Shown here: piece by piece, positions 1 to 61,958 of the stretch | Layout: each line of letters begins with the position of its first letter | How positions within the stretch are numbered: position 1 is the stretch's first letter | Source of the DNA: Oligoflexia bacterium | GTDB lineage: Bacteria; Bdellovibrionota; UBA1018 | Assembly (NCBI GenBank): GCA_903895855.1 | Contig: CAITVN010000094.1 | Location: 1-61,958, forward strand | DNA length: 61,958 nucleotides | Direction of reading: 5' to 3' | Program-made: the position numbers and the translations under genes | The notes under the pieces: generated by a model | Databases searched by the model: none | The model's input: only the letters and a program-made list of their open reading frames with translations | What the model was told of the DNA's origin: nothing

Positions 1-133
1 CCTACCTGCAGGGTTATCACTCAATACCTCAACCGGTGCAATCACCGGCACACCAACGGTCGTCACTTCGAGTGCGAGTTACACAATCACTGCCACTAAC
101 ACGGGTGGCTCGACAACTCGTGGTATTACCATC
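1..133 (+). repeat. Tandem coding repeat, copy A (267-bp period)
   Basis: Positions 1-133 match 268-400 with only three mismatches (positions 7, 8 and 86 of copy A). The period is exactly 267 bp, i.e. 89 codons, so reading frame is kept. The repeat unit continues upstream of the window. Confidence 0.9.
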
Positions 134-2542
134 GTCGTAGACGATAGTGCTCCTTCAGCGTTAACCTACACTTCAAATAGCGTGAGCTACACAAAAGATG
201 TGGCGATTTCAACTAACTCACCTTCAAGTAGTGGTGGTGCAGTTGTTTCTTACTCAGTGAGCCCGGCCCTACCCACAGGGTTATCACTCAATACCTCAAC
301 CGGTGCAATCACCGGCACACCAACGGTCGTCACTTCGAGTGCGAGTTACACAGTCACTGCCACTAACACGGGTGGCTCGACAACTCGTGGTATTACCATC
401 ACGGTTGCAGGGGTGCCCACCAAGCTATCCTACTCAGGCTCAACTGGACCCATGGTGAACGACTGTACGGCATACACACTCAATGCTCAAGACGGCAGCT
501 CTGTAGACACCGTAGTCACTCAGTCAACTGTGGTTAACATTCACGACGGTACAGGCGCAGGTATTTTCTACAGTGACAGCGGTTGCAGTTCAGTTATCAC
601 CAGTGTGACCTATGCAGTCGGCGAATACACTAAAACTGTGTATTACAAAGACGCTTCAGCCCAATCGGTCACCCTAGAAGCCAATCGTGCCTCGGGTAAT
701 TCACTCACTGACGCTACCAAAGCTGTGACGGTGGCAAGTCCGACGTCTACCTGTTGCACATCAAGTGCGGTTACTGATGTGTCTGGTAATCAAGTTTGGT
801 TAAAAGCAGATGCCTTAACATCAACTGATGGAACCAAAATCACTTCATGGACTGACAGCAGTTCAAACGCTAATCACGCGATTCAAGCAAATAGTTCATG
901 GGCACCTACTTACAAGACAAATATCATCAATGGTAAACCCGTATTGCGATTTACGGCTACCTCTTACAACTGGCTAACCCTAAAAAATAACATCAATCCC
1001 ACACCGGCAAGTCACACTGTTTTCGCAGTCATGTCTGTCGCGAATTACAAAACCAACACCTACTTATTTGGTGGAATTGCGGGTAGCTATAACGGCAGCT
1101 CATGGGGAATCTTAAAACTAAACGCAACGGCCGGTTGTGAAGGAGCGCCCGTGTATGGTTTTGGTGACGGAAGCAGTTACCAACTACCGACAAGCTACTG
1201 CAATGCCATGGGTAAAGACCACATGTTATTCCCGGGCAACAACCAATTCATTGTTCTGACTTATAAATACACTACTGGTAGTGTAAGCCCGGCCATCTAC
1301 AGTAACGGCGTCAGAATTGGAGTACCCGCCGCGAACTCTACGATCACTTCAGTAACCAGCACGGCGATGAATTTTTCACTCGGCCGTACAGGCGCCTATG
1401 ACGGCGAATACACCAATGAAGACATCGCCGAGTTCTTAATTTACGACACGGCTCTCAGCGACACCAATCAGGCGAAAATCGAAGGTTACCTAATGACCAA
1501 ATACGGTTTTACGCCAAGACTCAGAATTCCGGCCCCATCAAGCTCAACGGTTCCCAGCTCAAGTTTAGCTCCAGCAACCAGTTCAACTACCACTCTCGAT
1601 ACGTACGGTGGTAGTGGTACCTTTTCATATTCAGTGGCGGCAGGTTCAGGCAGCATCAATTCAAACGCCCAATTTGTGGCACCAAGCTCAGCCGGCTTTT
1701 CTGTGGTCAAATCAACCGACACCGATGGCAACTCAGATTATGCACTCTTTCAAACTGGCTCAAGTGCCGACAACTTGAAACTCTGGCTCAAACCAGAGGC
1801 AATACAACAAGCGACCGGTTCAAGCGTTTGTCGTTGGAACGATTCGAGTGCTGCCGGTAATAGCACTTGGGCAGCATCTAATCTTTCAACTCGCATCTGT
1901 GGCGGCACTGGTGCCCCAACTTATCAAACGGGCGCTATCAATAGTAAAGCCGTTGTTAGATTTGATGAGGCAGGCGGAGCCAACGGAGCAAGCGGCCAAA
2001 AACTCTCTGCCGGCACACAGATTGCCACTCCCACCGCGGGATTTACAATTGTCGGAGTTGCGACAACCACGACCGCGAGCACTAGTTGGCTCGCCGTATT
2101 GTGGGGGGCTGCCACGAGTTTCCCGGGAAATCAATGGGGACTTCTTCAATTCGATGGGACGGGCTCTGGGTATATGAGGTACAATTTTAACGACAATACC
2201 GGCTCTACTACCTCAAGGTCTCTCGGTATCACCCAATCAGCGGTGTTTTCTAGCACAAATACGCCATACCTAGTTACTCAACGACACACTTCAGGCGACC
2301 GTTTTGACGAAATCTTTTTAAACGGAACAGCGAAATCAACTACAGCCAGTGTCAGCTACTATACTGACCCAGTAGTCAACTCGACTGCGCAATTTGCTGT
2401 CGGTGGACTTGGAAATTTCGGGTCCCGTTTCTGGGAAGGTGACATTCCTGAAATCATGGTCTTTAACCGAAACCTCACAACGGCCGAATTGAGCGTGATT
2501 TACTCATATTTTGGAGCAAAATACGGAATCACAGTGCCCTAG
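2..2542 (+). CDS. Surface/secreted protein with Ig-like repeats and two LamG-like domains (5' end outside window)
   Basis: The frame is open from the first bases of the window, so this is the C-terminal part (about 846 residues) of a larger protein; the first ATG-like start at 182 is internal. Two copies of a putative Ig (He_PIG-type) repeat carry the pattern LPTGLSLNTSTGAITGTP and lie 89 residues apart. They are followed by a Thr/Ser-rich stretch and two related jelly-roll, concanavalin/LamG-like modules, each opening with a VWLKAD or LWLKPE motif and containing W-x-D-S-S and 'AEFLIYDTALS' / 'PEIMVFNRNLT' strands. Such architecture is typical of very long cell-surface or exported adhesins. 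No enzyme motif, sortase signal or autotransporter barrel is visible; the protein ends shortly after the second LamG domain. Function in adhesion or carbohydrate binding is inference from domain type. Confidence 0.85.
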   Translation, partial: LPAGLSLNTSTGAITGTPTVVTSSASYTITATNTGGSTTRGITIVVDDSAPSALTYTSNSVSYTKDVAISTNSPSSSGGAVVSYSVSPALPTGLSLNTSTGAITGTPTVVTSSASYTVTATNTGGSTTRGITITVAGVPTKLSYSGSTGPMVNDCTAYTLNAQDGSSVDTVVTQSTVVNIHDGTGAGIFYSDSGCSSVITSVTYAVGEYTKTVYYKDASAQSVTLEANRASGNSLTDATKAVTVASPTSTCCTSSAVTDVSGNQVWLKADALTSTDGTKITSWTDSSSNANHAIQANSSWAPTYKTNIINGKPVLRFTATSYNWLTLKNNINPTPASHTVFAVMSVANYKTNTYLFGGIAGSYNGSSWGILKLNATAGCEGAPVYGFGDGSSYQLPTSYCNAMGKDHMLFPGNNQFIVLTYKYTTGSVSPAIYSNGVRIGVPAANSTITSVTSTAMNFSLGRTGAYDGEYTNEDIAEFLIYDTALSDTNQAKIEGYLMTKYGFTPRLRIPAPSSSTVPSSSLAPATSSTTTLDTYGGSGTFSYSVAAGSGSINSNAQFVAPSSAGFSVVKSTDTDGNSDYALFQTGSSADNLKLWLKPEAIQQATGSSVCRWNDSSAAGNSTWAASNLSTRICGGTGAPTYQTGAINSKAVVRFDEAGGANGASGQKLSAGTQIATPTAGFTIVGVATTTTASTSWLAVLWGAATSFPGNQWGLLQFDGTGSGYMRYNFNDNTGSTTSRSLGITQSAVFSSTNTPYLVTQRHTSGDRFDEIFLNGTAKSTTASVSYYTDPVVNSTAQFAVGGLGNFGSRFWEGDIPEIMVFNRNLTTAELSVIYSYFGAKYGITVP
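268..400 (+). repeat. Tandem coding repeat, copy B (267-bp period)
   Basis: Second copy of the Ig-like repeat at the nucleotide level; identity to copy A breaks off at 401, where the sequence turns into the unique Thr/Ser-rich part of the protein. The near identity at DNA level points to recent duplication or ongoing homogenisation. Confidence 0.9.
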
Positions 2543-2629
2543 ATGTTTGAAAAGGCCCGTGCCGTTAAAATGACTCTAGAAATAGGTCAATGAGTTGATG
2601 TGGTTGTGTATGACTACCGGTTTTGATAA

Positions 2630-2656
2630 ATAGTGGTTGCCATCGGCAACCACTAT
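2630..2656. other. Perfect 12-bp hairpin at the ATPase gene start
   Basis: ATAGTGGTTGCC, a 3-nt loop ATC, then the exact reverse complement. No T-run follows, so it is not a classical intrinsic terminator. It lies between the surface-protein stop (2542) and the ATG at 2678 and covers the alternative GTG start at 2633, which is one reason to prefer 2678. It could cap the upstream mRNA or hide a start; this is inference. Confidence 0.6.
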
Positions 2657-2677
2657 GGTGTAGTCTATTCGTCAGAG

Positions 2678-4018
2678 ATGAAACCATTGAAAACTATTTT
2701 TCGCTCATTATTAGATGAAGACACGTTACCAGCACGTGATGATTTTATGTCTCGTGATATTCAGGTTGACTGGCTGCCAGAAAAAGCGACGATTCTCACA
2801 GGGGTGCGCCGATGCGGCAAGTCTTCACTTTTAAGGCAAGTTCGTAGCGATTGGCTCGAAAAAGGCCTCAAGCTAAGTCATGTTGGTTACATCAATTTTG
2901 GTGATGAGCGCTTGTCAGGGATTCAGCAAAAAGATCTGAGTCTTTTACTCGAAGCGTTTGATGAAAAGTGTGCTGAAACGCCGTCACGAGACGAACGGTC
3001 GCTTTTGATGCTTGATGAATTGCACGAGGTAAAGAGTTGGGAACTTTTTGTCAATCGCTTGCTTAGGCAAAAAGGGCGAGCCGTCTATTTGACTGGCTCT
3101 TCGTCTAAGTTACTTGGGGCAGAAATTGCGACATCAATGCGCGGGCGGTCGCTTTCGTACGAAGTTTTTCCGTTTTCATTTGATGAAACTTGTCGTTTCT
3201 TGAAAATAGATCAGAGCAGCCAGGCCCCAAAGGTTCGAGCCATTTTAAAAAATCAGTTTACGTACTATCTCAGTCGAGGGGGCTTTCCCGAAACTTTGAA
3301 GGCAACTGAGAATACAAGGCTTCGGGTACTTCAAGAATATTTTGAGGTTCTGCTCTTAAGAGATGTTGTCGAAAGACATGGAATCGCACAAATTCCTGCC
3401 GTTCGATTCTTATTCACGCTTCTTTTTGGCCAAATTGCACAGCTTTGTACTCAGAATAAACTGCATGAACGAATGAAGGCATCGGGGCACCGTGTAGACA
3501 AGACTCTAGTGAGTGAGTGTTTGAAATGGTTTGAAGATTGCTTCGCTGTATTTACAGTGCCGATGTATTCTGAGTCCTTTAGCAAGCGATCGGTCAATCC
3601 CAAAAAAGTCTATGTCATTGATACGGGGTTGGCTGCGCACGTGAACATGGGGGTCTCTCAGAATCTGGGTCGTTTGCTTGAGAATGCAGTTTATTTGCAA
3701 ATGCGAAGGCGCGAAAATCAGATTTTTTACTTCAAGACAAAGAGTGGCAAAGAAGTCGATTTTTTGGTGATTGAAGCAAACATGAGTGCCGAATCGGCAT
3801 CGGCTCGCAAGAGAGGCGACTTGAGTTTGACTCAAGTTTGCTTAGAACTTGATGATGAAGACACTAGAAAGCGAGAAGTGAGCGCCCTTGATGAAGCCAT
3901 GGGCGAATTGGGATTAAATAGATCAGAGCTTGTCACTCTCGATACTCGAGGCGAAATTAAAGTTAAAAACGGCACGATTCAAGTGCTTCCTGGGTATGAG
4001 TGGTTTTCTTCTATGTGA
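2678..4018 (+). CDS. AAA-family ATPase with DUF4143 C-terminal domain
   Basis: This is a complete AAA_14/DUF4143 protein. Counting from the alternative GTG at 2633, it shows a Walker A motif GVRRCGKSSLL at about residues 57-67, Walker B LLMLDEL at 124-130, a sensor-like TGSSSKLL at 154-161, and a C-terminal restriction-nuclease-like DUF4143 region ending with KSGKEVDFLVIE. The ATG at 2678 is preferred because the GTG lies inside a perfect hairpin; the ribosome site before either start is weak. Members are common in bacterial accessory regions and their biological role is not established; ATP hydrolysis is expected from the motifs. It stands alone, about 90 bp after the surface protein and convergent with the next gene. 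A decayed relative lies at 7206-7510. Confidence 0.85.
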   Translation: MKPLKTIFRSLLDEDTLPARDDFMSRDIQVDWLPEKATILTGVRRCGKSSLLRQVRSDWLEKGLKLSHVGYINFGDERLSGIQQKDLSLLLEAFDEKCAETPSRDERSLLMLDELHEVKSWELFVNRLLRQKGRAVYLTGSSSKLLGAEIATSMRGRSLSYEVFPFSFDETCRFLKIDQSSQAPKVRAILKNQFTYYLSRGGFPETLKATENTRLRVLQEYFEVLLLRDVVERHGIAQIPAVRFLFTLLFGQIAQLCTQNKLHERMKASGHRVDKTLVSECLKWFEDCFAVFTVPMYSESFSKRSVNPKKVYVIDTGLAAHVNMGVSQNLGRLLENAVYLQMRRRENQIFYFKTKSGKEVDFLVIEANMSAESASARKRGDLSLTQVCLELDDEDTRKREVSALDEAMGELGLNRSELVTLDTRGEIKVKNGTIQVLPGYEWFSSM

Positions 4019-4235
4019 TTAACCCAAGAGTTCTCATGGCCGTTGGGTACATATTTCGGTGGTCGGGTCAATCTTTCGCTTGCCGCAAAGGCAGTCGACT
4101 TCGGCATAGTGCGACTGCTGATTCAGTTCTAAATTGGTAGTAATAAAGCTCACATCGAGTGTGACGGTGATTTGTCGCCAGACACAATTTCACTTCTCTT
4201 TTCGCTGAATCTAATTGGCTTATTAGCGCGGCGTT

Positions 4236-4892
4236 TTACGGTTTAGAGTTTTCTTCGCGATCGCCGCCGTTAATCATGTATGAGACAATTCCGCGGTAGT
4301 GAGTCAGTTCGCCGAAGATCACGCCAATGATGTGCATCACTACAAAGATGACGACGAGCCACATCGTAAATTCGTGGGATTCTTTGAGTGTTTCAATAAG
4401 ATCTTTCGAGATAGTGAGTTCGTTCTTAAAGTGCATAAGCAAGCCGGTGACTGACATAAAAAGTGCAATGAGTAGGTATCCGAAGTAGCTGAGGCGAACG
4501 GCTGCCACGTGACGGGCAGAGGCTTTCCAGGCTGCGAGCGCCTCGAGGCTAGGACAGCGTTTTGCGACAAATCGAATGACTATTCTAAAAATCAGCAAAA
4601 GGGCGAGGGCAATTCCGAGTCGAATGTGCCACTCCCACATGACGTCACGGATCGACTTTGCAATTTGCTTGGTCAGTTCTACATCAATTGTTGCTCCGGT
4701 TGCTTTGATCTTTTCTTCAATCAAAACAGAGTTCGTTCTCCAACTTAAAAATGTCTTGCGCAAAACGACCGTCGCAAGAAGTCCAAAGACGATAAGTGCA
4801 TTGAGCCAATGCCATAATCGAATGCAGGTGGGTTGGTAGCGTTTGAGTGTATGAATTTTTTGGGACGTGTTAGTCATGTTGTTCTCGCTCAT
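4236..4892 (-). CDS. Cytochrome b561 / hydrogenase-type b cytochrome, membrane protein
   Basis: A 218-residue protein with four hydrophobic segments and histidines placed as in the cytochrome b561/Ni-Fe hydrogenase b-type (cytb_N) family: H28 in RLWHWLN, H89 in MWEWHIRLG, H173 in ESHEFTMW and H187 in FVVMHIIG. Such proteins bind haem b in the inner membrane and pass electrons between the quinone pool and a partner oxidoreductase. No hydrogenase or other obvious redox partner gene is adjacent, so its partner is unknown. A second ATG at codon 6 is an alternative start. It is transcribed toward the ATPase gene and is followed by about 215 bp without a convincing gene. Confidence 0.8.
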   Translation of the reverse strand: MSENNMTNTSQKIHTLKRYQPTCIRLWHWLNALIVFGLLATVVLRKTFLSWRTNSVLIEEKIKATGATIDVELTKQIAKSIRDVMWEWHIRLGIALALLLIFRIVIRFVAKRCPSLEALAAWKASARHVAAVRLSYFGYLLIALFMSVTGLLMHFKNELTISKDLIETLKESHEFTMWLVVIFVVMHIIGVIFGELTHYRGIVSYMINGGDREENSKP

Positions 4893-4911
4893 GGGTTTGG
4901 TCAGTTTTAGA

Positions 4912-5105
4912 TTCTATAGTGGAGGGCTAAAACTGGACAGTTTTTTTTATTTTTACGATCAACTATCGTAGTAGGATGAAAGGGATGGATAGTCGATTGA
5001 AGAGAGGCCGAATTAGTTCGGAGGTGAAGTCGAAGGTGGTTCTTGAGGCTTTGCGGGAAGTTCAGACGCTCAGTCAGATTGGGATTTCTATTGCAACGAG
5101 CGACC
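4912..5105 (+). mobile_element. Truncated left end of an IS3-family element (copy 1)
   Basis: The stretch that begins CTATAGTGGA and continues through CTAAAACTGGACAG, a T/A-rich leader and the start of an OrfA gene is matched, in reverse orientation, by 12452-12657. The match stops inside OrfA in both copies (around 5085 and 12480), so both are 3'-truncated ends of the same element. No OrfB/DDE domain follows. Confidence 0.7.
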
Positions 5106-5146
5106 ACACCAGTCTCTTCAGTACCGAGCACTACTGGGAGCGCTAG
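4976..5146 (+). pseudogene. IS3-family transposase OrfA, truncated
   Basis: The ATG at 4976 opens a 56-codon frame whose first ~35 residues have the basic KRGRISSEVKSKVVLEALRE signature of IS3-family OrfA (HTH_Tnp_1). After the sequence LSQIG the family similarity is lost and the frame runs into unrelated codons to a TAG. OrfA normally has about 90-110 residues and is followed by OrfB with a DDE motif; both the rest of OrfA and OrfB are missing, so the gene cannot produce transposase. A sister fragment at 12433-12588 shares almost all of the N-terminal part. Confidence 0.75.
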
Positions 5147-5393
5147 TTTTAAGAGTTCTTTCATCGACTCACTTTAGTCTTCTCGTTGATCAGAGAAGCT
5201 TGCTCCTATTTTGTCATTTCCGATCCAAGAATAAAAGTTACTTGCTTTCATACAGACTCCAGTCTTGAGAACAAAAAGCGAATCTAGAATGGTACTGATT
5301 ATAAGTTTGGCAGTGATGTCGTTCACCCATCAAAATACACACCAAAAAAAAGTGGCGGTGGCCTTCATATAGTAGCTTTTTCAGTGACTCAAA

Positions 5394-7130
5394 TTAGTCT
5401 TCGAATAGTTTTGTGTCGTAGATTACGGCGCTTCCAACAGTCTCTTCGAGTTCAAGGCAAATGCTTTGTTTGTTGAGCTTATGCTTTTTGAGAAAGAAAA
5501 GTGGTTCTTTCTCAACGAGTGCAATGGTTTTGGAGTGTTTCACCAACTTATCGAAGCAAACGATATACTTGAAAAAATAAATACTATGAAGCGCCCCCTC
5601 TTTTTTTTCAAAGACCATCGAGCGATGCTTTTGTTTAATCTGCTGACTGAGGGCTACATACTCGTTGCGCCTCTCCAGAATTAGGCTCGCGATCTTCGAG
5701 GGGCTGGTATAAAATACGGGTTCAAGTGACTCAATGAGGAGCGCAAGAATGCCGTCCACTTTTTTATAGAGCTCGATCAGGTCCATCACCGAAGCATCAT
5801 CAAACCAAATCTTTCGATTCATTTTGTCGGTGGTCAATTCGGCGATATTTTCTACATGGTCCCCGATTCGCTCCAGATCATTGGTTGCGGTGGTCAAATA
5901 CTGGATCATCAGCGCTTGCCTTCGAGAAAGATCACGCTCGGCCAAAGTCAGAAGATAATGGTTGATCGCCTGTTTTAACGCGTCAACAACCTCTTCGCTT
6001 TTTCTGACGCTCTGAAATTTTTCAGGGTTTAGCATCAGAAAACCTCTCATTGCCATCTGAAACATTCCGCGCGCGACTGCTGCCATTCTTTTTAACTCTA
6101 AAAATGAGGCTTCTATGGCTTTCTCAGGGGTAATCTGAAGACTTTCGTCCAAATGACTTTTCTCGGGTTCTTTCGCTTTCGAAGGGGTCACCGCAATCAC
6201 GAATTTTGTGTATTGAGGCGTGAAAGCGAGAAGCGCCCCCGCATTGATTACTTGCACCAGGGTGTGGAGATTGGCAACTTGCCGAACCAGGCTATCGGCA
6301 GTCAATGGTACAAGCCAGGCGTAAAATTTGTACATCACCATGGCCACAATGCCGCCCAAAAGATTAAATAAAAGATGTGCAACGGCAGACCGCTTTGCCG
6401 TGATCTCGGTTCCAATGCTGCCAATGAGTGTCGTTACGCAAGTTCCGACATGCGCGCCGAGAACTAAAGGAAAGATCTGACCAAAATCGGTAAATATGCC
6501 CGCTGTTGAGAGCGCAAAGAGAATTCCAATAGTGGCCCCACTACTTTGGGTCACACTGGTGAAGACTGTCGAGATCAAGAATCCAGAGAGCATGCCCCAG
6601 ACCGTTGAGGCATTCACATGCTGCAGTAGGGCCGCGAAATAACCAGCGTCCTTTAGCGGCTGCACTGATTCACTCATAGTCTCCATGCCGAGAAACAAGA
6701 GCCCGAATCCAAAAAGCGTGAGTCCAAGATGTTTGAGGGCGTCACGCCGAATCACGAGATGGATCAAGAAACCCAAGAAAATCAGGAGAAAAGCAAATTT
6801 TGAGATATTAAACGAAATCATCTGCATTGACAGGGTCGTGCCGATATTCGCTCCAAGCATGATGCTCATCGAACGCCCCAGATCCATCAGCCCTGCATTC
6901 ACAAAGCCGACGACCATGACGGTCGTCGCACCGCTGTGAATCAGCCCCCCTAAGAGCGTTCCAATCATTGCCCCAGATAACCGCGTTTTGGTGAGCTGAT
7001 AAAGCATGCTCCTGAGCTTGGATCCCGCCGCTTTCTGCAATTCGGCATTCATCAAGTTCATGCCGTATATAAAAAGCCCCAAACCGCCCAATAATTTCGC
7101 CAGTGAAAAAAACAGCGCCGCTGATTCCAT
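5394..7130 (-). CDS. Na+/phosphate cotransporter family protein with PhoU-like domain
   Basis: A 578-residue protein of the Na/Pi cotransporter (NptA/YjbB, PF02690) family. The N-terminal half has about eight to nine hydrophobic segments and the two inverted family repeats: HSGATTVMVVGFVNAGLM (about residues 66-83) and TQSSGATIGILFALS (about 193-207). A cytoplasmic PhoU-like helical domain follows from about residue 340 to 545. The expected role is sodium-coupled phosphate movement across the inner membrane, controlled by the PhoU part; in YjbB-type proteins the direction may be export. Length is normal for the PhoU-containing subgroup. It sits between two mobile-element remnants but looks intact, with no close pst/pho genes. 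Confidence 0.9.
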   Translation of the reverse strand: MESAALFFSLAKLLGGLGLFIYGMNLMNAELQKAAGSKLRSMLYQLTKTRLSGAMIGTLLGGLIHSGATTVMVVGFVNAGLMDLGRSMSIMLGANIGTTLSMQMISFNISKFAFLLIFLGFLIHLVIRRDALKHLGLTLFGFGLLFLGMETMSESVQPLKDAGYFAALLQHVNASTVWGMLSGFLISTVFTSVTQSSGATIGILFALSTAGIFTDFGQIFPLVLGAHVGTCVTTLIGSIGTEITAKRSAVAHLLFNLLGGIVAMVMYKFYAWLVPLTADSLVRQVANLHTLVQVINAGALLAFTPQYTKFVIAVTPSKAKEPEKSHLDESLQITPEKAIEASFLELKRMAAVARGMFQMAMRGFLMLNPEKFQSVRKSEEVVDALKQAINHYLLTLAERDLSRRQALMIQYLTTATNDLERIGDHVENIAELTTDKMNRKIWFDDASVMDLIELYKKVDGILALLIESLEPVFYTSPSKIASLILERRNEYVALSQQIKQKHRSMVFEKKEGALHSIYFFKYIVCFDKLVKHSKTIALVEKEPLFFLKKHKLNKQSICLELEETVGSAVIYDTKLFED

Positions 7131-7205
7131 ATGACCTATTTTACCCTATTTCGTAGCTACTCCCGGTCGTAACTAGACCCCGTATCTTTCACTCTGCGCC
7201 GGGTT

Positions 7206-7510
7206 CTACAAAAAGCAAGTAGTGCGCTCAAATGAGTTACTTTTTTTTAACACACCGCAAATAAAGACGACGCGATCCTTTTCAAAATTTGAATAATTCT
7301 CAATTTCAATCATGCGGGCTTTTGCTGTCGAAATTTTCGAGCCTTTGATTTGACCTCGATGCCATAGATCACTGCCTTATGCTCAACGACGAAGTCGAGT
7401 TCGAAAATTCGTCAGCTCGTAGATTACATAATACTTATTTACAGCCGAGTTTTGTAGCCCATGAAACAGACCAAATTCGATCAGTAGGGGTAAGTGCAAA
7501 ATTTCATGCC
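7206..7510 (-). pseudogene. Remnant of an AAA/DUF4143-type ATPase C-terminus
   Basis: No intact frame exists here. Joining minus-strand frames gives a recognisable DUF4143 C-terminal end: NKYYVIYELTN, then after a frame change FELDFVVEHKAVIYGIEVKS (compare KEVDFLVIE in the intact ATPase at 2678-4018), then after a second change KISTAKARMIEIENYSNFEK and VVFICGVLKK to a TAG at 7206. At least two frameshifts and loss of the whole ATPase domain make it a pseudogene. The similarity was judged by eye. Confidence 0.6.
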
Positions 7511-7539
7511 TCGGAGCCACCTGATTTCGTCACTTACTC

Positions 7540-8043
7540 TTACCCATAAGTTTTTTTAGAATTTCTTAATTCCCAGCCTTGATTCATGTTATTCAACCTC
7601 TTCCAACCCCGCCAAATGGCATCTGAGCCAGGGTCACCATCACTTTTTCGGTTTAGAAAGCCACCTAGCTGAGCTATCCACCGCGATACCTGATAGACTG
7701 AAATAGTGCTCAATTGTGGCTGTTTTCCTGTGTAAAATTTGTTTTTTAAAACTTCGATTTCGATATCACTCAGGATTGCGCTGGCGGGTTCGTCAGGGCC
7801 GGTTCTTGATAAGAATGTCAGCCAGTGAATTCTCCAAGAGAGAATACTCATTAAGGTTAGGTATTTCATCAATCTCTCGGCGGTTGAAATTCGAGACGAC
7901 TCAACTTGAAATCCAGATTTCAGAATTTTGTGAAATGTTTCAATTCGAAATCTTTTTTGATACCATCTGACCTTTTCAAGGGCAGACTCGAAGTGAGTGG
8001 TCTCGATATTTGTCAAAAGAAGCCACTCTAGCGGCTCGCGCAA
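7540..8043 (-). pseudogene. IS4-type (Tn5-like) transposase, C-terminal fragment
   Basis: The frame gives 167 residues that match the C-terminal part of IS4/Tn5-group transposases: EPLEWLLLTN, then WYQKRFRIETFHKILKSGF (the Y-x2-R-x3-E-x6-K signature region with the catalytic glutamate), and the terminal pattern AIWRGWKRLNNM. A full transposase has about 450 residues; the first two aspartates of the DDE triad and the N-terminus are absent, because a stop codon precedes residue 1 and the sequence joins directly onto intron-derived DNA at about 8045. It is therefore a fragment, probably left after insertion and deletion involving the neighbouring group II intron. Confidence 0.8.
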
Positions 8044-8127
8044 TTCGGTTTAAGTGTCGCCGACAAGAAGACTCACATCAGTAACATGAGTAACATTGAG
8101 AATAACTCTACTCATGAAAGGCGGCAG

Positions 8128-8526
8128 ATGAAGTTTCTTGGGTTTACGATATATCGATCCAAGAACCTGAGTCAAACGGCCAACAAGACAGTGTTTCAGA
8201 CCGATTGAAAACGATTTAATCGAGCGAGAGCTGCGATGAAAGAGAAAGTTCATCGAATGAGACATCGCCCGATACCCGAGCAAGTAAAAGTGATCAATGC
8301 GGTACTGCGTGGGCATTTTAACTACTATGGGATTGCGGGTAACATAAGAAGGCTGCAGGAGTTTCTGGAAATGACTAAGAATGAGTGGCGACATTCATTA
8401 TCTAAACGAAGTCAAAACGGTGGAGTGACTTGGGCACGCTTAATTGCGATAATTCAAGAAAATCCGCTAGAAATACCAAAAATTAGAATCAGCTATCTGC
8501 AATTGTTGAGCTACGTCAGATTGTAA
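8128..8526 (+). pseudogene. ltrA: Group II intron reverse transcriptase/maturase, C-terminal remnant
   Basis: The frame starts with FLGFTIYRSK, typical of the palm/thumb junction of group II intron RTs. It then meets an in-frame TGA at 8206 and continues from 8236 with EQVKVINAVLRGHFNYYGIA and WRHSLSKRSQNGGVTWARL, the maturase domain X of LtrA-type proteins, ending at 8526. The entire RT catalytic core (YADD region) is missing on the 5' side, where IS4-type transposase DNA adjoins. The internal stop and missing core make it non-functional. The downstream intron RNA domains V-VI remain at 8543-8655. Confidence 0.85.
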
Positions 8527-8542
8527 TTAGACTCTCATTGAA

Positions 8543-8655
8543 GAGCCGTATGCGGGAGTGCGTGCGGGGCACAGCGCAGCTGTGTCGCGCAATGCGGCCC
8601 TGCACGTACGGTTCCGTGGTGGGGCCCGGCTCAGAAATGGGTCGGTCTACCCGAT
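8543..8655 (+). ncRNA. Group II intron domains V and VI with an extended domain V
   Basis: The strand GAGCCGTATGCGGG, carrying the AGC triad of domain V, and its partner GCACGTACGGTTC pair as in bacterial group II introns. Normally domain V has about 34 nt; here 8543-8614 spans 72 nt because an extra GC-rich stem-loop (including CACAGC-GCA-GCTGTG) occupies the tip. A domain VI-like stem follows to the probable 3' splice end near 8655 (CTACCCGAT). The upstream maturase is broken and no 5' intron part is visible, so splicing is unlikely. Confidence 0.7.
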
Positions 8656-8693
8656 CTTTATAACGGGCCCTAATGGCCACAGACCCATTTGAG
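8626..8693. other. Inverted repeat at the intron 3' end / gene end
   Basis: GCTCAGAAATGGGTC (8629-8643) is mirrored by GACCCATTTGAGC (about 8682-8694), with two extra bases in the left arm. The pair spans the intron terminus and the stop of the cysteine-rich gene, so it may act as a terminator-like stem for that minus-strand gene. No clean T-run is present. Confidence 0.45.
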
Positions 8694-10154
8694 CGGCGAG
8701 CCCGCGTTTGGGTTTCTTATTTTAATTTCACCTCGCGCGCAATCAACACAACGTTTTAGAATCGGGTCGTATTGTGCAATACTCGAACAGAATATGCATT
8801 CATTGTCAACCAGCTCCTCCCTGTCACCACAAGGCATGCATCTAAACGTGAAGGTTCTATGTTCGTACGAAATATTGTGATTGATGCCTTCGCCCGCCGA
8901 GCATATTCCACAAGCTCCATCAGCTCTTAAGCCAGCGTGAGCAACATCATTAGAACATATATTACAGTCACCTGCCCTTTCTAAGCCAAAGAATCCATTG
9001 GCTGATAAAACGCCTAACTCCCCTTTTATGCAATTTCCACTATCATAGTAACATTGATGACTTATTCCACCCGATCTCCCTCTGGGACTTGGAAATTCGA
9101 GAGGCCACAGTGCGTTGCAACCTCCACAGATATTAAAACCAATTAATCCTTCAGGTAACTGGCAGGGATGGCAGTTGGGGTTATTTGCTGAAGCCCCTTG
9201 CCCTCTTTGGCATGCACCACAAGTACCGTCAGCCAGCAAGCCTTGACCAACCATCCTGCAATCCAGGCACTTACCCGTTTGATTAGTTCCTTCGCCACCT
9301 TGGGGAGTCACGCCTTCGCGATCAAAAATTCCGTTTCCCCGCGCGCAGGCGCCACATCGTCCATTTTCTAATATTCCTTGACCATGCGGACAGGCTCCAC
9401 AATGCCCATCTGTGATTCCATGGCCCATTGGACACGTTCCACAATGGCCATTAGGCAACACAGAGCTCACAATCTGTTGTCCTGGAACGACACAAGTGCC
9501 ACACCTTCCATCTGCCTTAATGCCTTCGCCATTGGGGCATACCCCACAAGTACCACCATCCCTCAAAATCCCTTGCCCTGGCGCACAGGTAATGCAACGC
9601 AAATTGGCTATCCCTTGGCCTGGGGCACAGGCGCCACAAGAGCCATTCGCTAAAATGGCCTGCCCTGGAGCGCAGGTTGCACAATAGCCATTCACAATGC
9701 CTTTACCTAAAGTCGCACAATCACCACACCTGCCATTTTCAAAAAGTGCTAGGCCCGGAAGACAGGATACACAATAGCCATTAAATACCCCTTTCTTCAT
9801 TGAAGCACAGTCGGCACAACGACCATTCTCTAACTTCCCCAATCCCGGACCCGTCGGGCAAGTGACACAATTACCAGTAGCACTCAATCCTCGTCCGGCT
9901 AAACACAAGCCACAGTGCCCATTATCGAGGATGCCAGCAAAGATCCCGGGGCCAGGCTTAAAACTTATAGAGGGGTCGTCCTTACAATCTCCACACTGAT
10001 TGTTTTCAAAAAGGCCCTGCAATGGCGGACAGGGCGCACACTTACCAGCCTTATCCGGTAAACACTGGGCAATGGCAAAGCCACTTGGTGTGAGGCCAAA
10101 CTCTACAATTCCAAAACACAGAACAAAATAGGTCCAATAGATTTTAGCGTTCAT
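8670..10154 (-). CDS. Secreted protein made of CxxC repeats
   Basis: A 494-residue protein with an N-terminal signal peptide (hydrophobic stretch at about residues 5-29, probable cleavage near AIAQC). Nearly the whole mature part is a degenerate repeat of about 16-22 residues with the core NGxCGxC followed by xPGQGI or similar. I count 24 CxxC pairs, such as CGAC, CGTC, CADC and CVSC, from residue about 39 to the end. Spacing resembles furin-like or EGF-like disulfide repeats or metal-binding CxxC knuckles, but no named family was recognised. GAGGATTGAATG gives a good ribosome site. It would be exported and presumably disulfide-bonded or metal-loaded in the periplasm or at the surface. It lies right next to the intron remnant, on the other strand. 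Function unknown. Confidence 0.8.
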   Translation of the reverse strand: MNAKIYWTYFVLCFGIVEFGLTPSGFAIAQCLPDKAGKCAPCPPLQGLFENNQCGDCKDDPSISFKPGPGIFAGILDNGHCGLCLAGRGLSATGNCVTCPTGPGLGKLENGRCADCASMKKGVFNGYCVSCLPGLALFENGRCGDCATLGKGIVNGYCATCAPGQAILANGSCGACAPGQGIANLRCITCAPGQGILRDGGTCGVCPNGEGIKADGRCGTCVVPGQQIVSSVLPNGHCGTCPMGHGITDGHCGACPHGQGILENGRCGACARGNGIFDREGVTPQGGEGTNQTGKCLDCRMVGQGLLADGTCGACQRGQGASANNPNCHPCQLPEGLIGFNICGGCNALWPLEFPSPRGRSGGISHQCYYDSGNCIKGELGVLSANGFFGLERAGDCNICSNDVAHAGLRADGACGICSAGEGINHNISYEHRTFTFRCMPCGDREELVDNECIFCSSIAQYDPILKRCVDCARGEIKIRNPNAGSPLKWVCGH

Positions 10155-10426
10155 TCAATCCTCATTACATAAATCTAACACAACGTGAGTTGCGGCAGAT
10201 TCTCTGCCAAATTAAACAGTAATGCTTCATAAAAGAAACGTCAATATTACAGTTTTGAGGGGAGGGAGGCAGTTTTCATTGTTATGAGCTTCGCTCGATT
10301 AAATCGTTTTTCAACGCTCTGAAACACCGCCTTGTTAATTCGGCGTGAGTATGTCAGCTGAAGTGAACCCAAAGCACTCGATCTGCCGGTTTGAAAAGGC
10401 CCGTTGATTCGGCATTTTTTGGTTTG
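10155..10426. other. Intergenic region upstream of the CxxC protein gene
   Basis: About 270 bp without a recognisable gene. It must contain the promoter of the minus-strand cysteine-rich gene. A 16-mer GTTTGAAAAGGCCCGT (10389-10404) also occurs just after the surface-protein stop at 2545-2560, which could be chance. No transposase similarity was seen. Confidence 0.4.
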
Positions 10427-10567
10427 ATGGGTATCAAGAAGCTCATGGCCGAACTTGAAGAGATCAAGCAGTTCACTAATCCGCAGATTACCGTCTTAGG
10501 CGGCCTAAAACGCACAGAAAGACTCAGCAATCAGACAACGGTAGTTTTGAGGCTAATAGGGGAGTGA
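10427..10567 (+). CDS. Possible 46-residue ORF or gene fragment
   Basis: The ATG at 10427 opens a short frame that reads like a charged helix (KKLMAELEEIKQF) followed by TVLGGLKRTERLSNQ, and ends at TGA 10567. No ribosome site is evident. It may be the tail of a lost gene in this decayed region or chance; no family recognised. Confidence 0.25.
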   Translation: MGIKKLMAELEEIKQFTNPQITVLGGLKRTERLSNQTTVVLRLIGE

Positions 10568-10621
10568 GTGAAAACAAAACCACCGTAGCCGATACAGGGG
10601 CTACTTTGAACCCGGTTCAAA

Positions 10622-11326
10622 ATGAACCCTCACACAGGGGTCAAATTTGATACTAACCAAGAAAGTAACAAAGAACCTACAAACACACACTCGCACGCGA
10701 GCGCAAGAGCAACCGCACATCGAAAAGAAAGCGCTGCATTGAATTGCAACAACGAGGTTTCAAATTATTTGCAGTCACTATCGGTGCCTCGCAAACGTGA
10801 TCGAGAGCAGGCAGCTCTTGGTGAGTTACTCACTGCCGGCTATTCGAGGGCGCAGGTGAAGATTGCCATCGACTGGTTACAGAGTAATGGCCTACCTTCT
10901 TCGGGCGAACCGTGTCATTCACCGATTGTGTTTTTGGCTACCGGTGCAATCACCCAGGTTTTAGAGAAAGCCGAAACTGCCGAGCGAAAAAAGAATGCGG
11001 CGCTAAATTCGAATCAAGTGACCGCAGCGAAGGCACAGCAAGAGCTTGCTGAGCAAGAGGCCGATAATAAAAAGGCTGCAGAGCGAGAGGCGAAGTTCTT
11101 GCAATGCTACCCATCGCCTGAAGCTCAAGTAAAGTTTGTTGCTGAGTTTCGGGCGCGCCACCCAGAGGTTGCGGTACTGACAGGGGTGGGGTTACGCCGA
11201 TTGGCGATTATCGAGTGGGCTGGTGACGAGGAGTCTATAGGGTGGGTTAACAGTCATTTTGATCTGTTCGTTAGTTCTCATGATGGCAGGCTAAGGTTGC
11301 TGAAAAAAACAATAATATCGCCATGA
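10622..11326 (+). CDS. Hypothetical protein, charged, possibly replication/DNA-related
   Basis: A 234-residue hydrophilic protein with no signal peptide or membrane segment. Residues about 45-110 (SVPRKRDREQAALGELLTAG ... YSRAQVKIAIDWLQSNGLP) form an alpha-helical block; residues 120-160 are a probable coiled coil rich in Ala/Glu/Lys; the C-terminal 70 residues are mixed. The style recalls C-terminal parts of plasmid or phage replication proteins, but I do not recognise a family. The start is doubtful: the only ATG has no ribosome site and sits in a small inverted repeat GGTTCA-AAA-TGAACC; a TGA lies four codons upstream. The real 5' end may be lost. It precedes the PIN pair by 50 bp. Confidence 0.55.
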   Translation: MNPHTGVKFDTNQESNKEPTNTHSHASARATAHRKESAALNCNNEVSNYLQSLSVPRKRDREQAALGELLTAGYSRAQVKIAIDWLQSNGLPSSGEPCHSPIVFLATGAITQVLEKAETAERKKNAALNSNQVTAAKAQQELAEQEADNKKAAEREAKFLQCYPSPEAQVKFVAEFRARHPEVAVLTGVGLRRLAIIEWAGDEESIGWVNSHFDLFVSSHDGRLRLLKKTIISP

Positions 11327-11375
11327 TGGAAGTTGAAAACTTGATATATACTAGCGTTTAGGAGATGCGAAAAAT

Positions 11376-11561
11376 ATGAAAACAAATGAGAAACGGCCAC
11401 TGTCGGGGTTGTATGAGGAAATGAAGAGAATTCGAAATCTTCCTCTCGATCCGAAGGCGGTAGACGAATTCAATGAATTGCGTCGTAAAGATGAAGAGCT
11501 TGAAAAGCAGAAACCGGACCAACAAAAGAAAATTGCGCGAGATGTAGAGGTCGAAATTTAA
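11376..11561 (+). CDS. Small protein paired with a PIN-domain gene, putative antitoxin
   Basis: A 61-residue, highly charged protein (KTNEKRPLSGLYEEMKRIRN ... VEVEI), predicted to be mostly helical, with no recognisable DNA-binding fold. It begins 8 bases after a strong ribosome site (TTTAGGAGATG) and ends one base before the ATG of the PIN-domain gene, so both are surely co-translated. An extended -10-like TGATATATA lies at about 11342-11350. Small acidic or amphipathic partners upstream of PIN toxins are usually antitoxins that bind and block the nuclease; that role is inferred from arrangement only, since the sequence is not a known VapB, Phd, or AbrB type. Confidence 0.6.
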   Translation: MKTNEKRPLSGLYEEMKRIRNLPLDPKAVDEFNELRRKDEELEKQKPDQQKKIARDVEVEI

Positions 11562-11562
11562 G

Positions 11563-12354
11563 ATGGGAAGAGTCATTTCATTTTCTAATTTTAGTGGCTA
11601 TTATGCGAATAAGCAACGCGAAGTTGGGTTCTGCAGTGGCGCCATTCTCGATACGAATATTTTGATTTCTTTGACCTATGACGTGAAATCAGATCACGAC
11701 GAAGTGTTCGAATTCGTTTCGTCGATTGACAGATTTAATATTCCTTATTTTACGACCGTAACCACACGGTCAGAGTATTTAGATTTTTATCGGCGATTGA
11801 TGCTCACTGAAAACCTTCTCACTATAGCAGATGGTTTTTCTTCATTAAAAATTGCTAAAAGAGAGCGTTCTGAAATTAAAACAAAAGAGGGCTTGATTGG
11901 CACACGTCAAGCTCGCAAACCGGGGACAGATCGAATATTCACTGATAGTGATTTAAAAGACATTAAGCGGGTTTTTTCGGCGGCACCTTTTTCGGGTCAT
12001 CATGGGTGGTTAAAAGTTTGCTCGGCGATTTTGAGTGGCCGCCTGTTACTTGCTGAAGCCGCCCTCAATGATTTTGGTGTCGCTTACATTAGTCAACACA
12101 AGGAGGCCCAAAAGCCATTTTTTACTAGAAAGATTGATTGGCCAGACGCTAGAAATATTTCTGAGAAGACAGGATTGGGACTTTCAGACTCTATGATTCT
12201 AAATGCACTTCAGTGTAGTCGTTTTTCGTTCGTGATTAGAGCTGATTTTGACGTCGGATATGCGGTTCTTGCTGATCCCAACATGAAAGATGCCGTGATG
12301 CCCGATAGCGTTGCAAAAAAGTACCGCGACTATCACTTCAGCGAGACCCCATGA
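11563..12354 (+). CDS. PIN-domain-like protein, putative RNase toxin (long form)
   Basis: A 263-residue protein with PIN nuclease hallmarks: ILDTNILISL at residues 28-37 (Asp30, Asn32), a conserved-looking Glu71 in TTRSEYLDFYR, GLGLSDSMILNAL with Asp209, and VIRADFDVGYAV with Asp228/Asp230. These match the acidic Mg2+ site of PIN ribonucleases. At 263 residues it is almost twice the usual VapC length; about 110 residues (about 90-200) are inserted between the second and third acidic positions. It starts one base after the stop of the 61-residue partner. A short hairpin plus T-run follows at 12361-12395. A toxin role is inference from context; the family is not one I can name. Confidence 0.65.
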   Translation: MGRVISFSNFSGYYANKQREVGFCSGAILDTNILISLTYDVKSDHDEVFEFVSSIDRFNIPYFTTVTTRSEYLDFYRRLMLTENLLTIADGFSSLKIAKRERSEIKTKEGLIGTRQARKPGTDRIFTDSDLKDIKRVFSAAPFSGHHGWLKVCSAILSGRLLLAEAALNDFGVAYISQHKEAQKPFFTRKIDWPDARNISEKTGLGLSDSMILNALQCSRFSFVIRADFDVGYAVLADPNMKDAVMPDSVAKKYRDYHFSETP

Positions 12355-12360
12355 CCGCAG

Positions 12361-12395
12361 TTCGCTGGCGAATGCCGGCGCCCCTTTTTTTATAA
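12361..12395 (+). terminator. Putative intrinsic terminator after the PIN pair
   Basis: TTCGC-TG-GCGAA and a GGCG/CGCC stem are followed by CCCCTTTTTTTAT. The stem is short, so confidence is moderate to low. Confidence 0.4.
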
Positions 12396-12432
12396 ATTAA
12401 GTCCAGATTTTAGACGACTTGCTTAAAACCGG

Positions 12433-12588
12433 TCAGTACGGTTTGAGCTTGCGCGGGTAATCCCAGCGGCCCAACCTTGCAACGCGAGACCCGATCTGAC
12501 TGAGCGTCTGAACTTCCCGCAAAGCCTCAAGAACCACCTTCGACTTTACTTCTGAACTAATTCTGCCTCTCTTCAATCGACTAGCCAT
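12433..12588 (-). pseudogene. IS3-family transposase OrfA, truncated (copy 2)
   Basis: The ATG at 12588 (minus strand) opens MASRLKRGRISSEVKSKVV and continues nearly identically to the OrfA fragment at 4976-5146 up to LSQIG, after which the sequences diverge and a stop follows at 12433. The adjacent plus-strand bases to 12657 contain the same element end (CTGTCCAGTTTTAGCGATCC). Only the left end of the element is present; the DDE transposase is absent. Confidence 0.75.
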
Positions 12589-12657
12589 CCCTTTCTTCTA
12601 CTACGATAGTTGATCGAAAAAATCAAAAAAAGCTGTCCAGTTTTAGCGATCCACTAT
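12452..12657 (-). mobile_element. Truncated left end of an IS3-family element (copy 2, inverted)
   Basis: The element end CTATAGTGGATCGCTAAAAC reads on the minus strand from about 12657 and matches copy 1 at 4912 onward, including the T-rich leader and the hairpin-like ATCAACTATCGTAGTA. The two copies face each other across about 7.5 kb. Confidence 0.7.
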
Positions 12658-12663
12658 AGTCAC

Positions 12664-12891
12664 CTAATACGATACTATCTGCTTTTTCTTGTTTCGCTTT
12701 ACATCAGTAATTAGTTGGATAGGCAGTCCATATTTTTTATCTAGGTACGTTGGTTCTCCAAAATGGTTTTCTTTGACCGCTGTTTTTGTTATTGCTGAGA
12801 TCCTAACCAATTTCGCCCCTTGATCATAAACCTCAACGGTCGAAATGTCGTAAAATTTCCACCAGCTTTTGTGACCATCGATAGTCCTAAC
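12664..12891 (-). pseudogene. C-terminal fragment of an unknown protein
   Basis: An open stretch of 75 codons with protein-like composition (DGHKSWWKFYDISTVEV ... LDKKYGLPIQLITDVKRNKK), ending at TAG 12664. A stop lies directly before its first codon and no start codon is present, so it is a remnant. It abuts the serine recombinase fragment, suggesting a deletion joint. No family recognised. Confidence 0.35.
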
Positions 12892-13037
12892 CTACCGCGA
12901 GACCTTGCGGCTTTTAGGCCAGCATGGGTTCGCTCTTGAATTAGATTTCGTTCAAACTCAGCTAGCGCGCCAAAGATGTGAAAAAACAGTTTATCAGCTG
13001 ACGGATTTTTGCCAAAAACGAGCGGAGCGAGTGCTCT
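12892..13037 (-). pseudogene. Serine recombinase/resolvase (Pin/Hin type) fragment
   Basis: The minus-strand frame reads KLFFHIFGALAEFERNLIQE followed by RTHAGLKAARSRGR, the end of the catalytic domain and the E-helix of invertase/resolvase family serine recombinases. The catalytic serine region at the N-terminus and the C-terminal HTH are absent, so only about 45 residues survive. Its presence supports past site-specific recombination in this region. Confidence 0.75.
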
Positions 13038-13118
13038 TCTAGGCGGGTTTCAGTCTTAAGGGGTGTCGGTTTGAGAGTTGGGCAGCAAAAAAGAAGACTG
13101 CTTCAACTGCTTCATTAC

Positions 13119-14222
13119 TTACGTCGAAACTGCACTCGTTAGCCGGGTCTTCTTTGGTAGAAAAGACAAATGGGCCCCTCCGCAAACGAAGAAATTTAGG
13201 GCAGCCAAAACGATCCAAGTGTTAGACGTCATCGCGCCACTGGCAATGGTAAACCCTGCGGTCGTCGCGATCGCTACGTCAGTCGATCGGGCGATTAACG
13301 TTTCAAGCGCCACAATTTCTGGAAACTGCTCGGGTGTGGTCAGTTTTCGGCGAAGTGCCTGGGTGCCAACGGCATTTATGCCCATTCCGAGCCCAGCAAA
13401 AAACAGCACCACAATCACCGACAGAAATGAATTGAATGCGATAAAACCGAGTAAAGCCAAACCGAACGCTAATTGCCCTACAAAGGCTAAGTAGCCTTCG
13501 TTCAATTTGCCCACGCGGGTTAAAATGCCGGTCAGCGGATTTCGAATGCATGAAATAGAAAGTGTAGCGCCAAGGCCCAAAACTGAATAGAACCAGGCAG
13601 AGCGTTCAACTTCTAAGTGAAACTTTTGAGTCACTACTGAAAACAAGAGGTAGTTGAACAAACTTATCGAAAACCAAAAACCAATCGAGCGCAGTAATGT
13701 GAGCCGAAGTAACTGTGGGTGTTTTCTCAGGTACGATAGTGGTCTCAAAACATTCAAAGACACTGATGGCTGAACGGTAGTGCGAAGCCTGCTGGCCATA
13801 GCCCCAGCGATTAAGAATGAACCCGCATCAAGAAGTAGCGGAATTTCAATTCGAAACGCAAGTATCAGCACCATACTCACCAATGGGCCAATCACTTGGG
13901 CAGAGTAGAATGATGAAAGCAGTTGCGATTGAAAAGTTACGGGGCACTGATTTTCGCCAACTACTTTTGAATGGTACTCTCTGGTTGAGTCGAAGATTTG
14001 CTTTAGCAATGTCTGAATAAAGAGAGCCGAAAATACCAGGGTTGCATTCAAGTGATGAGCCCAGTAAGCACCGACGACAGTCATGACCGAAAAAAATGAT
14101 AGCCATTGAGAAGCTCGAATTAGCGTTCGAGTGTTGTACTTTGAAACAACCCTTGGCAGTATCACTCCCGAAATTCCAACCGCAGCGGTTTTGATCACTA
14201 CGGCGTATCCGGCCACGAACAC
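13119..14222 (-). CDS. MFS-type transporter, N-terminally short
   Basis: A 367-residue polytopic protein with about ten hydrophobic segments and the arrangement of major facilitator transporters (a basic loop after the second helix, SRLRTTVQ and SYLRKHPQ in the central loop, GLGMGINAVGTQALRRKL near helix 10). Full MFS proteins have about 400 residues and twelve helices; here the first helix seems missing. The frame begins at a GTG (14222), is closed by a stop only seven codons upstream, and lacks a ribosome site, so the 5' end may have been altered by frameshift or deletion. The substrate cannot be told. It lies at the border between the accessory region and tRNA-Glu. Confidence 0.7.
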   Translation of the reverse strand: MFVAGYAVVIKTAAVGISGVILPRVVSKYNTRTLIRASQWLSFFSVMTVVGAYWAHHLNATLVFSALFIQTLLKQIFDSTREYHSKVVGENQCPVTFQSQLLSSFYSAQVIGPLVSMVLILAFRIEIPLLLDAGSFLIAGAMASRLRTTVQPSVSLNVLRPLSYLRKHPQLLRLTLLRSIGFWFSISLFNYLLFSVVTQKFHLEVERSAWFYSVLGLGATLSISCIRNPLTGILTRVGKLNEGYLAFVGQLAFGLALLGFIAFNSFLSVIVVLFFAGLGMGINAVGTQALRRKLTTPEQFPEIVALETLIARSTDVAIATTAGFTIASGAMTSNTWIVLAALNFFVCGGAHLSFLPKKTRLTSAVST

Positions 14223-14522
14223 CGATAGCCATGTCAGTTCTCATTACCGAGTTACTATCTAGGTTACCAAAAGTAACCGATTCATTTACAAAAGAGAGTG
14301 CAAAACAGGCCTGCTCGCTCGAACTGATACGAAAATTCGAGGCATCGCTCAGTGACTTGCCAAGCGTGGCGGCTTCTGGCGCAGCTAGAACCCAATCAAA
14401 CGACAACGAACAGACTGATTCGACAACGACTGCAAAAACCCCTCTTCATGTAGCGCTAATGCTACGCAAGCCCACTGGGCGGTCGGCAAGGCATTCAGAG
14501 TCTAAGACCCCAGAAACGAAAA

Positions 14523-14550
14523 AAGCCCATGTTATCAATAACATGGGCTT
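14523..14550 (-). terminator. Intrinsic terminator of tRNA-Glu
   Basis: A perfect 13-bp stem AAGCCCATGTTAT with a 2-nt loop, followed on the minus strand by TTTTCG. It lies 10 bases past the tRNA-Glu CCA end. Confidence 0.85.
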
Positions 14551-14560
14551 GAATAAAAAA

Positions 14561-14636
14561 TGGCGTCTCCACGGGGATTCGAACCCCGGTTACTCCCGTG
14601 AAAGGGGAGTGTCCTAGGCCTCTAGACGATGGAGAC
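14561..14636 (-). tRNA. tRNA-Glu (UUC)
   Basis: 76 nt with encoded CCA. Acceptor stem GTCTCCA/TGGAGAC, anticodon stem CTCCC/GGGAG with loop CTTTCAC (anticodon TTC), T-arm GGGGTTCGAATCCCC. All stems pair. Confidence 0.97.
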
Positions 14637-14910
14637 ACGTCTCAAGACAATGAATCGCTTACGGTTCGAAGACCGGCTCGCTGATTTAAAGTCAATTTAG
14701 TCGAGGGACTCATTTCTTACCCTCCAGGTTTCAACAAATCAATTAGAAATCTAACGCAGACAAAGAAAAATGGGGAGGCCGACGGTGGGGGCGTTTTTAG
14801 GGAGTAGGTTCGAATCGTTTTAGTGTGGAGTTTCAAATTAGTTAAGGGCCACGAGGAGCTTAGTTGGTGGCGCGATTGACTATATGCGTCAAGAATGATA
14901 GAGGTGCTTG

Positions 14911-16182
14911 ATGCGCAACCCATTGACTGTGAGTATTTCACTTTTAGCTCTTCTCTTAACAAGTTGTAATAGTAGCTTTGAGTCCCCACACGATTCTGTT
15001 GACATCAAAGACTTGCGCATTACAGGTTCGCAGTCTGATGTAGTCGTTTCATACCGTCAGGCCTCAAGTGCGGCCCGCCGCAAAGGAACCGTCTACGTGC
15101 TCACTTGTCAAAACGGGGTCTACACCCCTCCTGATGCCGGTTCGCTAGATTCTGTGGTCGTCTTGCGTGACGAAAATGAAAAGTCTGACCTCGTGCTCTT
15201 AGATATGATCGATTGGGATTCGTTGGGTTCAGTTGCGACCCTCACCAAGGGTAAGCCCACCTCAAGCTCGGGCGGGTTTCAGCTCGGCTCAAATTTTGAC
15301 GTAGAATTCGCTCGGGTGGCAGACGGCGCCGAAGTGGCAGTTGCATCTATTACTGTAGGCGCTGCAGACGAAATGCTCATGGCCGTAGCTTCACCGGTAA
15401 AAGATGGCTCAAGCCTTGAGTTATTTGGTGTAAATCGCATTGATTCGACTCCGACTCGAATTTCGACAAATTTTACTTTGGCGAGATTATCGCGCTTAAT
15501 GGTGCGAGCTGGTGGTGATGCGGCAATCGCATCGAAAGCGGGCACTCGCGATGCGATCGTTGCGTTCACCGAAACAGTAGACGGTGAGTGCGATAGCAAA
15601 ACGTTCAAAGGGTGTCAGACTTCAGTTTTCATGAACTCGGTGGGGTTTCTCAAAGTCGCGCCTGTTTTGGGTGTTCCGGTAGCGCTATTTAGCGACGGTG
15701 CTGGTTATCGACTTCTCACTTTGTCTGCTGATGGCAAAGTGCGCTTTTCAAATGCAAAAACTGTGGTTGAAGGACCCACCATTTTGCCCGATGAAACTGC
15801 GGTCTTTGCTTTTGACGACAAAGGTGACGCGATCATGGTACGACGGACCGCCTCGTCTGATATCGAAGTGACTCGGCAATTAGAGGGAAAACTACAAGCT
15901 CCGGTCGTGATCGAAAAAGCACAGCCAGTCTCAGGGTTGGGAGGATCAACCGGCTCAGGCTCGTTTGCCCAATCTGTGATTGCTCATGAGTCGTCTTTGG
16001 CTGTTTCTGCTCGCGGTGGAAAAATTCAGTTGGCTTGGCTAGAAAGCGATGCTGATGGCTTCGACTCGATTATTCAGATTCGAGAATTTGGCGCCGACTT
16101 TGCTGCGCCTAAAAAATCGCACTATCACGGTACAGCGAATCCCACTGGCGGAAAATACATGGGTCAAGTGGGGCACTTCTAA
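14911..16182 (+). CDS. Lipoprotein of unknown function
   Basis: A 423-residue protein with a type II signal peptide: MRNPLTVSISLLALLLTSC, the lipobox being LLTSC. The mature part is rich in Val, Ser and Ala, with repeated beta-like segments (VVVSYRQASS, VAVASITVGAADEMLMAVA, IQLAWLESDADGFDSIIQIR) that could form a beta-propeller-like fold; this is a guess from pattern only. The ATG at 14911 is chosen over the TTG at 14908 because GAGGTG lies 4-9 bases upstream. It should be anchored in the envelope. No known family and no partner gene; it is followed by a 350-bp gap. Confidence 0.75.
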   Translation: MRNPLTVSISLLALLLTSCNSSFESPHDSVDIKDLRITGSQSDVVVSYRQASSAARRKGTVYVLTCQNGVYTPPDAGSLDSVVVLRDENEKSDLVLLDMIDWDSLGSVATLTKGKPTSSSGGFQLGSNFDVEFARVADGAEVAVASITVGAADEMLMAVASPVKDGSSLELFGVNRIDSTPTRISTNFTLARLSRLMVRAGGDAAIASKAGTRDAIVAFTETVDGECDSKTFKGCQTSVFMNSVGFLKVAPVLGVPVALFSDGAGYRLLTLSADGKVRFSNAKTVVEGPTILPDETAVFAFDDKGDAIMVRRTASSDIEVTRQLEGKLQAPVVIEKAQPVSGLGGSTGSGSFAQSVIAHESSLAVSARGGKIQLAWLESDADGFDSIIQIREFGADFAAPKKSHYHGTANPTGGKYMGQVGHF

Positions 16183-16532
16183 CTGCGAGACGATAACGGG
16201 CGCAGAGACTGAGTGGCTGATGAGGGCGCGGTGCCGGTTGCCTGGCGGGAACTGGTTAGAATCGGACGTTAAGTGCGTGACGCAGGCAACGTTCGGGGAT
16301 GAAACGGTCAATTTTGGACGTTCAGTAAAACCGCATTTCTGACTTCGTATATCCACTGAAATCCAAAGAGCAAGCCCCAAAAGGCCGAGCCCCAAACACC
16401 GGACACTGCATTTTAAAGCGCACACACTGAAAATCTCGCCGAGCCGGGCAAATATCTCTTTGAGTTTTGAAACGAAAATGCCAAAAATTACCGAAGGTCA
16501 TTTGAACAAGAGTGATCAAGAGGAATCAAACT
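16183..16532. other. 350-bp intergenic region
   Basis: I see no gene, RNA or strong terminator here. The last 30 bases hold the ribosome site of the aldo/keto reductase (AGAGGAA, 8 bases before ATG 16533). Confidence 0.5.
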
Positions 16533-17525
16533 ATGGAATACCGACGTCTAGGAAAATCTGGATTGCATTTGAGTGCGCTTTCGTTTGGATCATGGGTAAC
16601 CTTTGGCAATCAAGTAGACGAAAAGGCAGCGGCTGAAATGATGACCGTTGCCTACGATGCGGGCGTGAATTTTTTCGACAACGCAGAAGTGTACGCCGAC
16701 GGCCAGTCAGAAGTGTTGATGGGTAAGGCACTCAAGAAGCTCGAGTGGTCGCGAGACAGTTACTGTGTTTCGAGCAAAGTATTTTGGGGCGGCGAGAAAC
16801 CGACACAAGTGGGTCTGTCTCGCAAACACGTGGTTGATGCTTGTCACGCGGCGCTGAAGCGCCTTCAAATCGAGTACCTCGATCTTTTTTATTGCCACCG
16901 TCCTGACATTCACACTCCGATCGAAGAGACCGTTTTCACAATGAATGATCTCATTCGCCAAGGAAAAATTCTCTACTGGGGTACCTCAGAGTGGAGCGCT
17001 CAGCAAATCACCGAGGCTCACCAAGTGGCTAGAGAATACCGGTTGATTGGGCCGACGATGGAGCAACCTGAATACAATCTTTTCAAACGCGACAAAATCG
17101 AGTCAGAATACTTACCTTTATACGACAACTACGGACTAGGCACGACCATTTGGTCACCGCTTGCGTCTGGCGTTTTAACGGGTAAGTACAGCGGCGGAAT
17201 TCCAGCCGACTCGCGCTTTTCAGTCAAAGGCTACGAGTGGCTAAAAGATCGCTACGAAACTGAAGACGGCAAGCAAAGACTTGAGAAAGCCAATCAGTTC
17301 GTCAAACTCGCAAAAAATTTAAATATGTCAGCTGCTCAGCTCGGTATCGCTTGGTGTGTGAAAAATCCGCGAGTTTCAACGGTGATACTGGGGGCTTCTC
17401 GCAAAGAGCAGCTAGTCGAAAATCTCGCGGCCATCGAGTGTGTGAAAAAATTGAACGAAGCCGTGATGCGTGAAATCGACGCAGTTTTTCAAAACGCGCC
17501 AAAACCGGCTCCAGATTTTAGGTGA
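16533..17525 (+). CDS. Aldo/keto reductase (Kv-beta/YghZ-like)
   Basis: A 330-residue NADPH-dependent aldo/keto reductase. The start [20 protein letters not shown] is typical. The catalytic tetrad is visible: Asp in [10 protein letters not shown] with Tyr, Lys in [10 protein letters not shown], and His in LFYCHRPD. The C-terminal cofactor loop is represented by [18 protein letters not shown]. The family member closest by eye is the Kv channel beta-subunit/YghZ group, whose members reduce aldehydes such as methylglyoxal. The ATG at 16533 has AGAGGAA upstream; an earlier ATG-like start in frame at 16512 lacks one. The stop is 4 bases before the aspartokinase start, so they are likely co-transcribed. 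Confidence 0.9.
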
Positions 17526-17529
17526 TCAG

Positions 17530-18786
17530 ATGGCACTCATCGTTCAAAAATATGGTGGCACGAGCGTTGGCTCAGTCGAGAGAATTCAAGAAGTCGCAAG
17601 GCGTGTGCTCGATACCCAAGCGAGAGGTCACGAGGTCGCGGTTGTGGTTTCGGCGATGTCGGGCGAAACCAATCGCTTGGTAGGGCTAGCTCATCAGATC
17701 GACGAAAATCCGTACTCAAGAGATTACGATTTGTTGATCGCAAGCGGCGAACAAGTGGCCGTTGGCTTAGTGTCACTGGCGATTAATGCTGAAGCAAAGC
17801 GGCGCGGTTTGACGGCAAGCCAAAGCGGGGGGGCCCGCGGTCTATTAGGGCACCAAATCGGAATACTCACTGACTCGGTTTTTTCAAAAGCACGTATTCA
17901 ACAAATTAACACACAAGTGTTGTTTAATGAAATCAAGCGCAAGGTGATTCCGGTCATCGCTGGTTTTCAAGGCGTAGACTCTGACAACAACATCACTACG
18001 CTGGGGCGCGGTGGTTCAGACACGAGCGCGGTAGCGATTGCGATTGCCATTAAAGCCGACGATTGCGAAATCTACACTGACGTTGACGGAGTTTACACGA
18101 CTGATCCGAGAATTTGTCCGAATGCTAAGAAAATAGCGAAAATTTCGTACGAAGAGATGATGGAGCTCGCTAGCGTGGGCGCAAAAGTGCTTCAGATTCG
18201 CAGTGTCGAGTTAGCTGCAAAATATCAAATGCCGCTTCAAGTGCGAAGCAGTTTTAGTTTAGAAGAGGGTACGCGAGTGGTGTCACAAGAAATGTTAGGA
18301 AATGCGATGGAGCAAGTGGTTGTCACCGGAGTTGCCGCCGAAGGCGACCAGGTGAAATTGACGTTGAGAAATTTGACTGATCGACCCGGTGTAGCGGCTA
18401 AAGTGTTCGGGGCCTTGTCGGCAGCTAATGTCGTAGTAGACATTATCGTTCAAGACACTCCGAGTGACGGAAAAGTGACTTTAAGTTTCACCGTGAAAAA
18501 ATCTGACCAAGCCGAAGCGAGAAAAGTGCTAACCGCACTCAAGCAAACTCACTTTTCAGAGCTGGTGATTGCCGAGCAAGAAAAATTGGCAAAAGTCAGT
18601 ATCGTTGGCGTCGGCATGCAGCATCACCCGGGGGTTGCCTCAAGATTCTTTGAAATTCTCGCCAACGCTGAAATCAACATTTCACTCGTGACGACTTCAG
18701 AAATTAAAGTGTCGTGCCTAGTGAATGAATCTGACATGAAGCGCGCTGTCGTTTCGGTTCACGACGGATTTGCGTTGGGTCAGTGA
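17530..18786 (+). CDS. lysC: Aspartate kinase (aspartokinase)
   Basis: A 418-residue enzyme that phosphorylates L-aspartate with ATP, the first step to lysine, threonine, methionine and diaminopimelate. The N-terminus [19 protein letters not shown] carries the KYGGTS nucleotide motif; [15 protein letters not shown] and [15 protein letters not shown] are further family signatures. Two ACT domains (about residues 265-410) suggest feedback control by lysine and/or threonine. Start ATG 17530 gives the standard N-terminus; an earlier in-frame start would overlap the reductase. It overlaps the next gene by GTGA, indicating translational coupling. Confidence 0.95.
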
Positions 18787-19721
18787 GTGACGAACGATTC
18801 GGCTCATTCGGGTCGAAAGCATCGCGAGTGGCCCGCACTGTCGTTGTTGCGAGTGCGGTAGTTGCTATTTTAGGCCTCGGCTATCGCGTTTTTTTCTATA
18901 ATCAGGGTGCGAATCAGAGGCCGTCAGTTTTACCATTTGAAAGCGTTGTTGCTAAGAACGGTGAGGCAGGGACTCAACCTCAGAAGGGCGCTTTGGCAAA
19001 ATCGCCGCCGCCTTTGGCGACACCGACAGCGACTCCGTCACCTCACGCAAGTCTTGTGGGGGCTTTGGCCGATCAAACCGACGCGCAGAAATTTCAAGAA
19101 GCGGGTTGGGTAGAGAGAAAAAACGTTGAAAGGCCCAATGAAAAGTTGCTTTCGTTTGCGATTACGCTTGAGCAGCTTGATCACAGTGATGCGCTTGAGC
19201 GGCAGTTTCAAACTCAACTTCAAACGAATTCGTTAAAAGACAAAGAACAGGTTAAAGCGATTGCTACCTTGCTGAGTAGGGCTCTAGAAAGCGAAGGTGG
19301 TGCGAGTAGTGCCCATCTTCGCGCCAAATCGATCAATCTCATGATTGAGTCACTTTCGAACTCTGTTGGTAAGCAAGATGAAGCGTCAGGACTTGCTCAA
19401 GCTGAATTGACGAAATTGGTTATGAGACTTTGTCTGTTGCCGAGCGATGGCAGGCGTGAGCGGGTAATTTCTGTACTCAGTTCTCTTGATCCTAGCCGAT
19501 TAGAGTCGGTTGATTTCTTGATTAGTGTTCTTGAGAAAACTTGGCCCATCACGACCGGGCAATGTGTGAACGCGAGTGAATTGGGCTCTGCGCTCGATGA
19601 CATTGCGGTTTCACTTTTGGCTGTCAGCGCTCTGCAAAATGACGCGCTACTGGGTCGTTTGTCGAAATCAAATCGCAAAAAAGTCAGAGAAAAGATGGCA
19701 AAAATCGGTTCGAGCGGGTAG
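18783..19721 (+). CDS. Membrane-anchored protein of unknown function
   Basis: A 312-residue protein starting at a GTG that overlaps the lysC stop (GTGA). A single transmembrane helix (about residues 16-36, [20 protein letters not shown]) is followed by a Pro/Thr/Ala-rich linker ([14 protein letters not shown]) and an alpha-helical domain (about 110-312) with Leu-rich repeats of helices. The topology suggests an inner-membrane protein with a periplasmic helical domain. No family is recognised. Coupling to lysC and the downstream M64-like protein says only that they may be co-expressed. Confidence 0.75.
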
Positions 19722-19754
19722 CTAACTAGGTAGAATCCTTTGGAGTGGGAGCCT

Positions 19755-21407
19755 ATGAAAACAAAACTAAGCCTTGCGTGCTGGCTGCGCCTATTTTCGG
19801 TTTGTGTGCCGGCATTGACGATTGTTGTCAGTTCAATTCAAAATATTTCGAAAAACGGTTTAGTTTTTAGCAACGCTAGCGCAGCGGTGAGTTCGATGCG
19901 AACTGATCGTTCGACTTATCAAATTGAAGAATTGGGTTGCCTGCGTGGTGATCGAAAAGTTTGCACAAATCAAGAACTGTCTCAACCTGTTCACTACCGT
20001 CAAGTTTTGGTGGTAGGTGCCGGGTTTGAACTAAAAGACCGCGATCTTTTTGCCTCTGCGTTTTCGAAATTGGTTGATCAGTTCTACGATGTTCCCGAAA
20101 ACATTTACACTCGAGCGAAAGCATCACAGATTTTGTACCGCGCCGTTTTTGTTGGCGGCGGTGCCTTTGGTTCGCCCGAATCTGCCTTCGGTGCAAAGAT
20201 TTTCGCGCATCCAGTGAGAGGTAAGGCGCTGACTCTTGATCAAGATCAGGTGTTTCAAGTGGCCGAGTCTGTGGCAATTGACCGCAATATTTTTGGCGTG
20301 ATTGTACTTTTCAATACGCTTGAGACAGTCACTGCGAATGCGGCTCCTCCTTCGTTTATTCAAAAAAAATATGGCGTGGCTAAACTCACCCGAGGTGATC
20401 TCGACAGTCATTATGTTGGGCCCCATGAATTGGCGCACGCGAGTTTGAATTTCTTAGACGAGTATATCGAAGGTGGCTTTGAGACGATGTCGATTAAGAC
20501 AATCGATATCTTGAGTCCACTAGTACTAATGAACGGTACTTGGAAAGGGTTTACCTCAGCGTTTCAGGATTTGACGAAGGTTTACGATTATCGAATCAGC
20601 GATATTCTCGCGGCTAACGGAAACGAGAATGTCGATGTGACCCGCTATCCGAGCCGGGTGATTGCTGAGGGGTCGAATGTTTCTGAGCTGTTCGAGTTTT
20701 CGAAAACTGGCGGAATGTTTTTTGGTCTAGGAACTTTTCACCATTCGGGGCCGAATATTATGGGCGGAAATGTTGAAGACCCTGATGATGGATTTGGGTG
20801 GGATCACTCGAAACCTCAACGCTTTGTTGTTGGTGAAGCGTTTGATCACCCGGGCAGAGCAGGTCGCGCTAATGATCGCATTCGAAATGCGGGGCCTAAT
20901 CAGGATTGGAAATTGGCTTTTGGAAAAGATTCAGTTTTGATGCTTTTTGATGCCGACAAGAGTCATCAGTTTCAGCCAACGCTCAAATATGAAATTCAAG
21001 TCGGTTGGTATGAGCGCGCTTGGACCACTTGCGAGGGGAACTGGATTGATTATCCGTGCATAGAATCTGTCTGGAGAGTTTTTGAGGGGAGTGTTGCACC
21101 TAGGTCTCGCACGCTAGACTTGAAGGCCTCTTGGGCATTCGGTCTAGCTTCTTTTGTTCAGAAAATCGCATGTCGAGTGGGCCTTGGACAAATCAATTCA
21201 AATGGTAATCACATCGACTTGTGCACGCTGACCGTTGAAGAGATGACCAATGCGTTGGTGCCAACACTATTTTTTCCGGTACCTTACCAAGAAGTCGCAG
21301 TGCCAACCTCACAGTGGATGACTCATTACTACTGGCGGTTTCGCACCGATAACGGAACCTTCAAGTCAGGCTTTACGGGCTGGTCGAAATTCTTTAGATC
21401 GTTTTAG
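19755..21407 (+). CDS. M64-like (IgA peptidase family) secreted metallopeptidase
   Basis: A 550-residue exported protein: signal region MKTKLSLACWLRLFSVCVPA. The zinc-binding motif appears as HELAHASLNFLDEY at residues 224-237 from this start, matching the HExxH...DEY pattern of family M64. The preceding block VLVVGAGFELKDRDLFASAF and VIVLFNTLETVTANAA fits the M64 N-terminal beta strands. The C-terminal half is unique and may bind a substrate or the cell wall. The ATG at 19755 has GGAGTGGGAG upstream, better than 19740. The real substrate is unknown. Confidence 0.8.
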   Translation: MKTKLSLACWLRLFSVCVPALTIVVSSIQNISKNGLVFSNASAAVSSMRTDRSTYQIEELGCLRGDRKVCTNQELSQPVHYRQVLVVGAGFELKDRDLFASAFSKLVDQFYDVPENIYTRAKASQILYRAVFVGGGAFGSPESAFGAKIFAHPVRGKALTLDQDQVFQVAESVAIDRNIFGVIVLFNTLETVTANAAPPSFIQKKYGVAKLTRGDLDSHYVGPHELAHASLNFLDEYIEGGFETMSIKTIDILSPLVLMNGTWKGFTSAFQDLTKVYDYRISDILAANGNENVDVTRYPSRVIAEGSNVSELFEFSKTGGMFFGLGTFHHSGPNIMGGNVEDPDDGFGWDHSKPQRFVVGEAFDHPGRAGRANDRIRNAGPNQDWKLAFGKDSVLMLFDADKSHQFQPTLKYEIQVGWYERAWTTCEGNWIDYPCIESVWRVFEGSVAPRSRTLDLKASWAFGLASFVQKIACRVGLGQINSNGNHIDLCTLTVEEMTNALVPTLFFPVPYQEVAVPTSQWMTHYYWRFRTDNGTFKSGFTGWSKFFRSF

Positions 21408-21460
21408 ATCAGGGCTATTTTTTTCTCGGGCTAGCGAGGCTCAGAGACAAAAATGGCACA

Positions 21461-23215
21461 CTATTCTTTCATTCGATACTGGTCTTTGAGTGTCTCGACT
21501 TGAGTCTTCCAGATTCGTTCTGCACGTTCGACGTTGACCGTGGGTTTTCTGATCATCTGCAAGCACAGTAGCTGCTGCAATTTAGTGCTGCTGGTTTTTG
21601 AGTAAAGCTGCAGGGCGAATTTCGAAAAGTCTCGCACCATAAAGTCAAAAATTTGATCGAGAAGGTCGTCGTCGACCGAATTGAGTTTTGCACTTTCAAT
21701 GAGCAATTGTCCGTAAACGACCAGAGTGAACAGCTCGCCTAAGATCAGCAGAAAATCGAAATCTTCGGTTTGTTTCTTGCTCGGTTTTGCGACCATCAGA
21801 AGTGATTTCAAGAGCCGAATCTGTTTTCTGAAAATGGCAATATTCGGTAAATCAACGCTGCTGTAAACCTTTCGATAATCGTGAAACCTAATTTTGCTTA
21901 AGCCCTTGGTCGCCCCTTGGTTAAACAAGAAGGTGTCATCTTTTGCCTGATTTTGAGTGCCGATTTCGGGGTACTCACTCGGGCTAAAGAAATAGTTTTT
22001 CATAAACTTGATGATCAGTGCCATGTTGACGTGCACGGTGCCTTCAAGTTTTGGCAGTGCGCGAATGTCACGCGCTACCGATTCAAAAACCATGTCTTTT
22101 TCGAATCCTCTGGCAGCAATGATATCCCAGAGTTGGTTGATCACTTCTTCGCCTTGGGTGGTGACTTTCATTTTAACCATCGGATTATAGAGCAAATAGC
22201 GGCGGTCGTCTGCTGATGCTGTTCTCATGTAATCGCTGGCTCGAGAGGCAAAGAGTTTCATGGCGCAGAGTCTGGCGTAGCTGTCAGTGAAAAGCTGTTG
22301 AATGTGTGCGAACTCAGTGACCGCGTGGCCAAAGAGTCGGCGATGCGAGGCATGGTTGATCGATTCGTAAAATGCGTGAGTGCACATTCCGATTGAGGTC
22401 CAGCCTAGATTGAATTTTCCGACGTTAACCGTGTTGAGTGAGCTATCCCAGGCTTCTTGTCCTTTTGATAAGATTTCATTTTCACTGACTTTGTAGCCGT
22501 GCAGGGCGTATTCGGCGACGTAACTTTGAGAGTTGACGACGTTCTTAACGAGTTCAAATTTTTCTCGTTTTGGGTCGACGGCGAAAAAAACATAATCGCC
22601 AGAATCGGTGAGTTTGCCGAACGTCGAGAGTAGGGCGGCTTCATTGCCGTTTCCAATGTAGTACTTTCGGCCTTTGGCTAGGTACTGACCAGAGCCCAGC
22701 GGAGTTAAGGCCATCTCGCTTGAATACAAGTCGGCGCCGTGCTCTTTTTCAGACAATCCAAATCCAAAAATGCCACCCTCGGCGAGCAACGTTGCTGTTT
22801 TCTTTTTGATTTCTTCGTTCTTGCTCATCCAGAGAGGGCCAAGACCTAAGATGGTAACTTGCCAAGTGTACCAATAGGGTAGGCCGTAGAAACCGAGAAT
22901 CTCATTGAACTCACAGTTGCGGTAGTTGTCCCAGCGGCACTCGGGGGTACCGTATTTCGAAGGGGTCAGTAAGTGTGAGAAAATCTTCTCTTTTGCGAGA
23001 AAATCTAAGAAATCTCGGTACCACACTCGTTCATGGTCGTCTTGTTTGAGCTTGAGTTTTCCTTTGTTTTCAAAAAAAGCGACGGTCTTCGCCATGATTT
23101 CTTGGGTTTTTGGGTCGGTGTCTCGTCTTAGGTTCTTGTGAGGGTGAAAGAGAATCATGTGAGTAAGCAAACTCCCAAAAGGTAAGGTCGTCAAGTAAAT
23201 CGTGAGTGGTTTCAT
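21461..23215 (-). CDS. Acyl-CoA dehydrogenase/oxidase-like flavoprotein
   Basis: A 584-residue member of the acyl-CoA dehydrogenase/oxidase superfamily. Helical N-terminal domain, then the FAD-binding beta domain with GIFGFGLSEKEHGADLYSS (about 150-168) and GSGQYLAKGRKYYIGNGNEA, then the C-terminal four-helix domain with HASHRRLFGHAV and a long helical tail. The family oxidises acyl-CoA to enoyl-CoA in the cytoplasm, passing electrons to ETF. It is longer than ordinary dehydrogenases (about 380) and closer in length to acyl-CoA oxidase or the large bacterial group. A second ATG (23158, after GGGAG) may be the true start. No other beta-oxidation gene is adjacent; it is convergent with the M64-like gene. 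Confidence 0.85.
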   Translation of the reverse strand: MKPLTIYLTTLPFGSLLTHMILFHPHKNLRRDTDPKTQEIMAKTVAFFENKGKLKLKQDDHERVWYRDFLDFLAKEKIFSHLLTPSKYGTPECRWDNYRNCEFNEILGFYGLPYWYTWQVTILGLGPLWMSKNEEIKKKTATLLAEGGIFGFGLSEKEHGADLYSSEMALTPLGSGQYLAKGRKYYIGNGNEAALLSTFGKLTDSGDYVFFAVDPKREKFELVKNVVNSQSYVAEYALHGYKVSENEILSKGQEAWDSSLNTVNVGKFNLGWTSIGMCTHAFYESINHASHRRLFGHAVTEFAHIQQLFTDSYARLCAMKLFASRASDYMRTASADDRRYLLYNPMVKMKVTTQGEEVINQLWDIIAARGFEKDMVFESVARDIRALPKLEGTVHVNMALIIKFMKNYFFSPSEYPEIGTQNQAKDDTFLFNQGATKGLSKIRFHDYRKVYSSVDLPNIAIFRKQIRLLKSLLMVAKPSKKQTEDFDFLLILGELFTLVVYGQLLIESAKLNSVDDDLLDQIFDFMVRDFSKFALQLYSKTSSTKLQQLLCLQMIRKPTVNVERAERIWKTQVETLKDQYRMKE

Positions 23216-23229
23216 ATAACTAACTAAAG

Positions 23230-23258
23230 TTGACTAAATTAGTTGTTACTGGTACTGT
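23230..23258 (+). promoter_or_regulatory. Putative sigma-70-type promoter of the 23283 gene
   Basis: TTGACT, 17 bases, TACTGT, ending 25 bases before the ATG; TAGGAGA serves as ribosome site. Pattern only. Confidence 0.5.
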
Positions 23259-23282
23259 ACGCCGGCTTAGGAGAACTATTCA

Positions 23283-25421
23283 ATGCGCCAAATTTCGTTT
23301 ATGGTTACCGCTTCTTTTGTCATTCAGCTCGGTCAGCTAGGTCTACTTGCCCACGAGGCGGTCGCTGGTGAGTCGGTTGTGGTTGGGCCCAAGAAGCACA
23401 CTTCGGTATTGAGAGTCGACATGACCGAGTGGCAAGAAAAGGCCGCTCAAGGATCAGTCAATGACCCGATCTGGAAAAATGTCACCCTCGGTACCATGAA
23501 TTTTGGACGAACTTTGTTCACGAAGCCAGAGGCCGAAAGTGGCGGTGACTCTAATTCAACTCAGAATACGGCCAAGAAAGCACTCGACATCACCTCTGAT
23601 GCGGTGACAGAAGCGCGATTTGGTTTAGCCTTCAATCAAACCGGAGCGATCAGTGGCAAAGATTTCTCAGAAATTCTTAAGCTGTTTTCAAGAAAGCCCA
23701 TACCGACGCGAGCCGAATTAGAGAAAATGATTCGCCTTGAGCAAGAAAAAAACAAGGCACTGAAGCCTGGTGAGGCCGAAGCCGAACTGGCAGCTAAACT
23801 AAAAGAATACGATCAGTTCATGGTTCAAATGCGCACCAAAATTCAGGCTCTCTTGATGCTCACGCGAATTGTTGATCGTGAGTCGGTCAGTTTAGAGATT
23901 CCTTATACGATTTCAGATGAGCGTGTTGATTATGTAGTGAAATCGATTTTGCTCATCAGCGCAACAGATCAAAACAAGGCGAAAAAGACTGGAAAAGTCA
24001 AACTAGACTTGATTGAAAAAGAAGAAACCTCAGAGGTGTGCGACATCTCAAAAGTGGCCTACATCAATGGCGCACAGAGTTTAGATTTCTCACCCACCGC
24101 GGCTGGTGAACCGCTGATCGCACAGTTGTATTCTGATTTTCGAACGCGAATTGGTAATCAACCGGTTTCGATTACGTTTGACTGGGATTACGTTGAAGCC
24201 GGCATGAACCGCAAGCTTGAACAACTCAAGCAAGAACCGTTTGGAGATCAATGGTCATCGGTCGACTTGAAGCTTTCGCCGGTTCCAGAGTCACTCGACG
24301 AGTTCAAACGCTTGGTCGCAAGTCAGCTGCACCCCGTTTATCGTTCATTTGTACGTGATCAAGTACTACGCCAAATTCTGGGTAAGAAAAAGAGCACCGA
24401 ACTCAGTGTTCTTGATTTAAAGGTGAATTCAGCTGAGGTTTTGAGAATTCTTGAGCAGGCAAAGGCTGAGTTAGCTAAAGCCTCGGTTGAAACGCTCGAA
24501 GGAACCTTTCAAGAGCTTGTCATGAGCGGCCAAGATCGATTCAATTTCGCGAGAGCTTTTCGTGAGCAGATGCAAAAGATGACTGATGCCATACTGGTTG
24601 ATAGCGACCAGATTTTGATGGCAAGACTTTCAAAACAATTTGCTGGTGAGGGCGCTAAGAGTGTGAGTTCTGAAGAAGGCGTGAATTACCAAAAGAAAAG
24701 TGAAGAAATTGAATTGAGAAAAAGTCGAATTGTTTCTGAGGCATTTGCTGTAGCGCAGGCGAAATTTGCAAATGAGATTGCCGCAAAAACGTTGAGTGTC
24801 GCCCTTCGAGATCGTTTGGTGGTTGAAACGATTTCTCCGCTTTCAGGAATTCAAGTGGTCGGCGAGGCAAAAGACTCGATTTCTTTGTCTCAAAACGAAC
24901 TTTTGAGCTCAGATTCAAAAATGCAAAGAATCGCCGAGATGGAAATGAAGGCCTCGAAAAAAGCCGGCGCTCGGCGCTTGGTTTCGTGTTTTGGTGCGAG
25001 TGATCAAGACGAGATCAGGTTCTTGTTCTATGGTAAAGAGATGAAGTCGGTGGCAAAGGCTCCGCTCAAACTAGAGTCTGTTCTCACTTCACTTGATCAT
25101 TTTGCGATAGGTAAAATCAAAGAAAAATGGATCACCCATTATCAACGCGCAGCGATTAGCAGTCTATTCAGTCGTAACTACTTGGTGGCGGCCGTAGATT
25201 TATCGGCTGACGGTGCGTGGACCGATTTTACCCAAAATGCCGATGAGCTGTCGGCCTCGCTTTTCGTTGAGACGGTTTATGATGACCACAAGGGTGACGA
25301 GATCGTGACCAAAGCTTCAGCCGATGACGTCATCAACAATGACAAGCGAGTTGATTACTTGCAGTCGATCAGTTCACCATTAATGGGTCTGATGAAGAAG
25401 TTGCCAAACGATCGTCATTAG
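23283..25421 (+). CDS. Large exported protein of unknown function
   Basis: A 712-residue protein with a probable signal peptide (hydrophobic residues 5-27, cleavage near AVAGE). The mature part is alternately helical and coiled-coil-like: repeated Glu/Lys/Ala-rich stretches (LEKMIRLEQEKNKALKPGEA, EQAKAELAKASVETLEG) around more globular segments. A few cysteines (EVCDIS, VSCFGAS) are scattered. The TAGGAGA ribosome site is strong. No family is recognised. Its stop overlaps the stop of the convergent cupin gene by 4 bases. Confidence 0.75.
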   Translation: MRQISFMVTASFVIQLGQLGLLAHEAVAGESVVVGPKKHTSVLRVDMTEWQEKAAQGSVNDPIWKNVTLGTMNFGRTLFTKPEAESGGDSNSTQNTAKKALDITSDAVTEARFGLAFNQTGAISGKDFSEILKLFSRKPIPTRAELEKMIRLEQEKNKALKPGEAEAELAAKLKEYDQFMVQMRTKIQALLMLTRIVDRESVSLEIPYTISDERVDYVVKSILLISATDQNKAKKTGKVKLDLIEKEETSEVCDISKVAYINGAQSLDFSPTAAGEPLIAQLYSDFRTRIGNQPVSITFDWDYVEAGMNRKLEQLKQEPFGDQWSSVDLKLSPVPESLDEFKRLVASQLHPVYRSFVRDQVLRQILGKKKSTELSVLDLKVNSAEVLRILEQAKAELAKASVETLEGTFQELVMSGQDRFNFARAFREQMQKMTDAILVDSDQILMARLSKQFAGEGAKSVSSEEGVNYQKKSEEIELRKSRIVSEAFAVAQAKFANEIAAKTLSVALRDRLVVETISPLSGIQVVGEAKDSISLSQNELLSSDSKMQRIAEMEMKASKKAGARRLVSCFGASDQDEIRFLFYGKEMKSVAKAPLKLESVLTSLDHFAIGKIKEKWITHYQRAAISSLFSRNYLVAAVDLSADGAWTDFTQNADELSASLFVETVYDDHKGDEIVTKASADDVINNDKRVDYLQSISSPLMGLMKKLPNDRH

Positions 25422-25765
25422 CTCGAAGAATGTTCTGATGGTGGTGTCTTAACCACTTCTTTTTGGCCCACGAGATAGGTAACCGAATGTGCCTCTGGTA
25501 CCGCGGCCGTGTGAGGCTTGCGAGCGGGCAAGTACAGTCGATCGCCCGGTAAGAGGTGAAATTCTTCGTCTTTTGTGGCGATGATCAATTCACCTTTGAG
25601 AACCCACAAGCACTCGTCGCATTCATGGCGGTGACGGGGGTATGAGGCCCCAGGTACATCGTGCCACTTGAAAACCTGAACATAGCCTTCTTTATGTAGC
25701 TTTGCTTCAGCTTCTTCTTCAGTCAGGATGTGATCGAGGCTAGGGTCAGCCTTAATGAGTTTCAA
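25418..25765 (-). CDS. Small cupin-domain protein
   Basis: 115 residues that form a single cupin barrel: PRHRHECDECLWVLKGELII (His-x-His with a later Glu as metal ligands) and LLPGDRLYLPARKPHTAAVP (the second cupin motif with PGD and PH). Such proteins bind a divalent metal and a small ligand; the exact function is open. It follows the 67-residue gene by nine bases on the same strand, a likely two-gene operon. Confidence 0.85.
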   Translation of the reverse strand: MKLIKADPSLDHILTEEEAEAKLHKEGYVQVFKWHDVPGASYPRHRHECDECLWVLKGELIIATKDEEFHLLPGDRLYLPARKPHTAAVPEAHSVTYLVGQKEVVKTPPSEHSSS

Positions 25766-25774
25766 CGAAGCCGC

Positions 25775-25978
25775 CTATCTCATTTCCCAGAGTTCACGAG
25801 AAAACTGACGAAGCTCTTTTAGGTCAGACACGAGGTCAGGGTCAAAGCCGTTGATTCCTTCAACTGACTCGTGTTCAACTTCTTCCATGATTTGATGAAG
25901 CTTGGAAAGTGCTGCTGACAGGCCTTGGGCACTCTTAATCTCTAGAATTTGGGTTTTGTCGAATTTAAGTTTCTTCAT
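25775..25978 (-). CDS. Small hypothetical protein
   Basis: 67 residues, acidic, predicted helical (ALSKLHQIMEEVEHESVEGI and DLKELRQFSRELWEMR). A good ribosome site GAGGCAGAT precedes the ATG. Located just upstream of the cupin gene on the same strand. No family recognised. Confidence 0.65.
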   Translation of the reverse strand: MKKLKFDKTQILEIKSAQGLSAALSKLHQIMEEVEHESVEGINGFDPDLVSDLKELRQFSRELWEMR

Positions 25979-26106
25979 ATCTGCCTCAAATTTAGCATGG
26001 TGTCTAAACCTTGAACAGTCTCAAAAATTTAAAGTCGGTCAAGATCGCTGGTTTAGGCCGTCGGCCCGAGGTGGGGTGGCATCTTTTGTGCTTGTATGGC
26101 CGTGCG

Positions 26107-26841
26107 ATGCTAGATTCAACTGTTTGTCAAAAAGCGCAAAAAGCCTTTCTGTCAGCCACTTTAAGGTCTGTCTTGGGTCTACTGATCTCATCAGTGGTGC
26201 TGGGCTCCTGTGCCCCTGCCTTACCGATTTCGACTCAACCCGCGGTCGATAAAGTCATTCAAGGTCAGTCTGCAAGTTTAGATCAAGTTGGCGCCGACGT
26301 AGTCGAAATTGAGACTAAAACAGAGCCACGAAGAAATAGCCTACCTAAAATTCGTGCCGAGTGTCTTGAAAAAGACAAATTGGGCGAGTCCATGCCCTTT
26401 GAACCCAGTTTTTACTCAACGCTGCGTTCGATGCTGGCCGAGGCCGTGAGTACTCAAAAATCAGATTCAGATCAACCTGAGGTAACTCAGTTTGCAGCGC
26501 ACAAAAATGCACTCAATGCGATTGCCGAGTGGGTTGAAACCGTTACCGGAGATAGAAAAAAACTCGACGATGCCTGGGTCGAAGTACTTGCCGGCACGAA
26601 AGAAAAGCGGCTCAATCATCAGCTAGTTGAGTTTTTAATGCTCTTTGGAGTCGATTCGGCTCATCATGATTGTGAGGCCTGGCTGACGACTCTTGCCTTT
26701 ACGGGCTATGTTCAGAGTTTCGTTCCTGGAGCCACTTTCGAAAAAGATTCTGATCCGGTCGAAGAGGGTTACGATTATGTGACCAAGGAAATTCCAAAAT
26801 CGAAAGAAAAAGTGCGAATCAAGATTCCTCGAGAGCCCTGA
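26107..26841 (+). CDS. Probable lipoprotein, unknown function
   Basis: From the ATG at 26107 the protein has 244 residues and a signal with a lipobox (LGLLISSVVLGSCAPALP). The frame is open further upstream (TTG at 26011), but that would put 32 extra residues ahead of the signal, so 26107 is preferred although no clear ribosome site is seen. The mature part is acidic and helical with two cysteines (RAECLEKD, HHDCEAWL) and no known domain. Its end overlaps the end of the SulP gene by 23 bases in convergent orientation. Confidence 0.65.
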   Translation: MLDSTVCQKAQKAFLSATLRSVLGLLISSVVLGSCAPALPISTQPAVDKVIQGQSASLDQVGADVVEIETKTEPRRNSLPKIRAECLEKDKLGESMPFEPSFYSTLRSMLAEAVSTQKSDSDQPEVTQFAAHKNALNAIAEWVETVTGDRKKLDDAWVEVLAGTKEKRLNHQLVEFLMLFGVDSAHHDCEAWLTTLAFTGYVQSFVPGATFEKDSDPVEEGYDYVTKEIPKSKEKVRIKIPREP

Positions 26842-29020
26842 GCTCGGCGTCGGTGTGTCTTAACCGTAGAGCTAGTATTCGTGCCATTCTCGAAAAAACT
26901 GCATACCCTAATGTCGGATTGAGGTCGGCGAGTTTGTCGAACTCATTTCGTGAGAGAACGTAAAGATCAGTGTTTTGGGTGGCAATGGCTTGGGCTGAAC
27001 GAATTCCGTGATCTAGAAAAGCCATGTCGCCGAAAAAGTCGCCTTTGCCGAAGGTGGCTAGGTGAAACGTCTGATCTTTCTGAAGCGGTAGCGCAATTTT
27101 TACTTCACCTCGACGAATAATGTAAAGCTCGTCTCCTGAGTCAGCATGTTTAAAAATCATTGACCCTTGTTCATAGTTCTTGGTTTTGAGTAGCTGAAAA
27201 AGCGCTTGTGAAAGTTCGACTGCAAAACCAGAAAAAATTTGAACTTCAGTGAGGTCAAGTAGGTGATCGTCGCTCATTTTTGATGGGTTGTGGGCCTTAA
27301 GTAGCTCATTTTCGGTGAACTCGAGTGCGGTATCGAGGTCGTTAAAGATCTTAGTCTCGGTTGATGTACTGGTCAGACCTAGGCTATGAAAATAGGCACG
27401 TATGTCTTGGCCAGTCGGAAGTTCGTTGGGTAGGTGAGTGAAAATCAGTGACCCGCCTTTTTCAGAAACCCGGTCTTCAAAAAGATGAAACAAATGGGCC
27501 GCAGAAAAATCGACCGATTGAACGCGCTTCATGTCAAGAATGATGAATTGGCATTTTCCTAAGTGGGGGTCTACCTCATTCAAGAGTTGGTCAGTGGTAC
27601 CGAAGAAAAGTGCGCCGTGCAGTTCAATCACCAGGGTTTGGTCACCGTACTGTTCAAGTATGGCGAGTTCTTTTTCTAATCTTCGACGTTTAGAAAAAAT
27701 TTGATTGCCAAACATTTTTCTTCGAATGACCGAACCTCGAATTTGCTCGCGAATAAAAAGAATAATAGCTAGGCCTAATCCGACCCCAGCGGCGGTGATG
27801 AGGTTAAACACCATGGCTGACAGAATGACTGCAAGAATAACAGAAAAATCGAGAAACGTCGTTCGGTGTAAGGCAAGCGTGAAGCTGTTTTTGTCGACCA
27901 TGCGAAATCCCAGAACCAAGAGCAGGCCCGCCAATACTGAAACAGGTATCCAAGCAATCCAGCGTGCGAACAGAATGAGAATCACAGCCGAAATGAGCCC
28001 TGAGAAAACCGCAGAAAATTTTGACTTCGCACCGCCAGTGATATTGATCAACGAGGCGCCCATCGTACCAGCACCCGGAATTCCGCCAAGAATGGCGTTG
28101 GCGAAATTCGCAATGCCTTGGGCCAACAGCTCACGATTTGATTGGTGTCTCGATCGAGTGATCGCGTCGAGAACCACGCAGGTTTTCAAGGTATCAACCG
28201 ACAAGAGCACGCCGAGTGTGAGAGCGGGGCCAACGAGACTTCGAAATTGAGCTGCCGAAAAATGCGAAAAACGTTCGAGCGAAAACAGTGAGCTCAGATT
28301 GAGTTGTGGGGGTGGGCCAATGATCCGAGCGTTTCCTGTCAAGACCGCTAGTTCAGGATAGAAATAGGCGAGGCCCCAGTAGCAGGTAAGGCCGGCCAGA
28401 ATAGCGCTCACGGGGGCAGGCACCCTTTTGATGATTCCCTTTTCATTGAGACGTAGAAAGAATAAGAAACTTACCGAGGTCGCGAGTGAGATCATGAGCG
28501 AGATGCCATCCCATTGCGATGGCATTCTGAGTAGTGACAGAAAATCGACAATCTTGATGTTTGATGCACTACCAAAAAACTTTGGAATCTGCGCCGAGAT
28601 CAGTAAAATTCCAACTGCTGTCAGGTAGCCTGAAATGACAGGGTAGGGTAAGTACTTGATTAGCCTTCCGCCTTTGATGGCACCAAAACTGATTTGTAGA
28701 AGGCCTGTGATGAGTGAAATGAGCAGCAGTGATCCTAGAATCTCATCGACTGATTGACCTGAAACTTTGGCTCCCAGCACGAAAGCAGACAAGACAGCTG
28801 CCGCGGGAGCACAGGGGGCAGAAATGAGTCTGGGAGCTCCTCCAAAAAATCCCGCTATTAACGGCAACACGACGGCACCTATGCATCCGGCGAGCGCGCC
28901 TTTGGCTGTTATTTCAGGTCCTAGGGGCGCAAAGATTAAAGTACCAAATGCGATGGCTGAGGGTAGCGCGATGAGTGAAGAGGTTGCTCCACCGATGAAA
29001 TCAGATTTGAGGTTTTTCAT
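26819..29020 (-). CDS. SulP anion transporter fused to STAS and cyclic-nucleotide-binding domains
   Basis: A 733-residue protein. About residues 1-415 form the SulP permease with many hydrophobic segments and FIGGATSSLIALPSAIAFG at its start. A STAS domain follows (about 440-560; QFIILDMKRVQSVDFSAAHL contains the characteristic D-S pattern). A C-terminal cyclic-nucleotide-binding domain (about 600-720) shows ELYIIRRGEVKIALPLQKD and FGKGDFFGDMAFLDHGIRSA, the phosphate-binding cassette with G-D-x-x-G-x-x-A-x-x... R-S-A. SulP proteins import sulfate, bicarbonate or other anions; the CNB suggests control by cAMP or cGMP. The substrate is not decidable here. Confidence 0.9.
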   Translation of the reverse strand: MKNLKSDFIGGATSSLIALPSAIAFGTLIFAPLGPEITAKGALAGCIGAVVLPLIAGFFGGAPRLISAPCAPAAAVLSAFVLGAKVSGQSVDEILGSLLLISLITGLLQISFGAIKGGRLIKYLPYPVISGYLTAVGILLISAQIPKFFGSASNIKIVDFLSLLRMPSQWDGISLMISLATSVSFLFFLRLNEKGIIKRVPAPVSAILAGLTCYWGLAYFYPELAVLTGNARIIGPPPQLNLSSLFSLERFSHFSAAQFRSLVGPALTLGVLLSVDTLKTCVVLDAITRSRHQSNRELLAQGIANFANAILGGIPGAGTMGASLINITGGAKSKFSAVFSGLISAVILILFARWIAWIPVSVLAGLLLVLGFRMVDKNSFTLALHRTTFLDFSVILAVILSAMVFNLITAAGVGLGLAIILFIREQIRGSVIRRKMFGNQIFSKRRRLEKELAILEQYGDQTLVIELHGALFFGTTDQLLNEVDPHLGKCQFIILDMKRVQSVDFSAAHLFHLFEDRVSEKGGSLIFTHLPNELPTGQDIRAYFHSLGLTSTSTETKIFNDLDTALEFTENELLKAHNPSKMSDDHLLDLTEVQIFSGFAVELSQALFQLLKTKNYEQGSMIFKHADSGDELYIIRRGEVKIALPLQKDQTFHLATFGKGDFFGDMAFLDHGIRSAQAIATQNTDLYVLSRNEFDKLADLNPTLGYAVFSRMARILALRLRHTDAELRALEES

Positions 29021-29054
29021 AAAAGGGGTTCATCTTTTTTCAGAAGGCTAGTTT

Positions 29055-29870
29055 TTACCAAATGGGACGAGAAGTGGCTAGGTTTAGGCATTTAGAAAGC
29101 AGGGCTGCCTGGCTAGCGGGTAGTCTCGCATTACAAACAGTGTTTTCGGGAGGCAAGTCTAGGTCGAGCGTCGTTCCGTCAGCACAGTGGTAGTTTTGGG
29201 TTCGCGCATTTCTTTCTTCAAATTCTGATTCACCGAGTGCAATCGCAATTTTTTCAGAGTCGCTAGTCGAGATGAAAGTGGCAGGACAGAGGTAGCGAGT
29301 CGCCGATTCATCAGAAATGACCTCAGTTGACCAGTGGGTGAGATATGCCGCTTTTGGTTCGGGCGAGGTTTCGGTTGCTGCGGGTGTGACTTTTGACAAA
29401 GTACCAATCACTTTTCCTGAGGTGACCTTTGTGCCCACTACGATTCCGTGTCCTGGCGCAACCGGATCGATAACGCTGATCACACCGCAATCGAGTTTGA
29501 TAGTGATTGCAACTTGATTCGCGTCAGCCTTGTATTCAGTCATGGGTGATTTTTCAATTTTTACGATGATTCCATCTCCCGGTGCTTTGATGGCCAAAGG
29601 TGCGTCAGAAATGAAATCGATTCCGCGGTGCCCTTCAACCACGCCTGAACCGGAGTGTGTGCCGAACCCGACGAGTTTTCTATTGAGCGAATTGATTTCG
29701 GCTGAAAGCAAGTCAACTGCAGTCACTGGTAGAGCCATTTCGCAATTGCAGTGGTCTTCGTCTTGGGCATCTTTCAGCGAGCAACTCGGAGTGTCTGCTT
29801 CTCGGTTACACCCGATGAAAAACAAGGTAAATGCGACGGCAATCGTTATTCGTTGTGGTGTTGTTTTCAT
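29055..29870 (-). CDS. Lipoprotein with degenerate M23/LytM peptidase domain
   Basis: 271 residues with a lipobox signal (AFTLFFIGC). The M23-like domain has GHRGIDFISDAPLAIKAPGD, with the H-x(3)-D first zinc motif, and LTHWSTEVI, where the usual H-x-H is reduced to a single histidine, so metal binding and hydrolysis may be impaired. Degenerate LytM factors often regulate amidases in cell separation. Extra cysteines (NCEMALP, YLCPATF, YHCADG, NARLP...) suggest disulfides. Its start overlaps the stop of the upstream aminotransferase gene by 4 bases (ATGA), so both are co-translated. Confidence 0.75.
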   Translation of the reverse strand: MKTTPQRITIAVAFTLFFIGCNREADTPSCSLKDAQDEDHCNCEMALPVTAVDLLSAEINSLNRKLVGFGTHSGSGVVEGHRGIDFISDAPLAIKAPGDGIIVKIEKSPMTEYKADANQVAITIKLDCGVISVIDPVAPGHGIVVGTKVTSGKVIGTLSKVTPAATETSPEPKAAYLTHWSTEVISDESATRYLCPATFISTSDSEKIAIALGESEFEERNARTQNYHCADGTTLDLDLPPENTVCNARLPASQAALLSKCLNLATSRPIW

Positions 29871-31153
29871 AGAACTCTCAGCTTTCTTGATTCACTTTGA
29901 GGGGTTCGAAACGTAGCAATGGCGTTTTGAATTCGCGAGACGCCTTCTTTCAGTGTTTCGATCGTTGGACCAAAAGACAGTCTAACCGAATGTGTGAAAC
30001 GTGAATTGGCAGCTCTTCGCCTTTTTCCGGGGTTGACATCAAAGAACTCACCGGGCACGCAAATGACTTTATGTCCGAGTAGGTGGCGAAAAAAAGACAT
30101 GCCGTCTTGAAGCCCCTCGGGTAAATTGTCTAATTTTGCAAAAAGATAAAAAGTGCCGTCGGGCTCGCAATGAAGATCAAGCCCTAATTGGCTAATCGCA
30201 TGACTGAGGTACTCCTTTTTTCGTCTGAATTCGGCTTGAATGGCGTTGGTTTCAAGAGTGACATTTTGATCTTCAAGCAATTGAATGGCGGCTTGTTGAA
30301 GGGGGCGAGGGGCTCCGCCATCAAGAAAACTACCAGCGCTTGATAGCGACTCAATGACTCGCTTTGGCCCGACAGTCCAGGCAATTCGCCAGCCCGCGTA
30401 TCGCCAATTCTTGGTAAGTCCGTCTATAAAAACGACGTTGTCGTCTTCGACATTTTCGATAAATTCTGCGGCGCTCACCGTGGGGCGGTGGCCGTTCCAA
30501 ATGTAGTGAGAGTAGAACTCATCAATTAAAAGTGTGCAGTCAAGTTTTCTTGAAAGCGAGATCCATTCAGGAAGTTCTGATTGGCCGATGAGTTGGCCAC
30601 TGGGGTTACAAGGGTTTGAAAACAACAAGGCACTCAAACCCTTGCCGAGAATTTCTTTTTCGAGCTCTTTGGGTGAAATCCGAAACCCAGAAGCAGGGTC
30701 GAGGGCAATCGGAATGGGGGTAAATAGTTTAAAAATATCAAGCAGCTCTTCGTAGGCCGTGTAGTCGGGTAAAAAATGACCCAAGTGAATGTTGCCTAAA
30801 GAAGCTGCGAGGCGCGTCAGTGCGGTACGACCGCCACTTGAAATTGCGACATTCTCTGGACCATACAGCGATGACCGGCCTTTTCGGTAAGTGCGGTTGT
30901 AGTAGTCGGCGACCGCGACGCGAAGTTCTGTGATGCCTTGAACCGGTGAGTACTCGTTTTGCGATACATCAAACTCAATCTTCTGAATTCGCGGTGGTGC
31001 GGCTGCAAGCTCACCGCATTCGGGCATGCCTTGGCCGAGGTTGCACCACTCTTGGGGTGAGCGAAAGAATCCTAACTTCGCTGCTTCGCTGGTAACATAG
31101 ATAACGCCGGTTTTTGGAACACTACGAAAGGCACCATTTTGGTTTAAATTCAT
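29867..31153 (-). CDS. PLP-dependent aminotransferase, class I/II
   Basis: A 428-residue fold-type I aminotransferase. SSGGRTALTRLAASLG matches the phosphate-binding segment, LLFSNPCNPSGQLI the conserved NP-x-NPTG-like site, LLIDEFYSHY the aspartate that contacts the pyridine nitrogen, and DGLTKNWRYAGWRIAW carries the Schiff-base lysine. This family transfers amino groups between amino and keto acids; substrate unknown. It overlaps the M23-like gene by 4 bases. The first ATG after a GGAGA-containing leader is used. Confidence 0.9.
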   Translation of the reverse strand: MNLNQNGAFRSVPKTGVIYVTSEAAKLGFFRSPQEWCNLGQGMPECGELAAAPPRIQKIEFDVSQNEYSPVQGITELRVAVADYYNRTYRKGRSSLYGPENVAISSGGRTALTRLAASLGNIHLGHFLPDYTAYEELLDIFKLFTPIPIALDPASGFRISPKELEKEILGKGLSALLFSNPCNPSGQLIGQSELPEWISLSRKLDCTLLIDEFYSHYIWNGHRPTVSAAEFIENVEDDNVVFIDGLTKNWRYAGWRIAWTVGPKRVIESLSSAGSFLDGGAPRPLQQAAIQLLEDQNVTLETNAIQAEFRRKKEYLSHAISQLGLDLHCEPDGTFYLFAKLDNLPEGLQDGMSFFRHLLGHKVICVPGEFFDVNPGKRRRAANSRFTHSVRLSFGPTIETLKEGVSRIQNAIATFRTPQSESRKLRVL

Positions 31154-31270
31154 GGAGATTCCTTCTCCTCTCTCTTTTTTAGTTTACCATTTGTATCGCG
31201 AATTTGGGTAAAAATTTTCGTCAGGTATTTGGCAGTGTTGCTTTTGAAAAATTAAGTTAAACTCAGTGAA

Positions 31271-32701
31271 ATGGCAATTGATGAAAACACGGGTGCACCC
31301 GTTCGAGCACTGTTGGTATTCGACTCTGATCCTAAGCTACCGGCAATGCTCAAGGCACGCGCTGCTTATGCTCATTACCCGATAGAGGTGAGCACCACCA
31401 TGGATGACGCGACTAGAAAAATTAGCGACATCAATAAGCTTTTTGCCGGCATTTTTATCAATCCCTTTCAGGGTGGCGCGCCTGCCATCGGATTTGTTCG
31501 AACGGCTATGTCTTTGCGGCCCGGAACTCCGATTTTCTTGGTTCTTGAAGACAGAAGTTTATTGCCCCTAGGCGAGCCCGAGCTGAAAAAATTAGGCATT
31601 CACTCGCTGCTCGAAAAACCGATCTCATATGGTGATTTAATTAAATTAATTTCACCGATAGTCATTCAGTTTAATGAGAAATCGGCTGAGGAGCTCTCGA
31701 AAAATCGGTATGCCTTGAATCGGGCGAAGGCCGAAGTGGTTTCTGGTGCTGCTGAGGGCGATGATTACATGGCCATTAGTGCGCTTGATTTTCTGTCTGG
31801 CACTAAGTCAATCTTTGATGTTTTTGTTAAGCTTGGCCAAAATCGATTCATCAAATTACTGCAGTCAGGTGACTCGTTCACCCCTGATCGACTCGAAAAC
31901 TACATTAAAAAGGGCGTCACCCACTTTTATATTCGAAAAGACATGCATGAGGCCTATGTGGCGTATTGCGATCATTTGGCAACCTCTCTCTTGAAGCACG
32001 TCGGTGCGCCAGTAGACTTGAAAATTTCACAAGTCTTGAATGCGGGTGACGAAACCCTGAAATTACTCATTCAACAAGGCGTTTCAGACGCGAGCCTACG
32101 ACTGGCCTCGCATTTTGTGACCAATGTGAACGACCTAGTTCGACATTTAGGTGTCGCTGAAAATGATCTTATTCGGCAATTCATGGCCAGCCCGCAAGAC
32201 TATGAGCACGGGGTCGGAACCGCTATGGTCGCAGCCGTACTCTCTCAGACCCTTGAAATTCAACAAGATCGCCCAGTTCAAATTGTCGGTATGGCTGCCT
32301 TATTTCATGACATTGGCTTGGTTAACGAAAGTGCAGCGGTGCGGGCCGAAGATGAAACGCTGATGACAGAAGAAGAAAAGAAGAGTTACCGAGAGCATCC
32401 CAGAAAAGGTGCCGAGTTGCTTTCAAAACTCAAGAGTTTTGAGCCCGCTGCCATTCAGGCAATCGAGCAACATCACTGCCGGTTGGGGGGGCGCGGATTT
32501 CCCGAACGTAGGGTCGGCTCAGTCTCAAAAGTTGGTGAAATTGTAGCGATTAGCGACGAATTTCAGCGCGTTTTGCAGAAGAAGAAAAAAAATCCGAGCT
32601 TGAATTTGGTACTTGAAATGGAAGCCTACGTTTTCGGCGGGTTTTCAAAACAAATTGTCTACGGATTTCGATCGGCCTTTTTTCCGAGAAAAATGAGCTA
32701 G
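31271..32701 (+). CDS. HD-GYP-type protein with pseudo-receiver domain
   Basis: 476 residues. An N-terminal receiver-like domain (about 12-128) has Asp18/Asp20 and Lys116 (EKPISY) but Asn64 (IFINPF) at the expected phosphoacceptor, so it is probably not phosphorylated. A middle domain (about 165-240) contains LSGTKSIFDVFVKLG. The C-terminal HD-GYP domain (about 305-470) has H313, FHDIGLV (H346-D347), EHPRKG (H376) and HHCRLGGRGFP in place of HHExxDGxGYP. Intact HD-GYPs break down cyclic di-GMP; the altered signature leaves activity uncertain. No sharp ribosome site, start inferred from the first ATG with a receiver-like beginning. Confidence 0.85.
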   Translation: MAIDENTGAPVRALLVFDSDPKLPAMLKARAAYAHYPIEVSTTMDDATRKISDINKLFAGIFINPFQGGAPAIGFVRTAMSLRPGTPIFLVLEDRSLLPLGEPELKKLGIHSLLEKPISYGDLIKLISPIVIQFNEKSAEELSKNRYALNRAKAEVVSGAAEGDDYMAISALDFLSGTKSIFDVFVKLGQNRFIKLLQSGDSFTPDRLENYIKKGVTHFYIRKDMHEAYVAYCDHLATSLLKHVGAPVDLKISQVLNAGDETLKLLIQQGVSDASLRLASHFVTNVNDLVRHLGVAENDLIRQFMASPQDYEHGVGTAMVAAVLSQTLEIQQDRPVQIVGMAALFHDIGLVNESAAVRAEDETLMTEEEKKSYREHPRKGAELLSKLKSFEPAAIQAIEQHHCRLGGRGFPERRVGSVSKVGEIVAISDEFQRVLQKKKKNPSLNLVLEMEAYVFGGFSKQIVYGFRSAFFPRKMS

Positions 32702-32714
32702 CTGATCTGAGATC

Positions 32715-33128
32715 TCACTGCTTCGTGATTCTCACAATCTCTAGGTTGCCCCGTGAGTTGAGTCGGCCTTTGAGTGAAACAAGTGTTTTTCCTGAAGAAC
32801 TCAGGCGAAAGGCATCGTTGTGTGGAACGATTTGAAATTCTGCACCGGTTCCTGAATCGACGAAGTGAAGGTCACAAGGCGAGCCTGAGTTGACCGGTGA
32901 ATGAATGCACGAAAGGGTGCCGTTTGCGGTATAAAGACCTTCGTTCGCCTCCATTTGAAGAAGTTTTGTGCTGGCTCCGTCACGACCAACGGGGTCGCTG
33001 AATTTACCTGCCAGGGCGATCGAATGAGACAATGAACTTACGGCAAAACACAGAGCCCAGCCGCCAATTGTGGCCGAAATTCGAGAGACCTGATTTCTCT
33101 TAACCGATATGAATTTTGTTTTTAACAT
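32715..33128 (-). CDS. Small exported protein, unknown
   Basis: From ATG 33128 (GGAGG lies 12 bases upstream) the protein has 137 residues with a signal peptide (about residues 11-40, SRISATIGGWALCFAVSSLS). The mature 95 residues contain two cysteines, CIHSPVNSGSPC, probably disulfide-bonded, and beta-like segments. A longer start at 33179 exists but has no ribosome site. It is convergent with the HD-GYP gene, 13 bases apart. No family recognised. Confidence 0.65.
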   Translation of the reverse strand: MLKTKFISVKRNQVSRISATIGGWALCFAVSSLSHSIALAGKFSDPVGRDGASTKLLQMEANEGLYTANGTLSCIHSPVNSGSPCDLHFVDSGTGAEFQIVPHNDAFRLSSSGKTLVSLKGRLNSRGNLEIVRITKQ

Positions 33129-33201
33129 CACCAAAACATCCTCCGAAGTCATCATATCAAGTCGATTTAATCTTAACATAGGCAGTATTTATCGAGTAAC
33201 T

Positions 33202-33230
33202 TTGACAGAGTCGTAAATTATGACTATTAT
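33202..33230 (+). promoter_or_regulatory. Sigma-70-type promoter of the 33254 gene
   Basis: TTGACA, exactly 17 bases, TATTAT; a perfect -35 and good -10. GAGGGGAA gives the ribosome site before ATG 33254. Confidence 0.7.
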
Positions 33231-33253
33231 TTGCTTAGCTGAGGGGAATTTTC

Positions 33254-33520
33254 ATGGATGAATATTTTAACACTGAAGTTGAATATAATAACAGAATTTC
33301 AGAGCTCGAGCAGAGTCAAGAAATTGACAGAGGGTTAGAGTTCTTAAACGAAGTGTATCAATTGATGATGGAAGTCGGCGATACGCGCACAGCCATCTTA
33401 AGTCAGACCATTATTCTTGAGCTTAAGCAATTTGGTTGGGCTCCCTCGTCGTCAAAAATCGCAGAGCTGCGCGCAGCGTTGGTTCATCGCCATTGGCAGA
33501 AATTAGGGCCCAATTCGTAG
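33254..33520 (+). CDS. Small hypothetical protein
   Basis: 88 residues, acidic, helical (EVEYNNRISELEQSQEIDRG, FLNEVYQLMMEVGD). A strong promoter and ribosome site precede it. It ends at TAG 33518-33520, inside the region where the FecR-like frame is already open, so the two products are probably translationally linked. Confidence 0.7.
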   Translation: MDEYFNTEVEYNNRISELEQSQEIDRGLEFLNEVYQLMMEVGDTRTAILSQTIILELKQFGWAPSSSKIAELRAALVHRHWQKLGPNS

Positions 33521-33563
33521 TCGCTCTGTTCGCGAGTATTTCTTTTCATTCCTTGCCGCGCTG

Positions 33564-34589
33564 ATGTCAGTTTCGGTGTCAGCTCACGCTGCCGATTCGG
33601 TCGGTGAAATTTCTGATTTTTCACAGAGTAGCGGCGGTTTTGTTGACCCGGTGTTAAAGGTGGCTCCACCCCTGGCCCCAATCGAGCCCATTTTTGCTGA
33701 GGTGGTTTCAGACGTCATCGGAAAAAGAAAATTGTCGAGTAGCCGTTCACCCGGCGGGGGATTTAGGGTTCGCGATGAAGCGGGCAAAGTCAGCGATTTG
33801 GGGTCGCAAGATTCTGATTTGTTGGTAGGCCAAGAGTGGAGCTTGATCGGAGACTCGAGTTGTCTTTGGCAATTTCGGAGTGGTGTTCAAGTACTCGTTT
33901 TTGGGCCCGCGAAGCTGAGAATCGTAAGCAGGGCTCCAGATATTTTCATTGAATCGGGTGCCGTGCGAGTGATGACGCCTCTGGGCGATCAGTCAACTTA
34001 CGGCGAAAGTCGAATCAATGATCTGGTGCCAAAGATTGAGACTAAAGATGGCATTGTGGCTTTGGCATCTGCCGACGCCTTTGTCGAAGTGTTCACTGAC
34101 CATTCAGAGGTTCACACGTTTGAAGGTTCAGTTCTAGAAACCGCTTCGAGGGCAGATCTTTCTCAGAAAAAAGGTAAGTGGGTGAGTGCCGGAACGCTGT
34201 TTCATTACGTCGCCGGTGCTGATTCGGCACAAGGCAAATTGGTTTTGTCGCCCTCGTCATTGCTCAATTCAGTGCTTTCTGAGCGGTACGCCGAGCACAA
34301 AAAACTCGTGAACATCGCAAAAACAGGTCGAGGCATGCCGGGGGGCTCTTATCGCGGGGCGGTCGGTATGCCCGATGAACTAGACGCTCTCTTGCTTGAT
34401 CCGGTGAAAAAAAGCGGCAACTCAAAGCCTCAAGCCGCAGCACTCGAACCGAGTTCGAACGTTTCGAGTTCACAGTTAGCTTTGCCGGCTGCGATTCAAA
34501 AAGTTGATAAAGCTGAAGTGATTGAAAAAAGAAAAAAATTGAATGACCTCAATCAGTCTCGGCCACCAACCCGACTCGGGGTTGACTGA
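33564..34589 (+). CDS. FecR-like domain exported protein; true start unclear
   Basis: From the first ATG the protein has 341 residues with a FecR-like beta domain (about 110-200: VQVLVFGPAKLRIVSRAPD, FIESGAVRVMTPLGDQS), the type found in periplasmic FecR and other surface proteins. A convincing signal peptide exists only if translation starts upstream: the in-frame codons from 33507 read RSRSVREYFFSFLAALMSV then SVSAHAAD, but no ATG, GTG or TTG occurs there (only ATT at 33513 and CTG at 33561). A non-AUG start, or a +1 slip from the upstream gene near GGG CCC A, would give the complete signal. The C-terminal third is rich in Ser/Pro/Ala. Function unknown. Confidence 0.6.
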   Translation: MSVSVSAHAADSVGEISDFSQSSGGFVDPVLKVAPPLAPIEPIFAEVVSDVIGKRKLSSSRSPGGGFRVRDEAGKVSDLGSQDSDLLVGQEWSLIGDSSCLWQFRSGVQVLVFGPAKLRIVSRAPDIFIESGAVRVMTPLGDQSTYGESRINDLVPKIETKDGIVALASADAFVEVFTDHSEVHTFEGSVLETASRADLSQKKGKWVSAGTLFHYVAGADSAQGKLVLSPSSLLNSVLSERYAEHKKLVNIAKTGRGMPGGSYRGAVGMPDELDALLLDPVKKSGNSKPQAAALEPSSNVSSSQLALPAAIQKVDKAEVIEKRKKLNDLNQSRPPTRLGVD

Positions 34590-34592
34590 GGC

Positions 34593-36221
34593 CTACTGCT
34601 CTACCCATTCAAGAAAGCATCCTTTTTGCGTGACTAGGGTTGCGGTGGGTTTTTCGAGTTTCATGCGCTCACGGTCAGTGATTCGTGAAACCCAATACCG
34701 AGGTAGCCGGGTTGGCCCTTGCTGCGAGGTAGCGACTTCGCGGGCTGAATAAAAAAGCGGCGCAAAACTTTTGAAAGCGAAGTTTTGAACCCAATGATCT
34801 TGTCCAGCATGGCTTTGGTAAATCTCGCGAGCTCCGCCTTGAGTGTGTCTTTCAATTTTCGGCAAAAAATCAGCGGTAAATACCGAGATGATGAAAAATG
34901 AAGTTAGCAGTAATACGTAGGTAAAAAAACGCGAAGAAATTTTTCTAGTTGAATGATAAAATAAAACGCCGACGATCATGATAAAAAAGGCGACTCCCAA
35001 AAATGCTTCAGTTCCTTGAAATGAGTGAACTTGGGTGGCGCACGCAACGGCCAGTGGAGTTTTGAAGAGAAATAGAAATTTCTCAGGAAATTTTGAAATC
35101 AAAGGCAAAGCGATGACAAAAACCGAGGCTACCGTAATTTGTAGCAAAGCCGTGAGTTTTCGACCAAGAGTGAGCGGTTGGGCTCTCTTCAGCCATGGTT
35201 GTAGGCGAATGGCAGCCAAAGCGGTGAGAGGTAGGTAGGCAAACGACGAGTAGTGAATGATCTTTGTTTGAACGATCGAAAAAATGAGTAACACCCAAAA
35301 AAGGCAATGCCATTGCAGGCGTGTGAAGGCGGTCTTCTCAGGTGTTAAGTCAACGCCAACGTCAACGCTTGAAGCGAACTTTGGTAAGAGAAAGAATAGA
35401 CTCGCCGGAAAACACCCAAAGAATAAAACAATGAAGTGATAGTAAAAAGGGCCCCCGTGGCCAGCGTCTTGGCTCTTGAATAAGCGAAGTTGGTATTTCC
35501 AAAATTCGCTAAAAGTGCCTCCTAAATTGTAAGAAAAATCAAACACGTACCAGGCTGACGAGAAAAAAAGTGCCAGCGCCAGATACAGTGCCGTTGCTTT
35601 GAACGGAAATTTGAAGCTGCGATCGAGAAGCCGTTCGAAGCCGAAGTACGTGAACCCAATCAGAGACGGAAGCAGTAACCCAACCGGCCCTTTCGTGAGA
35701 GTGGCTAGGCCGGCTGCAAGGGCTGCTGTGATTGGCCAGATGTACTGCCCGGTAGAGCGAAACCGCCAAAAAGCAAGGCAGGCTAGGTACATGAAAAAAT
35801 TAAACCACGGGTCGATGATGCCTGACTGAAAATAGAAATGGGGCAAAAATGAAGCTGCCATCAGAAGGGCCCAAAGAAATCCTAGGCGCATTGATTGCCC
35901 AAGGTAGGCAAGTAAGGCGAAAGTGAGGCCACCGCAAAGGGCATTCGGAAACCGCGCTGCGAACTCGTTGACTCCAAAAAAATGATACGAGAGTGCTTGA
36001 AGCCAAAAGAAAAATGGCGGCTTTTCGATAAAGGGTCGAAAATCGATTTGTACCAAACTGTATTTGCCCGTTACCCACATTTCTCTAGCGGCCTCGGCAA
36101 AATTGATTTCGTCCCAATCAAAAAGTGGCGAGCTGCCCAATTTTATCGAATAAAGCAAAGTCACTAAGAATCCGAGCATTAGCGCCAAGCTTATCTTTGT
36201 CGGCGATCGAGTCAATTTCAT
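34593..36221 (-). CDS. GT39/ArnT-like membrane glycosyltransferase
   Basis: A 542-residue polytopic protein with about eleven hydrophobic helices. The N-terminal periplasmic loop shows FDWDEINFAEAAREMW, the D-x-D/E-type motif of the GT39/PMT-ArnT group, followed by RPFIEKPPFFFWLQALSY. The family transfers sugars from a lipid carrier to lipid A or proteins in the periplasm. The donor and acceptor here cannot be inferred; no arn operon is adjacent. It ends 3 bases from the FecR-like gene (convergent). Confidence 0.85.
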   Translation of the reverse strand: MKLTRSPTKISLALMLGFLVTLLYSIKLGSSPLFDWDEINFAEAAREMWVTGKYSLVQIDFRPFIEKPPFFFWLQALSYHFFGVNEFAARFPNALCGGLTFALLAYLGQSMRLGFLWALLMAASFLPHFYFQSGIIDPWFNFFMYLACLAFWRFRSTGQYIWPITAALAAGLATLTKGPVGLLLPSLIGFTYFGFERLLDRSFKFPFKATALYLALALFFSSAWYVFDFSYNLGGTFSEFWKYQLRLFKSQDAGHGGPFYYHFIVLFFGCFPASLFFLLPKFASSVDVGVDLTPEKTAFTRLQWHCLFWVLLIFSIVQTKIIHYSSFAYLPLTALAAIRLQPWLKRAQPLTLGRKLTALLQITVASVFVIALPLISKFPEKFLFLFKTPLAVACATQVHSFQGTEAFLGVAFFIMIVGVLFYHSTRKISSRFFTYVLLLTSFFIISVFTADFLPKIERHTQGGAREIYQSHAGQDHWVQNFAFKSFAPLFYSAREVATSQQGPTRLPRYWVSRITDRERMKLEKPTATLVTQKGCFLEWVEQ

Positions 36222-36280
36222 GATTCTATGAAACTGGCATGAGTTCAGGCAAAGATAAAGCCGCAGGTTTATTTTCGAGT

Positions 36281-37414
36281 CTAGTCTCGATTATTTTGAG
36301 GCGACTCAATGGTCGGCCCGAGGTGTAAGGCGGTGAATGGCACAGTGAAGAACTCTGTGAGAGATTGGGTAACCGAGCGCATCGCCGATTTTGTTTCGCC
36401 ACGGTTGAAAAACAGATCGTCAGTCACTGTTTGAAGGTTGAACGTGAGACCTAAGAAAAGCTGCTGTTTTTGAAGGGCGTCTGCGCTGGTCGGCTCGGGC
36501 TTGAAATTTTCAGTGTGGTAGCCCACACCGACGTCAACATAGCGCAAGAACTTTAGAATCGGATTTTCTGCTTCTTTCACTGCAGCTAGTGAAGCCAAAT
36601 GATACCAAACGGCATAGTGCATGCCCGTGTAGTCTTCGCCCATGTTTGGGTTTCCTGCACTCAAGCCGCTACGGTATTGGGCAGACGGAAAATACTCTAA
36701 ACGGTAGTCAAACATTTCGTCGACTTCTGGAAAATTGATCATCACTGAGGCGAGCACGTTGCCGGCGATATTGGCGGCCATGTCGCCCCATGAAAAGCCG
36801 TAACCTTTGTGTAAGCCGTCTTTAATTTCAATTCCGGTGAAAAAAATCAGAGTGAGCGCATTGGCGGTTAATGACGCCGGAAGTTTCTTCATGCCGGCGA
36901 CTTGAAGCAAGTCGGCCGCGGTTCTTGACATGGCATAATTTGAAAATAGATGGCCCAGTTTGTCGGTACCACCTGCGTAGGTTTCGGGGCCAAACCAGCC
37001 TTCGTTCTCGACTCGAAAAGGCGAGTGCTCTTGGCCTTTGTACCACCAAAAGTACGAGGTGGTGCCGATACCGGTGTAGAAGGCAAGAACGGCTGTGGCT
37101 GCACCAATTCGGGCGGCTAGGCCGTGTTCTGGGACTTCGGCAGAAGCCGCCATTTTGACCGCTTTTTGGTTTTTTTCGTTTAAACTTGGTAAGCAAGCGA
37201 TAGCTTTGAGTTTTTCGCTTCCGGCGGTCGTGCAGTTGTCTCCTGTAGCGGCCTGTGATTCGTTGGCGGGTTGCTCAGGGGTTGGTTGTTCAGGCTCAGC
37301 AACCTCGAGGTCACTGGCAACGGCGTTGGCTGAAAATGACTGGCTGGCCACTTGGGCCATCGATAAAAAGACAAGTGTACAAACACCAAGTGATCGGTGA
37401 AATGGGGATTTCAT
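36281..37414 (-). CDS. DUF2279 (YfiM-like) exported protein
   Basis: From ATG 37414 (AGAGGTAG upstream) the protein has 377 residues with a signal peptide (RSLGVCTLVFLSMAQVAS). The DUF2279 core is visible: YAGGTDKLGHLFSNYAMSR and LTLIFFTGIEIKDGLHKGYG, followed by WGDMAANIAGNVLASVMIN. YfiM-like proteins are envelope-located and of unknown role. The C-terminal half (about 240-377) is family-specific and probably forms beta strands. A longer start at 37456 lacks a ribosome site. Confidence 0.8.
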   Translation of the reverse strand: MKSPFHRSLGVCTLVFLSMAQVASQSFSANAVASDLEVAEPEQPTPEQPANESQAATGDNCTTAGSEKLKAIACLPSLNEKNQKAVKMAASAEVPEHGLAARIGAATAVLAFYTGIGTTSYFWWYKGQEHSPFRVENEGWFGPETYAGGTDKLGHLFSNYAMSRTAADLLQVAGMKKLPASLTANALTLIFFTGIEIKDGLHKGYGFSWGDMAANIAGNVLASVMINFPEVDEMFDYRLEYFPSAQYRSGLSAGNPNMGEDYTGMHYAVWYHLASLAAVKEAENPILKFLRYVDVGVGYHTENFKPEPTSADALQKQQLFLGLTFNLQTVTDDLFFNRGETKSAMRSVTQSLTEFFTVPFTALHLGPTIESPQNNRD

Positions 37415-37532
37415 GAGTGGGCTACCTCTTCTTGATTGACGCATATAGTCGGTCATTCACAGAATGAGAAGCCCTTATCAAGGTGTGAGTCGGGTAAATC
37501 ACCCGATGAGACTCCTGCTGATTTCGGCGAAT

Positions 37533-38483
37533 CTAGTCGCTAGCCTCAGTCGAACTGTTCACGTTTGGCGTAGAAACCTTAATGCCGGTCGTGGCTTCAA
37601 TGGTTTCGCGAGCACCGGCATTCCAGACCCCCATGATAGGGGCCGATTTTTCGTCTTTGCGCCCGAGGGTTCCGGTGCCGAAGTTCTCTTCGATGGTTCT
37701 GAGCACATGGTAGTGGTTGTACCGCGCGCCGTCTTTAGCTCCGGGTTCAATCATTCCGCCCAGCAAGACCGTGGCAATGTGGTTGTGTAGGTAACTCTTG
37801 CTTTCGTCGAAGGTGATTTCAATCAGCGTTCGCTTCATGAATTCTGGGTCTGCGAGTAGTGGGGTTAAGAAATTCTTCAACCACTCAGCCGCATAAGTGA
37901 TGGTTGTGTTGTGCCCATCGTCTTCAAGGTCGGGCGAGTAAAATGAATAATTAGGAAGCGTTTTCGCCTCAAAATCTTTCATAAATTCTGACGAGTTTAC
38001 TACGTTTGCACAGCGTTTTGGGTCATTTTGAACGCCTGTGAAACTCAAAAACGGCACATGCTTTCTGGCGTACTTGCCAGATTTCGAACCTAAGAAACAA
38101 TTGCCGGGATATTCTTCGGCATAGTTTTTCCAAGTGAGGTTTTTCTCTTCAAGCAAATCGGCAATGGTTCTTGAATTCAGGTTTCTTTGTCGATCAAAGA
38201 AGGTCCAAAAAAATTTACCGGCTACCATCGAAAGGTAGTTTCCATAAGAAGGGTGGGTATTGCCGTGAAAGTTGGTGAGCAGCGCGCCTTGTTCGGTGAG
38301 TGACTTGATGTAGGGTTCGTTCACTGCGACTGAGTAATCGGTATTTTCTAAGACAACGACAATGACTCGGTCAAAGACGAGACCGTTTGTCCAGGTGCCA
38401 GTCGGAGTTTGACAAGATTGTAAGGCAAGCGCTGCAAGAATGGCTACAGAAGCGGCAATCGAGGCTTTTAAGTTTTTTCTCAT
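37533..38483 (-). CDS. Exported phosphoesterase (acid phosphatase-like, PF04185 type)
   Basis: 316 residues with a lipobox (ALALQSC) after a hydrophobic signal. The metal site begins with VFDRVIVVVLENTDYSVAV and the nucleophile region NTHPSYGNYLSMVAGK; further metal ligands are in PNYSFYSPDLEDDGHNTTI and EITFDESKSYLHNHIA. This places it in the phosphoesterase family that includes acid phosphatases and phospholipase C-type enzymes; it should be anchored in the periplasmic or outer face of the envelope. The substrate is unknown. Confidence 0.85.
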   Translation of the reverse strand: MRKNLKASIAASVAILAALALQSCQTPTGTWTNGLVFDRVIVVVLENTDYSVAVNEPYIKSLTEQGALLTNFHGNTHPSYGNYLSMVAGKFFWTFFDRQRNLNSRTIADLLEEKNLTWKNYAEEYPGNCFLGSKSGKYARKHVPFLSFTGVQNDPKRCANVVNSSEFMKDFEAKTLPNYSFYSPDLEDDGHNTTITYAAEWLKNFLTPLLADPEFMKRTLIEITFDESKSYLHNHIATVLLGGMIEPGAKDGARYNHYHVLRTIEENFGTGTLGRKDEKSAPIMGVWNAGARETIEATTGIKVSTPNVNSSTEASD

Positions 38484-38566
38484 AGTGTTTGACTATCGTC
38501 ATTTGAGAAAAAAAACAGAAGAAAATAAATCTGCAAGCGGGGGCTGTAGGCGTTAGTGACCGACAG

Positions 38567-39427
38567 TTAGATCAGTTTAAAGCGATCGCCTTTAGAGACG
38601 ATGCCAGTCTGAATCACTTCGCCGACCACTCCAAAATACCCGTGGTTGTACTGTTCTTTGATGGTCTGCAGTAACGGCACAGAGGTATCGCCAGTTACTG
38701 GATCAACATCAATGTTACTGCAACGCGTGATTTTCTGTGTGATTCGAATGCGACACGGAGGTTTGGGAGCGTCACCCACAGTCGCAAGCTGCAGTGAGCC
38801 GTGAAAGGTGATTTCTTTACCAACCCACTGAAGTTCGGTCCAAGCGGGCATGCCAGAGAGAACCACGTTACCTCGAAACCGCTTGATATCGAGTTCGTTT
38901 GGCATTTCGACAGAACTGGGTAGATTCGCTCGAAGTTTTACCGAAAGATCATCAAGGCTCGCTTGATTTAAGATTGAAACCTGGCCCAGTTTTCGATCGA
39001 AGAATTGAACTTGTGCCGATTCGTTGCCGCTCAGAAAAAGTGGGGGAGCCGACTGATGGTGTTGTTTCAGGTACTGGTCGACGGCTCTGGCAAACGAAAC
39101 GCGTTCTTGAACATTTCTCAGGTCACATGGCCTCATTTGTTCGCCATCAAAGTAATCGAGAGTGTCGGGTGGATAACCAAACTCAACTTGAAACGCCGCA
39201 AGCTCGGGATAAGCAAACTGAACCGCAAAATTCGACTTATTCTGCCACTGCACGGTCGATCGAGTGGGATCTGGGGTTTTCTGATCGGCTTTTGAAAGTG
39301 CCCAAATTCGATCGTATTTCATGCCAGCGCCTCTCAAAAGTTCGGCTTTGGGGGTCTCGTAGCCGCGCAGGCCCTTGATCGGAAAACAGTAAACCCCTGC
39401 TACTTGTGGCAACCGACTCTTGGTCAT
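38567..39427 (-). CDS. MOSC-domain protein (YcbX/MARC-like)
   Basis: 286 residues. The N-terminal beta-barrel domain opens with AGVYCFPIKGLRGYETPKAE. The MOSC part carries RFRGNVVLSGMPAWTELQW and the likely molybdenum-binding cysteine in PCRIRITQKITRCSNIDVD, close to the conserved RC-x-x-x-x-VDP-x-TG pattern. Family members bind the molybdenum cofactor and reduce N-hydroxylated compounds; a reductase partner is not adjacent. No ferredoxin domain is fused. Confidence 0.85.
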   Translation of the reverse strand: MTKSRLPQVAGVYCFPIKGLRGYETPKAELLRGAGMKYDRIWALSKADQKTPDPTRSTVQWQNKSNFAVQFAYPELAAFQVEFGYPPDTLDYFDGEQMRPCDLRNVQERVSFARAVDQYLKQHHQSAPPLFLSGNESAQVQFFDRKLGQVSILNQASLDDLSVKLRANLPSSVEMPNELDIKRFRGNVVLSGMPAWTELQWVGKEITFHGSLQLATVGDAPKPPCRIRITQKITRCSNIDVDPVTGDTSVPLLQTIKEQYNHGYFGVVGEVIQTGIVSKGDRFKLI

Positions 39428-39583
39428 TGTTAAAATCTAAGTCAGGTTATTGAAATAAAATAGCGCTTCTTGATTTTTTTGGCCGCCGCCCAGAACGATT
39501 CTTCGATCGTGCCAAGTTTCAGGTTGCAACCTTGAGCTTGCTCGGCTAGATTCAGGCCTTCGTTTGACAGCTTTGAATTTCGT

Positions 39584-39661
<78 letters not shown>

Positions 39662-39779
39662 TTTTTAGAGTATCGAGTCACTTTTCTTGGTGATTACAGT
39701 GTCACACGAACTTTCCAAACAATTTACCTTTGTCGTTTGCGGTGTTCTTGTCGTTTTTGTACTTAATGTACTTTTGTAC

Positions 39780-40727
39780 TCAATGGCCAGCCAGCTCCGA
39801 GGCTCGCCGGTAGGCCTCGCTTGCGCCTTGAATGTCGTCGGCGGTTAGGTAGAAATAGTTAGACGATTTCATCACGCTGTCGGGTTGCTCTGACGAGGTC
39901 TGCGTGCTTCGGTGCTGGTGGTCGCACTCAATTTCGAATTGGCTCTCGTAGGTATCGCAAAGCCCAAACGCGTGGCCGAGTTCGTGAATGAGAAGGCGAT
40001 AGGTTGAACGAAATACCGAAATGTAATCCAGGTGATTGGTTTCGGCAAAATCCCAGACGGTGAGTTTTTCTTTCAAGCTCAATTCTTCGAGAAAGGTCTC
40101 GAAAGGGGCGCCGGGTTGACTTGAGTGAGACGACGATTGAGGGTACCACATGGCAAAATCAACCGTGGCATATCGCGTGCCGGTTGAACTCACATAAAAG
40201 TAAGTGGTTGGAATCTTGATCAGTGAATAAGAGTGTTCGGGATTGTGATCTTTTCGTTGCAGAAAGTAGCCTCCCAATTTTGGGTAGGCGAGTTCGGGCC
40301 CGACTTCGACTTTTAGGTCGTAATTCGCATCGCTGCAATCGACGAGCGAGAGTGAAACCGGCGAACCATCAACCGGCTGAAGTGCGGCTAACCAAACCTT
40401 GAGTGCGGCTTTTACTTCGATTTCAAGGTTCTGGGGAGAAAACTGCTGAGGGTCGGCGATATCGAGACAAAAATCGATCGAGTGTTTCTCGAACACTTTA
40501 GAAATCAAATAAGAATCTTTCCAAGTGGGGCCGAGTTCTTTTTGTAGGCCCCATGCGCTAGCCTGCCGCTCAGAGGTAAAAGTAAAAAATAAACTGAACG
40601 CCAAGAAAACCCATAACGGCAGTTGATGCGATAACGGCGGCGGGCACGATAACGACTCCGCGGATGCCGCTAAACGCCTTTGAATCATTTTTAGATTTCG
40701 AATGGTTTTTAAATAGTTTTGATTCAT
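39780..40727 (-). CDS. Exported matrixin-like (metzincin) zinc protease
   Basis: 315 residues with a signal segment (LPLWVFLAFSLFFTFTSERQ). The zinc motif HELGHAFGLCD is at 248-258 (HExxHxxGxxD, metzincin type) and a Met-turn candidate SVMKSSNYFYLTADDI lies downstream at about 286-301. This is the architecture of small bacterial matrixin-like endopeptidases. GAGAGG lies 8 bases before the ATG at 40727. A Cys at the position before the third ligand and other cysteines may be disulfide-bonded. The substrate is unknown. Confidence 0.85.
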   Translation of the reverse strand: MNQNYLKTIRNLKMIQRRLAASAESLSCPPPLSHQLPLWVFLAFSLFFTFTSERQASAWGLQKELGPTWKDSYLISKVFEKHSIDFCLDIADPQQFSPQNLEIEVKAALKVWLAALQPVDGSPVSLSLVDCSDANYDLKVEVGPELAYPKLGGYFLQRKDHNPEHSYSLIKIPTTYFYVSSTGTRYATVDFAMWYPQSSSHSSQPGAPFETFLEELSLKEKLTVWDFAETNHLDYISVFRSTYRLLIHELGHAFGLCDTYESQFEIECDHQHRSTQTSSEQPDSVMKSSNYFYLTADDIQGASEAYRRASELAGH

Positions 40728-40963
40728 TAAATTTACCTCTCATTCGCGCGCTCTGCGGGTCAAGGGCGGCAACCGGTTTCTCACTGGGTAATTGAGGGTA
40801 GTAGCAGCCACTGAGAAAAAGAGGGTGCACCCATAACATCTGACAAATTCGCTGCGCCTATGTCAGCGCAGGCAACTGTTTTGCTCAAATGAATTCAGTC
40901 GAAAAAGCCGATGAAATTCTCGACAGTAACGCGGCGCGCGCACCTGTTTTAACGCATCTGCTG

Positions 40964-40992
40964 TTGACACTTGGCTGCAATAAATCTAAAGA
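40964..40992 (+). promoter_or_regulatory. Putative promoter of the 41016 gene
   Basis: TTGACA, 17 bases, TAAAGA; the -10 is poor. Followed by the AGGAAG ribosome site. Confidence 0.4.
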
Positions 40993-41015
40993 GTGTAAAA
41001 AAAGGAAGAAACGCA

Positions 41016-41549
41016 ATGAAAAAAATGACAATGTTATCGGTCACCCTATCGGCTATCATCACGGTTAGCGCCCTCGGCACTTCGGTTTATGCCGCAGACA
41101 ATTCGTATAATAGCTCGCAAAAAGCAGCATTAAAAGCTCTAGGCCTCGTGTACGCTAGGCTGGCTAGTTCATCGATGGTCGAAAGAAACTATTTCGTATC
41201 ACTTCAGACTAGCCCGCAAGCTCTCGAAGTCAGTCTTTCAGCAAGCACTGCTTGCAGTGAGGGTACCCGATTTGCGGCAGTAAAAAGCACCGACGTTTTT
41301 GCGATGATTTCAAAGCAAGCTGAAACGGCCATTGATGTGGGTTTCGACAATTCGAAAACAAAGACTCAACTAAAAGCAGAGTTGGCTGATGCCATCGCTT
41401 TAGCTAACCAAAGCCAAGCATTTGGTGCTGCTTCACTGACTGTGTGTGCAGACTCTACGTTGCCTCCATACTCTGAAGGCAATGTGGTTCGTTTTGTGAA
41501 AATCGACGGCAAGAACGCTTTTGCGTTTGAAGTCGGTTATCCAGACTGA
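41016..41549 (+). CDS. Small exported protein, unknown
   Basis: 177 residues with a clear signal peptide (MKKMTMLSVTLSAIITVSA, cleavage near VYAAD). The mature part is Ser/Ala-rich with two cysteines (TACSEG, LTVCADS) that may pair. The AGGAAG ribosome site fixes the ATG at 41016 rather than an upstream start at 40971. No family recognised. Confidence 0.75.
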   Translation: MKKMTMLSVTLSAIITVSALGTSVYAADNSYNSSQKAALKALGLVYARLASSSMVERNYFVSLQTSPQALEVSLSASTACSEGTRFAAVKSTDVFAMISKQAETAIDVGFDNSKTKTQLKAELADAIALANQSQAFGAASLTVCADSTLPPYSEGNVVRFVKIDGKNAFAFEVGYPD

Positions 41550-41633
41550 TTTTGGTGTTTTTTCTCACTTCGTGCCTTGAGAAATTTCGAGGCTGACTGT
41601 ACTCAAGTGGGGTACAGATCTGGAGGCGGTGAG

Positions 41634-42335
41634 ATGGACATTGAAACTTATGCGCAGAGTATTCACTTTTATGCTGACGACGTGCCGCCATTCTTAATCA
41701 GAACTTTGGGCACTCGTCAGTGGACTTCTTTTTTCGATGTGGGGTGTGGCGATGGTTCGTTGCTCAATGCCTTAAAAATTCGAAAAATTCTGAACTCCGA
41801 TAAAAAAGTATTTGCTGCTGATTTATCGCAAACTCGAATCGAGCGTGTGAAGGCTATCGATTCGTCATACCAGTGCTTTGTTTCACCGGCTGATGATCTG
41901 AAGGCGATTGAAACGGGTTCGATTGATTTTGTCGTTTCGACCCAAGTGATTGAACATGTTCCAGACGACGAAAAGATGGCCGCTGAATTGGCGCGGGTTC
42001 TTAAGCCAGGTGGCACCTTATTCTTAAGTACGGTCTATAAGAAATGGTACGGCTGGTATTTTTATCGCTGCAATGGCAAATGGACCCTCGATCCGACACA
42101 CTTGCGAGAATACGCCGACGAGACACGGCTTTACGAATTCATGAAAAAAAATGGCTTGCAGTTAGAATCGCAAGAAAAGCACCTGTTTAAATTTCCGGCC
42201 GTTGATTTTGTGCTGAAAAGAATTGGGGTAGGCACTGATGTCTACAAACACCGATTGTTGAGACGGGTGCGTAAGCTTCAGGTACCGATCGTCGGTTATT
42301 ACGATTGGCAGATGGTTTGGAAAAAGCCACGATGA
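41634..42335 (+). CDS. SAM-dependent methyltransferase
   Basis: 233 residues from ATG 41634, which has GGAGGCGGTGAG upstream. Motif I FFDVGCGDGSLLNALK, the acidic post-I region VFAADLSQTRIERVKA, motif IV-like VVSTQVIEHVPDDE and LKPGGTLFLSTVY place it in the methyltransferase_11/UbiE-like class. It transfers a methyl from SAM to an unknown acceptor; the neighbouring glycan genes suggest a sugar or lipid. It precedes a second methyltransferase by 27 bases. Confidence 0.85.
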   Translation: MDIETYAQSIHFYADDVPPFLIRTLGTRQWTSFFDVGCGDGSLLNALKIRKILNSDKKVFAADLSQTRIERVKAIDSSYQCFVSPADDLKAIETGSIDFVVSTQVIEHVPDDEKMAAELARVLKPGGTLFLSTVYKKWYGWYFYRCNGKWTLDPTHLREYADETRLYEFMKKNGLQLESQEKHLFKFPAVDFVLKRIGVGTDVYKHRLLRRVRKLQVPIVGYYDWQMVWKKPR

Positions 42336-42362
42336 CGATGCCACTATGAATGAGAAGACAGC

Positions 42363-43058
42363 ATGAGCGAAAATCCAGTCGATTATCAGGGATACTTTAA
42401 GAACCACGTGAAAGCCGGTTTCGATCTCGAATCGGTAAAAAAGGAAGCTCAGTTCGTCGAGTCTCAGTTGCGCTTGGTCAGTCATCTGATTGGTCTCAGC
42501 GATCTCGGGGCCCAATCGGTGCTTGAGGTGGGATCGGGGCTGGGGCGACTGTATTACTTGCTCACGCGCGACTATGGCCTTAAGAAATATCAGGGCATCG
42601 AGATTGATGAGCAAGCCGCTCAGTTTACGAACTCGGCGTTTGGCCCCCATTTTTTGTGTCAGTCGCTTCGAGAACTGAGTGCGTCTCAAGCGGTGTTTGA
42701 TCAGGCATGGGCGTTTGAGGTGTTTGAACACCTCGAAGATCCCGTGGCTTCACTGAGCCAGCTGTTTGGTTTGTTGAAGCCGGGGGGGCTTTTGGTGGCG
42801 TCGTCACCGTACCCGTATAAAATGAATATTTTGTCTGATAAAACCCACCTATTTGTGCTTCATCCGCAAAACTGGAAACGCTTACTTGAAAAAGCGGGCT
42901 TCGAGGTCTTGTGTCTGCGGCCCATGACGTTCTTGCCTTACTTATGGCGAATTCACCCCAGGCTCAATGCCGTTTTGCCTTTTTATTTCGGTGGCGTTGA
43001 TTGGCTGTCATTCAATTTGGTATCGACGACGCTCATGATCGCGAAAAAGCCTGCGTGA
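42363..43058 (+). CDS. SAM-dependent methyltransferase
   Basis: 231 residues. Motif I VLEVGSGLGRLYYLLT, then IEIDEQAAQFTN, the WAFEVFEHLEDPVASL segment and LKPGGLLVASSPYPY. A class I methyltransferase of the methyltransferase_11/23 group, probably acting on a glycan or lipid. It follows the first methyltransferase on the same strand and ends just before the convergent HNH nuclease gene. Confidence 0.85.
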   Translation: MSENPVDYQGYFKNHVKAGFDLESVKKEAQFVESQLRLVSHLIGLSDLGAQSVLEVGSGLGRLYYLLTRDYGLKKYQGIEIDEQAAQFTNSAFGPHFLCQSLRELSASQAVFDQAWAFEVFEHLEDPVASLSQLFGLLKPGGLLVASSPYPYKMNILSDKTHLFVLHPQNWKRLLEKAGFEVLCLRPMTFLPYLWRIHPRLNAVLPFYFGGVDWLSFNLVSTTLMIAKKPA

Positions 43059-43095
43059 ATTCTTTACTACAGGTGTTTATTCGGAGTCAGTGATC

Positions 43096-44145
43096 TCAAA
43101 AAGTAAGAATGGAGTCTGGTTTTGAAATGTCTTCGCCGGTACTGGTCGCACCTGACGGTGTGCCGACGTGAGCTGTACTCACTCGTCTCCATTCAGATCG
43201 ATTGTGTGAACCACAAACGGCGCGGCAATTTTCTAAAGTTGATGCTCCGCCCAGTGACCAGGGCTGAATGTGGTCTAACTGTAAGTACCACGAAGACTCG
43301 CAGCGTTTTTGGGTGATTGGGCTAACGAATTCGCAGCGACTTTGACTGCGTTTGAGGACTTTTTTGCGAATCATCGCGCTAAAGGGTCTAGAGTGACCGG
43401 ATTCTATGCTCTGGTGGGCAGGATCTATTTTTGACGGAATGAGACTTTGCTGTAAGATCGCGTCAACATTTCCGACGGTCGGTGTTTTTACCGCCGACGT
43501 CGGCGGTGACTGAGTTTCGTTACTTGCTTTCGCCCGAGATTTTTTTTCTCGCGCAATTTCTCGTTCCAATAGAAGCAAAAATAGGCCAGAAAGATCTCGC
43601 GTGGGGATGGCGTGAGAAAACTGAGCGGCTAGTTTTTCGGCTTGGGCTAATTGTTCAGTATTCAGTTCAACGCAAATTTTCGTGTTTATCTTGAGAGGCT
43701 TTAAATCTAGCTTCTTGCGAATGACGTTTTCGGTTTCACGCGCAGAGGTACCTTGTGAGGCAACGAGTGCCTGCTTGATCTGTGCAACAGAGAGATCATC
43801 ACTTCGCTCAATTTTAGCAACCGCACCAATTTGGCTCAAATTGAGTTGGCGGTTGGCAAGATTTTCGTGAATCATTTTCTTTAATTCAGGACTCTGGGAT
43901 TGAAGTCTTAAGGCATTGATTCGCCTCATGGCTGCTCCTTCTGAGTACTTCAGTTCTTTGAGGCAAAATTCGAATAAGCTGGAAAACCCGTATTCAGTGT
44001 AGATGTGTCGATTGCGAACGAGTTCTAAGAGATTGAGAATTTCGACTAAGAGTTTCGATTCTTCTTGAGTTTTGGCTTTGAGTTTCAATACAATTTCAGT
44101 GTTGGTCATCATGTAAACACAAGTACCATAGGTTTTAAAAAGCAT
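43096..44145 (-). CDS. HNH endonuclease-like protein (DUF222-like architecture)
   Basis: 349 residues. A long alpha-helical N-terminal region (about 20-170, EESKLLVEILNLLELVRNRH) of the DUF222-like kind and a C-terminal HNH domain (about 275-325): CEFVSPITQKRCESSWYLQL, then DHIQPWSLGGASTLENCRAV with the HNH aspartate-histidine and C-GSHNR. Such proteins are widespread single genes in many genomes. Nicking or cleavage of DNA is implied by the HNH site; their biological role is unresolved. The start may be the internal MMTNTE at codon 12. Confidence 0.85.
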   Translation of the reverse strand: MLFKTYGTCVYMMTNTEIVLKLKAKTQEESKLLVEILNLLELVRNRHIYTEYGFSSLFEFCLKELKYSEGAAMRRINALRLQSQSPELKKMIHENLANRQLNLSQIGAVAKIERSDDLSVAQIKQALVASQGTSARETENVIRKKLDLKPLKINTKICVELNTEQLAQAEKLAAQFSHAIPTRDLSGLFLLLLEREIAREKKSRAKASNETQSPPTSAVKTPTVGNVDAILQQSLIPSKIDPAHQSIESGHSRPFSAMIRKKVLKRSQSRCEFVSPITQKRCESSWYLQLDHIQPWSLGGASTLENCRAVCGSHNRSEWRRVSTAHVGTPSGATSTGEDISKPDSILTF

Positions 44146-44489
44146 ATTTTTCGCACAGAATGGCGTTGTGTTGAATCGTATCTTTGTCGCTGAGGGGCGG
44201 CGAGTTCTTCAGAATGAATAGCGATTTGGAGGGCATTTTGGGCGTGGTACCCGGCTTTATGGCGAGTCTAATGTTGCGCAAGGATTGCGAAAAAATGGGC
44301 AAAAAACGCGTCAAGCGGAATCGTTTGAGTGAACGTAAAATCTCTGTGATGGGTGGGTAAGGTCAGATCCACGGAGCTGAATTCATAGCTTCGTTGAGAA
44401 GTTTCGTAGGCGGGGCAGCATTTCAAAATCTTGAACAGCGAAGTTTTTTCATTTCTCGATTTTGTAATTACCAAGCGAAGCTTGTCAAA
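44146..44489. other. 344-bp intergenic region
   Basis: Between the HNH gene start and the methyltransferase stop. A 68-codon minus-strand frame (44268-44474) starts with TTG inside a small hairpin CAAGC-TTC-GCTTG; I do not believe it is a gene. No RNA was recognised. Confidence 0.4.
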
Positions 44490-45206
44490 TCACAGTTTCT
44501 TCACGTGAAACAATCCAAATGCGAGGCTCGGAATTCGGTAAGTGAGTAGCTGGCTTGCAGTGGCGACGACAAACCAGAACGGGCGTGGGGAAAAGCGAAT
44601 CGAAGTGAGTAGGTCATCGCCCATAGTTTCGTTGTCGACTTCTTGCCTGAGCGACTTTAAGCCAGCTAGGCCCCTCGACTCATAGCCAAGTTTTTTCATG
44701 GTCACGTAGTCCCAACCCGACAAGTGCTTTTGCAGTGGGTTTGAGTCGACTTCTTTTTGTGCGATAAAACCATTGGGTGAAGAAATGATGACTTTTTTCT
44801 TAGCCCATTTTTCAGCTTTCTGAATGAGTGCGAGGCCATCGGCCTCGGGTAAGTGTTCGATCACCTCAATCATCATCACGACATCAAACGAGCCGGGCGC
44901 GAAGTCAAGGTCTTGGAGTTGCTTATTTAAATATTCAGTGTGTATTTTAGCGTCTTGGCTGCGTTTGAGGTAAGGCTCATAGCCCTCGACTCCGACGCTG
45001 CGCTTGATGTCTGGGCAAAACTGCAGAGGTGATGAAGGGCCGCAACCCAAGTCAAGCACACTTTCGCAGTCTTTGAGTTCTTTTTTGATCTCATAGACGA
45101 CGGTGTGAAACGTGCCACCAAAAAATGAGCTTCGGTAAAACTGCCGTATGAAACGGTTAAAAGTTTGCCTAAAACGCGGGGTCTTGGTTGATGTAGTCTT
45201 ATTCAT
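44490..45206 (-). CDS. SAM-dependent methyltransferase
   Basis: 238 residues. Motif I SVLDLGCGPSSPLQF, VEGYEPYLKRSQDA, VVMMIEVIEHLPEADG and KKVIISSPNG. It belongs to the class I methyltransferases of the methyltransferase_11/23 group and ends in a hydrophobic segment (FWFVVATASQLLTYRI) that may touch the membrane. Its start overlaps the end of the GT2 gene by 8 bases, so it is the last gene of a minus-strand glycan operon. Confidence 0.85.
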   Translation of the reverse strand: MNKTTSTKTPRFRQTFNRFIRQFYRSSFFGGTFHTVVYEIKKELKDCESVLDLGCGPSSPLQFCPDIKRSVGVEGYEPYLKRSQDAKIHTEYLNKQLQDLDFAPGSFDVVMMIEVIEHLPEADGLALIQKAEKWAKKKVIISSPNGFIAQKEVDSNPLQKHLSGWDYVTMKKLGYESRGLAGLKSLRQEVDNETMGDDLLTSIRFSPRPFWFVVATASQLLTYRIPSLAFGLFHVKKL

Positions 45207-46311
45207 TGAAATGAACCTCGTGGTGTCGTGGCCCTGATACGGTTTTTTTAAAGCGATCGATCAGCGGAACGAGTAGTCGTTTAGGAATGACCAGGCACCC
45301 CATCGCAAAAAAATAGAATTTGGGATCGATGAAATTTTTCGGTCGATACTTAAGTAAGAGTTTGATTTCTCTGGTCAGCGTACCGGGGTTACCAAAATTC
45401 TTGATTTGAAGCAGTCCGATGTGGTTGCTTGCGATGTGAGAGATTCCCCATTCTCGCTGTCTTGAGTATTCGACGCCTTTAAATACGGATTTAAACATAT
45501 TTACCCAAGACTCAGTCGGCGAGAGGTCATAAATCGATGAAACTGACCTGGTCTGGCTATCTTCAATACCCACGGCGACGGTATAGTCTTTGAGAAAAAC
45601 GCATTTGTGTTTTCGAAAAATTCCGGCAAAAGGGTAAATGTGAGCCGGAAAACACTCTTCATGAAACGGCACTTCAATGAATTGTCGCCGATAAGCAAGA
45701 CCAGAAAGTTGACCCACCGATTCGAATACTTTGTTAAAGAGGTACTCTGATTCGTGCGAATTGAAAATGAGATCACGCGTGGCGTCTGGTGGGGTAACCA
45801 CTCGCACGGGTGTTTTGATGTCGTGATTCATGAACCAGAAATAGGGCCGGGTCACAACGCCCACATCGTCGTCTAACAAAAAAGCGTCATGGGTTTTGGC
45901 TAGCGAATCGTTTGAGAGCACATCATCTTGAGCCATCAAGAAAATAATGTCGCCCGTTGCCTTTGCCACGAGTCGTTGAAGGTTGACGGCGTACCCTAAG
46001 TTCGTTTCATTTTTGAAATGTTTAAGCCGTGGGTCGTTATAAGACTCGATCAATCGCCTCGTGTTTTCGATCTCTTCTTTTAACTCGGGTAACCCTGGTA
46101 ATTCTGGCGGATTGTCATCGCCAAAAAGAATTTCGTGAAAGGGAAAGCCTTGCTTTAAGATACTATCAATCGATTTTTTTAAAATCCTCGACCCTTTGTA
46201 CACGGGAACACAGATGCTCACCGAGTACTGAGAGTACTGGGAGTACTGGGGGTGTCGAGGAGCGGCAGTTTGTGGGTCGATTGAAGCGGACATGAAACAA
46301 GTAAATCCCAT
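45199..46311 (-). CDS. Glycosyltransferase family 2
   Basis: 370 residues with the GT-A fold: VSICVPVYKGSRILKKSIDS, IDSILKQGFPFHEILFGDDN in place of the usual DDGS, and IIFLMAQDDVLSND, the DxD-like metal site. The C-terminus has RPKNFIDPKFYFFAMGCLVI, a membrane-touching helix. The N-terminus contains an unusual short tandem QYSQYSQYS from a 9-bp DNA repeat (about 46217-46250). A second ATG seven codons in is possible. It follows the flippase by 35 bases and overlaps the methyltransferase by 8. Confidence 0.85.
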   Translation of the reverse strand: MGFTCFMSASIDPQTAAPRHPQYSQYSQYSVSICVPVYKGSRILKKSIDSILKQGFPFHEILFGDDNPPELPGLPELKEEIENTRRLIESYNDPRLKHFKNETNLGYAVNLQRLVAKATGDIIFLMAQDDVLSNDSLAKTHDAFLLDDDVGVVTRPYFWFMNHDIKTPVRVVTPPDATRDLIFNSHESEYLFNKVFESVGQLSGLAYRRQFIEVPFHEECFPAHIYPFAGIFRKHKCVFLKDYTVAVGIEDSQTRSVSSIYDLSPTESWVNMFKSVFKGVEYSRQREWGISHIASNHIGLLQIKNFGNPGTLTREIKLLLKYRPKNFIDPKFYFFAMGCLVIPKRLLVPLIDRFKKTVSGPRHHEVHFNE

Positions 46312-46346
46312 TAAGTCGGTTCAAAAGCAATCAGTTTGGGAGGCGC

Positions 46347-47615
46347 TCACGCATCGGTTTTTCTTATTCTCAAACGCCAAAGCGCCAATCCAAAGAGAAC
46401 GCAAAAGCTTAGGAGATTTGAAAAAAAGAAAATCCGGACTAGGTCTTCAGGGGCCTGTGGAGGGCTCACTTTGACCCAAATTAAAAGCGAAGCAATGCCG
46501 GCCCCAAGTCCAGCCAAGTAAGATTGACTGCGGCGGGCAAATAATGAAGCAGCGACAATTTGAATGAGGGTCGATAAGCTTGCAACGAGGCCCACTTTCG
46601 GCAGCAGGCTAGCGCCTGCCAAGTACTGACCGCCCAATAGGGTATTTAAAAAAAACGTCGGAAACAGGGCGGTCAAAATGACAAATGACCCAGAAACAGT
46701 CGCGGCGAGTAGTAAGGTTTGAACGAGTACCTTGAACGCGCTCTTCTCGTTGGGCGCTTTGGCGGCTTCAGGCAGTAGCAGACTGATGAGCATGAGCGGT
46801 AAAAAGGCGGCGATTCGAGCGATGACGGTGACGCCCGAGTACATACCTGCGGTGTCAGCGCTCAGGTAGGCTTTTGCCCAGACGACGTCAAGTTGGGTGA
46901 GTAGGTTAATCGCAATAAATTGAAGCAAAATGGGCGCACCTTGAATAACCAATGGCGATTTTTGAACGATCGTTTTCGACGCGGCTTCATTCGCTGGGAG
47001 AGCGACCTCAGGACGATGTGACTTGAGCCTAAAGTCGACTCGCTTTTTCAAGAAATAGGTGGCCACCCCTGTGCCCAAGGTAATCGCCGCTAACGCGCCG
47101 AAGTGCCTGAGCTGAAGTAGGCCAACCAAAAGCAACGTGAATGCGAGGCGAAAGGCGTACGCCGCCGCAGTGTAACTGGTGGTTCGCACGTATTCAAATA
47201 GCCCATTAAGAGCGCCTGCGTAGAGGCCAAAGAAGTAAGTTGCTACGACGGCCGAACTGTAAATAAGGAGTGCTGTGCCGGTTTCGAGGTGAAGGTAATC
47301 GGTGAGTAGGGGAGTGAAGAGCCACAATCCACCCGTGGTGATGAGGGTTGAAATCCAGGTAAAGCGGGTCAGTGCTCGAAGCTGTGTTGCTTGTTCGAGG
47401 GGTGACCCACCCAGTTCAGCGATGTTTCGAGCGGTCAGCGTCTGAATGAGGTTAAAGAGCGATAGCACAATGGTGCCCAGCGCATTGATGGCGTTAAAGG
47501 TTCCAAAATCAGAAGTGCTTAACGTGTGGCCCAAATAGATTTGAACTAAATAGGTCGCCAGACTCGCAAAATTTGAGAGAAATAAAATGAGCAATTGTGA
47601 GCGTAGCAGTGTCGT
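46347..47615 (-). CDS. Polysaccharide/oligosaccharide flippase (MOP superfamily)
   Basis: 422 residues from ATG 47615 with about twelve to thirteen hydrophobic helices, of the Wzx/PST (MOP) type: N-terminal LATYLVQIYLGHTLSTSDFG and a central loop before AALAAITLG. Members move lipid-linked sugars from the cytoplasmic to the periplasmic face. The annotated longer frame (to 47687) would start inside the 338-bp palindrome, hence 47615 is preferred, although the ribosome site there is weak. Part of the minus-strand glycan operon with GT2, methyltransferases and the large membrane protein. Confidence 0.8.
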   Translation of the reverse strand, partial: TTLLRSQLLILFLSNFASLATYLVQIYLGHTLSTSDFGTFNAINALGTIVLSLFNLIQTLTARNIAELGGSPLEQATQLRALTRFTWISTLITTGGLWLFTPLLTDYLHLETGTALLIYSSAVVATYFFGLYAGALNGLFEYVRTTSYTAAAYAFRLAFTLLLVGLLQLRHFGALAAITLGTGVATYFLKKRVDFRLKSHRPEVALPANEAASKTIVQKSPLVIQGAPILLQFIAINLLTQLDVVWAKAYLSADTAGMYSGVTVIARIAAFLPLMLISLLLPEAAKAPNEKSAFKVLVQTLLLAATVSGSFVILTALFPTFFLNTLLGGQYLAGASLLPKVGLVASLSTLIQIVAASLFARRSQSYLAGLGAGIASLLIWVKVSPPQAPEDLVRIFFFSNLLSFCVLFGLALWRLRIRKTDA

Positions 47616-47676
47616 CATTGAGTAATAAAAATATAAATGAGTTTTTGAGAAAAAGACAGCGGTAGTCTCGCCGTGT

Positions 47677-48014
47677 CTAGTCTCCACTCAGAATTTCAAT
47701 TCAGTCAGCTTTCGAATTTGTGGGAATTTGTAGGAATTTGTAGGAATTTGTAAAAAGACATTCCGCAGCCACAGTATCGGCGGCTGTATTTTTTAAGAAG
47801 TGAGCTTGGCTATCACTCCATTTTTGCTCCCCAAACTTCATGTTTTCTTGCTTTCGGCATCCATGCCTTGCAAGAGTCGTAAAAATGGAGTGATATCCAA
47901 GCTCACTTCTTAAAAAATAGACGCAGAGTCAAAGGCGAGGACGTCTTTTTATAAATTCCTACAAATTCCTACAAATTCGAAAGCTGACTGAGTTGAAATT
48001 CTGAGTCGAAACTA
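47677..48014. repeat. 338-bp nested palindrome (MITE-like or structured RNA)
   Basis: The outer arms are 47677-47759 and 47944-48014: CTAGTCTCCACTCAGAATTT pairs with a mirror copy with few mismatches, then 10-bp units GGAATTTGTA occur (about four on the left, three on the right). The inner arms 47787-47825 and 47881-47919 (TTTTTTAAGAAGTGAGCTTG and its complement) match at 38 of 39 bases. The 55-nt loop holds CTTGC/GCAAG and GGCAT-CC-ATGCC. CTAG flanks both ends, the right one overlapping the TAG stop of the upstream gene. No ORF lies inside. Confidence 0.85.
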
Positions 48015-50306
48015 GGATCCGTTTTCAGTCACTGATTGGGTGTCTAAAATCCAACGACTGGGCGTGGGTACGGGATCTTTGAGCCTGAGTTTTGAAACGT
48101 TCTGAAGAGGCTCGATGTCGCTACTGATATCTGAGTAAAGCCTCAATTCAAAAATGTCTTTAGGCTGAGATTCAAATTTCAAGGTCACCTGCCACTGTGG
48201 AAAATTCGGGTGGGCAGCAACACCCTCGCGAATAACGGCACCTGTCGATTGATTTCTTAACTCAAAATGCAGTTCCGGATTGAGTGGAGCGCCTAGTGAA
48301 TGGTCGTATCCACCGGCTAGAATCCAGGTGAGTTTCTTGGGCTTTTCAAAGCCCGGCAATTCGGGGTGATCGAGGAGTGCTAAAAAATTTCGGGTGATTC
48401 GATCGGCAGGTCTGAAAACTCGAGGCGGGACGAGCCCTTTTACAATAAATGGCTTAAACTCATGTTCGTACAAGAAGTGTGACGCAAAAAGTGCCGGTGC
48501 CACGTTAAAGTTTTCTGGCTTTTCAGAGTCACGCGCCTCGTATGCAATGATTCCTTTTTCTGAAGGTAATTTTTTGAAGCAGCGTGAAGCCTCGAGGGCC
48601 GCACGGTAAAACGGGGCGGCTACGTCAACCACTAAGTAGCGTATTCCGTGACTTGCCAGCTCACAGGCCAGCGACTCGTTCCAATCTTTGGTTCGGTTTG
48701 AGAGTTTTGTCAGCTCGTGTGCAAATCGGGTATTACTAGGAGCTCGATACTCGGCGTTAAGTACCGGCATGCCGTGTCCGAGACGTAAAAAGCGAAAAAT
48801 GTAAAATGATTCTGGCGTGTCATTGGCCGGCGAATCGAATGGCAAATGCATGAGCCAGCCTTGGGGCTTATTCGCGAAAGTTTCTTTGATCGCTTCAGTG
48901 CTCGGTAGTTGATACCGTTTAAACTCAGAAAAGCCACGACCCACTTTGATGTCAGCAACAAAAAACACCCCGAAAACCAAGGCCATTGTGCCCATTTGTC
49001 GATAGAGTTTATTCTTGACTGAGTAGCTGAACCATTGGGTGAGTAAAACGCCAAAGATCAAAAACGCCGCGAGGTGAAAGAAATTGAGCGCACGGTATCC
49101 CACTCGAAACATGGGGGCGACTTTGAACGTGAACGGAACCAGCGAGAAAAAATATTTCTCTGGCCGCAGTCCGAAAGCGAAAAGTACCAGCCCGGCAACG
49201 AGAATGGGGAAAATGAGAGAACGCCGAACACGTAGCCAGCGTTCACCTTTTGGCATGGCCTTGACGAGTGTCACTCCGCAAAATAGCGAGATCAGCGGAA
49301 GCATCAATCCCAATCTAAAAGTCTGCTCGACGGTTCCTTTTCTTGAAATGTCAGGCAATGAAAGGGCTTTGAGCCAAGGGTGGCTCGTCATGAGAATTTG
49401 GGTCCAAGGGTGAAGTGACCAGAATGAAAAGTCGAGTGCAGCCTGGCGGTAAGGGTCTGACGGAGTGAACCCGAAAGGCGGTGGCGAAAAATGATCTGAT
49501 ATCATCGATGGAAAAAGTAACCAAAATAGAGCGACAAAGATCGCTAAAGACGTAGCAATTGCGAGAACGAGGCGAGAGAGCTGAAAATCTGAATTTTGGT
49601 AGGGCTTTGATTGAATGAATGACACGATTAAAACAACGAGTGCGAACCATGCAGCGAAGTAACCAATGTATTCGGTGTGTGCGAGGCCAAGAACCGTAAA
49701 AACCGCAGTTGAAGCAATTCGCTTTAGCGTGGGGTTCTTGCCGGCGCGCAGTGCGCAGACTGTGGCTAACATTGGCCAAAAAAGTGAGATGAGGCCCAGG
49801 TGTCCGGCCATACGCATTGGGAAGTGGTCAGAGTTCAGATAGAAGTAGGTGAGGGCAGCCGCGACCAAAGCGTTGACTTTGAGTTCACGGCACAAAAACA
49901 CGAACCCAATACCCGAAAGAACAACGGAAGCATAAGCGAGCCAGTCAAAGAGGTGTCTGGGGTCGACGAATTGGCCGAAAGCAACTAATAGAAAACGCCA
50001 ATACGGATTGGTGGGCCAAGCGTTGAGTGCGCCCATGAGCAATGACTGAGGCACAAAACGGTCGCGAAATAATTCAATCCAGGGCCGAGTTTTCAACTCA
50101 TCGATCAAGATGCCGTAATTTGAAATGGTGCCGATTCCGTCGCCACGGTCAGCAAAACTGAGGTTGATGTCAATGAGTGTGCGGGCGCAGTACCAGGTGA
50201 AGGCGATGAACACCGGAAGCGTAAAACAGAAATACCATTTCCAAGAGCTAGGGTTTTTCTTGAAATCAATTATCGCACTTCTAAAAAATTTTTGTAGGGC
50301 ACACAT
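48012..50306 (-). CDS. Large polytopic membrane protein, GT-C-like
   Basis: 764 residues: about eleven to twelve hydrophobic helices in the first 480 residues, then a periplasmic domain (about 490-764) with beta segments (HLPFDSPANDTPESFYIFRF, IRYLVVDVAAPFY). The pattern of a membrane core with an N-terminal aspartate-containing loop (SFADRGDGIGTIS) resembles lipid-linked glycosyltransferase GT-C proteins or YfhO-like proteins; no exact family was identified. Its stop codon sits in the end of the palindrome and it follows a methyltransferase by 9 bases in the same operon, so a glycan function is plausible. Confidence 0.75.
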   Translation of the reverse strand: MCALQKFFRSAIIDFKKNPSSWKWYFCFTLPVFIAFTWYCARTLIDINLSFADRGDGIGTISNYGILIDELKTRPWIELFRDRFVPQSLLMGALNAWPTNPYWRFLLVAFGQFVDPRHLFDWLAYASVVLSGIGFVFLCRELKVNALVAAALTYFYLNSDHFPMRMAGHLGLISLFWPMLATVCALRAGKNPTLKRIASTAVFTVLGLAHTEYIGYFAAWFALVVLIVSFIQSKPYQNSDFQLSRLVLAIATSLAIFVALFWLLFPSMISDHFSPPPFGFTPSDPYRQAALDFSFWSLHPWTQILMTSHPWLKALSLPDISRKGTVEQTFRLGLMLPLISLFCGVTLVKAMPKGERWLRVRRSLIFPILVAGLVLFAFGLRPEKYFFSLVPFTFKVAPMFRVGYRALNFFHLAAFLIFGVLLTQWFSYSVKNKLYRQMGTMALVFGVFFVADIKVGRGFSEFKRYQLPSTEAIKETFANKPQGWLMHLPFDSPANDTPESFYIFRFLRLGHGMPVLNAEYRAPSNTRFAHELTKLSNRTKDWNESLACELASHGIRYLVVDVAAPFYRAALEASRCFKKLPSEKGIIAYEARDSEKPENFNVAPALFASHFLYEHEFKPFIVKGLVPPRVFRPADRITRNFLALLDHPELPGFEKPKKLTWILAGGYDHSLGAPLNPELHFELRNQSTGAVIREGVAAHPNFPQWQVTLKFESQPKDIFELRLYSDISSDIEPLQNVSKLRLKDPVPTPSRWILDTQSVTENGS

Positions 50307-50315
50307 TTTGTTTAG

Positions 50316-51113
50316 CTACTCTTTGACAGCCTTTATGTCGAAAGTGGGGCAGATCAAATGCGCAGCAGGAGTTGCCAAAGTCAATCGTAGGAGTGCGTAC
50401 AGGACTCGAAGACCGGTAGGGTTTCGAATCGACGTCCAGTGAATCAAGTCGCTGGGGGACTGTGGATAAATGTAATCGGCAAATTCTAATCGAAACCCAC
50501 GGTTTCTTATTTTCTTTGCAAGACCAGGTAGGCTCTGAAAGTTAATGTGCAATTTTTCATGGTCTGAAATAATAATGGGTTGACGTAGCAAGTGCTTTCG
50601 AAAAAATCGGAAACAAGGCATCGTTATTTTTTGAAAAAAATAATTATCGGTATGAACAATCAAAGTGCCATTTTTTGCAGTTTGTTTTGCTATCTGGTCG
50701 AGTGTCTCTAGTACTACCGACTCAGGAATGTGCTCTACGACATCTAAGAAAAAAATTTTCGTGAAACTTTGAGAATTAAAATGCAAATCAGGTAGTCCAG
50801 CTTGAGCTACGTGTATATCAGTAGCTCCTATTTTTGCTATGGTGCTTTGAATGATCTCAATGGCTGCAGTTGCGTAGTCAGTGCCGTAAACTTCTGCGCC
50901 CTCTTTTTTTGCGCTAAAAAGGAGCTCACCTCGGCCACACCCGATATCTAGAACTCGATCAGTTTTCGTAATTGCAGCCCGATCGTAGCAGCGCTTTAGA
51001 GCGCCCCCTAATTTGAAGCCATCTTCGGTAAACCGGTCATATCCTGCGCAGGCGTTCAAGAAATATTCCTTCGTGTATTCTGATTCGGGAACTACTTTCG
51101 AATGGTCTGCCAT
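50316..51113 (-). CDS. SAM-dependent methyltransferase
   Basis: 265 residues. Motif I RVLDIGCGRGELLFSAKKEG, post-I EVYGTDYATAAIEI, IFFLDVVEHIPESVVLETL and NGTLIVHTDN. It is the first gene of the minus-strand glycan operon, with a good promoter upstream (51168-51196). The acceptor is unknown. The next gene starts 9 bases after its stop. Confidence 0.85.
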   Translation of the reverse strand: MADHSKVVPESEYTKEYFLNACAGYDRFTEDGFKLGGALKRCYDRAAITKTDRVLDIGCGRGELLFSAKKEGAEVYGTDYATAAIEIIQSTIAKIGATDIHVAQAGLPDLHFNSQSFTKIFFLDVVEHIPESVVLETLDQIAKQTAKNGTLIVHTDNYFFQKITMPCFRFFRKHLLRQPIIISDHEKLHINFQSLPGLAKKIRNRGFRLEFADYIYPQSPSDLIHWTSIRNPTGLRVLYALLRLTLATPAAHLICPTFDIKAVKE

Positions 51114-51167
51114 AGGTTACTCACGTCTCTCTTTAATTGCGTAAGGTTTTTGATAGGTGAACGATTA

Positions 51168-51196
51168 CTAGTATTGAACTGCTGAAGAGTCGTCAA
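51168..51196 (-). promoter_or_regulatory. Putative promoter of the glycan operon
   Basis: On the minus strand: TTGACG, 17 bases, TACTAG, about 55 bases before the methyltransferase ATG. Good match to sigma-70 type. Confidence 0.55.
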
Positions 51197-51247
51197 CTCA
51201 AAAATAGGAGTGAGAGACACCGTCGTTTTTAGCAAGTTTGAGTACAG

Positions 51248-52219
51248 TTAGTTGGTAATCGGCAAAACGTCTAAGTCTTTTTTTCGAATGTTCTTGATGG
51301 AGTCGGGAATCGCCTGCAAAATGGCCTCACCGAGAGCCTCGATCAGTTCTTTTTTGTGGTGTTCGCGGCGATGAACTAGTCCGATTTCTCGCGACGGAAT
51401 GGGTCGGTCAAACGGCACGGTTGTCGAATTTCCCTGAATAAGTTCTGCCGCCATGGCCGGCAGTAAGGTGTAGCCACCATACTGATCGACGAGGGCCTTC
51501 AGGGTTTCAAGGTTTCCACTTTCGAATTCAAATTTTCTTTTTTGTGTACCCATTTTTTGATTTTTTAGGCTGCAGACATCGAGCATCTGATGGCGAAGGC
51601 AATGACCTTCGCCCAGCAACCAGAGGTCATCGCCTTTTAAAAGTGAGTACTTCACTCGCTTGAAAGATGCTAGTTCGTGGCTTTTTTGGCAAAGTACCGA
51701 AAAGGGTTCGTAGTACAAGGGAAACTCGAAAACCTGCGGCAGTTTGAGCGGGGTCGCAAGAATTCCGACATCGATGTCATCAACGCCTAGAGTTTCAATG
51801 ATGCGGTGGGTTTGAAGTTCAAGGATGGTGAGCTCAATGCCTGAAAACGATTTTTCGAGGGTAGGTAATAGTTTCGGCAACAAATACGGTGCGATCGTCG
51901 GAATCACCCCAACTCTGAGTTTGCCTTCGGTCGCCAGGCCGCTCAGTCCTTGAGCGATGATCGATTCGATTTTCTTGGCCTCAAAGAGAATGGCCTGAAT
52001 TTGACCGATCAATTTTTGGCCGATGTCGGTGGTTAAGATGGGTTTTTTGGATCGGTCGAAAATGACAATGCCCAAATTTGCCTCGAATTTCTGAATCTGC
52101 ATGCTCAGCGTCGGTTGGGTGATTTGGCATTCTTTGGCCGCTTTTGCAAAATGTCCAAATTTGTAGACGGCCATGACGTATTCTAATTGGGTAAGCGAGT
52201 AGTTCATTCGTGAAAGCAT
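51248..52219 (-). CDS. oxyR: LysR-type peroxide regulator OxyR
   Basis: 323 residues. N-terminal winged HTH (YSLTQLEYVMAVYKFGHFAK ... ITQPTLSMQIQKFEANLG) and a substrate-binding domain with the two redox cysteines nine residues apart: GEGHCLRHQMLDVC, C207 and C216, as C199/C208 in E. coli OxyR. It senses hydrogen peroxide by disulfide formation and activates antioxidant genes. It is divergent from ahpC, with an OxyR-type site in the shared intergenic region. An ATG at codon 5 is an alternative start; GAGGAG lies 12 bases ahead of the first. Confidence 0.9.
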   Translation of the reverse strand: MLSRMNYSLTQLEYVMAVYKFGHFAKAAKECQITQPTLSMQIQKFEANLGIVIFDRSKKPILTTDIGQKLIGQIQAILFEAKKIESIIAQGLSGLATEGKLRVGVIPTIAPYLLPKLLPTLEKSFSGIELTILELQTHRIIETLGVDDIDVGILATPLKLPQVFEFPLYYEPFSVLCQKSHELASFKRVKYSLLKGDDLWLLGEGHCLRHQMLDVCSLKNQKMGTQKRKFEFESGNLETLKALVDQYGGYTLLPAMAAELIQGNSTTVPFDRPIPSREIGLVHRREHHKKELIEALGEAILQAIPDSIKNIRKKDLDVLPITN

Positions 52220-52259
52220 GGGGTTAACGGGCTCCTCGGTCGTGGGTCTTCTTGGTTTG

Positions 52260-52295
52260 ATAGATAGAATCTATCGTTTTATAGTTATAATCGAT
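52260..52295. promoter_or_regulatory. OxyR-type operator between oxyR and ahpC
   Basis: ATAGATAGAATCTAT (ATAG-N7-CTAT) followed after 6 bases by ATAG-TTATAAT-CGAT, close to the OxyR pattern ATAG-N7-CTAT-N7-ATAG-N7-CTAT. A T/A-rich -10-like TATAAAAT follows toward ahpC. Confidence 0.7.
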
Positions 52296-52384
52296 TTTAT
52301 AAAATAGATCAAATCAAGTAGTGTGAGATTAAGAAAGCGGTTAAGAAATAACCACTACAAGAACCTCTAAAGGAGAGACAACAC

Positions 52385-52951
52385 ATGAATACATTAATCA
52401 ATACGAAAGTGCCTGAATTCAAAGTTCAAGCTTACCAAAATGAAGCATTTAAAACAGTCACTCAAAATGACCTCGTCGGCAAGTGGTCGATTTTCTTTTT
52501 CTACCCAGCTGACTTTACCTTTGTTTGCCCAACAGAACTCGGTGACATGGCCGATAAATACGAAGCTTTTAAGAAAATGGGAGTCGAAGTTTATTCGATT
52601 AGCACCGACACTCATTTCGTGCACAAAGCTTGGCACGATGCTTCTGAGACCATCAAAAAAATTCAGTACCCAATGCTTGCTGACCCAACCGGCACTTTGA
52701 CTCGCGCTTTTGGAGTGCACATTGAAGAAGCTGGCCTTGCTTATCGCGGCACCTTCTTGATCAATCCAGAAGGCATGATCAAGATTGCCGAAGTGAACGA
52801 TAACGGAATCGGCAGAAATGCTGACGAAATTATGCGAAAAGTTCAAGCCGCTCAATTCATCGCTAGTAACCCAAGCGAAGTTTGCCCAGCTAAATGGCAA
52901 CCAGGCGCAAAAACATTGAAGCCAGGACTGAACTTGGTTGGAAAAATCTAA
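52385..52951 (+). CDS. ahpC: Alkyl hydroperoxide reductase subunit C (peroxiredoxin)
   Basis: 188 residues, normal length for a 2-Cys peroxiredoxin. Peroxidatic Cys48 in PADFTFVCPTE, resolving Cys167 in SNPSEVCPAKW, with the conserved Thr/Arg (RAFGVHIEEAGLAYRGTFLI). It reduces H2O2 and organic peroxides and is reduced by AhpF. AGGAGAG lies 7 bases before ATG. It is divergent from oxyR, and a terminator-like stem at 53010-53060 follows. Confidence 0.97.
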   Translation: MNTLINTKVPEFKVQAYQNEAFKTVTQNDLVGKWSIFFFYPADFTFVCPTELGDMADKYEAFKKMGVEVYSISTDTHFVHKAWHDASETIKKIQYPMLADPTGTLTRAFGVHIEEAGLAYRGTFLINPEGMIKIAEVNDNGIGRNADEIMRKVQAAQFIASNPSEVCPAKWQPGAKTLKPGLNLVGKI

Positions 52952-53009
52952 ACCAGGTTTACACTAGCCTTCGCTCTGTTTAGGGCTAGGTTTAGGTGAG
53001 TTTTAAAAG

Positions 53010-53060
53010 CGAGCTCCTTGAGTACACTGTTTTTTGGTGTGGTTGAGGGGCTCGTTTTGT
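53010..53060 (+). terminator. Terminator-like stem after ahpC
   Basis: CGAGC...GCTCG with an additional inner ACAC/GTGT pairing, followed by TTTTG. It could partly limit ahpC readthrough into ahpF. Confidence 0.5.
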
Positions 53061-53151
53061 CTGAGGCATAGCCACGGCAAGTGAATCTTAGTTTTAATCG
53101 TTCGCACCTTGCTCATCAGTAGTTTGATAACCGAATCTAGGAGAAAAGCCC

Positions 53152-54729
53152 ATGTTAGACCAAGACCTCAAAGATCAATTGAAAGAAGTTTTCGCTCAAC
53201 TCGAATCTGTCGTTGAACTGGTTCATGACGAGAGCGCGCATTCGAGTCAAAGCGAACTGATGGAGATGTTGAATGGGTTAACTGAAACGTCGACCAAGAT
53301 TAGTGTGAGGTCATCAGGTGTCAGGGCGACAAATCCTCAATTTAAAGTTTTTTATAAAAGCCGTTTCACCGGAATTCAATTCACGGGAATTCCAGGCGGA
53401 CACGAGTTTAGTTCACTCGTCGTCGCTATTCTCAATACTGATGGCAAAGGTAAGATGCCAGACACTTCGCTAGCCGCGCGAATTCGGCGAATCAAAGGCC
53501 CGGTTAGGTTGCGTACGGTGATTTCACTGACTTGCGAGAATTGCCCTGATGTCGTGCAAGCGCTCAATCAAATGGCCCTCGTTCATGGCGATTTTCAACA
53601 CGAAATGGTCGACGGTGCGTTCATTCAAGATGAAGTGGCTGGGCTCGGCATTCAAGGGGTGCCTAGCGTACTCGTCGGCACAAAATTACTGCACTCAGGC
53701 AAGGCTCAACTGATTGATTTGATCGCTAAATGCGAAGCCCAGTTTGGAGTCGACGCCGGTGAAGTCACGCCCAGTCACCTGGGGCGATTCGATGTGGTGG
53801 TGCTGGGGGCGGGGCCCGCGGGCGCTTCTGCTGCCATCTATACAGCGAGAAAAGGTTTGAAAACGGCCATCATTGCTGAACGCTTTGGTGGGCAAGTGCA
53901 AGACACCAAGGGTATCGAAAATTTAATTTCGACCGTTTACACCGAAGGCCCAGAGCTCGCGGCGGCGCTTCGCAAGCACGTTGGGGCCTATCCTGTTTCG
54001 GTATACGAACACCGAAGGGTGGCAAAAATTGAAGGCATGCCTGAAGCCGGCCAAACTTTGGCTCAAGAGTCGGCAAGATTCAAGCTGTCGCTCGAAGGCG
54101 GCGAGGTCATTGAGGCCAGTTCTGTGATTGTGACGACCGGTGCGAAATGGCGCGAGCTTGGCATACCGGGCGAGAAAGAATACCTAGGGCGAGGCGTGGC
54201 GTTCTGCCCACACTGTGATGGGCCATTTTACAAAGGTAAGAAGGTGGCAGTCATCGGAGGAGGTAACTCGGGCGTTGAGGCAGCTATTGATTTAGCGGGT
54301 ATCGTGAAGGAAATCGTTTTATTTGAGTTTCAGCCAGAGTTGAAAGCAGATAAGGTTTTGGTTGATAAACTGAAGTCGTTGCCAAACACCTCGATTGTCA
54401 CCAATGCCAGAACCTCAAAAGTGGTGGGAGACGATACGAAGGTATCTGCCCTTGAGTTCGAGAACCGGTCAAACGGTCAGATCGTAACCGAAACCCTCGA
54501 CGGTGTTTTTGTTCAAATCGGTTTGATTCCGAATAGTACGTTCTTAAAGGGTGTCGTCGAACTGACCAAATTTGGCGAGGTTATCGTCGATGCCAAGGGT
54601 CGAACCTCGGTCAAAGGCATTTATGCTGCCGGTGACGTGACGACGACCCCTTATAAGCAAATTGTCATTGCGATGGGAGAGGGCGCAAAGGCTGCATTGG
54701 CCTGCTTTGAAGACCGAACTTACGGTTAA
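53152..54729 (+). CDS. ahpF: Alkyl hydroperoxide reductase subunit F
   Basis: 525 residues, normal length. Two N-terminal thioredoxin-like folds with the redox pair CENC (C128, C131), then the thioredoxin reductase-like part: FAD site VVVLGAGPAGASAAIYTARK, the CPHC pair in VAFCPHCDGPFYKGKK, and the NADH site VAVIGGGNSGVEAA. It passes electrons from NADH to AhpC. The stretch GIYAAGDVTTTPYKQIVIAM is the second FAD motif. GGAGAA precedes ATG. It follows ahpC and is probably under OxyR control too. Confidence 0.97.
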   Translation: MLDQDLKDQLKEVFAQLESVVELVHDESAHSSQSELMEMLNGLTETSTKISVRSSGVRATNPQFKVFYKSRFTGIQFTGIPGGHEFSSLVVAILNTDGKGKMPDTSLAARIRRIKGPVRLRTVISLTCENCPDVVQALNQMALVHGDFQHEMVDGAFIQDEVAGLGIQGVPSVLVGTKLLHSGKAQLIDLIAKCEAQFGVDAGEVTPSHLGRFDVVVLGAGPAGASAAIYTARKGLKTAIIAERFGGQVQDTKGIENLISTVYTEGPELAAALRKHVGAYPVSVYEHRRVAKIEGMPEAGQTLAQESARFKLSLEGGEVIEASSVIVTTGAKWRELGIPGEKEYLGRGVAFCPHCDGPFYKGKKVAVIGGGNSGVEAAIDLAGIVKEIVLFEFQPELKADKVLVDKLKSLPNTSIVTNARTSKVVGDDTKVSALEFENRSNGQIVTETLDGVFVQIGLIPNSTFLKGVVELTKFGEVIVDAKGRTSVKGIYAAGDVTTTPYKQIVIAMGEGAKAALACFEDRTYG

Positions 54730-54798
54730 AACAATTTCTGGCTTGCGATGACAGTGAGCTCGAGTTACAAACGGGTTTCACATGCACCGGTTTATTGT

Positions 54799-54874
54799 GG
54801 GGGTGTAGCTCAGTTGGTAGAGCGTTTCCATGGCATGGAAAAGGTCCTCGGTTCGACTCCGTGCACCTCCACCA
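54799..54874 (+). tRNA. tRNA-Ala (GGC)
   Basis: 76 nt with encoded CCA. Acceptor GGGGGTG/CACCTCC (one G-T pair), anticodon stem TTTCC/GGAAA with loop ATGGCAT (anticodon GGC), T-arm with one mismatch. Confidence 0.93.
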
Positions 54875-54876
54875 TC

Positions 54877-54900
54877 AAAAAGGGATCTGATCCCTTTTTG
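54877..54900 (+). terminator. Intrinsic terminator of tRNA-Ala
   Basis: AAAAAGGGA, 5-nt loop TCTGA, TCCCTTTTT, directly after the tRNA CCA. Confidence 0.85.
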
Positions 54901-55051
54901 ATGCTGACCGCGTCACACGATATTTCTTAACAATTCATTTATCTGCTGTAGTTCGTGGGAATTTTTGTGTCTGATGCAATTTTATTTGAGAACGCTTCTT
55001 GACTCGGGACATTCGTCGAACCAGCAATTATTGAATTAATGGACAACTGGC

Positions 55052-55106
55052 GTACCTTAAAGAGTACAATACTATCTTGACAGGATTGTACCTTAAAGAG
55101 TACAAT
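55052..55106 (+). promoter_or_regulatory. Promoter with twin operator of the HigBA-type pair
   Basis: Two exact 19-bp copies of GTACCTTAAAGAGTACAAT (55052-55070 and 55088-55106), each with the inverted ends GTAC...GTAC. A -35 TTGACA (55077-55082) and -10 TACAAT (55101-55106, 18-bp spacer) overlap them, as expected for autorepression by the antitoxin complex. ATG is at 55121. Confidence 0.75.
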
Positions 55107-55120
55107 GAAACTGAGGAATC

Positions 55121-55459
55121 ATGGAAGAGTCAATCTCCAAAAAAGTTATTGCAGAATTTTTCAGAACGGAAGCAGGCAATGAGCCGGTACGGGACTATTT
55201 GAAGGCCTTGGGTCGACCGGTTTCTTCGGAGATTGGGGCTGACATTGGAACAGTCGAGAGATGCTGGAAACTTGGAAAACCCTTAGTTGATCAACTGAGA
55301 AAAGCAAGTGGATCAGGCACCGAACCGATCTATGAGGTGAGGCATACCGTAGTTGGCAAAGAGTATCGAACACTCTTTTTTGTTTTTAAAAACCGGATGG
55401 TTTTAACGCACATATTTCAAAAGACAACTCAAAAAACACTAAATTTGAAATTGAAGTAG
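55121..55459 (+). CDS. HigB/RelE-type toxin (Gp49-like, DUF891)
   Basis: 112 residues with the RelE-fold Gp49/HigB pattern: KKVIAEFFRTEAGNEPVRDY, LGKPLVDQLRKASGSGTEPI, YEVRHTVVGKEYRTLFFVFK, RMVLTHIFQKTTQKT. Such toxins cut mRNA on the ribosome. GAGGA precedes the ATG. It is followed, 46 bases on, by the antitoxin gene, the toxin-first order usual for HigBA. A tRNA gene upstream hints at acquisition near a tRNA. Confidence 0.85.
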   Translation: MEESISKKVIAEFFRTEAGNEPVRDYLKALGRPVSSEIGADIGTVERCWKLGKPLVDQLRKASGSGTEPIYEVRHTVVGKEYRTLFFVFKNRMVLTHIFQKTTQKTLNLKLK

Positions 55460-55505
55460 CCTGGTCGAGAATGAAAAAATGGGTTTCTGAAGAAAGAAGG
55501 AAAAA

Positions 55506-55799
55506 ATGAAAAATAAATACGCAGGCTCTAGTTTTGAGAGCTTTCTTGAAGAAGAAGGAATTGTCGAAGTGGTCGATGCATCTGCAGTAAAACGCGCATT
55601 CGTAATCGAACTCGAGAAGCGCATGAAGAAGATTCATAAGAATAAGACAGCATTTCGAGATGCACTAGGAAGTCCCACGACTGCTGCGCGTCTCTTTAGT
55701 GAAAATCCGGGAACCGCACTTGAGACGATCGTCAAGGCCGCGGCCATCGTTGGATGTGAATTAGAAATTCGCCTTAAGCCTAAATTTGGGTTGCGTTAA
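55506..55799 (+). CDS. HigA-like antitoxin (XRE-type HTH)
   Basis: 97 residues. A helix-turn-helix-like stretch with KNKTAFRDALGSPTTAARLF and ENPGTALETIVKAAAIVG, suited to bind the twin operator at 55052-55106. A helical N-terminal part (ESFLEEEGIVEVVDAS) probably contacts the toxin. GAAGGA precedes ATG. The XRE assignment is by pattern; the toxin-antitoxin pairing rests on context. Confidence 0.75.
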   Translation: MKNKYAGSSFESFLEEEGIVEVVDASAVKRAFVIELEKRMKKIHKNKTAFRDALGSPTTAARLFSENPGTALETIVKAAAIVGCELEIRLKPKFGLR

Positions 55800-55861
55800 A
55801 AATATACTGCAGGAATACACGAGAATAGCAGGCTGTCTGGCGAAACAAGGAGTCATTTTAA

Positions 55862-55880
55862 GGTATCAAATTATGATACC
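55862..55880. other. Small palindrome after the HigBA-type pair
   Basis: GGTATCA-AATTA-TGATACC, perfect 7-bp arms. It lies between the antitoxin stop and the minus-strand gene end; function unclear. A similar TTTGATAC is found at 55923. Confidence 0.4.
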
Positions 55881-55929
55881 TAATTGGAATTTATGGGTCA
55901 ATTTTTGCGGCTGAGATCAAAATTTGATA

Positions 55930-56712
55930 CTACTTAGCTTGAAGTGCTTCGCCTGCTCCTGACGAGACTGACGCTGGTGGGGTTGCTGGCGCCTGGCCCT
56001 GGTCGGGAGTTTCGCCCAGTGAAATTAGCGCGATTTTCGCTTTGAGTGTGAGGTCAGCATCGGCTGGTTCAATTTTCGACGCGAGTTTGCGGGTTTTTTC
56101 GAGTAAGTCGCCATTCTTTTTTTGATCAGGCTGTATTTGGGCGGCAAGCTGAATGAAGGCCAGTTTTTCTGTCATTTGACTATCGTTAAGAAGTTCGATT
56201 GTCTTCAAGGCCGAATCGTAGCTGCTTTGCGGATCAGACTGTAGGGTATTCCACGCTCTTTCTGCCCATTGTGGGGTTGGCGCATATTTTGTAAACTGTC
56301 GGTGTTGAATCGCGAAGAGCATTGCCCAAGCCTTACCGTAACGGGTTTTTTCAAAGTAAGGACCCAAGTCTCTAAGTGCTTCGTTGAGTTCGCGGTCGGT
56401 CTCGGTATAGTCTCGCACCCCCTTTGGAATGCCTGCGGTTTGAAGCGTGACTTCATTCTTTATCGTAGCTGTTGATGTCTGAGTAGGTGAGAGGTGAGCC
56501 GGAGTCTTTGCAGCTGGTACACCGGTTTGGGTCGGAGAACCGAATAACACTAGGTGTTCATGCACGGCGAAAGACGGATACGGTCTTCGCCAAGTGCCGA
56601 TGATGACGTATGAGAGAAAGAAGAAAAAGGCGAGGGCAAAAAATCCCATGACGAAGTGTATTTCTTCAGGGCGTCTACTTTGTGATGATGAGAGCTGTGA
56701 AGCCATTTTCAT
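55930..56712 (-). CDS. Membrane-anchored helical/TPR-like protein, unknown
   Basis: 260 residues. One transmembrane helix near the start (VMGFFALAFFFFLSYVII) and a Pro/Thr-rich linker, then helical repeats (about 100-235: LNEALRDLGPYFEKTRYGKA, TLQSDPQSSYDSALKTIELL, KLAFIQLAAQIQPDQKKNGD) resembling TPRs. A 30-residue C-terminal Ala/Pro tail follows. It is co-oriented with and 12 bases after the lipoprotein gene at 56725, probably one operon. No family recognised. Confidence 0.7.
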   Translation of the reverse strand: MKMASQLSSSQSRRPEEIHFVMGFFALAFFFFLSYVIIGTWRRPYPSFAVHEHLVLFGSPTQTGVPAAKTPAHLSPTQTSTATIKNEVTLQTAGIPKGVRDYTETDRELNEALRDLGPYFEKTRYGKAWAMLFAIQHRQFTKYAPTPQWAERAWNTLQSDPQSSYDSALKTIELLNDSQMTEKLAFIQLAAQIQPDQKKNGDLLEKTRKLASKIEPADADLTLKAKIALISLGETPDQGQAPATPPASVSSGAGEALQAK

Positions 56713-56724
56713 GCTTGGTTTGCT

Positions 56725-57924
56725 TTATGGTTTTACAATCTCGCAATTGTATTCGCTTAAAGGACTTGTTCTTGTGCTCGCGTTGCCAAAGATGCCATCT
56801 TCTTTTGCTAGATTTCCTTGTTTTCCTGAAAAATTGGTCAGCGCACTTTTCCAGGCGCTTGGGGTGACCGGGCTGACGACCCCTGTAGCAATATTAACTA
56901 GGTGAAAGGGTGCCTGGGCTTTCGGGTAAAAGACGGCGTATTGTCCACTTTGAACCTTGATCGGAGAGTTGGCTAGGTCGCCGCGCTTTTCGTAATCGTC
57001 GGCGATGACGTTCGCCATGGCAATGGTGAGAGGAGTCAATACGAAGTCTCCGCTCATTAAGTTCACGGTTCTGAAAACTGTTTCGTAGTTTACCAAAGCT
57101 TGAGGTACTTGCAGTCCGTTGGCTGCTGTGAGTTTCTGAAAAACTGAAAAGTGTGAGCGATTGGCTTCTGTTATTCCGGCATTTCGGTGGTAAAATCCGG
57201 TCACCCAGTACTCGTTTTCTAGATAGGTTCGGGGCGTTCCGTAAGTGATTAGCGGTCGGTAGCCCTTGAGAGAAGTCATCCAATGAGGGGTTAGGGTGCC
57301 CGTCGACTTAGAAGCAGGGTGGTCGAGGTAAATGAAATCAGGAAATCCTAAGTTGCCGTCAAAAAAAACAGAAAGCTTGTTGATACCAATGAGCGAGTTT
57401 GAGGCTGAAACGACCTTGAGTTTTAGATTATTGTAAGGCGCCACTGATTGAAGCGCTTGCCTAAATTCGCCATGAAGTGAGGACAGAAAAGGATTTTGAA
57501 TACTATCGGGGGTTTGTATGAGTACATGGTTCTTGAGGAGTTTTGCCAACTTGTACGCAGCATTGTCGATGAGTGCCGTTCGTCGTTTTGAGGTGTCGTC
57601 GCAAGAGTCGTACGCAGAAATGGTTAGAATGATATTGCCGTCTTTGTCTGCGAGTGCCGCAAACTCTTTGAGGGCTTCTTCTGTTTGACTCGACAATCCA
57701 GCTGGTGCGAGGTTTAAATCAGGGGTTGGGCTAGGTGTTGGGGGTGGGGCGGTATCAACTGCTTTTGCAGCGGCAGTGGCCCCTGTGATCTTGCCTGTTG
57801 AACTTGAAGGTGCAGTGGGCTGTGCCCCGTCATCGCACCCCGAGAACTGAGGGGCTATTAGAATCACTGCGATGGTTAGACACCAATAACCCCAAGAATT
57901 TTTGAAACCCGTTTCCCCGATCAT
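56725..57924 (-). CDS. Lipoprotein, unknown function
   Basis: 399 residues with a lipobox signal (ILIAPQFSGCDD). After a Pro/Thr/Ala-rich linker comes an alpha/beta-like region (about 95-340) that resembles a periplasmic ligand-binding or ATPase-free domain: VLIQTPDSIQNPFLSSLHGE, IGINKLSVFFDGNLGFPDFI, LDHPASKSTGTLTPHWMTSL. A short C-terminal end has NCEIVKP. It precedes the TPR-like gene with 12 bases between. Confidence 0.7.
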   Translation of the reverse strand: MIGETGFKNSWGYWCLTIAVILIAPQFSGCDDGAQPTAPSSSTGKITGATAAAKAVDTAPPPTPSPTPDLNLAPAGLSSQTEEALKEFAALADKDGNIILTISAYDSCDDTSKRRTALIDNAAYKLAKLLKNHVLIQTPDSIQNPFLSSLHGEFRQALQSVAPYNNLKLKVVSASNSLIGINKLSVFFDGNLGFPDFIYLDHPASKSTGTLTPHWMTSLKGYRPLITYGTPRTYLENEYWVTGFYHRNAGITEANRSHFSVFQKLTAANGLQVPQALVNYETVFRTVNLMSGDFVLTPLTIAMANVIADDYEKRGDLANSPIKVQSGQYAVFYPKAQAPFHLVNIATGVVSPVTPSAWKSALTNFSGKQGNLAKEDGIFGNASTRTSPLSEYNCEIVKP

Positions 57925-57961
57925 AGATTAGAGTTTCTCGTATTCTGCGGTTGCCGTCTAT

Positions 57962-57979
57962 TGTGTCGAGCCCGACACA
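57962..57979. other. Perfect 7-bp hairpin upstream of the ROK gene
   Basis: TGTGTCG-AGCC-CGACACA, between the divergent lipoprotein and ROK genes; may be an operator or short hairpin. Confidence 0.35.
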
Positions 57980-58068
57980 GTTGAAATGACCCACTTGGAT
58001 TTGAGTCAAAGCCGTTTTTGCTCAGTTACAGCTTGTCTTTTAGGGTGGCTAGCGAGATTCTGAGGGGC

Positions 58069-59013
58069 ATGAAACGGTCAAAACGCGCGAAAAACAGTGA
58101 CAAGGTGCTTTCGTTTGATCTCGGTGGCACAAAACTAGGGGCAGGACTTTTTGAGGTCGTGTCGATCGTGAATCAAAAGCAAGTTGCGGCGCCGGTAAAG
58201 CTACTGACCCACGAGCAAATTCAAGTCGATTGGTCGCAAGGCACTCAAGGTGTTCTCGCACAGTTTCACGAGTTGGGTCGGCTGGTTTGCGAAAAGGCAG
58301 GGGCCTCAATGGCTGATGTCGCCTCGGTCGGTTTAGCCTCGGCCGGGCCGATTAATACGCTCAAAGGCACGATACTCAATCCTATAAATTTTGCAGGAGG
58401 AGCGATTGCTTCGCACGCAGTGAATTCGCAGTTTCGGCAATGGGCAATTGTGAAAGATCTTGTTAAGTTATTTAAAAAAGAAGTCGCATTTGAGAATGAT
58501 GCCGCTTGCGCAGCCCTCGGTGAACAAGCACAGGGGGTAGCTAAAGGCTGTGATGATTTTTTGTTACTCACCTTGGGTACGGGCTTAGGTACGGCGATTG
58601 TCAACCAAGGGCGTTTAGTCTCGGCTCGTTCAGGCCTTCACACTGAGGCGGGGCATTTCGTCTTGAGCTTGAGCGACACTGCACCGCTATGCAATTGCGG
58701 CACGAGGGGCTGCGCTGAAGCCTACCTCTGTTCTAAAGGATACGCGGCTGTCGGCGAGGCCGAGTACGTTAGGCGTCTTACTCAATTCATTCGAAGTTTT
58801 GCCGTGGTTTTTGCGCCAAAGCAAATCGTGATCGGCGGTGGATTTGGTTCAAAAGTCTTTCTTGAAATCGAATCGAAGTTGAAATTAGGCGTCGCTGAGG
58901 CGCTCAGCGGGTGGAAAGAAAGCGGCGTGAGTTTGCCTAAGATCGTTGCCGCTAAGTTAAAAAACGAGGCAGGGTTAGTGGGCGCCGCGGTTTTAGCTTC
59001 GCGAGGGTTGTAA
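58069..59013 (+). CDS. ROK-family sugar kinase/regulator
   Basis: 314 residues from ATG 58069 (GAGGGG upstream; the 58018 start has none). Phosphate-binding SFDLGGTKLGAGLFE, the ATP-side LTLGTGLGTAIV, catalytic-region EAGHFVLSLSD and the zinc cluster CNCGTRGCAEAYL of ROK proteins. It lacks an N-terminal HTH, so it is more likely a glucokinase/sugar kinase than a repressor. The substrate is unknown. Confidence 0.9.
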   Translation: MKRSKRAKNSDKVLSFDLGGTKLGAGLFEVVSIVNQKQVAAPVKLLTHEQIQVDWSQGTQGVLAQFHELGRLVCEKAGASMADVASVGLASAGPINTLKGTILNPINFAGGAIASHAVNSQFRQWAIVKDLVKLFKKEVAFENDAACAALGEQAQGVAKGCDDFLLLTLGTGLGTAIVNQGRLVSARSGLHTEAGHFVLSLSDTAPLCNCGTRGCAEAYLCSKGYAAVGEAEYVRRLTQFIRSFAVVFAPKQIVIGGGFGSKVFLEIESKLKLGVAEALSGWKESGVSLPKIVAAKLKNEAGLVGAAVLASRGL

Positions 59014-59456
59014 AGTGAGTGACCAAACCAAGTAGTGCAATGGTCCGGAAACTAAATTCAAGTTTTTTTGGCCTGAGCCGAGAGGTGTCATAGGCTTTTC
59101 TGTTATTTTTCAGATGACCTGCGTGAGATGTGACCAAACCAAGTAGTATCCCTACATGGAAGTCTCCGGTGTTACGCTGTAACCCAGCACCTCATCATGT
59201 CTATCGGAAATAAGAGTCTAGAACGCGGACTAGTAAAACCAGTAACCGGACTACGATAGAAATGGTCCGGCAACTTGATTCAAGCTTTTCTAGTCTGAGC
59301 CGAGAAGAATAACAGGTTTTGCTGTTATTTTTCATACGAATCACCCCCTTTCTTGTAAGGAGAAGGGGTAGTTCCGTCTACTCTACTTGGTTTGGCTCAT
59401 TGCTCTAACGCAAGAGCCAAGCCAAGCAGAGTTTAAACCTTTTCATTTCTTAAAAT
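59014..59456. repeat. Repeat-rich non-coding region
   Basis: Contains two imperfect 75-bp direct repeats (59039-59113 and 59261-59334), two exact copies of GTGACCAAACCAAGTAGT (59019-59036, 59130-59147) and an inverted relative (59383-59399). There are hairpins CCGGAC/GTCCGG (59246-59270) and CCCCTT/AAGGGG (59345-59368). No plausible ORF fills it. Both 75-bp copies end in CTGTTATTTTTCA, like short terminators. Confidence 0.75.
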
Positions 59457-59474
59457 TTGCGTGACGATCTCACC

Positions 59475-59852
59475 ATGGCGCAAAATGTAAATTCGAAAGT
59501 CGTTGGGTTGTTGATTGCATGGGGTCTCTGGGCTGCTCTTTTCTTGGAACAGACTCATGCACAGATTGATCCCCAGTGGTTTTACGAAATTGAGCAAAAC
59601 GGAAAAATCGCCGGAGTGATCTATGCGCCACCGCGCTCAGCTGGTGGGCAAGAGTATGCCGAACACTGGGTGGTGTTTTCAAATTACGTGTACCCTAACG
59701 GTAAGAACAAGGTAGAATCTCGAATTCGGGCGCAGCGTAAAAATCCTTACGCAAGCGAAAAAGATTTTTTGACCAAGTATGCAATTCCGCCTGGCGGAAA
59801 ATACATTCGGGTGAATTCGTCTGAGTTTTCGCAGTTTCCGGTGCAGCGGTAA
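59475..59852 (+). CDS. Small exported protein, unknown
   Basis: 125 residues from ATG 59475 with a signal peptide (VVGLLIAWGLWAALFLEQ, cleavage near THAQI). The mature part is beta-like (KIAGVIYAPPRSAGGQEYAE, HWVVFSNYVYPNG) with a KYIRVNSSEFSQFPVQR end. An upstream TTG at 59457 is also open. It is convergent with, and adjacent to, the 581-residue protein gene. No family recognised. Confidence 0.65.
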   Translation: MAQNVNSKVVGLLIAWGLWAALFLEQTHAQIDPQWFYEIEQNGKIAGVIYAPPRSAGGQEYAEHWVVFSNYVYPNGKNKVESRIRAQRKNPYASEKDFLTKYAIPPGGKYIRVNSSEFSQFPVQR

Positions 59853-61598
59853 CTATTTTTTCTCAGGAGTCGCCGCCGGTACGCGCTCGCCGGGTTTGAG
59901 TTGGGGTAGTCCGACTAACGCGCGGTTCATGGGTGTGGCCCACTCAAGGTTGTCAACGCGCTGTTTGTTGCGTTCGATTTTGCGCGAGACTATGTGAAAA
60001 ATGGTACCTGGCCAAGCCGCGTGAAAAACATCGGTGCCTTCGTCTAAGTATTTTGGATCAGGCGTTGCGTATTTGAATTCTAACTTCGATGATTTGCTGA
60101 CTCCTTGAAAACCGAAAGAGCCGAAGGGTTGCAGACCGGGTTTTTTGGAGGAGGGAGATGAGCCAGATGCCGCTGGTGATTTGTATGACATCATTGGCAT
60201 GTTGGGTAATTCTCTTTTTCCTACGGCATCGATTTCAGCGACGGCCGCTTGGATTTGTGGTGAAATGCCACCTAGTGCTTGAGTCAGGGTCGCCGCGGGG
60301 TCGGCTGAGCTGGCTAGTTTTCTTGCGAAATCTTGTGCAGACAGGCCTGTCACTTTTTGGATGAGTTCATTGTTTTTCTTTGGTTCAGTATTTAAAACTT
60401 TTATCGCGTGGCGGTCTAAATTGTTTGCGGTGGCTGAGTTACTCACTCCGTCGAGAAGACGGCCAGAACTGTCAAATATTTCACCTGCAGCGCCGGGCCC
60501 GGTTGACCCAGATGCCTTAGATTGCCCTGATTTTGCAGAGATTCCGGCTGTGCCACCTACGCTGATGTCGCTGCCGATCTTTGCTTTGGTATTGGCGGCA
60601 TCAATGTATGCTTGTTGGCAACTAGTAAGGATGGTGTCATTGGTTGATTTGAGTCGGTTGATCTGGGCACACGATTCTTTGTATGAGTTGGCTTGTTTTA
60701 CGATACTGTAAGTTTTTGCCCCCACCATCGCGGTGTGAGCTGCGAGCGCTGCGCAGGAAGCAATTTTTTCTGCTTGTTTTTTTGCTGCAGCTTCGCTTGT
60801 CTCTTGGGCGGCTTGTTTAAGCCCTTCGTCGGTAGCAGCTTTTGCTGCCTCTTCTGCTGTCTTTTCAGCAGCTGTTGCTGCGGCCTTTTCAGCAGCTGTT
60901 GCTGTGGCCTTTTCAGCAGCTTTTTTTGCGGCCTCTGCAGCGACTTTTGCTGCAGCCGCTTCAGCGGCCTTTTTTGCAGCCTCTTCAGTGGCTTTTTTTG
61001 CCGACTCTTTTAGGGACTCTTTCCCTGCCTCTTCAGCTGATTGCATACCGAGTTTTTGAAAGCCCGATGACGCCATCATTTTAACTCCCTCGGTTGCGAT
61101 GCCGCCCATCAGAGTTGCCATTGGGTCAAACTTATCTTGTTTAATTTGTTGGGTAATCGATAGGCCCAGGTCGATTCCTTCTGCTGAATACGATGAGATG
61201 GAGCAGGCAGCGGTTGTCCAAGGGTAGGCGTCAGCTGCCCCGCATGCCACCCCACAAAAAGTCGCAGCCGTCGCATTTACTATAATGCTGGTGCCATCCA
61301 GCCATTGGGCTAGGTCTGAGTTGTTTCTCGATTCGCATAGGGTGCCGGCTTGCCCCCAGGCATTTGCATAGTTGGCGTAGTCTTGATCAGTGCAGAAGCC
61401 GTTACCTTTTTTTCCGCTCTTGGCGTCAGCGACGTAGCTTTTGTAAGCGTCACACGTATCGTCACATTCGTCGGCGAGTAGTTGAAGCGAATGAGAAAAA
61501 CAGAAGAGGCAAAGAGTAACTACCAAAAATGTGCTACTCAATGGAGTCAATTTTATTTTAGATGACATAGAACTTTGTTTCGGTAATTTTGTCGCCAT
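59853..61598 (-). CDS. Exported protein with Ala-rich helical repeats
   Basis: 581 residues. A signal peptide (LSSTFLVVTLCLFCFSHSLQ) is followed by a Cys-rich part (about 44-140: DECDDTCDAYK, FCTDQDY, CGVACG). A long Ala/Lys/Glu-rich helix (about 187-280) has repeats such as AAEKAAATAAEK, mirrored at DNA level at about 60820-61040. After a linker comes a C-terminal module (about 520-575: DVFHAAWPGTIFHIVSRKIE), which may be an effector or binding domain but is not recognised. GAGGCAAAT precedes the ATG. Confidence 0.75.
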   Translation of the reverse strand: MATKLPKQSSMSSKIKLTPLSSTFLVVTLCLFCFSHSLQLLADECDDTCDAYKSYVADAKSGKKGNGFCTDQDYANYANAWGQAGTLCESRNNSDLAQWLDGTSIIVNATAATFCGVACGAADAYPWTTAACSISSYSAEGIDLGLSITQQIKQDKFDPMATLMGGIATEGVKMMASSGFQKLGMQSAEEAGKESLKESAKKATEEAAKKAAEAAAAKVAAEAAKKAAEKATATAAEKAAATAAEKTAEEAAKAATDEGLKQAAQETSEAAAKKQAEKIASCAALAAHTAMVGAKTYSIVKQANSYKESCAQINRLKSTNDTILTSCQQAYIDAANTKAKIGSDISVGGTAGISAKSGQSKASGSTGPGAAGEIFDSSGRLLDGVSNSATANNLDRHAIKVLNTEPKKNNELIQKVTGLSAQDFARKLASSADPAATLTQALGGISPQIQAAVAEIDAVGKRELPNMPMMSYKSPAASGSSPSSKKPGLQPFGSFGFQGVSKSSKLEFKYATPDPKYLDEGTDVFHAAWPGTIFHIVSRKIERNKQRVDNLEWATPMNRALVGLPQLKPGERVPAATPEKK

Positions 61599-61931
61599 AT
61601 TTGCCTCAACTATCTATCGGACAGTTATTTGCTAAACCGTAATCATTACGATGTTGTTTTTAACTTTACCGCTTACCGTTCACGATCTGTAGTTGTGTCG
61701 AAAATGAAGCAGGTTGTTTTTCGTGAAATTCGCTCGAAAGTGGTCGTAAATGCGGCTTTTTTCGTCAAATGCTTGACCGATGTTAAGGTTTCTTCTCTGT
61801 GTAGATACTTCTTCGCCGTGCGCGATGAATCGCTGGTGCGGGGGCGACGGCCATCGGCCCATTCGCGGGGCGACATTTTAGGGGGTAGGTGAGAGCGTTA
61901 TTCTGTGTTTCCCTTTGGTTTACACCCCCCC
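61599..61931. other. Upstream region of the Ala-rich protein gene
   Basis: No gene is supported; short frames on both strands lack ribosome sites. It should contain the promoter of the 61598 gene. Confidence 0.4.
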
Positions 61932-61958
61932 TGATTTCGGAAAGCAATTCCGAAATCA
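61932..61958. other. Perfect 11-bp hairpin at the window end
   Basis: TGATTTCGGAA-AGCAA-TTCCGAAATCA. Whether a T-run follows lies outside the window; a terminator or operator is possible. Confidence 0.5.

Follow-up and report, generated by a model that had tools for sequence, protein, structure and literature searches.

A MITE-like foldback element family with a conserved two-hairpin apex in an Oligoflexia bacterium

We analysed a 61,958-nucleotide stretch of an Oligoflexia bacterium genome (the window) and found that a nested palindrome at positions 47677–48015 belongs to a repeated family of MITE-like foldback elements, in which a two-hairpin apex is conserved and the arms evolve partly in step. 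The family occupies about 29 loci in this genome, the window copy counted. It was not classed with the MITEs proper because target repeats are not clear and no partner transposase of the window subfamily was found. With moderate confidence, we favour the explanation that a transposase carries the window palindrome as a non-autonomous passenger and that template switching keeps its arms complementary. Under this proposal, the hairpin would spread as a passenger, one arm would serve during replication as the template for the other and so restore complementarity, and the conserved apex would be needed for movement or for arm copying, in which it would most likely form the turn of the DNA hairpin.

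Structure of the palindrome and its copies in the genome

The original prediction had described a nested palindrome inside an operon, and its geometry held up on measurement. The outer arms of the window copy (47677..48015, + strand) are 66 nt long and 92% complementary (47677–47742 and 47950–48015), with a second register at 97% (47724–47759 and 47943–47978). The inner arms (47787–47825 and 47881–47919) match at 38 of 39 positions, as had been proposed. Folded as RNA, the + strand of the palindrome reached a minimum free energy of −188.4 kcal/mol, compared with −75.1 ± 5.0 kcal/mol for 100 shuffles, none of which was as low (z = −22.7).

Read along the + strand, the left outer arm (47677..47759) is followed by the left strand of an asymmetric internal loop (ATTCCGCAGCC..., 47760..47786) and the left inner arm (47787..47825). 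The apex starts from CTCC at its foot, which most copies have (47827..47830), continues through hairpin 1 (AAACTTCATGTTTT, 47833..47846) and hairpin 2 (CTTGCTTTCGGCATCCATGCCTTGCAAG, 47847..47874), and is closed by AGTCG (47875..47879). The right inner arm (47881..47919), the right strand of the internal loop (...AAAGGCGAGGAC, 47920..47942) and the right outer arm, with CTAG at its end (47943..48015), complete the element. Both loop strands are present in most complete copies of this genome. The 10-bp unit GGAATTTGTA, noticed earlier, was recovered four times in the left arm (as GAATTTGT units at 47714–47752) and three times in the right, the arms differing by one unit. By eye, the unit array (47714–47752 and 47950–47979) was seen in both window arms and in no other aligned copy from this genome.

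The element lies between two genes on the − strand, and no ORF of 90 aa falls wholly inside 47677–48015. The 764-aa ORF upstream in transcription (48012..50306) has its stop codon at 48012–48014, within the terminal CTAG of the element, in agreement with the predicted overlap; a Pfam scan of this ORF gave no match. The predicted flippase start beside the palindrome stood as to its place, with a flippase-like 446-aa ORF (46347..47687) beginning at the other end, downstream. Its Pfam match, to Polysacc_synt, was below threshold (20 bits, curated cut-off 28.2). The longest reading frame of this ORF starts within the element, and the true start is probably nearer than that.

A search for further copies, suggested along with the original prediction, found them both in this genome and in relatives. 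The DNA search of the genome returned 37 matches (40 of 52 candidates scored), with some copies matched on both strands, and all 31 further places that were fetched held a copy or partial copy. The locus count takes into account that L016/L020 and L038/L039 look like halves split by contig ends and that L027/L031 represent a single locus, as alleles or as duplicates. Contigs of this genome ended inside hairpin copies at L016/L020 (end of C187, start of C227), L038/L039 (starts of C70 and C78) and L017 (end of C180), and the matching halves suggest which contigs may adjoin.

Complete copies have in common the inner stem and the apex, in which two small hairpins stand between CTCC and AGTCG, each of these two with variants. 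An outer stem and the asymmetric loop, whose two sides are ATTCCGCAGCC and GGCGAGGAC, are also present in most of them. In L021, L030, L032, L033, L034, L036 and L037, at least one of the loop strands was changed or missing. The stem arms vary between copies and match within a copy. The ends of the window subfamily read approximately TATGCACTTGAC...CCTAGCC.

Paired change in the arms and the strand on which pairing is kept

Covariation was assessed in 28 aligned copies (26 from this genome and two from relatives), and both sides changed at 36 of 45 stem pairs. Two-sided changes were found in 240 cells, compared with 67.4 in shuffles, and one-sided changes (wobble-type, to another standard pair) in 20. 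Close paralogues within the genome (18 close pairs from 26 copies) yielded 100 changes from one Watson–Crick pair to another, 33 one-sided changes and nine others, where 12.0 Watson–Crick to Watson–Crick changes would be expected of independent arms; this comparison is gapless, counts a paired gap several times and uses pairs that are mutually non-independent. Leaving out the three L022 pairs, in which a paired gap inflates the count, gave 73 paired, 33 one-sided and nine other changes (8.9 paired expected). For 198-bp elements from another taxonomic family of the order, the corresponding numbers were 35, 156 and 39 (15 close pairs from 11 elements; 8.2 paired expected). Thirteen orthologue comparisons, in which loci were reused and for which no expectation was computed, yielded 22 paired changes, 174 one-sided changes and 37 in which both sides changed otherwise. 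Because the orthologue arm changes are mostly one-sided, pairing outside this genome mostly decays.

In their passages on template switching, PMC8794818 names several compensatory changes together, extension of the stem, loop changes that match and loops that are inverted, and PMC8604942 names arm homogenisation and spacer inversion. Among the hairpins, a paired one-base gap was seen by eye between L022 and L024. The centre is inverted between L027 and L031, whose flanks are 92.8% identical, and between L152 and L168, where the right flank alone is collinear. In the paralogues L226 and L227 the inner hairpin is flipped against the outer loop, with 21/22 and 20/22 loop bases matching the flipped strand. 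The left loop strand of L021 is the complement of its right loop strand. In L032, the end of an M23 peptidase gene forms the left arm (in a fragment of 157 aa, the Pfam PF01551 match extends to residue 152), and an inverted copy of that end forms the right arm. Contig-level inversions in MAGs may be assembly errors at palindromes; such an error is less likely for L226/L227 because both lie in long contigs of another genome. The replaced loop strand of L037, where the right side has no matching strand, could be a flip or a loss and was left uncounted. L158/L174 were dropped as a case of host coding DNA copied into an arm, as the mechanical ORF call ends before the arm.

Arm homogenisation, stem extension and an inverted centre are features shared with the template-switch homogenisation of quasipalindromes, as these are presented in the relevant passages of PMC8604942 and PMC8794818. 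The systems treated there are short repeats or RNA stems, whereas the family here is repeated and mobile-like and has arms of up to about 140 bp. We infer that template switching, rather than selection, restores the pairing.

We find it unlikely, if well short of negligible, that the pairing is instead kept by selection. Each arm of a MITE-like element would then mutate in the ordinary way, template switching would play no part, and natural selection would favour a DNA hairpin or cruciform, which might serve, for example, as a substrate of transposase or replication. Three observations would agree with such selection: the near-symmetric mismatches, as of a structure that both strands must form; the conservation of the apex across the order, which probably reflects some selection on it; and the predominance of one-sided changes outside this genome. 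Selection accounts less readily for paired changes being frequent in close copies of this genome, including the paired gap of L022/L024, and it predicts neither the inverted centres nor the gene-end arm. That arm, a real gene end with its inverted copy opposite, is what one would see if each insertion built its arms anew by inverted duplication of target host DNA, with the conserved apex as the turn. We regard this origin as very improbable: 22 of the 28 short elements of the other family measure 193–199 bp and have common outer repeats, the arms in this genome have a common consensus, so that most look element-derived, and L158/L174 are ambiguous as a second case.

The original prediction had also offered a highly structured non-coding RNA acting between two operon genes, and this reading found no support. 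If one RNA strand were selected, G–T (G–U) mismatches should exceed A–C mismatches. The counts of G–T and A–C were 20 vs 17 in inner stems, 33 vs 28 in outer stems, 33 vs 44 in the copies of this genome, 100 vs 143 in the other copies (an unexplained A–C excess, p = 0.007) and 33 vs 51 in the 198-bp set. A mechanical ORF call was available on both sides for 57 of 66 copies, and the flanking ORFs of these were convergent in 25, co-directional in 13 and 13 (the two core orientations) and divergent in six. The balanced strand and the few divergent sites fit a DNA element. The matched arms within copies, the paired changes between paralogues, the lack of a G–T excess and the lack of a transcription strand bias together fit pairing that would be maintained on DNA and not on one RNA.

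An RNA, or a 3' RNA element, between the two genes would explain the very stable fold and the distribution of sites (25 copies between convergent and six between divergent ORFs), and the mild A–C excess would be wobble on the opposite strand. We nonetheless consider it improbable, given a core strand without G–T excess, an even orientation of the core to transcription, and a core that is inverted between alleles. An Rfam search at E ≤ 10 returned seven matches, none of which reached its gathering score; all were to hairpin families of the microRNA type, the best being MIR5284 (39.2 bits vs 93). GGA in hairpin loops is the motif of CsrA-type RNAs; the apex read backwards has GGA in its hairpin loops, but the GGA varies among copies, and this candidate was rejected. 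Covariation is commonly read as a strong sign of functional RNA. The hairpin family would be a warning case, with a large covariation signal and yet no G–T excess, no strand bias and inverted centres.

Mobility, termini and the transposase

The idea of a non-autonomous mobile element, the other half of the original prediction, found support, with gaps. In its favour are the many copies at unrelated loci, a hairpin site that is filled in genome G032 and empty in G052 and G039, and the terminal repeats that hairpins in another family of the order have in common with a transposase element; against it, the ends of the window subfamily differ. In that other family, to which the same three genomes belong, hairpins of about 198 bp and elements of 1,026 bp share their 25-bp terminal repeats, with CTGGCATCTTTGAGTGGGCATGG repeats at both ends of the hairpins and of the longer elements, which encode a 303-aa protein. 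These terminal repeats lead us to regard the ~198-bp hairpins as probable passengers of the 1,026-bp transposase element.

The 303-aa protein has a predicted DDE/RNase H-type transposase fold with conserved acidic residues (64-row structure prediction, used in place of a poor single-sequence version with pLDDT 38). In a fold search with this protein the catalytic domain filled the list, and the absence of other families there is uninformative. A likeness to the IS1 family is suggested by this fold and by weak matches to the NCBIfam IS1 transposase model NF033558 (29.9 and 25.2 bits), whereas the scores lie under the cut-off of 100 bits and the transposase-bearing elements are about 1.0–1.1 kb long with a single ORF of 303–338 aa (ORFs listed for L216, L217 and L244). 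A protein search with this DDE-type group (L216:651-1562, L217:725-1636, L244:1348-2364) found 4,448 relatives, and a Pfam scan of two members gave no match. The hairpin family thus links a conserved apex with a DDE-type transposase group lacking a Pfam match.

The genome of the window holds one relative of the 303-aa transposase (46% identity), between 26-bp repeats (TAAACTGCTC...) that are 85% complementary, and the ends of the window subfamily are unlike these repeats. A pattern search for longer elements with window-subfamily ends found none, a weak test with four places found in all. Of 30 genomes, 12 had the transposase, and having it was unlinked to having hairpins: G021 (19 transposase matches) and G017 (10) had no hairpin match, and G036 and G038 were the reverse. 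We infer that a transposase like that of the other family may have moved the window subfamily, despite the different ends.

CTAG is present at both ends of the window copy and had been read as a target duplication of the IS5 type. This reading lost its basis when only one of 27 copies examined (of 32 pieces) proved to have CTAG at both ends; elsewhere the CTAG is internal to the arm. As for direct target repeats in general, flank identity at the assumed ends was at the level of chance (33 elements), the best of 90 shift and length settings reached z = 2.2 (22 elements), and one imperfect direct repeat was seen by eye, at L200 (TAAATCTCT/TAAATCACT).

A tentative further possibility is that the two-hairpin apex itself acts as a DNA signal. 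It would belong to a self-templating hairpin module that travels in several insertion-sequence lineages by adopting their terminal repeats, with arms rewritten from one another so fast that just the apex, the loop and the ends stay fixed. In that case DNA shape, and not arm sequence, would define a class of mobile hairpin. The hairpin family would be a natural panel of some thirty loci for measuring arm copying in replication.

Among known systems, prokaryotic MITEs, as reviewed in the pertinent part of PMC10969869, resemble these elements in being short and intergenic, without a long ORF of their own, with terminal inverted repeats and many copies; the hairpins of the other family of the order resemble them additionally in having terminal repeats in common with a transposase element. 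The differences are that here the arms drift, partly in step, around a two-hairpin apex that has been kept across the order, that clear direct target repeats are lacking, and that no partner transposase of the window subfamily was found in its own genome. REPs and REPINs with RAYT (TnpA-REP), as described in the parts of PMC8266576 and PMC3733652 that concern them, are likewise intergenic DNA hairpins that occur in many copies and look mobile. REPs are given there as 20–40 bp, and the hairpins here are roughly ten times longer. Twenty RAYT/Y1 loci were fetched with about 1.5 kb of flank, and a search of 18 of them for hairpins gave no match at E ≤ 1. Y1 matches occurred in 13 of 16 genomes searched (11 above cut-off) but did not adjoin hairpins, and a RAYT/Y1 mobiliser was rejected.

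Two arrangements in G032 involve the termini. At L222 (about 1069–1132; C2:494068-494131), two terminal repeats separated by 18 bases make up a 64-bp palindrome, perhaps a collapsed element. At L225 (C4:162418), one hairpin element was apparently inserted into the terminal repeat of another.

Distribution across the phylum and beyond

The number of genomes with detectable members depended on the search. DNA search gave matches in three of 40 relatives, and the covariance model R1 (inner stem and apex) in 19 of 117, the genome of the window included in both. The R1 matches numbered 27 in G032 (all 27 candidates scored), 20 in G039, 19 in G052 and eight in G038. Among 368 genomes from the phylum, a broader model, R3, detected members in 29, again with the own genome included, and in 17 of 181 genera (E ≤ 1e-4, eight candidates scored per genome); the weakest of these matches could be chance palindromes. 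Model R2 (five base pairs, from a poor alignment) was not used. An exact pattern scan of one genome per species in 84,980 species, other phyla included, retrieved 41 stretches, of which 35 belonged to the family by eye and six were chance-like (L093, L102, L111, L120, L124 and L129). Named members were mostly Bdellovibrionales MAGs. A viral, phage or plasmid origin was considered and rejected, two pattern scans of viral contigs, one phage search and one plasmid search, the last two with one query each, having given no match. The family is not described in the literature searched, including the relevant parts of PMC8604942, PMC8794818, PMC10969869 and PMC8266576, which is no proof of its being unpublished.

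A second, unrelated palindromic repeat (GCTGCTCAAAAAGGTCAAGATGCGAGG...GACCTTTTTCAGCAGC) was observed in G052 (L178:546-725 and L172:about 2290-2480), and at the corresponding site G039 has two hairpin elements. In G018, both hairpin copies (L064 and L084) have a common segment downstream (GGGCGCCCACGAGTTCCCTGCGACAGCAGGG-TGTCTGAAGTGGGCGTCCTCTT), with one base different.
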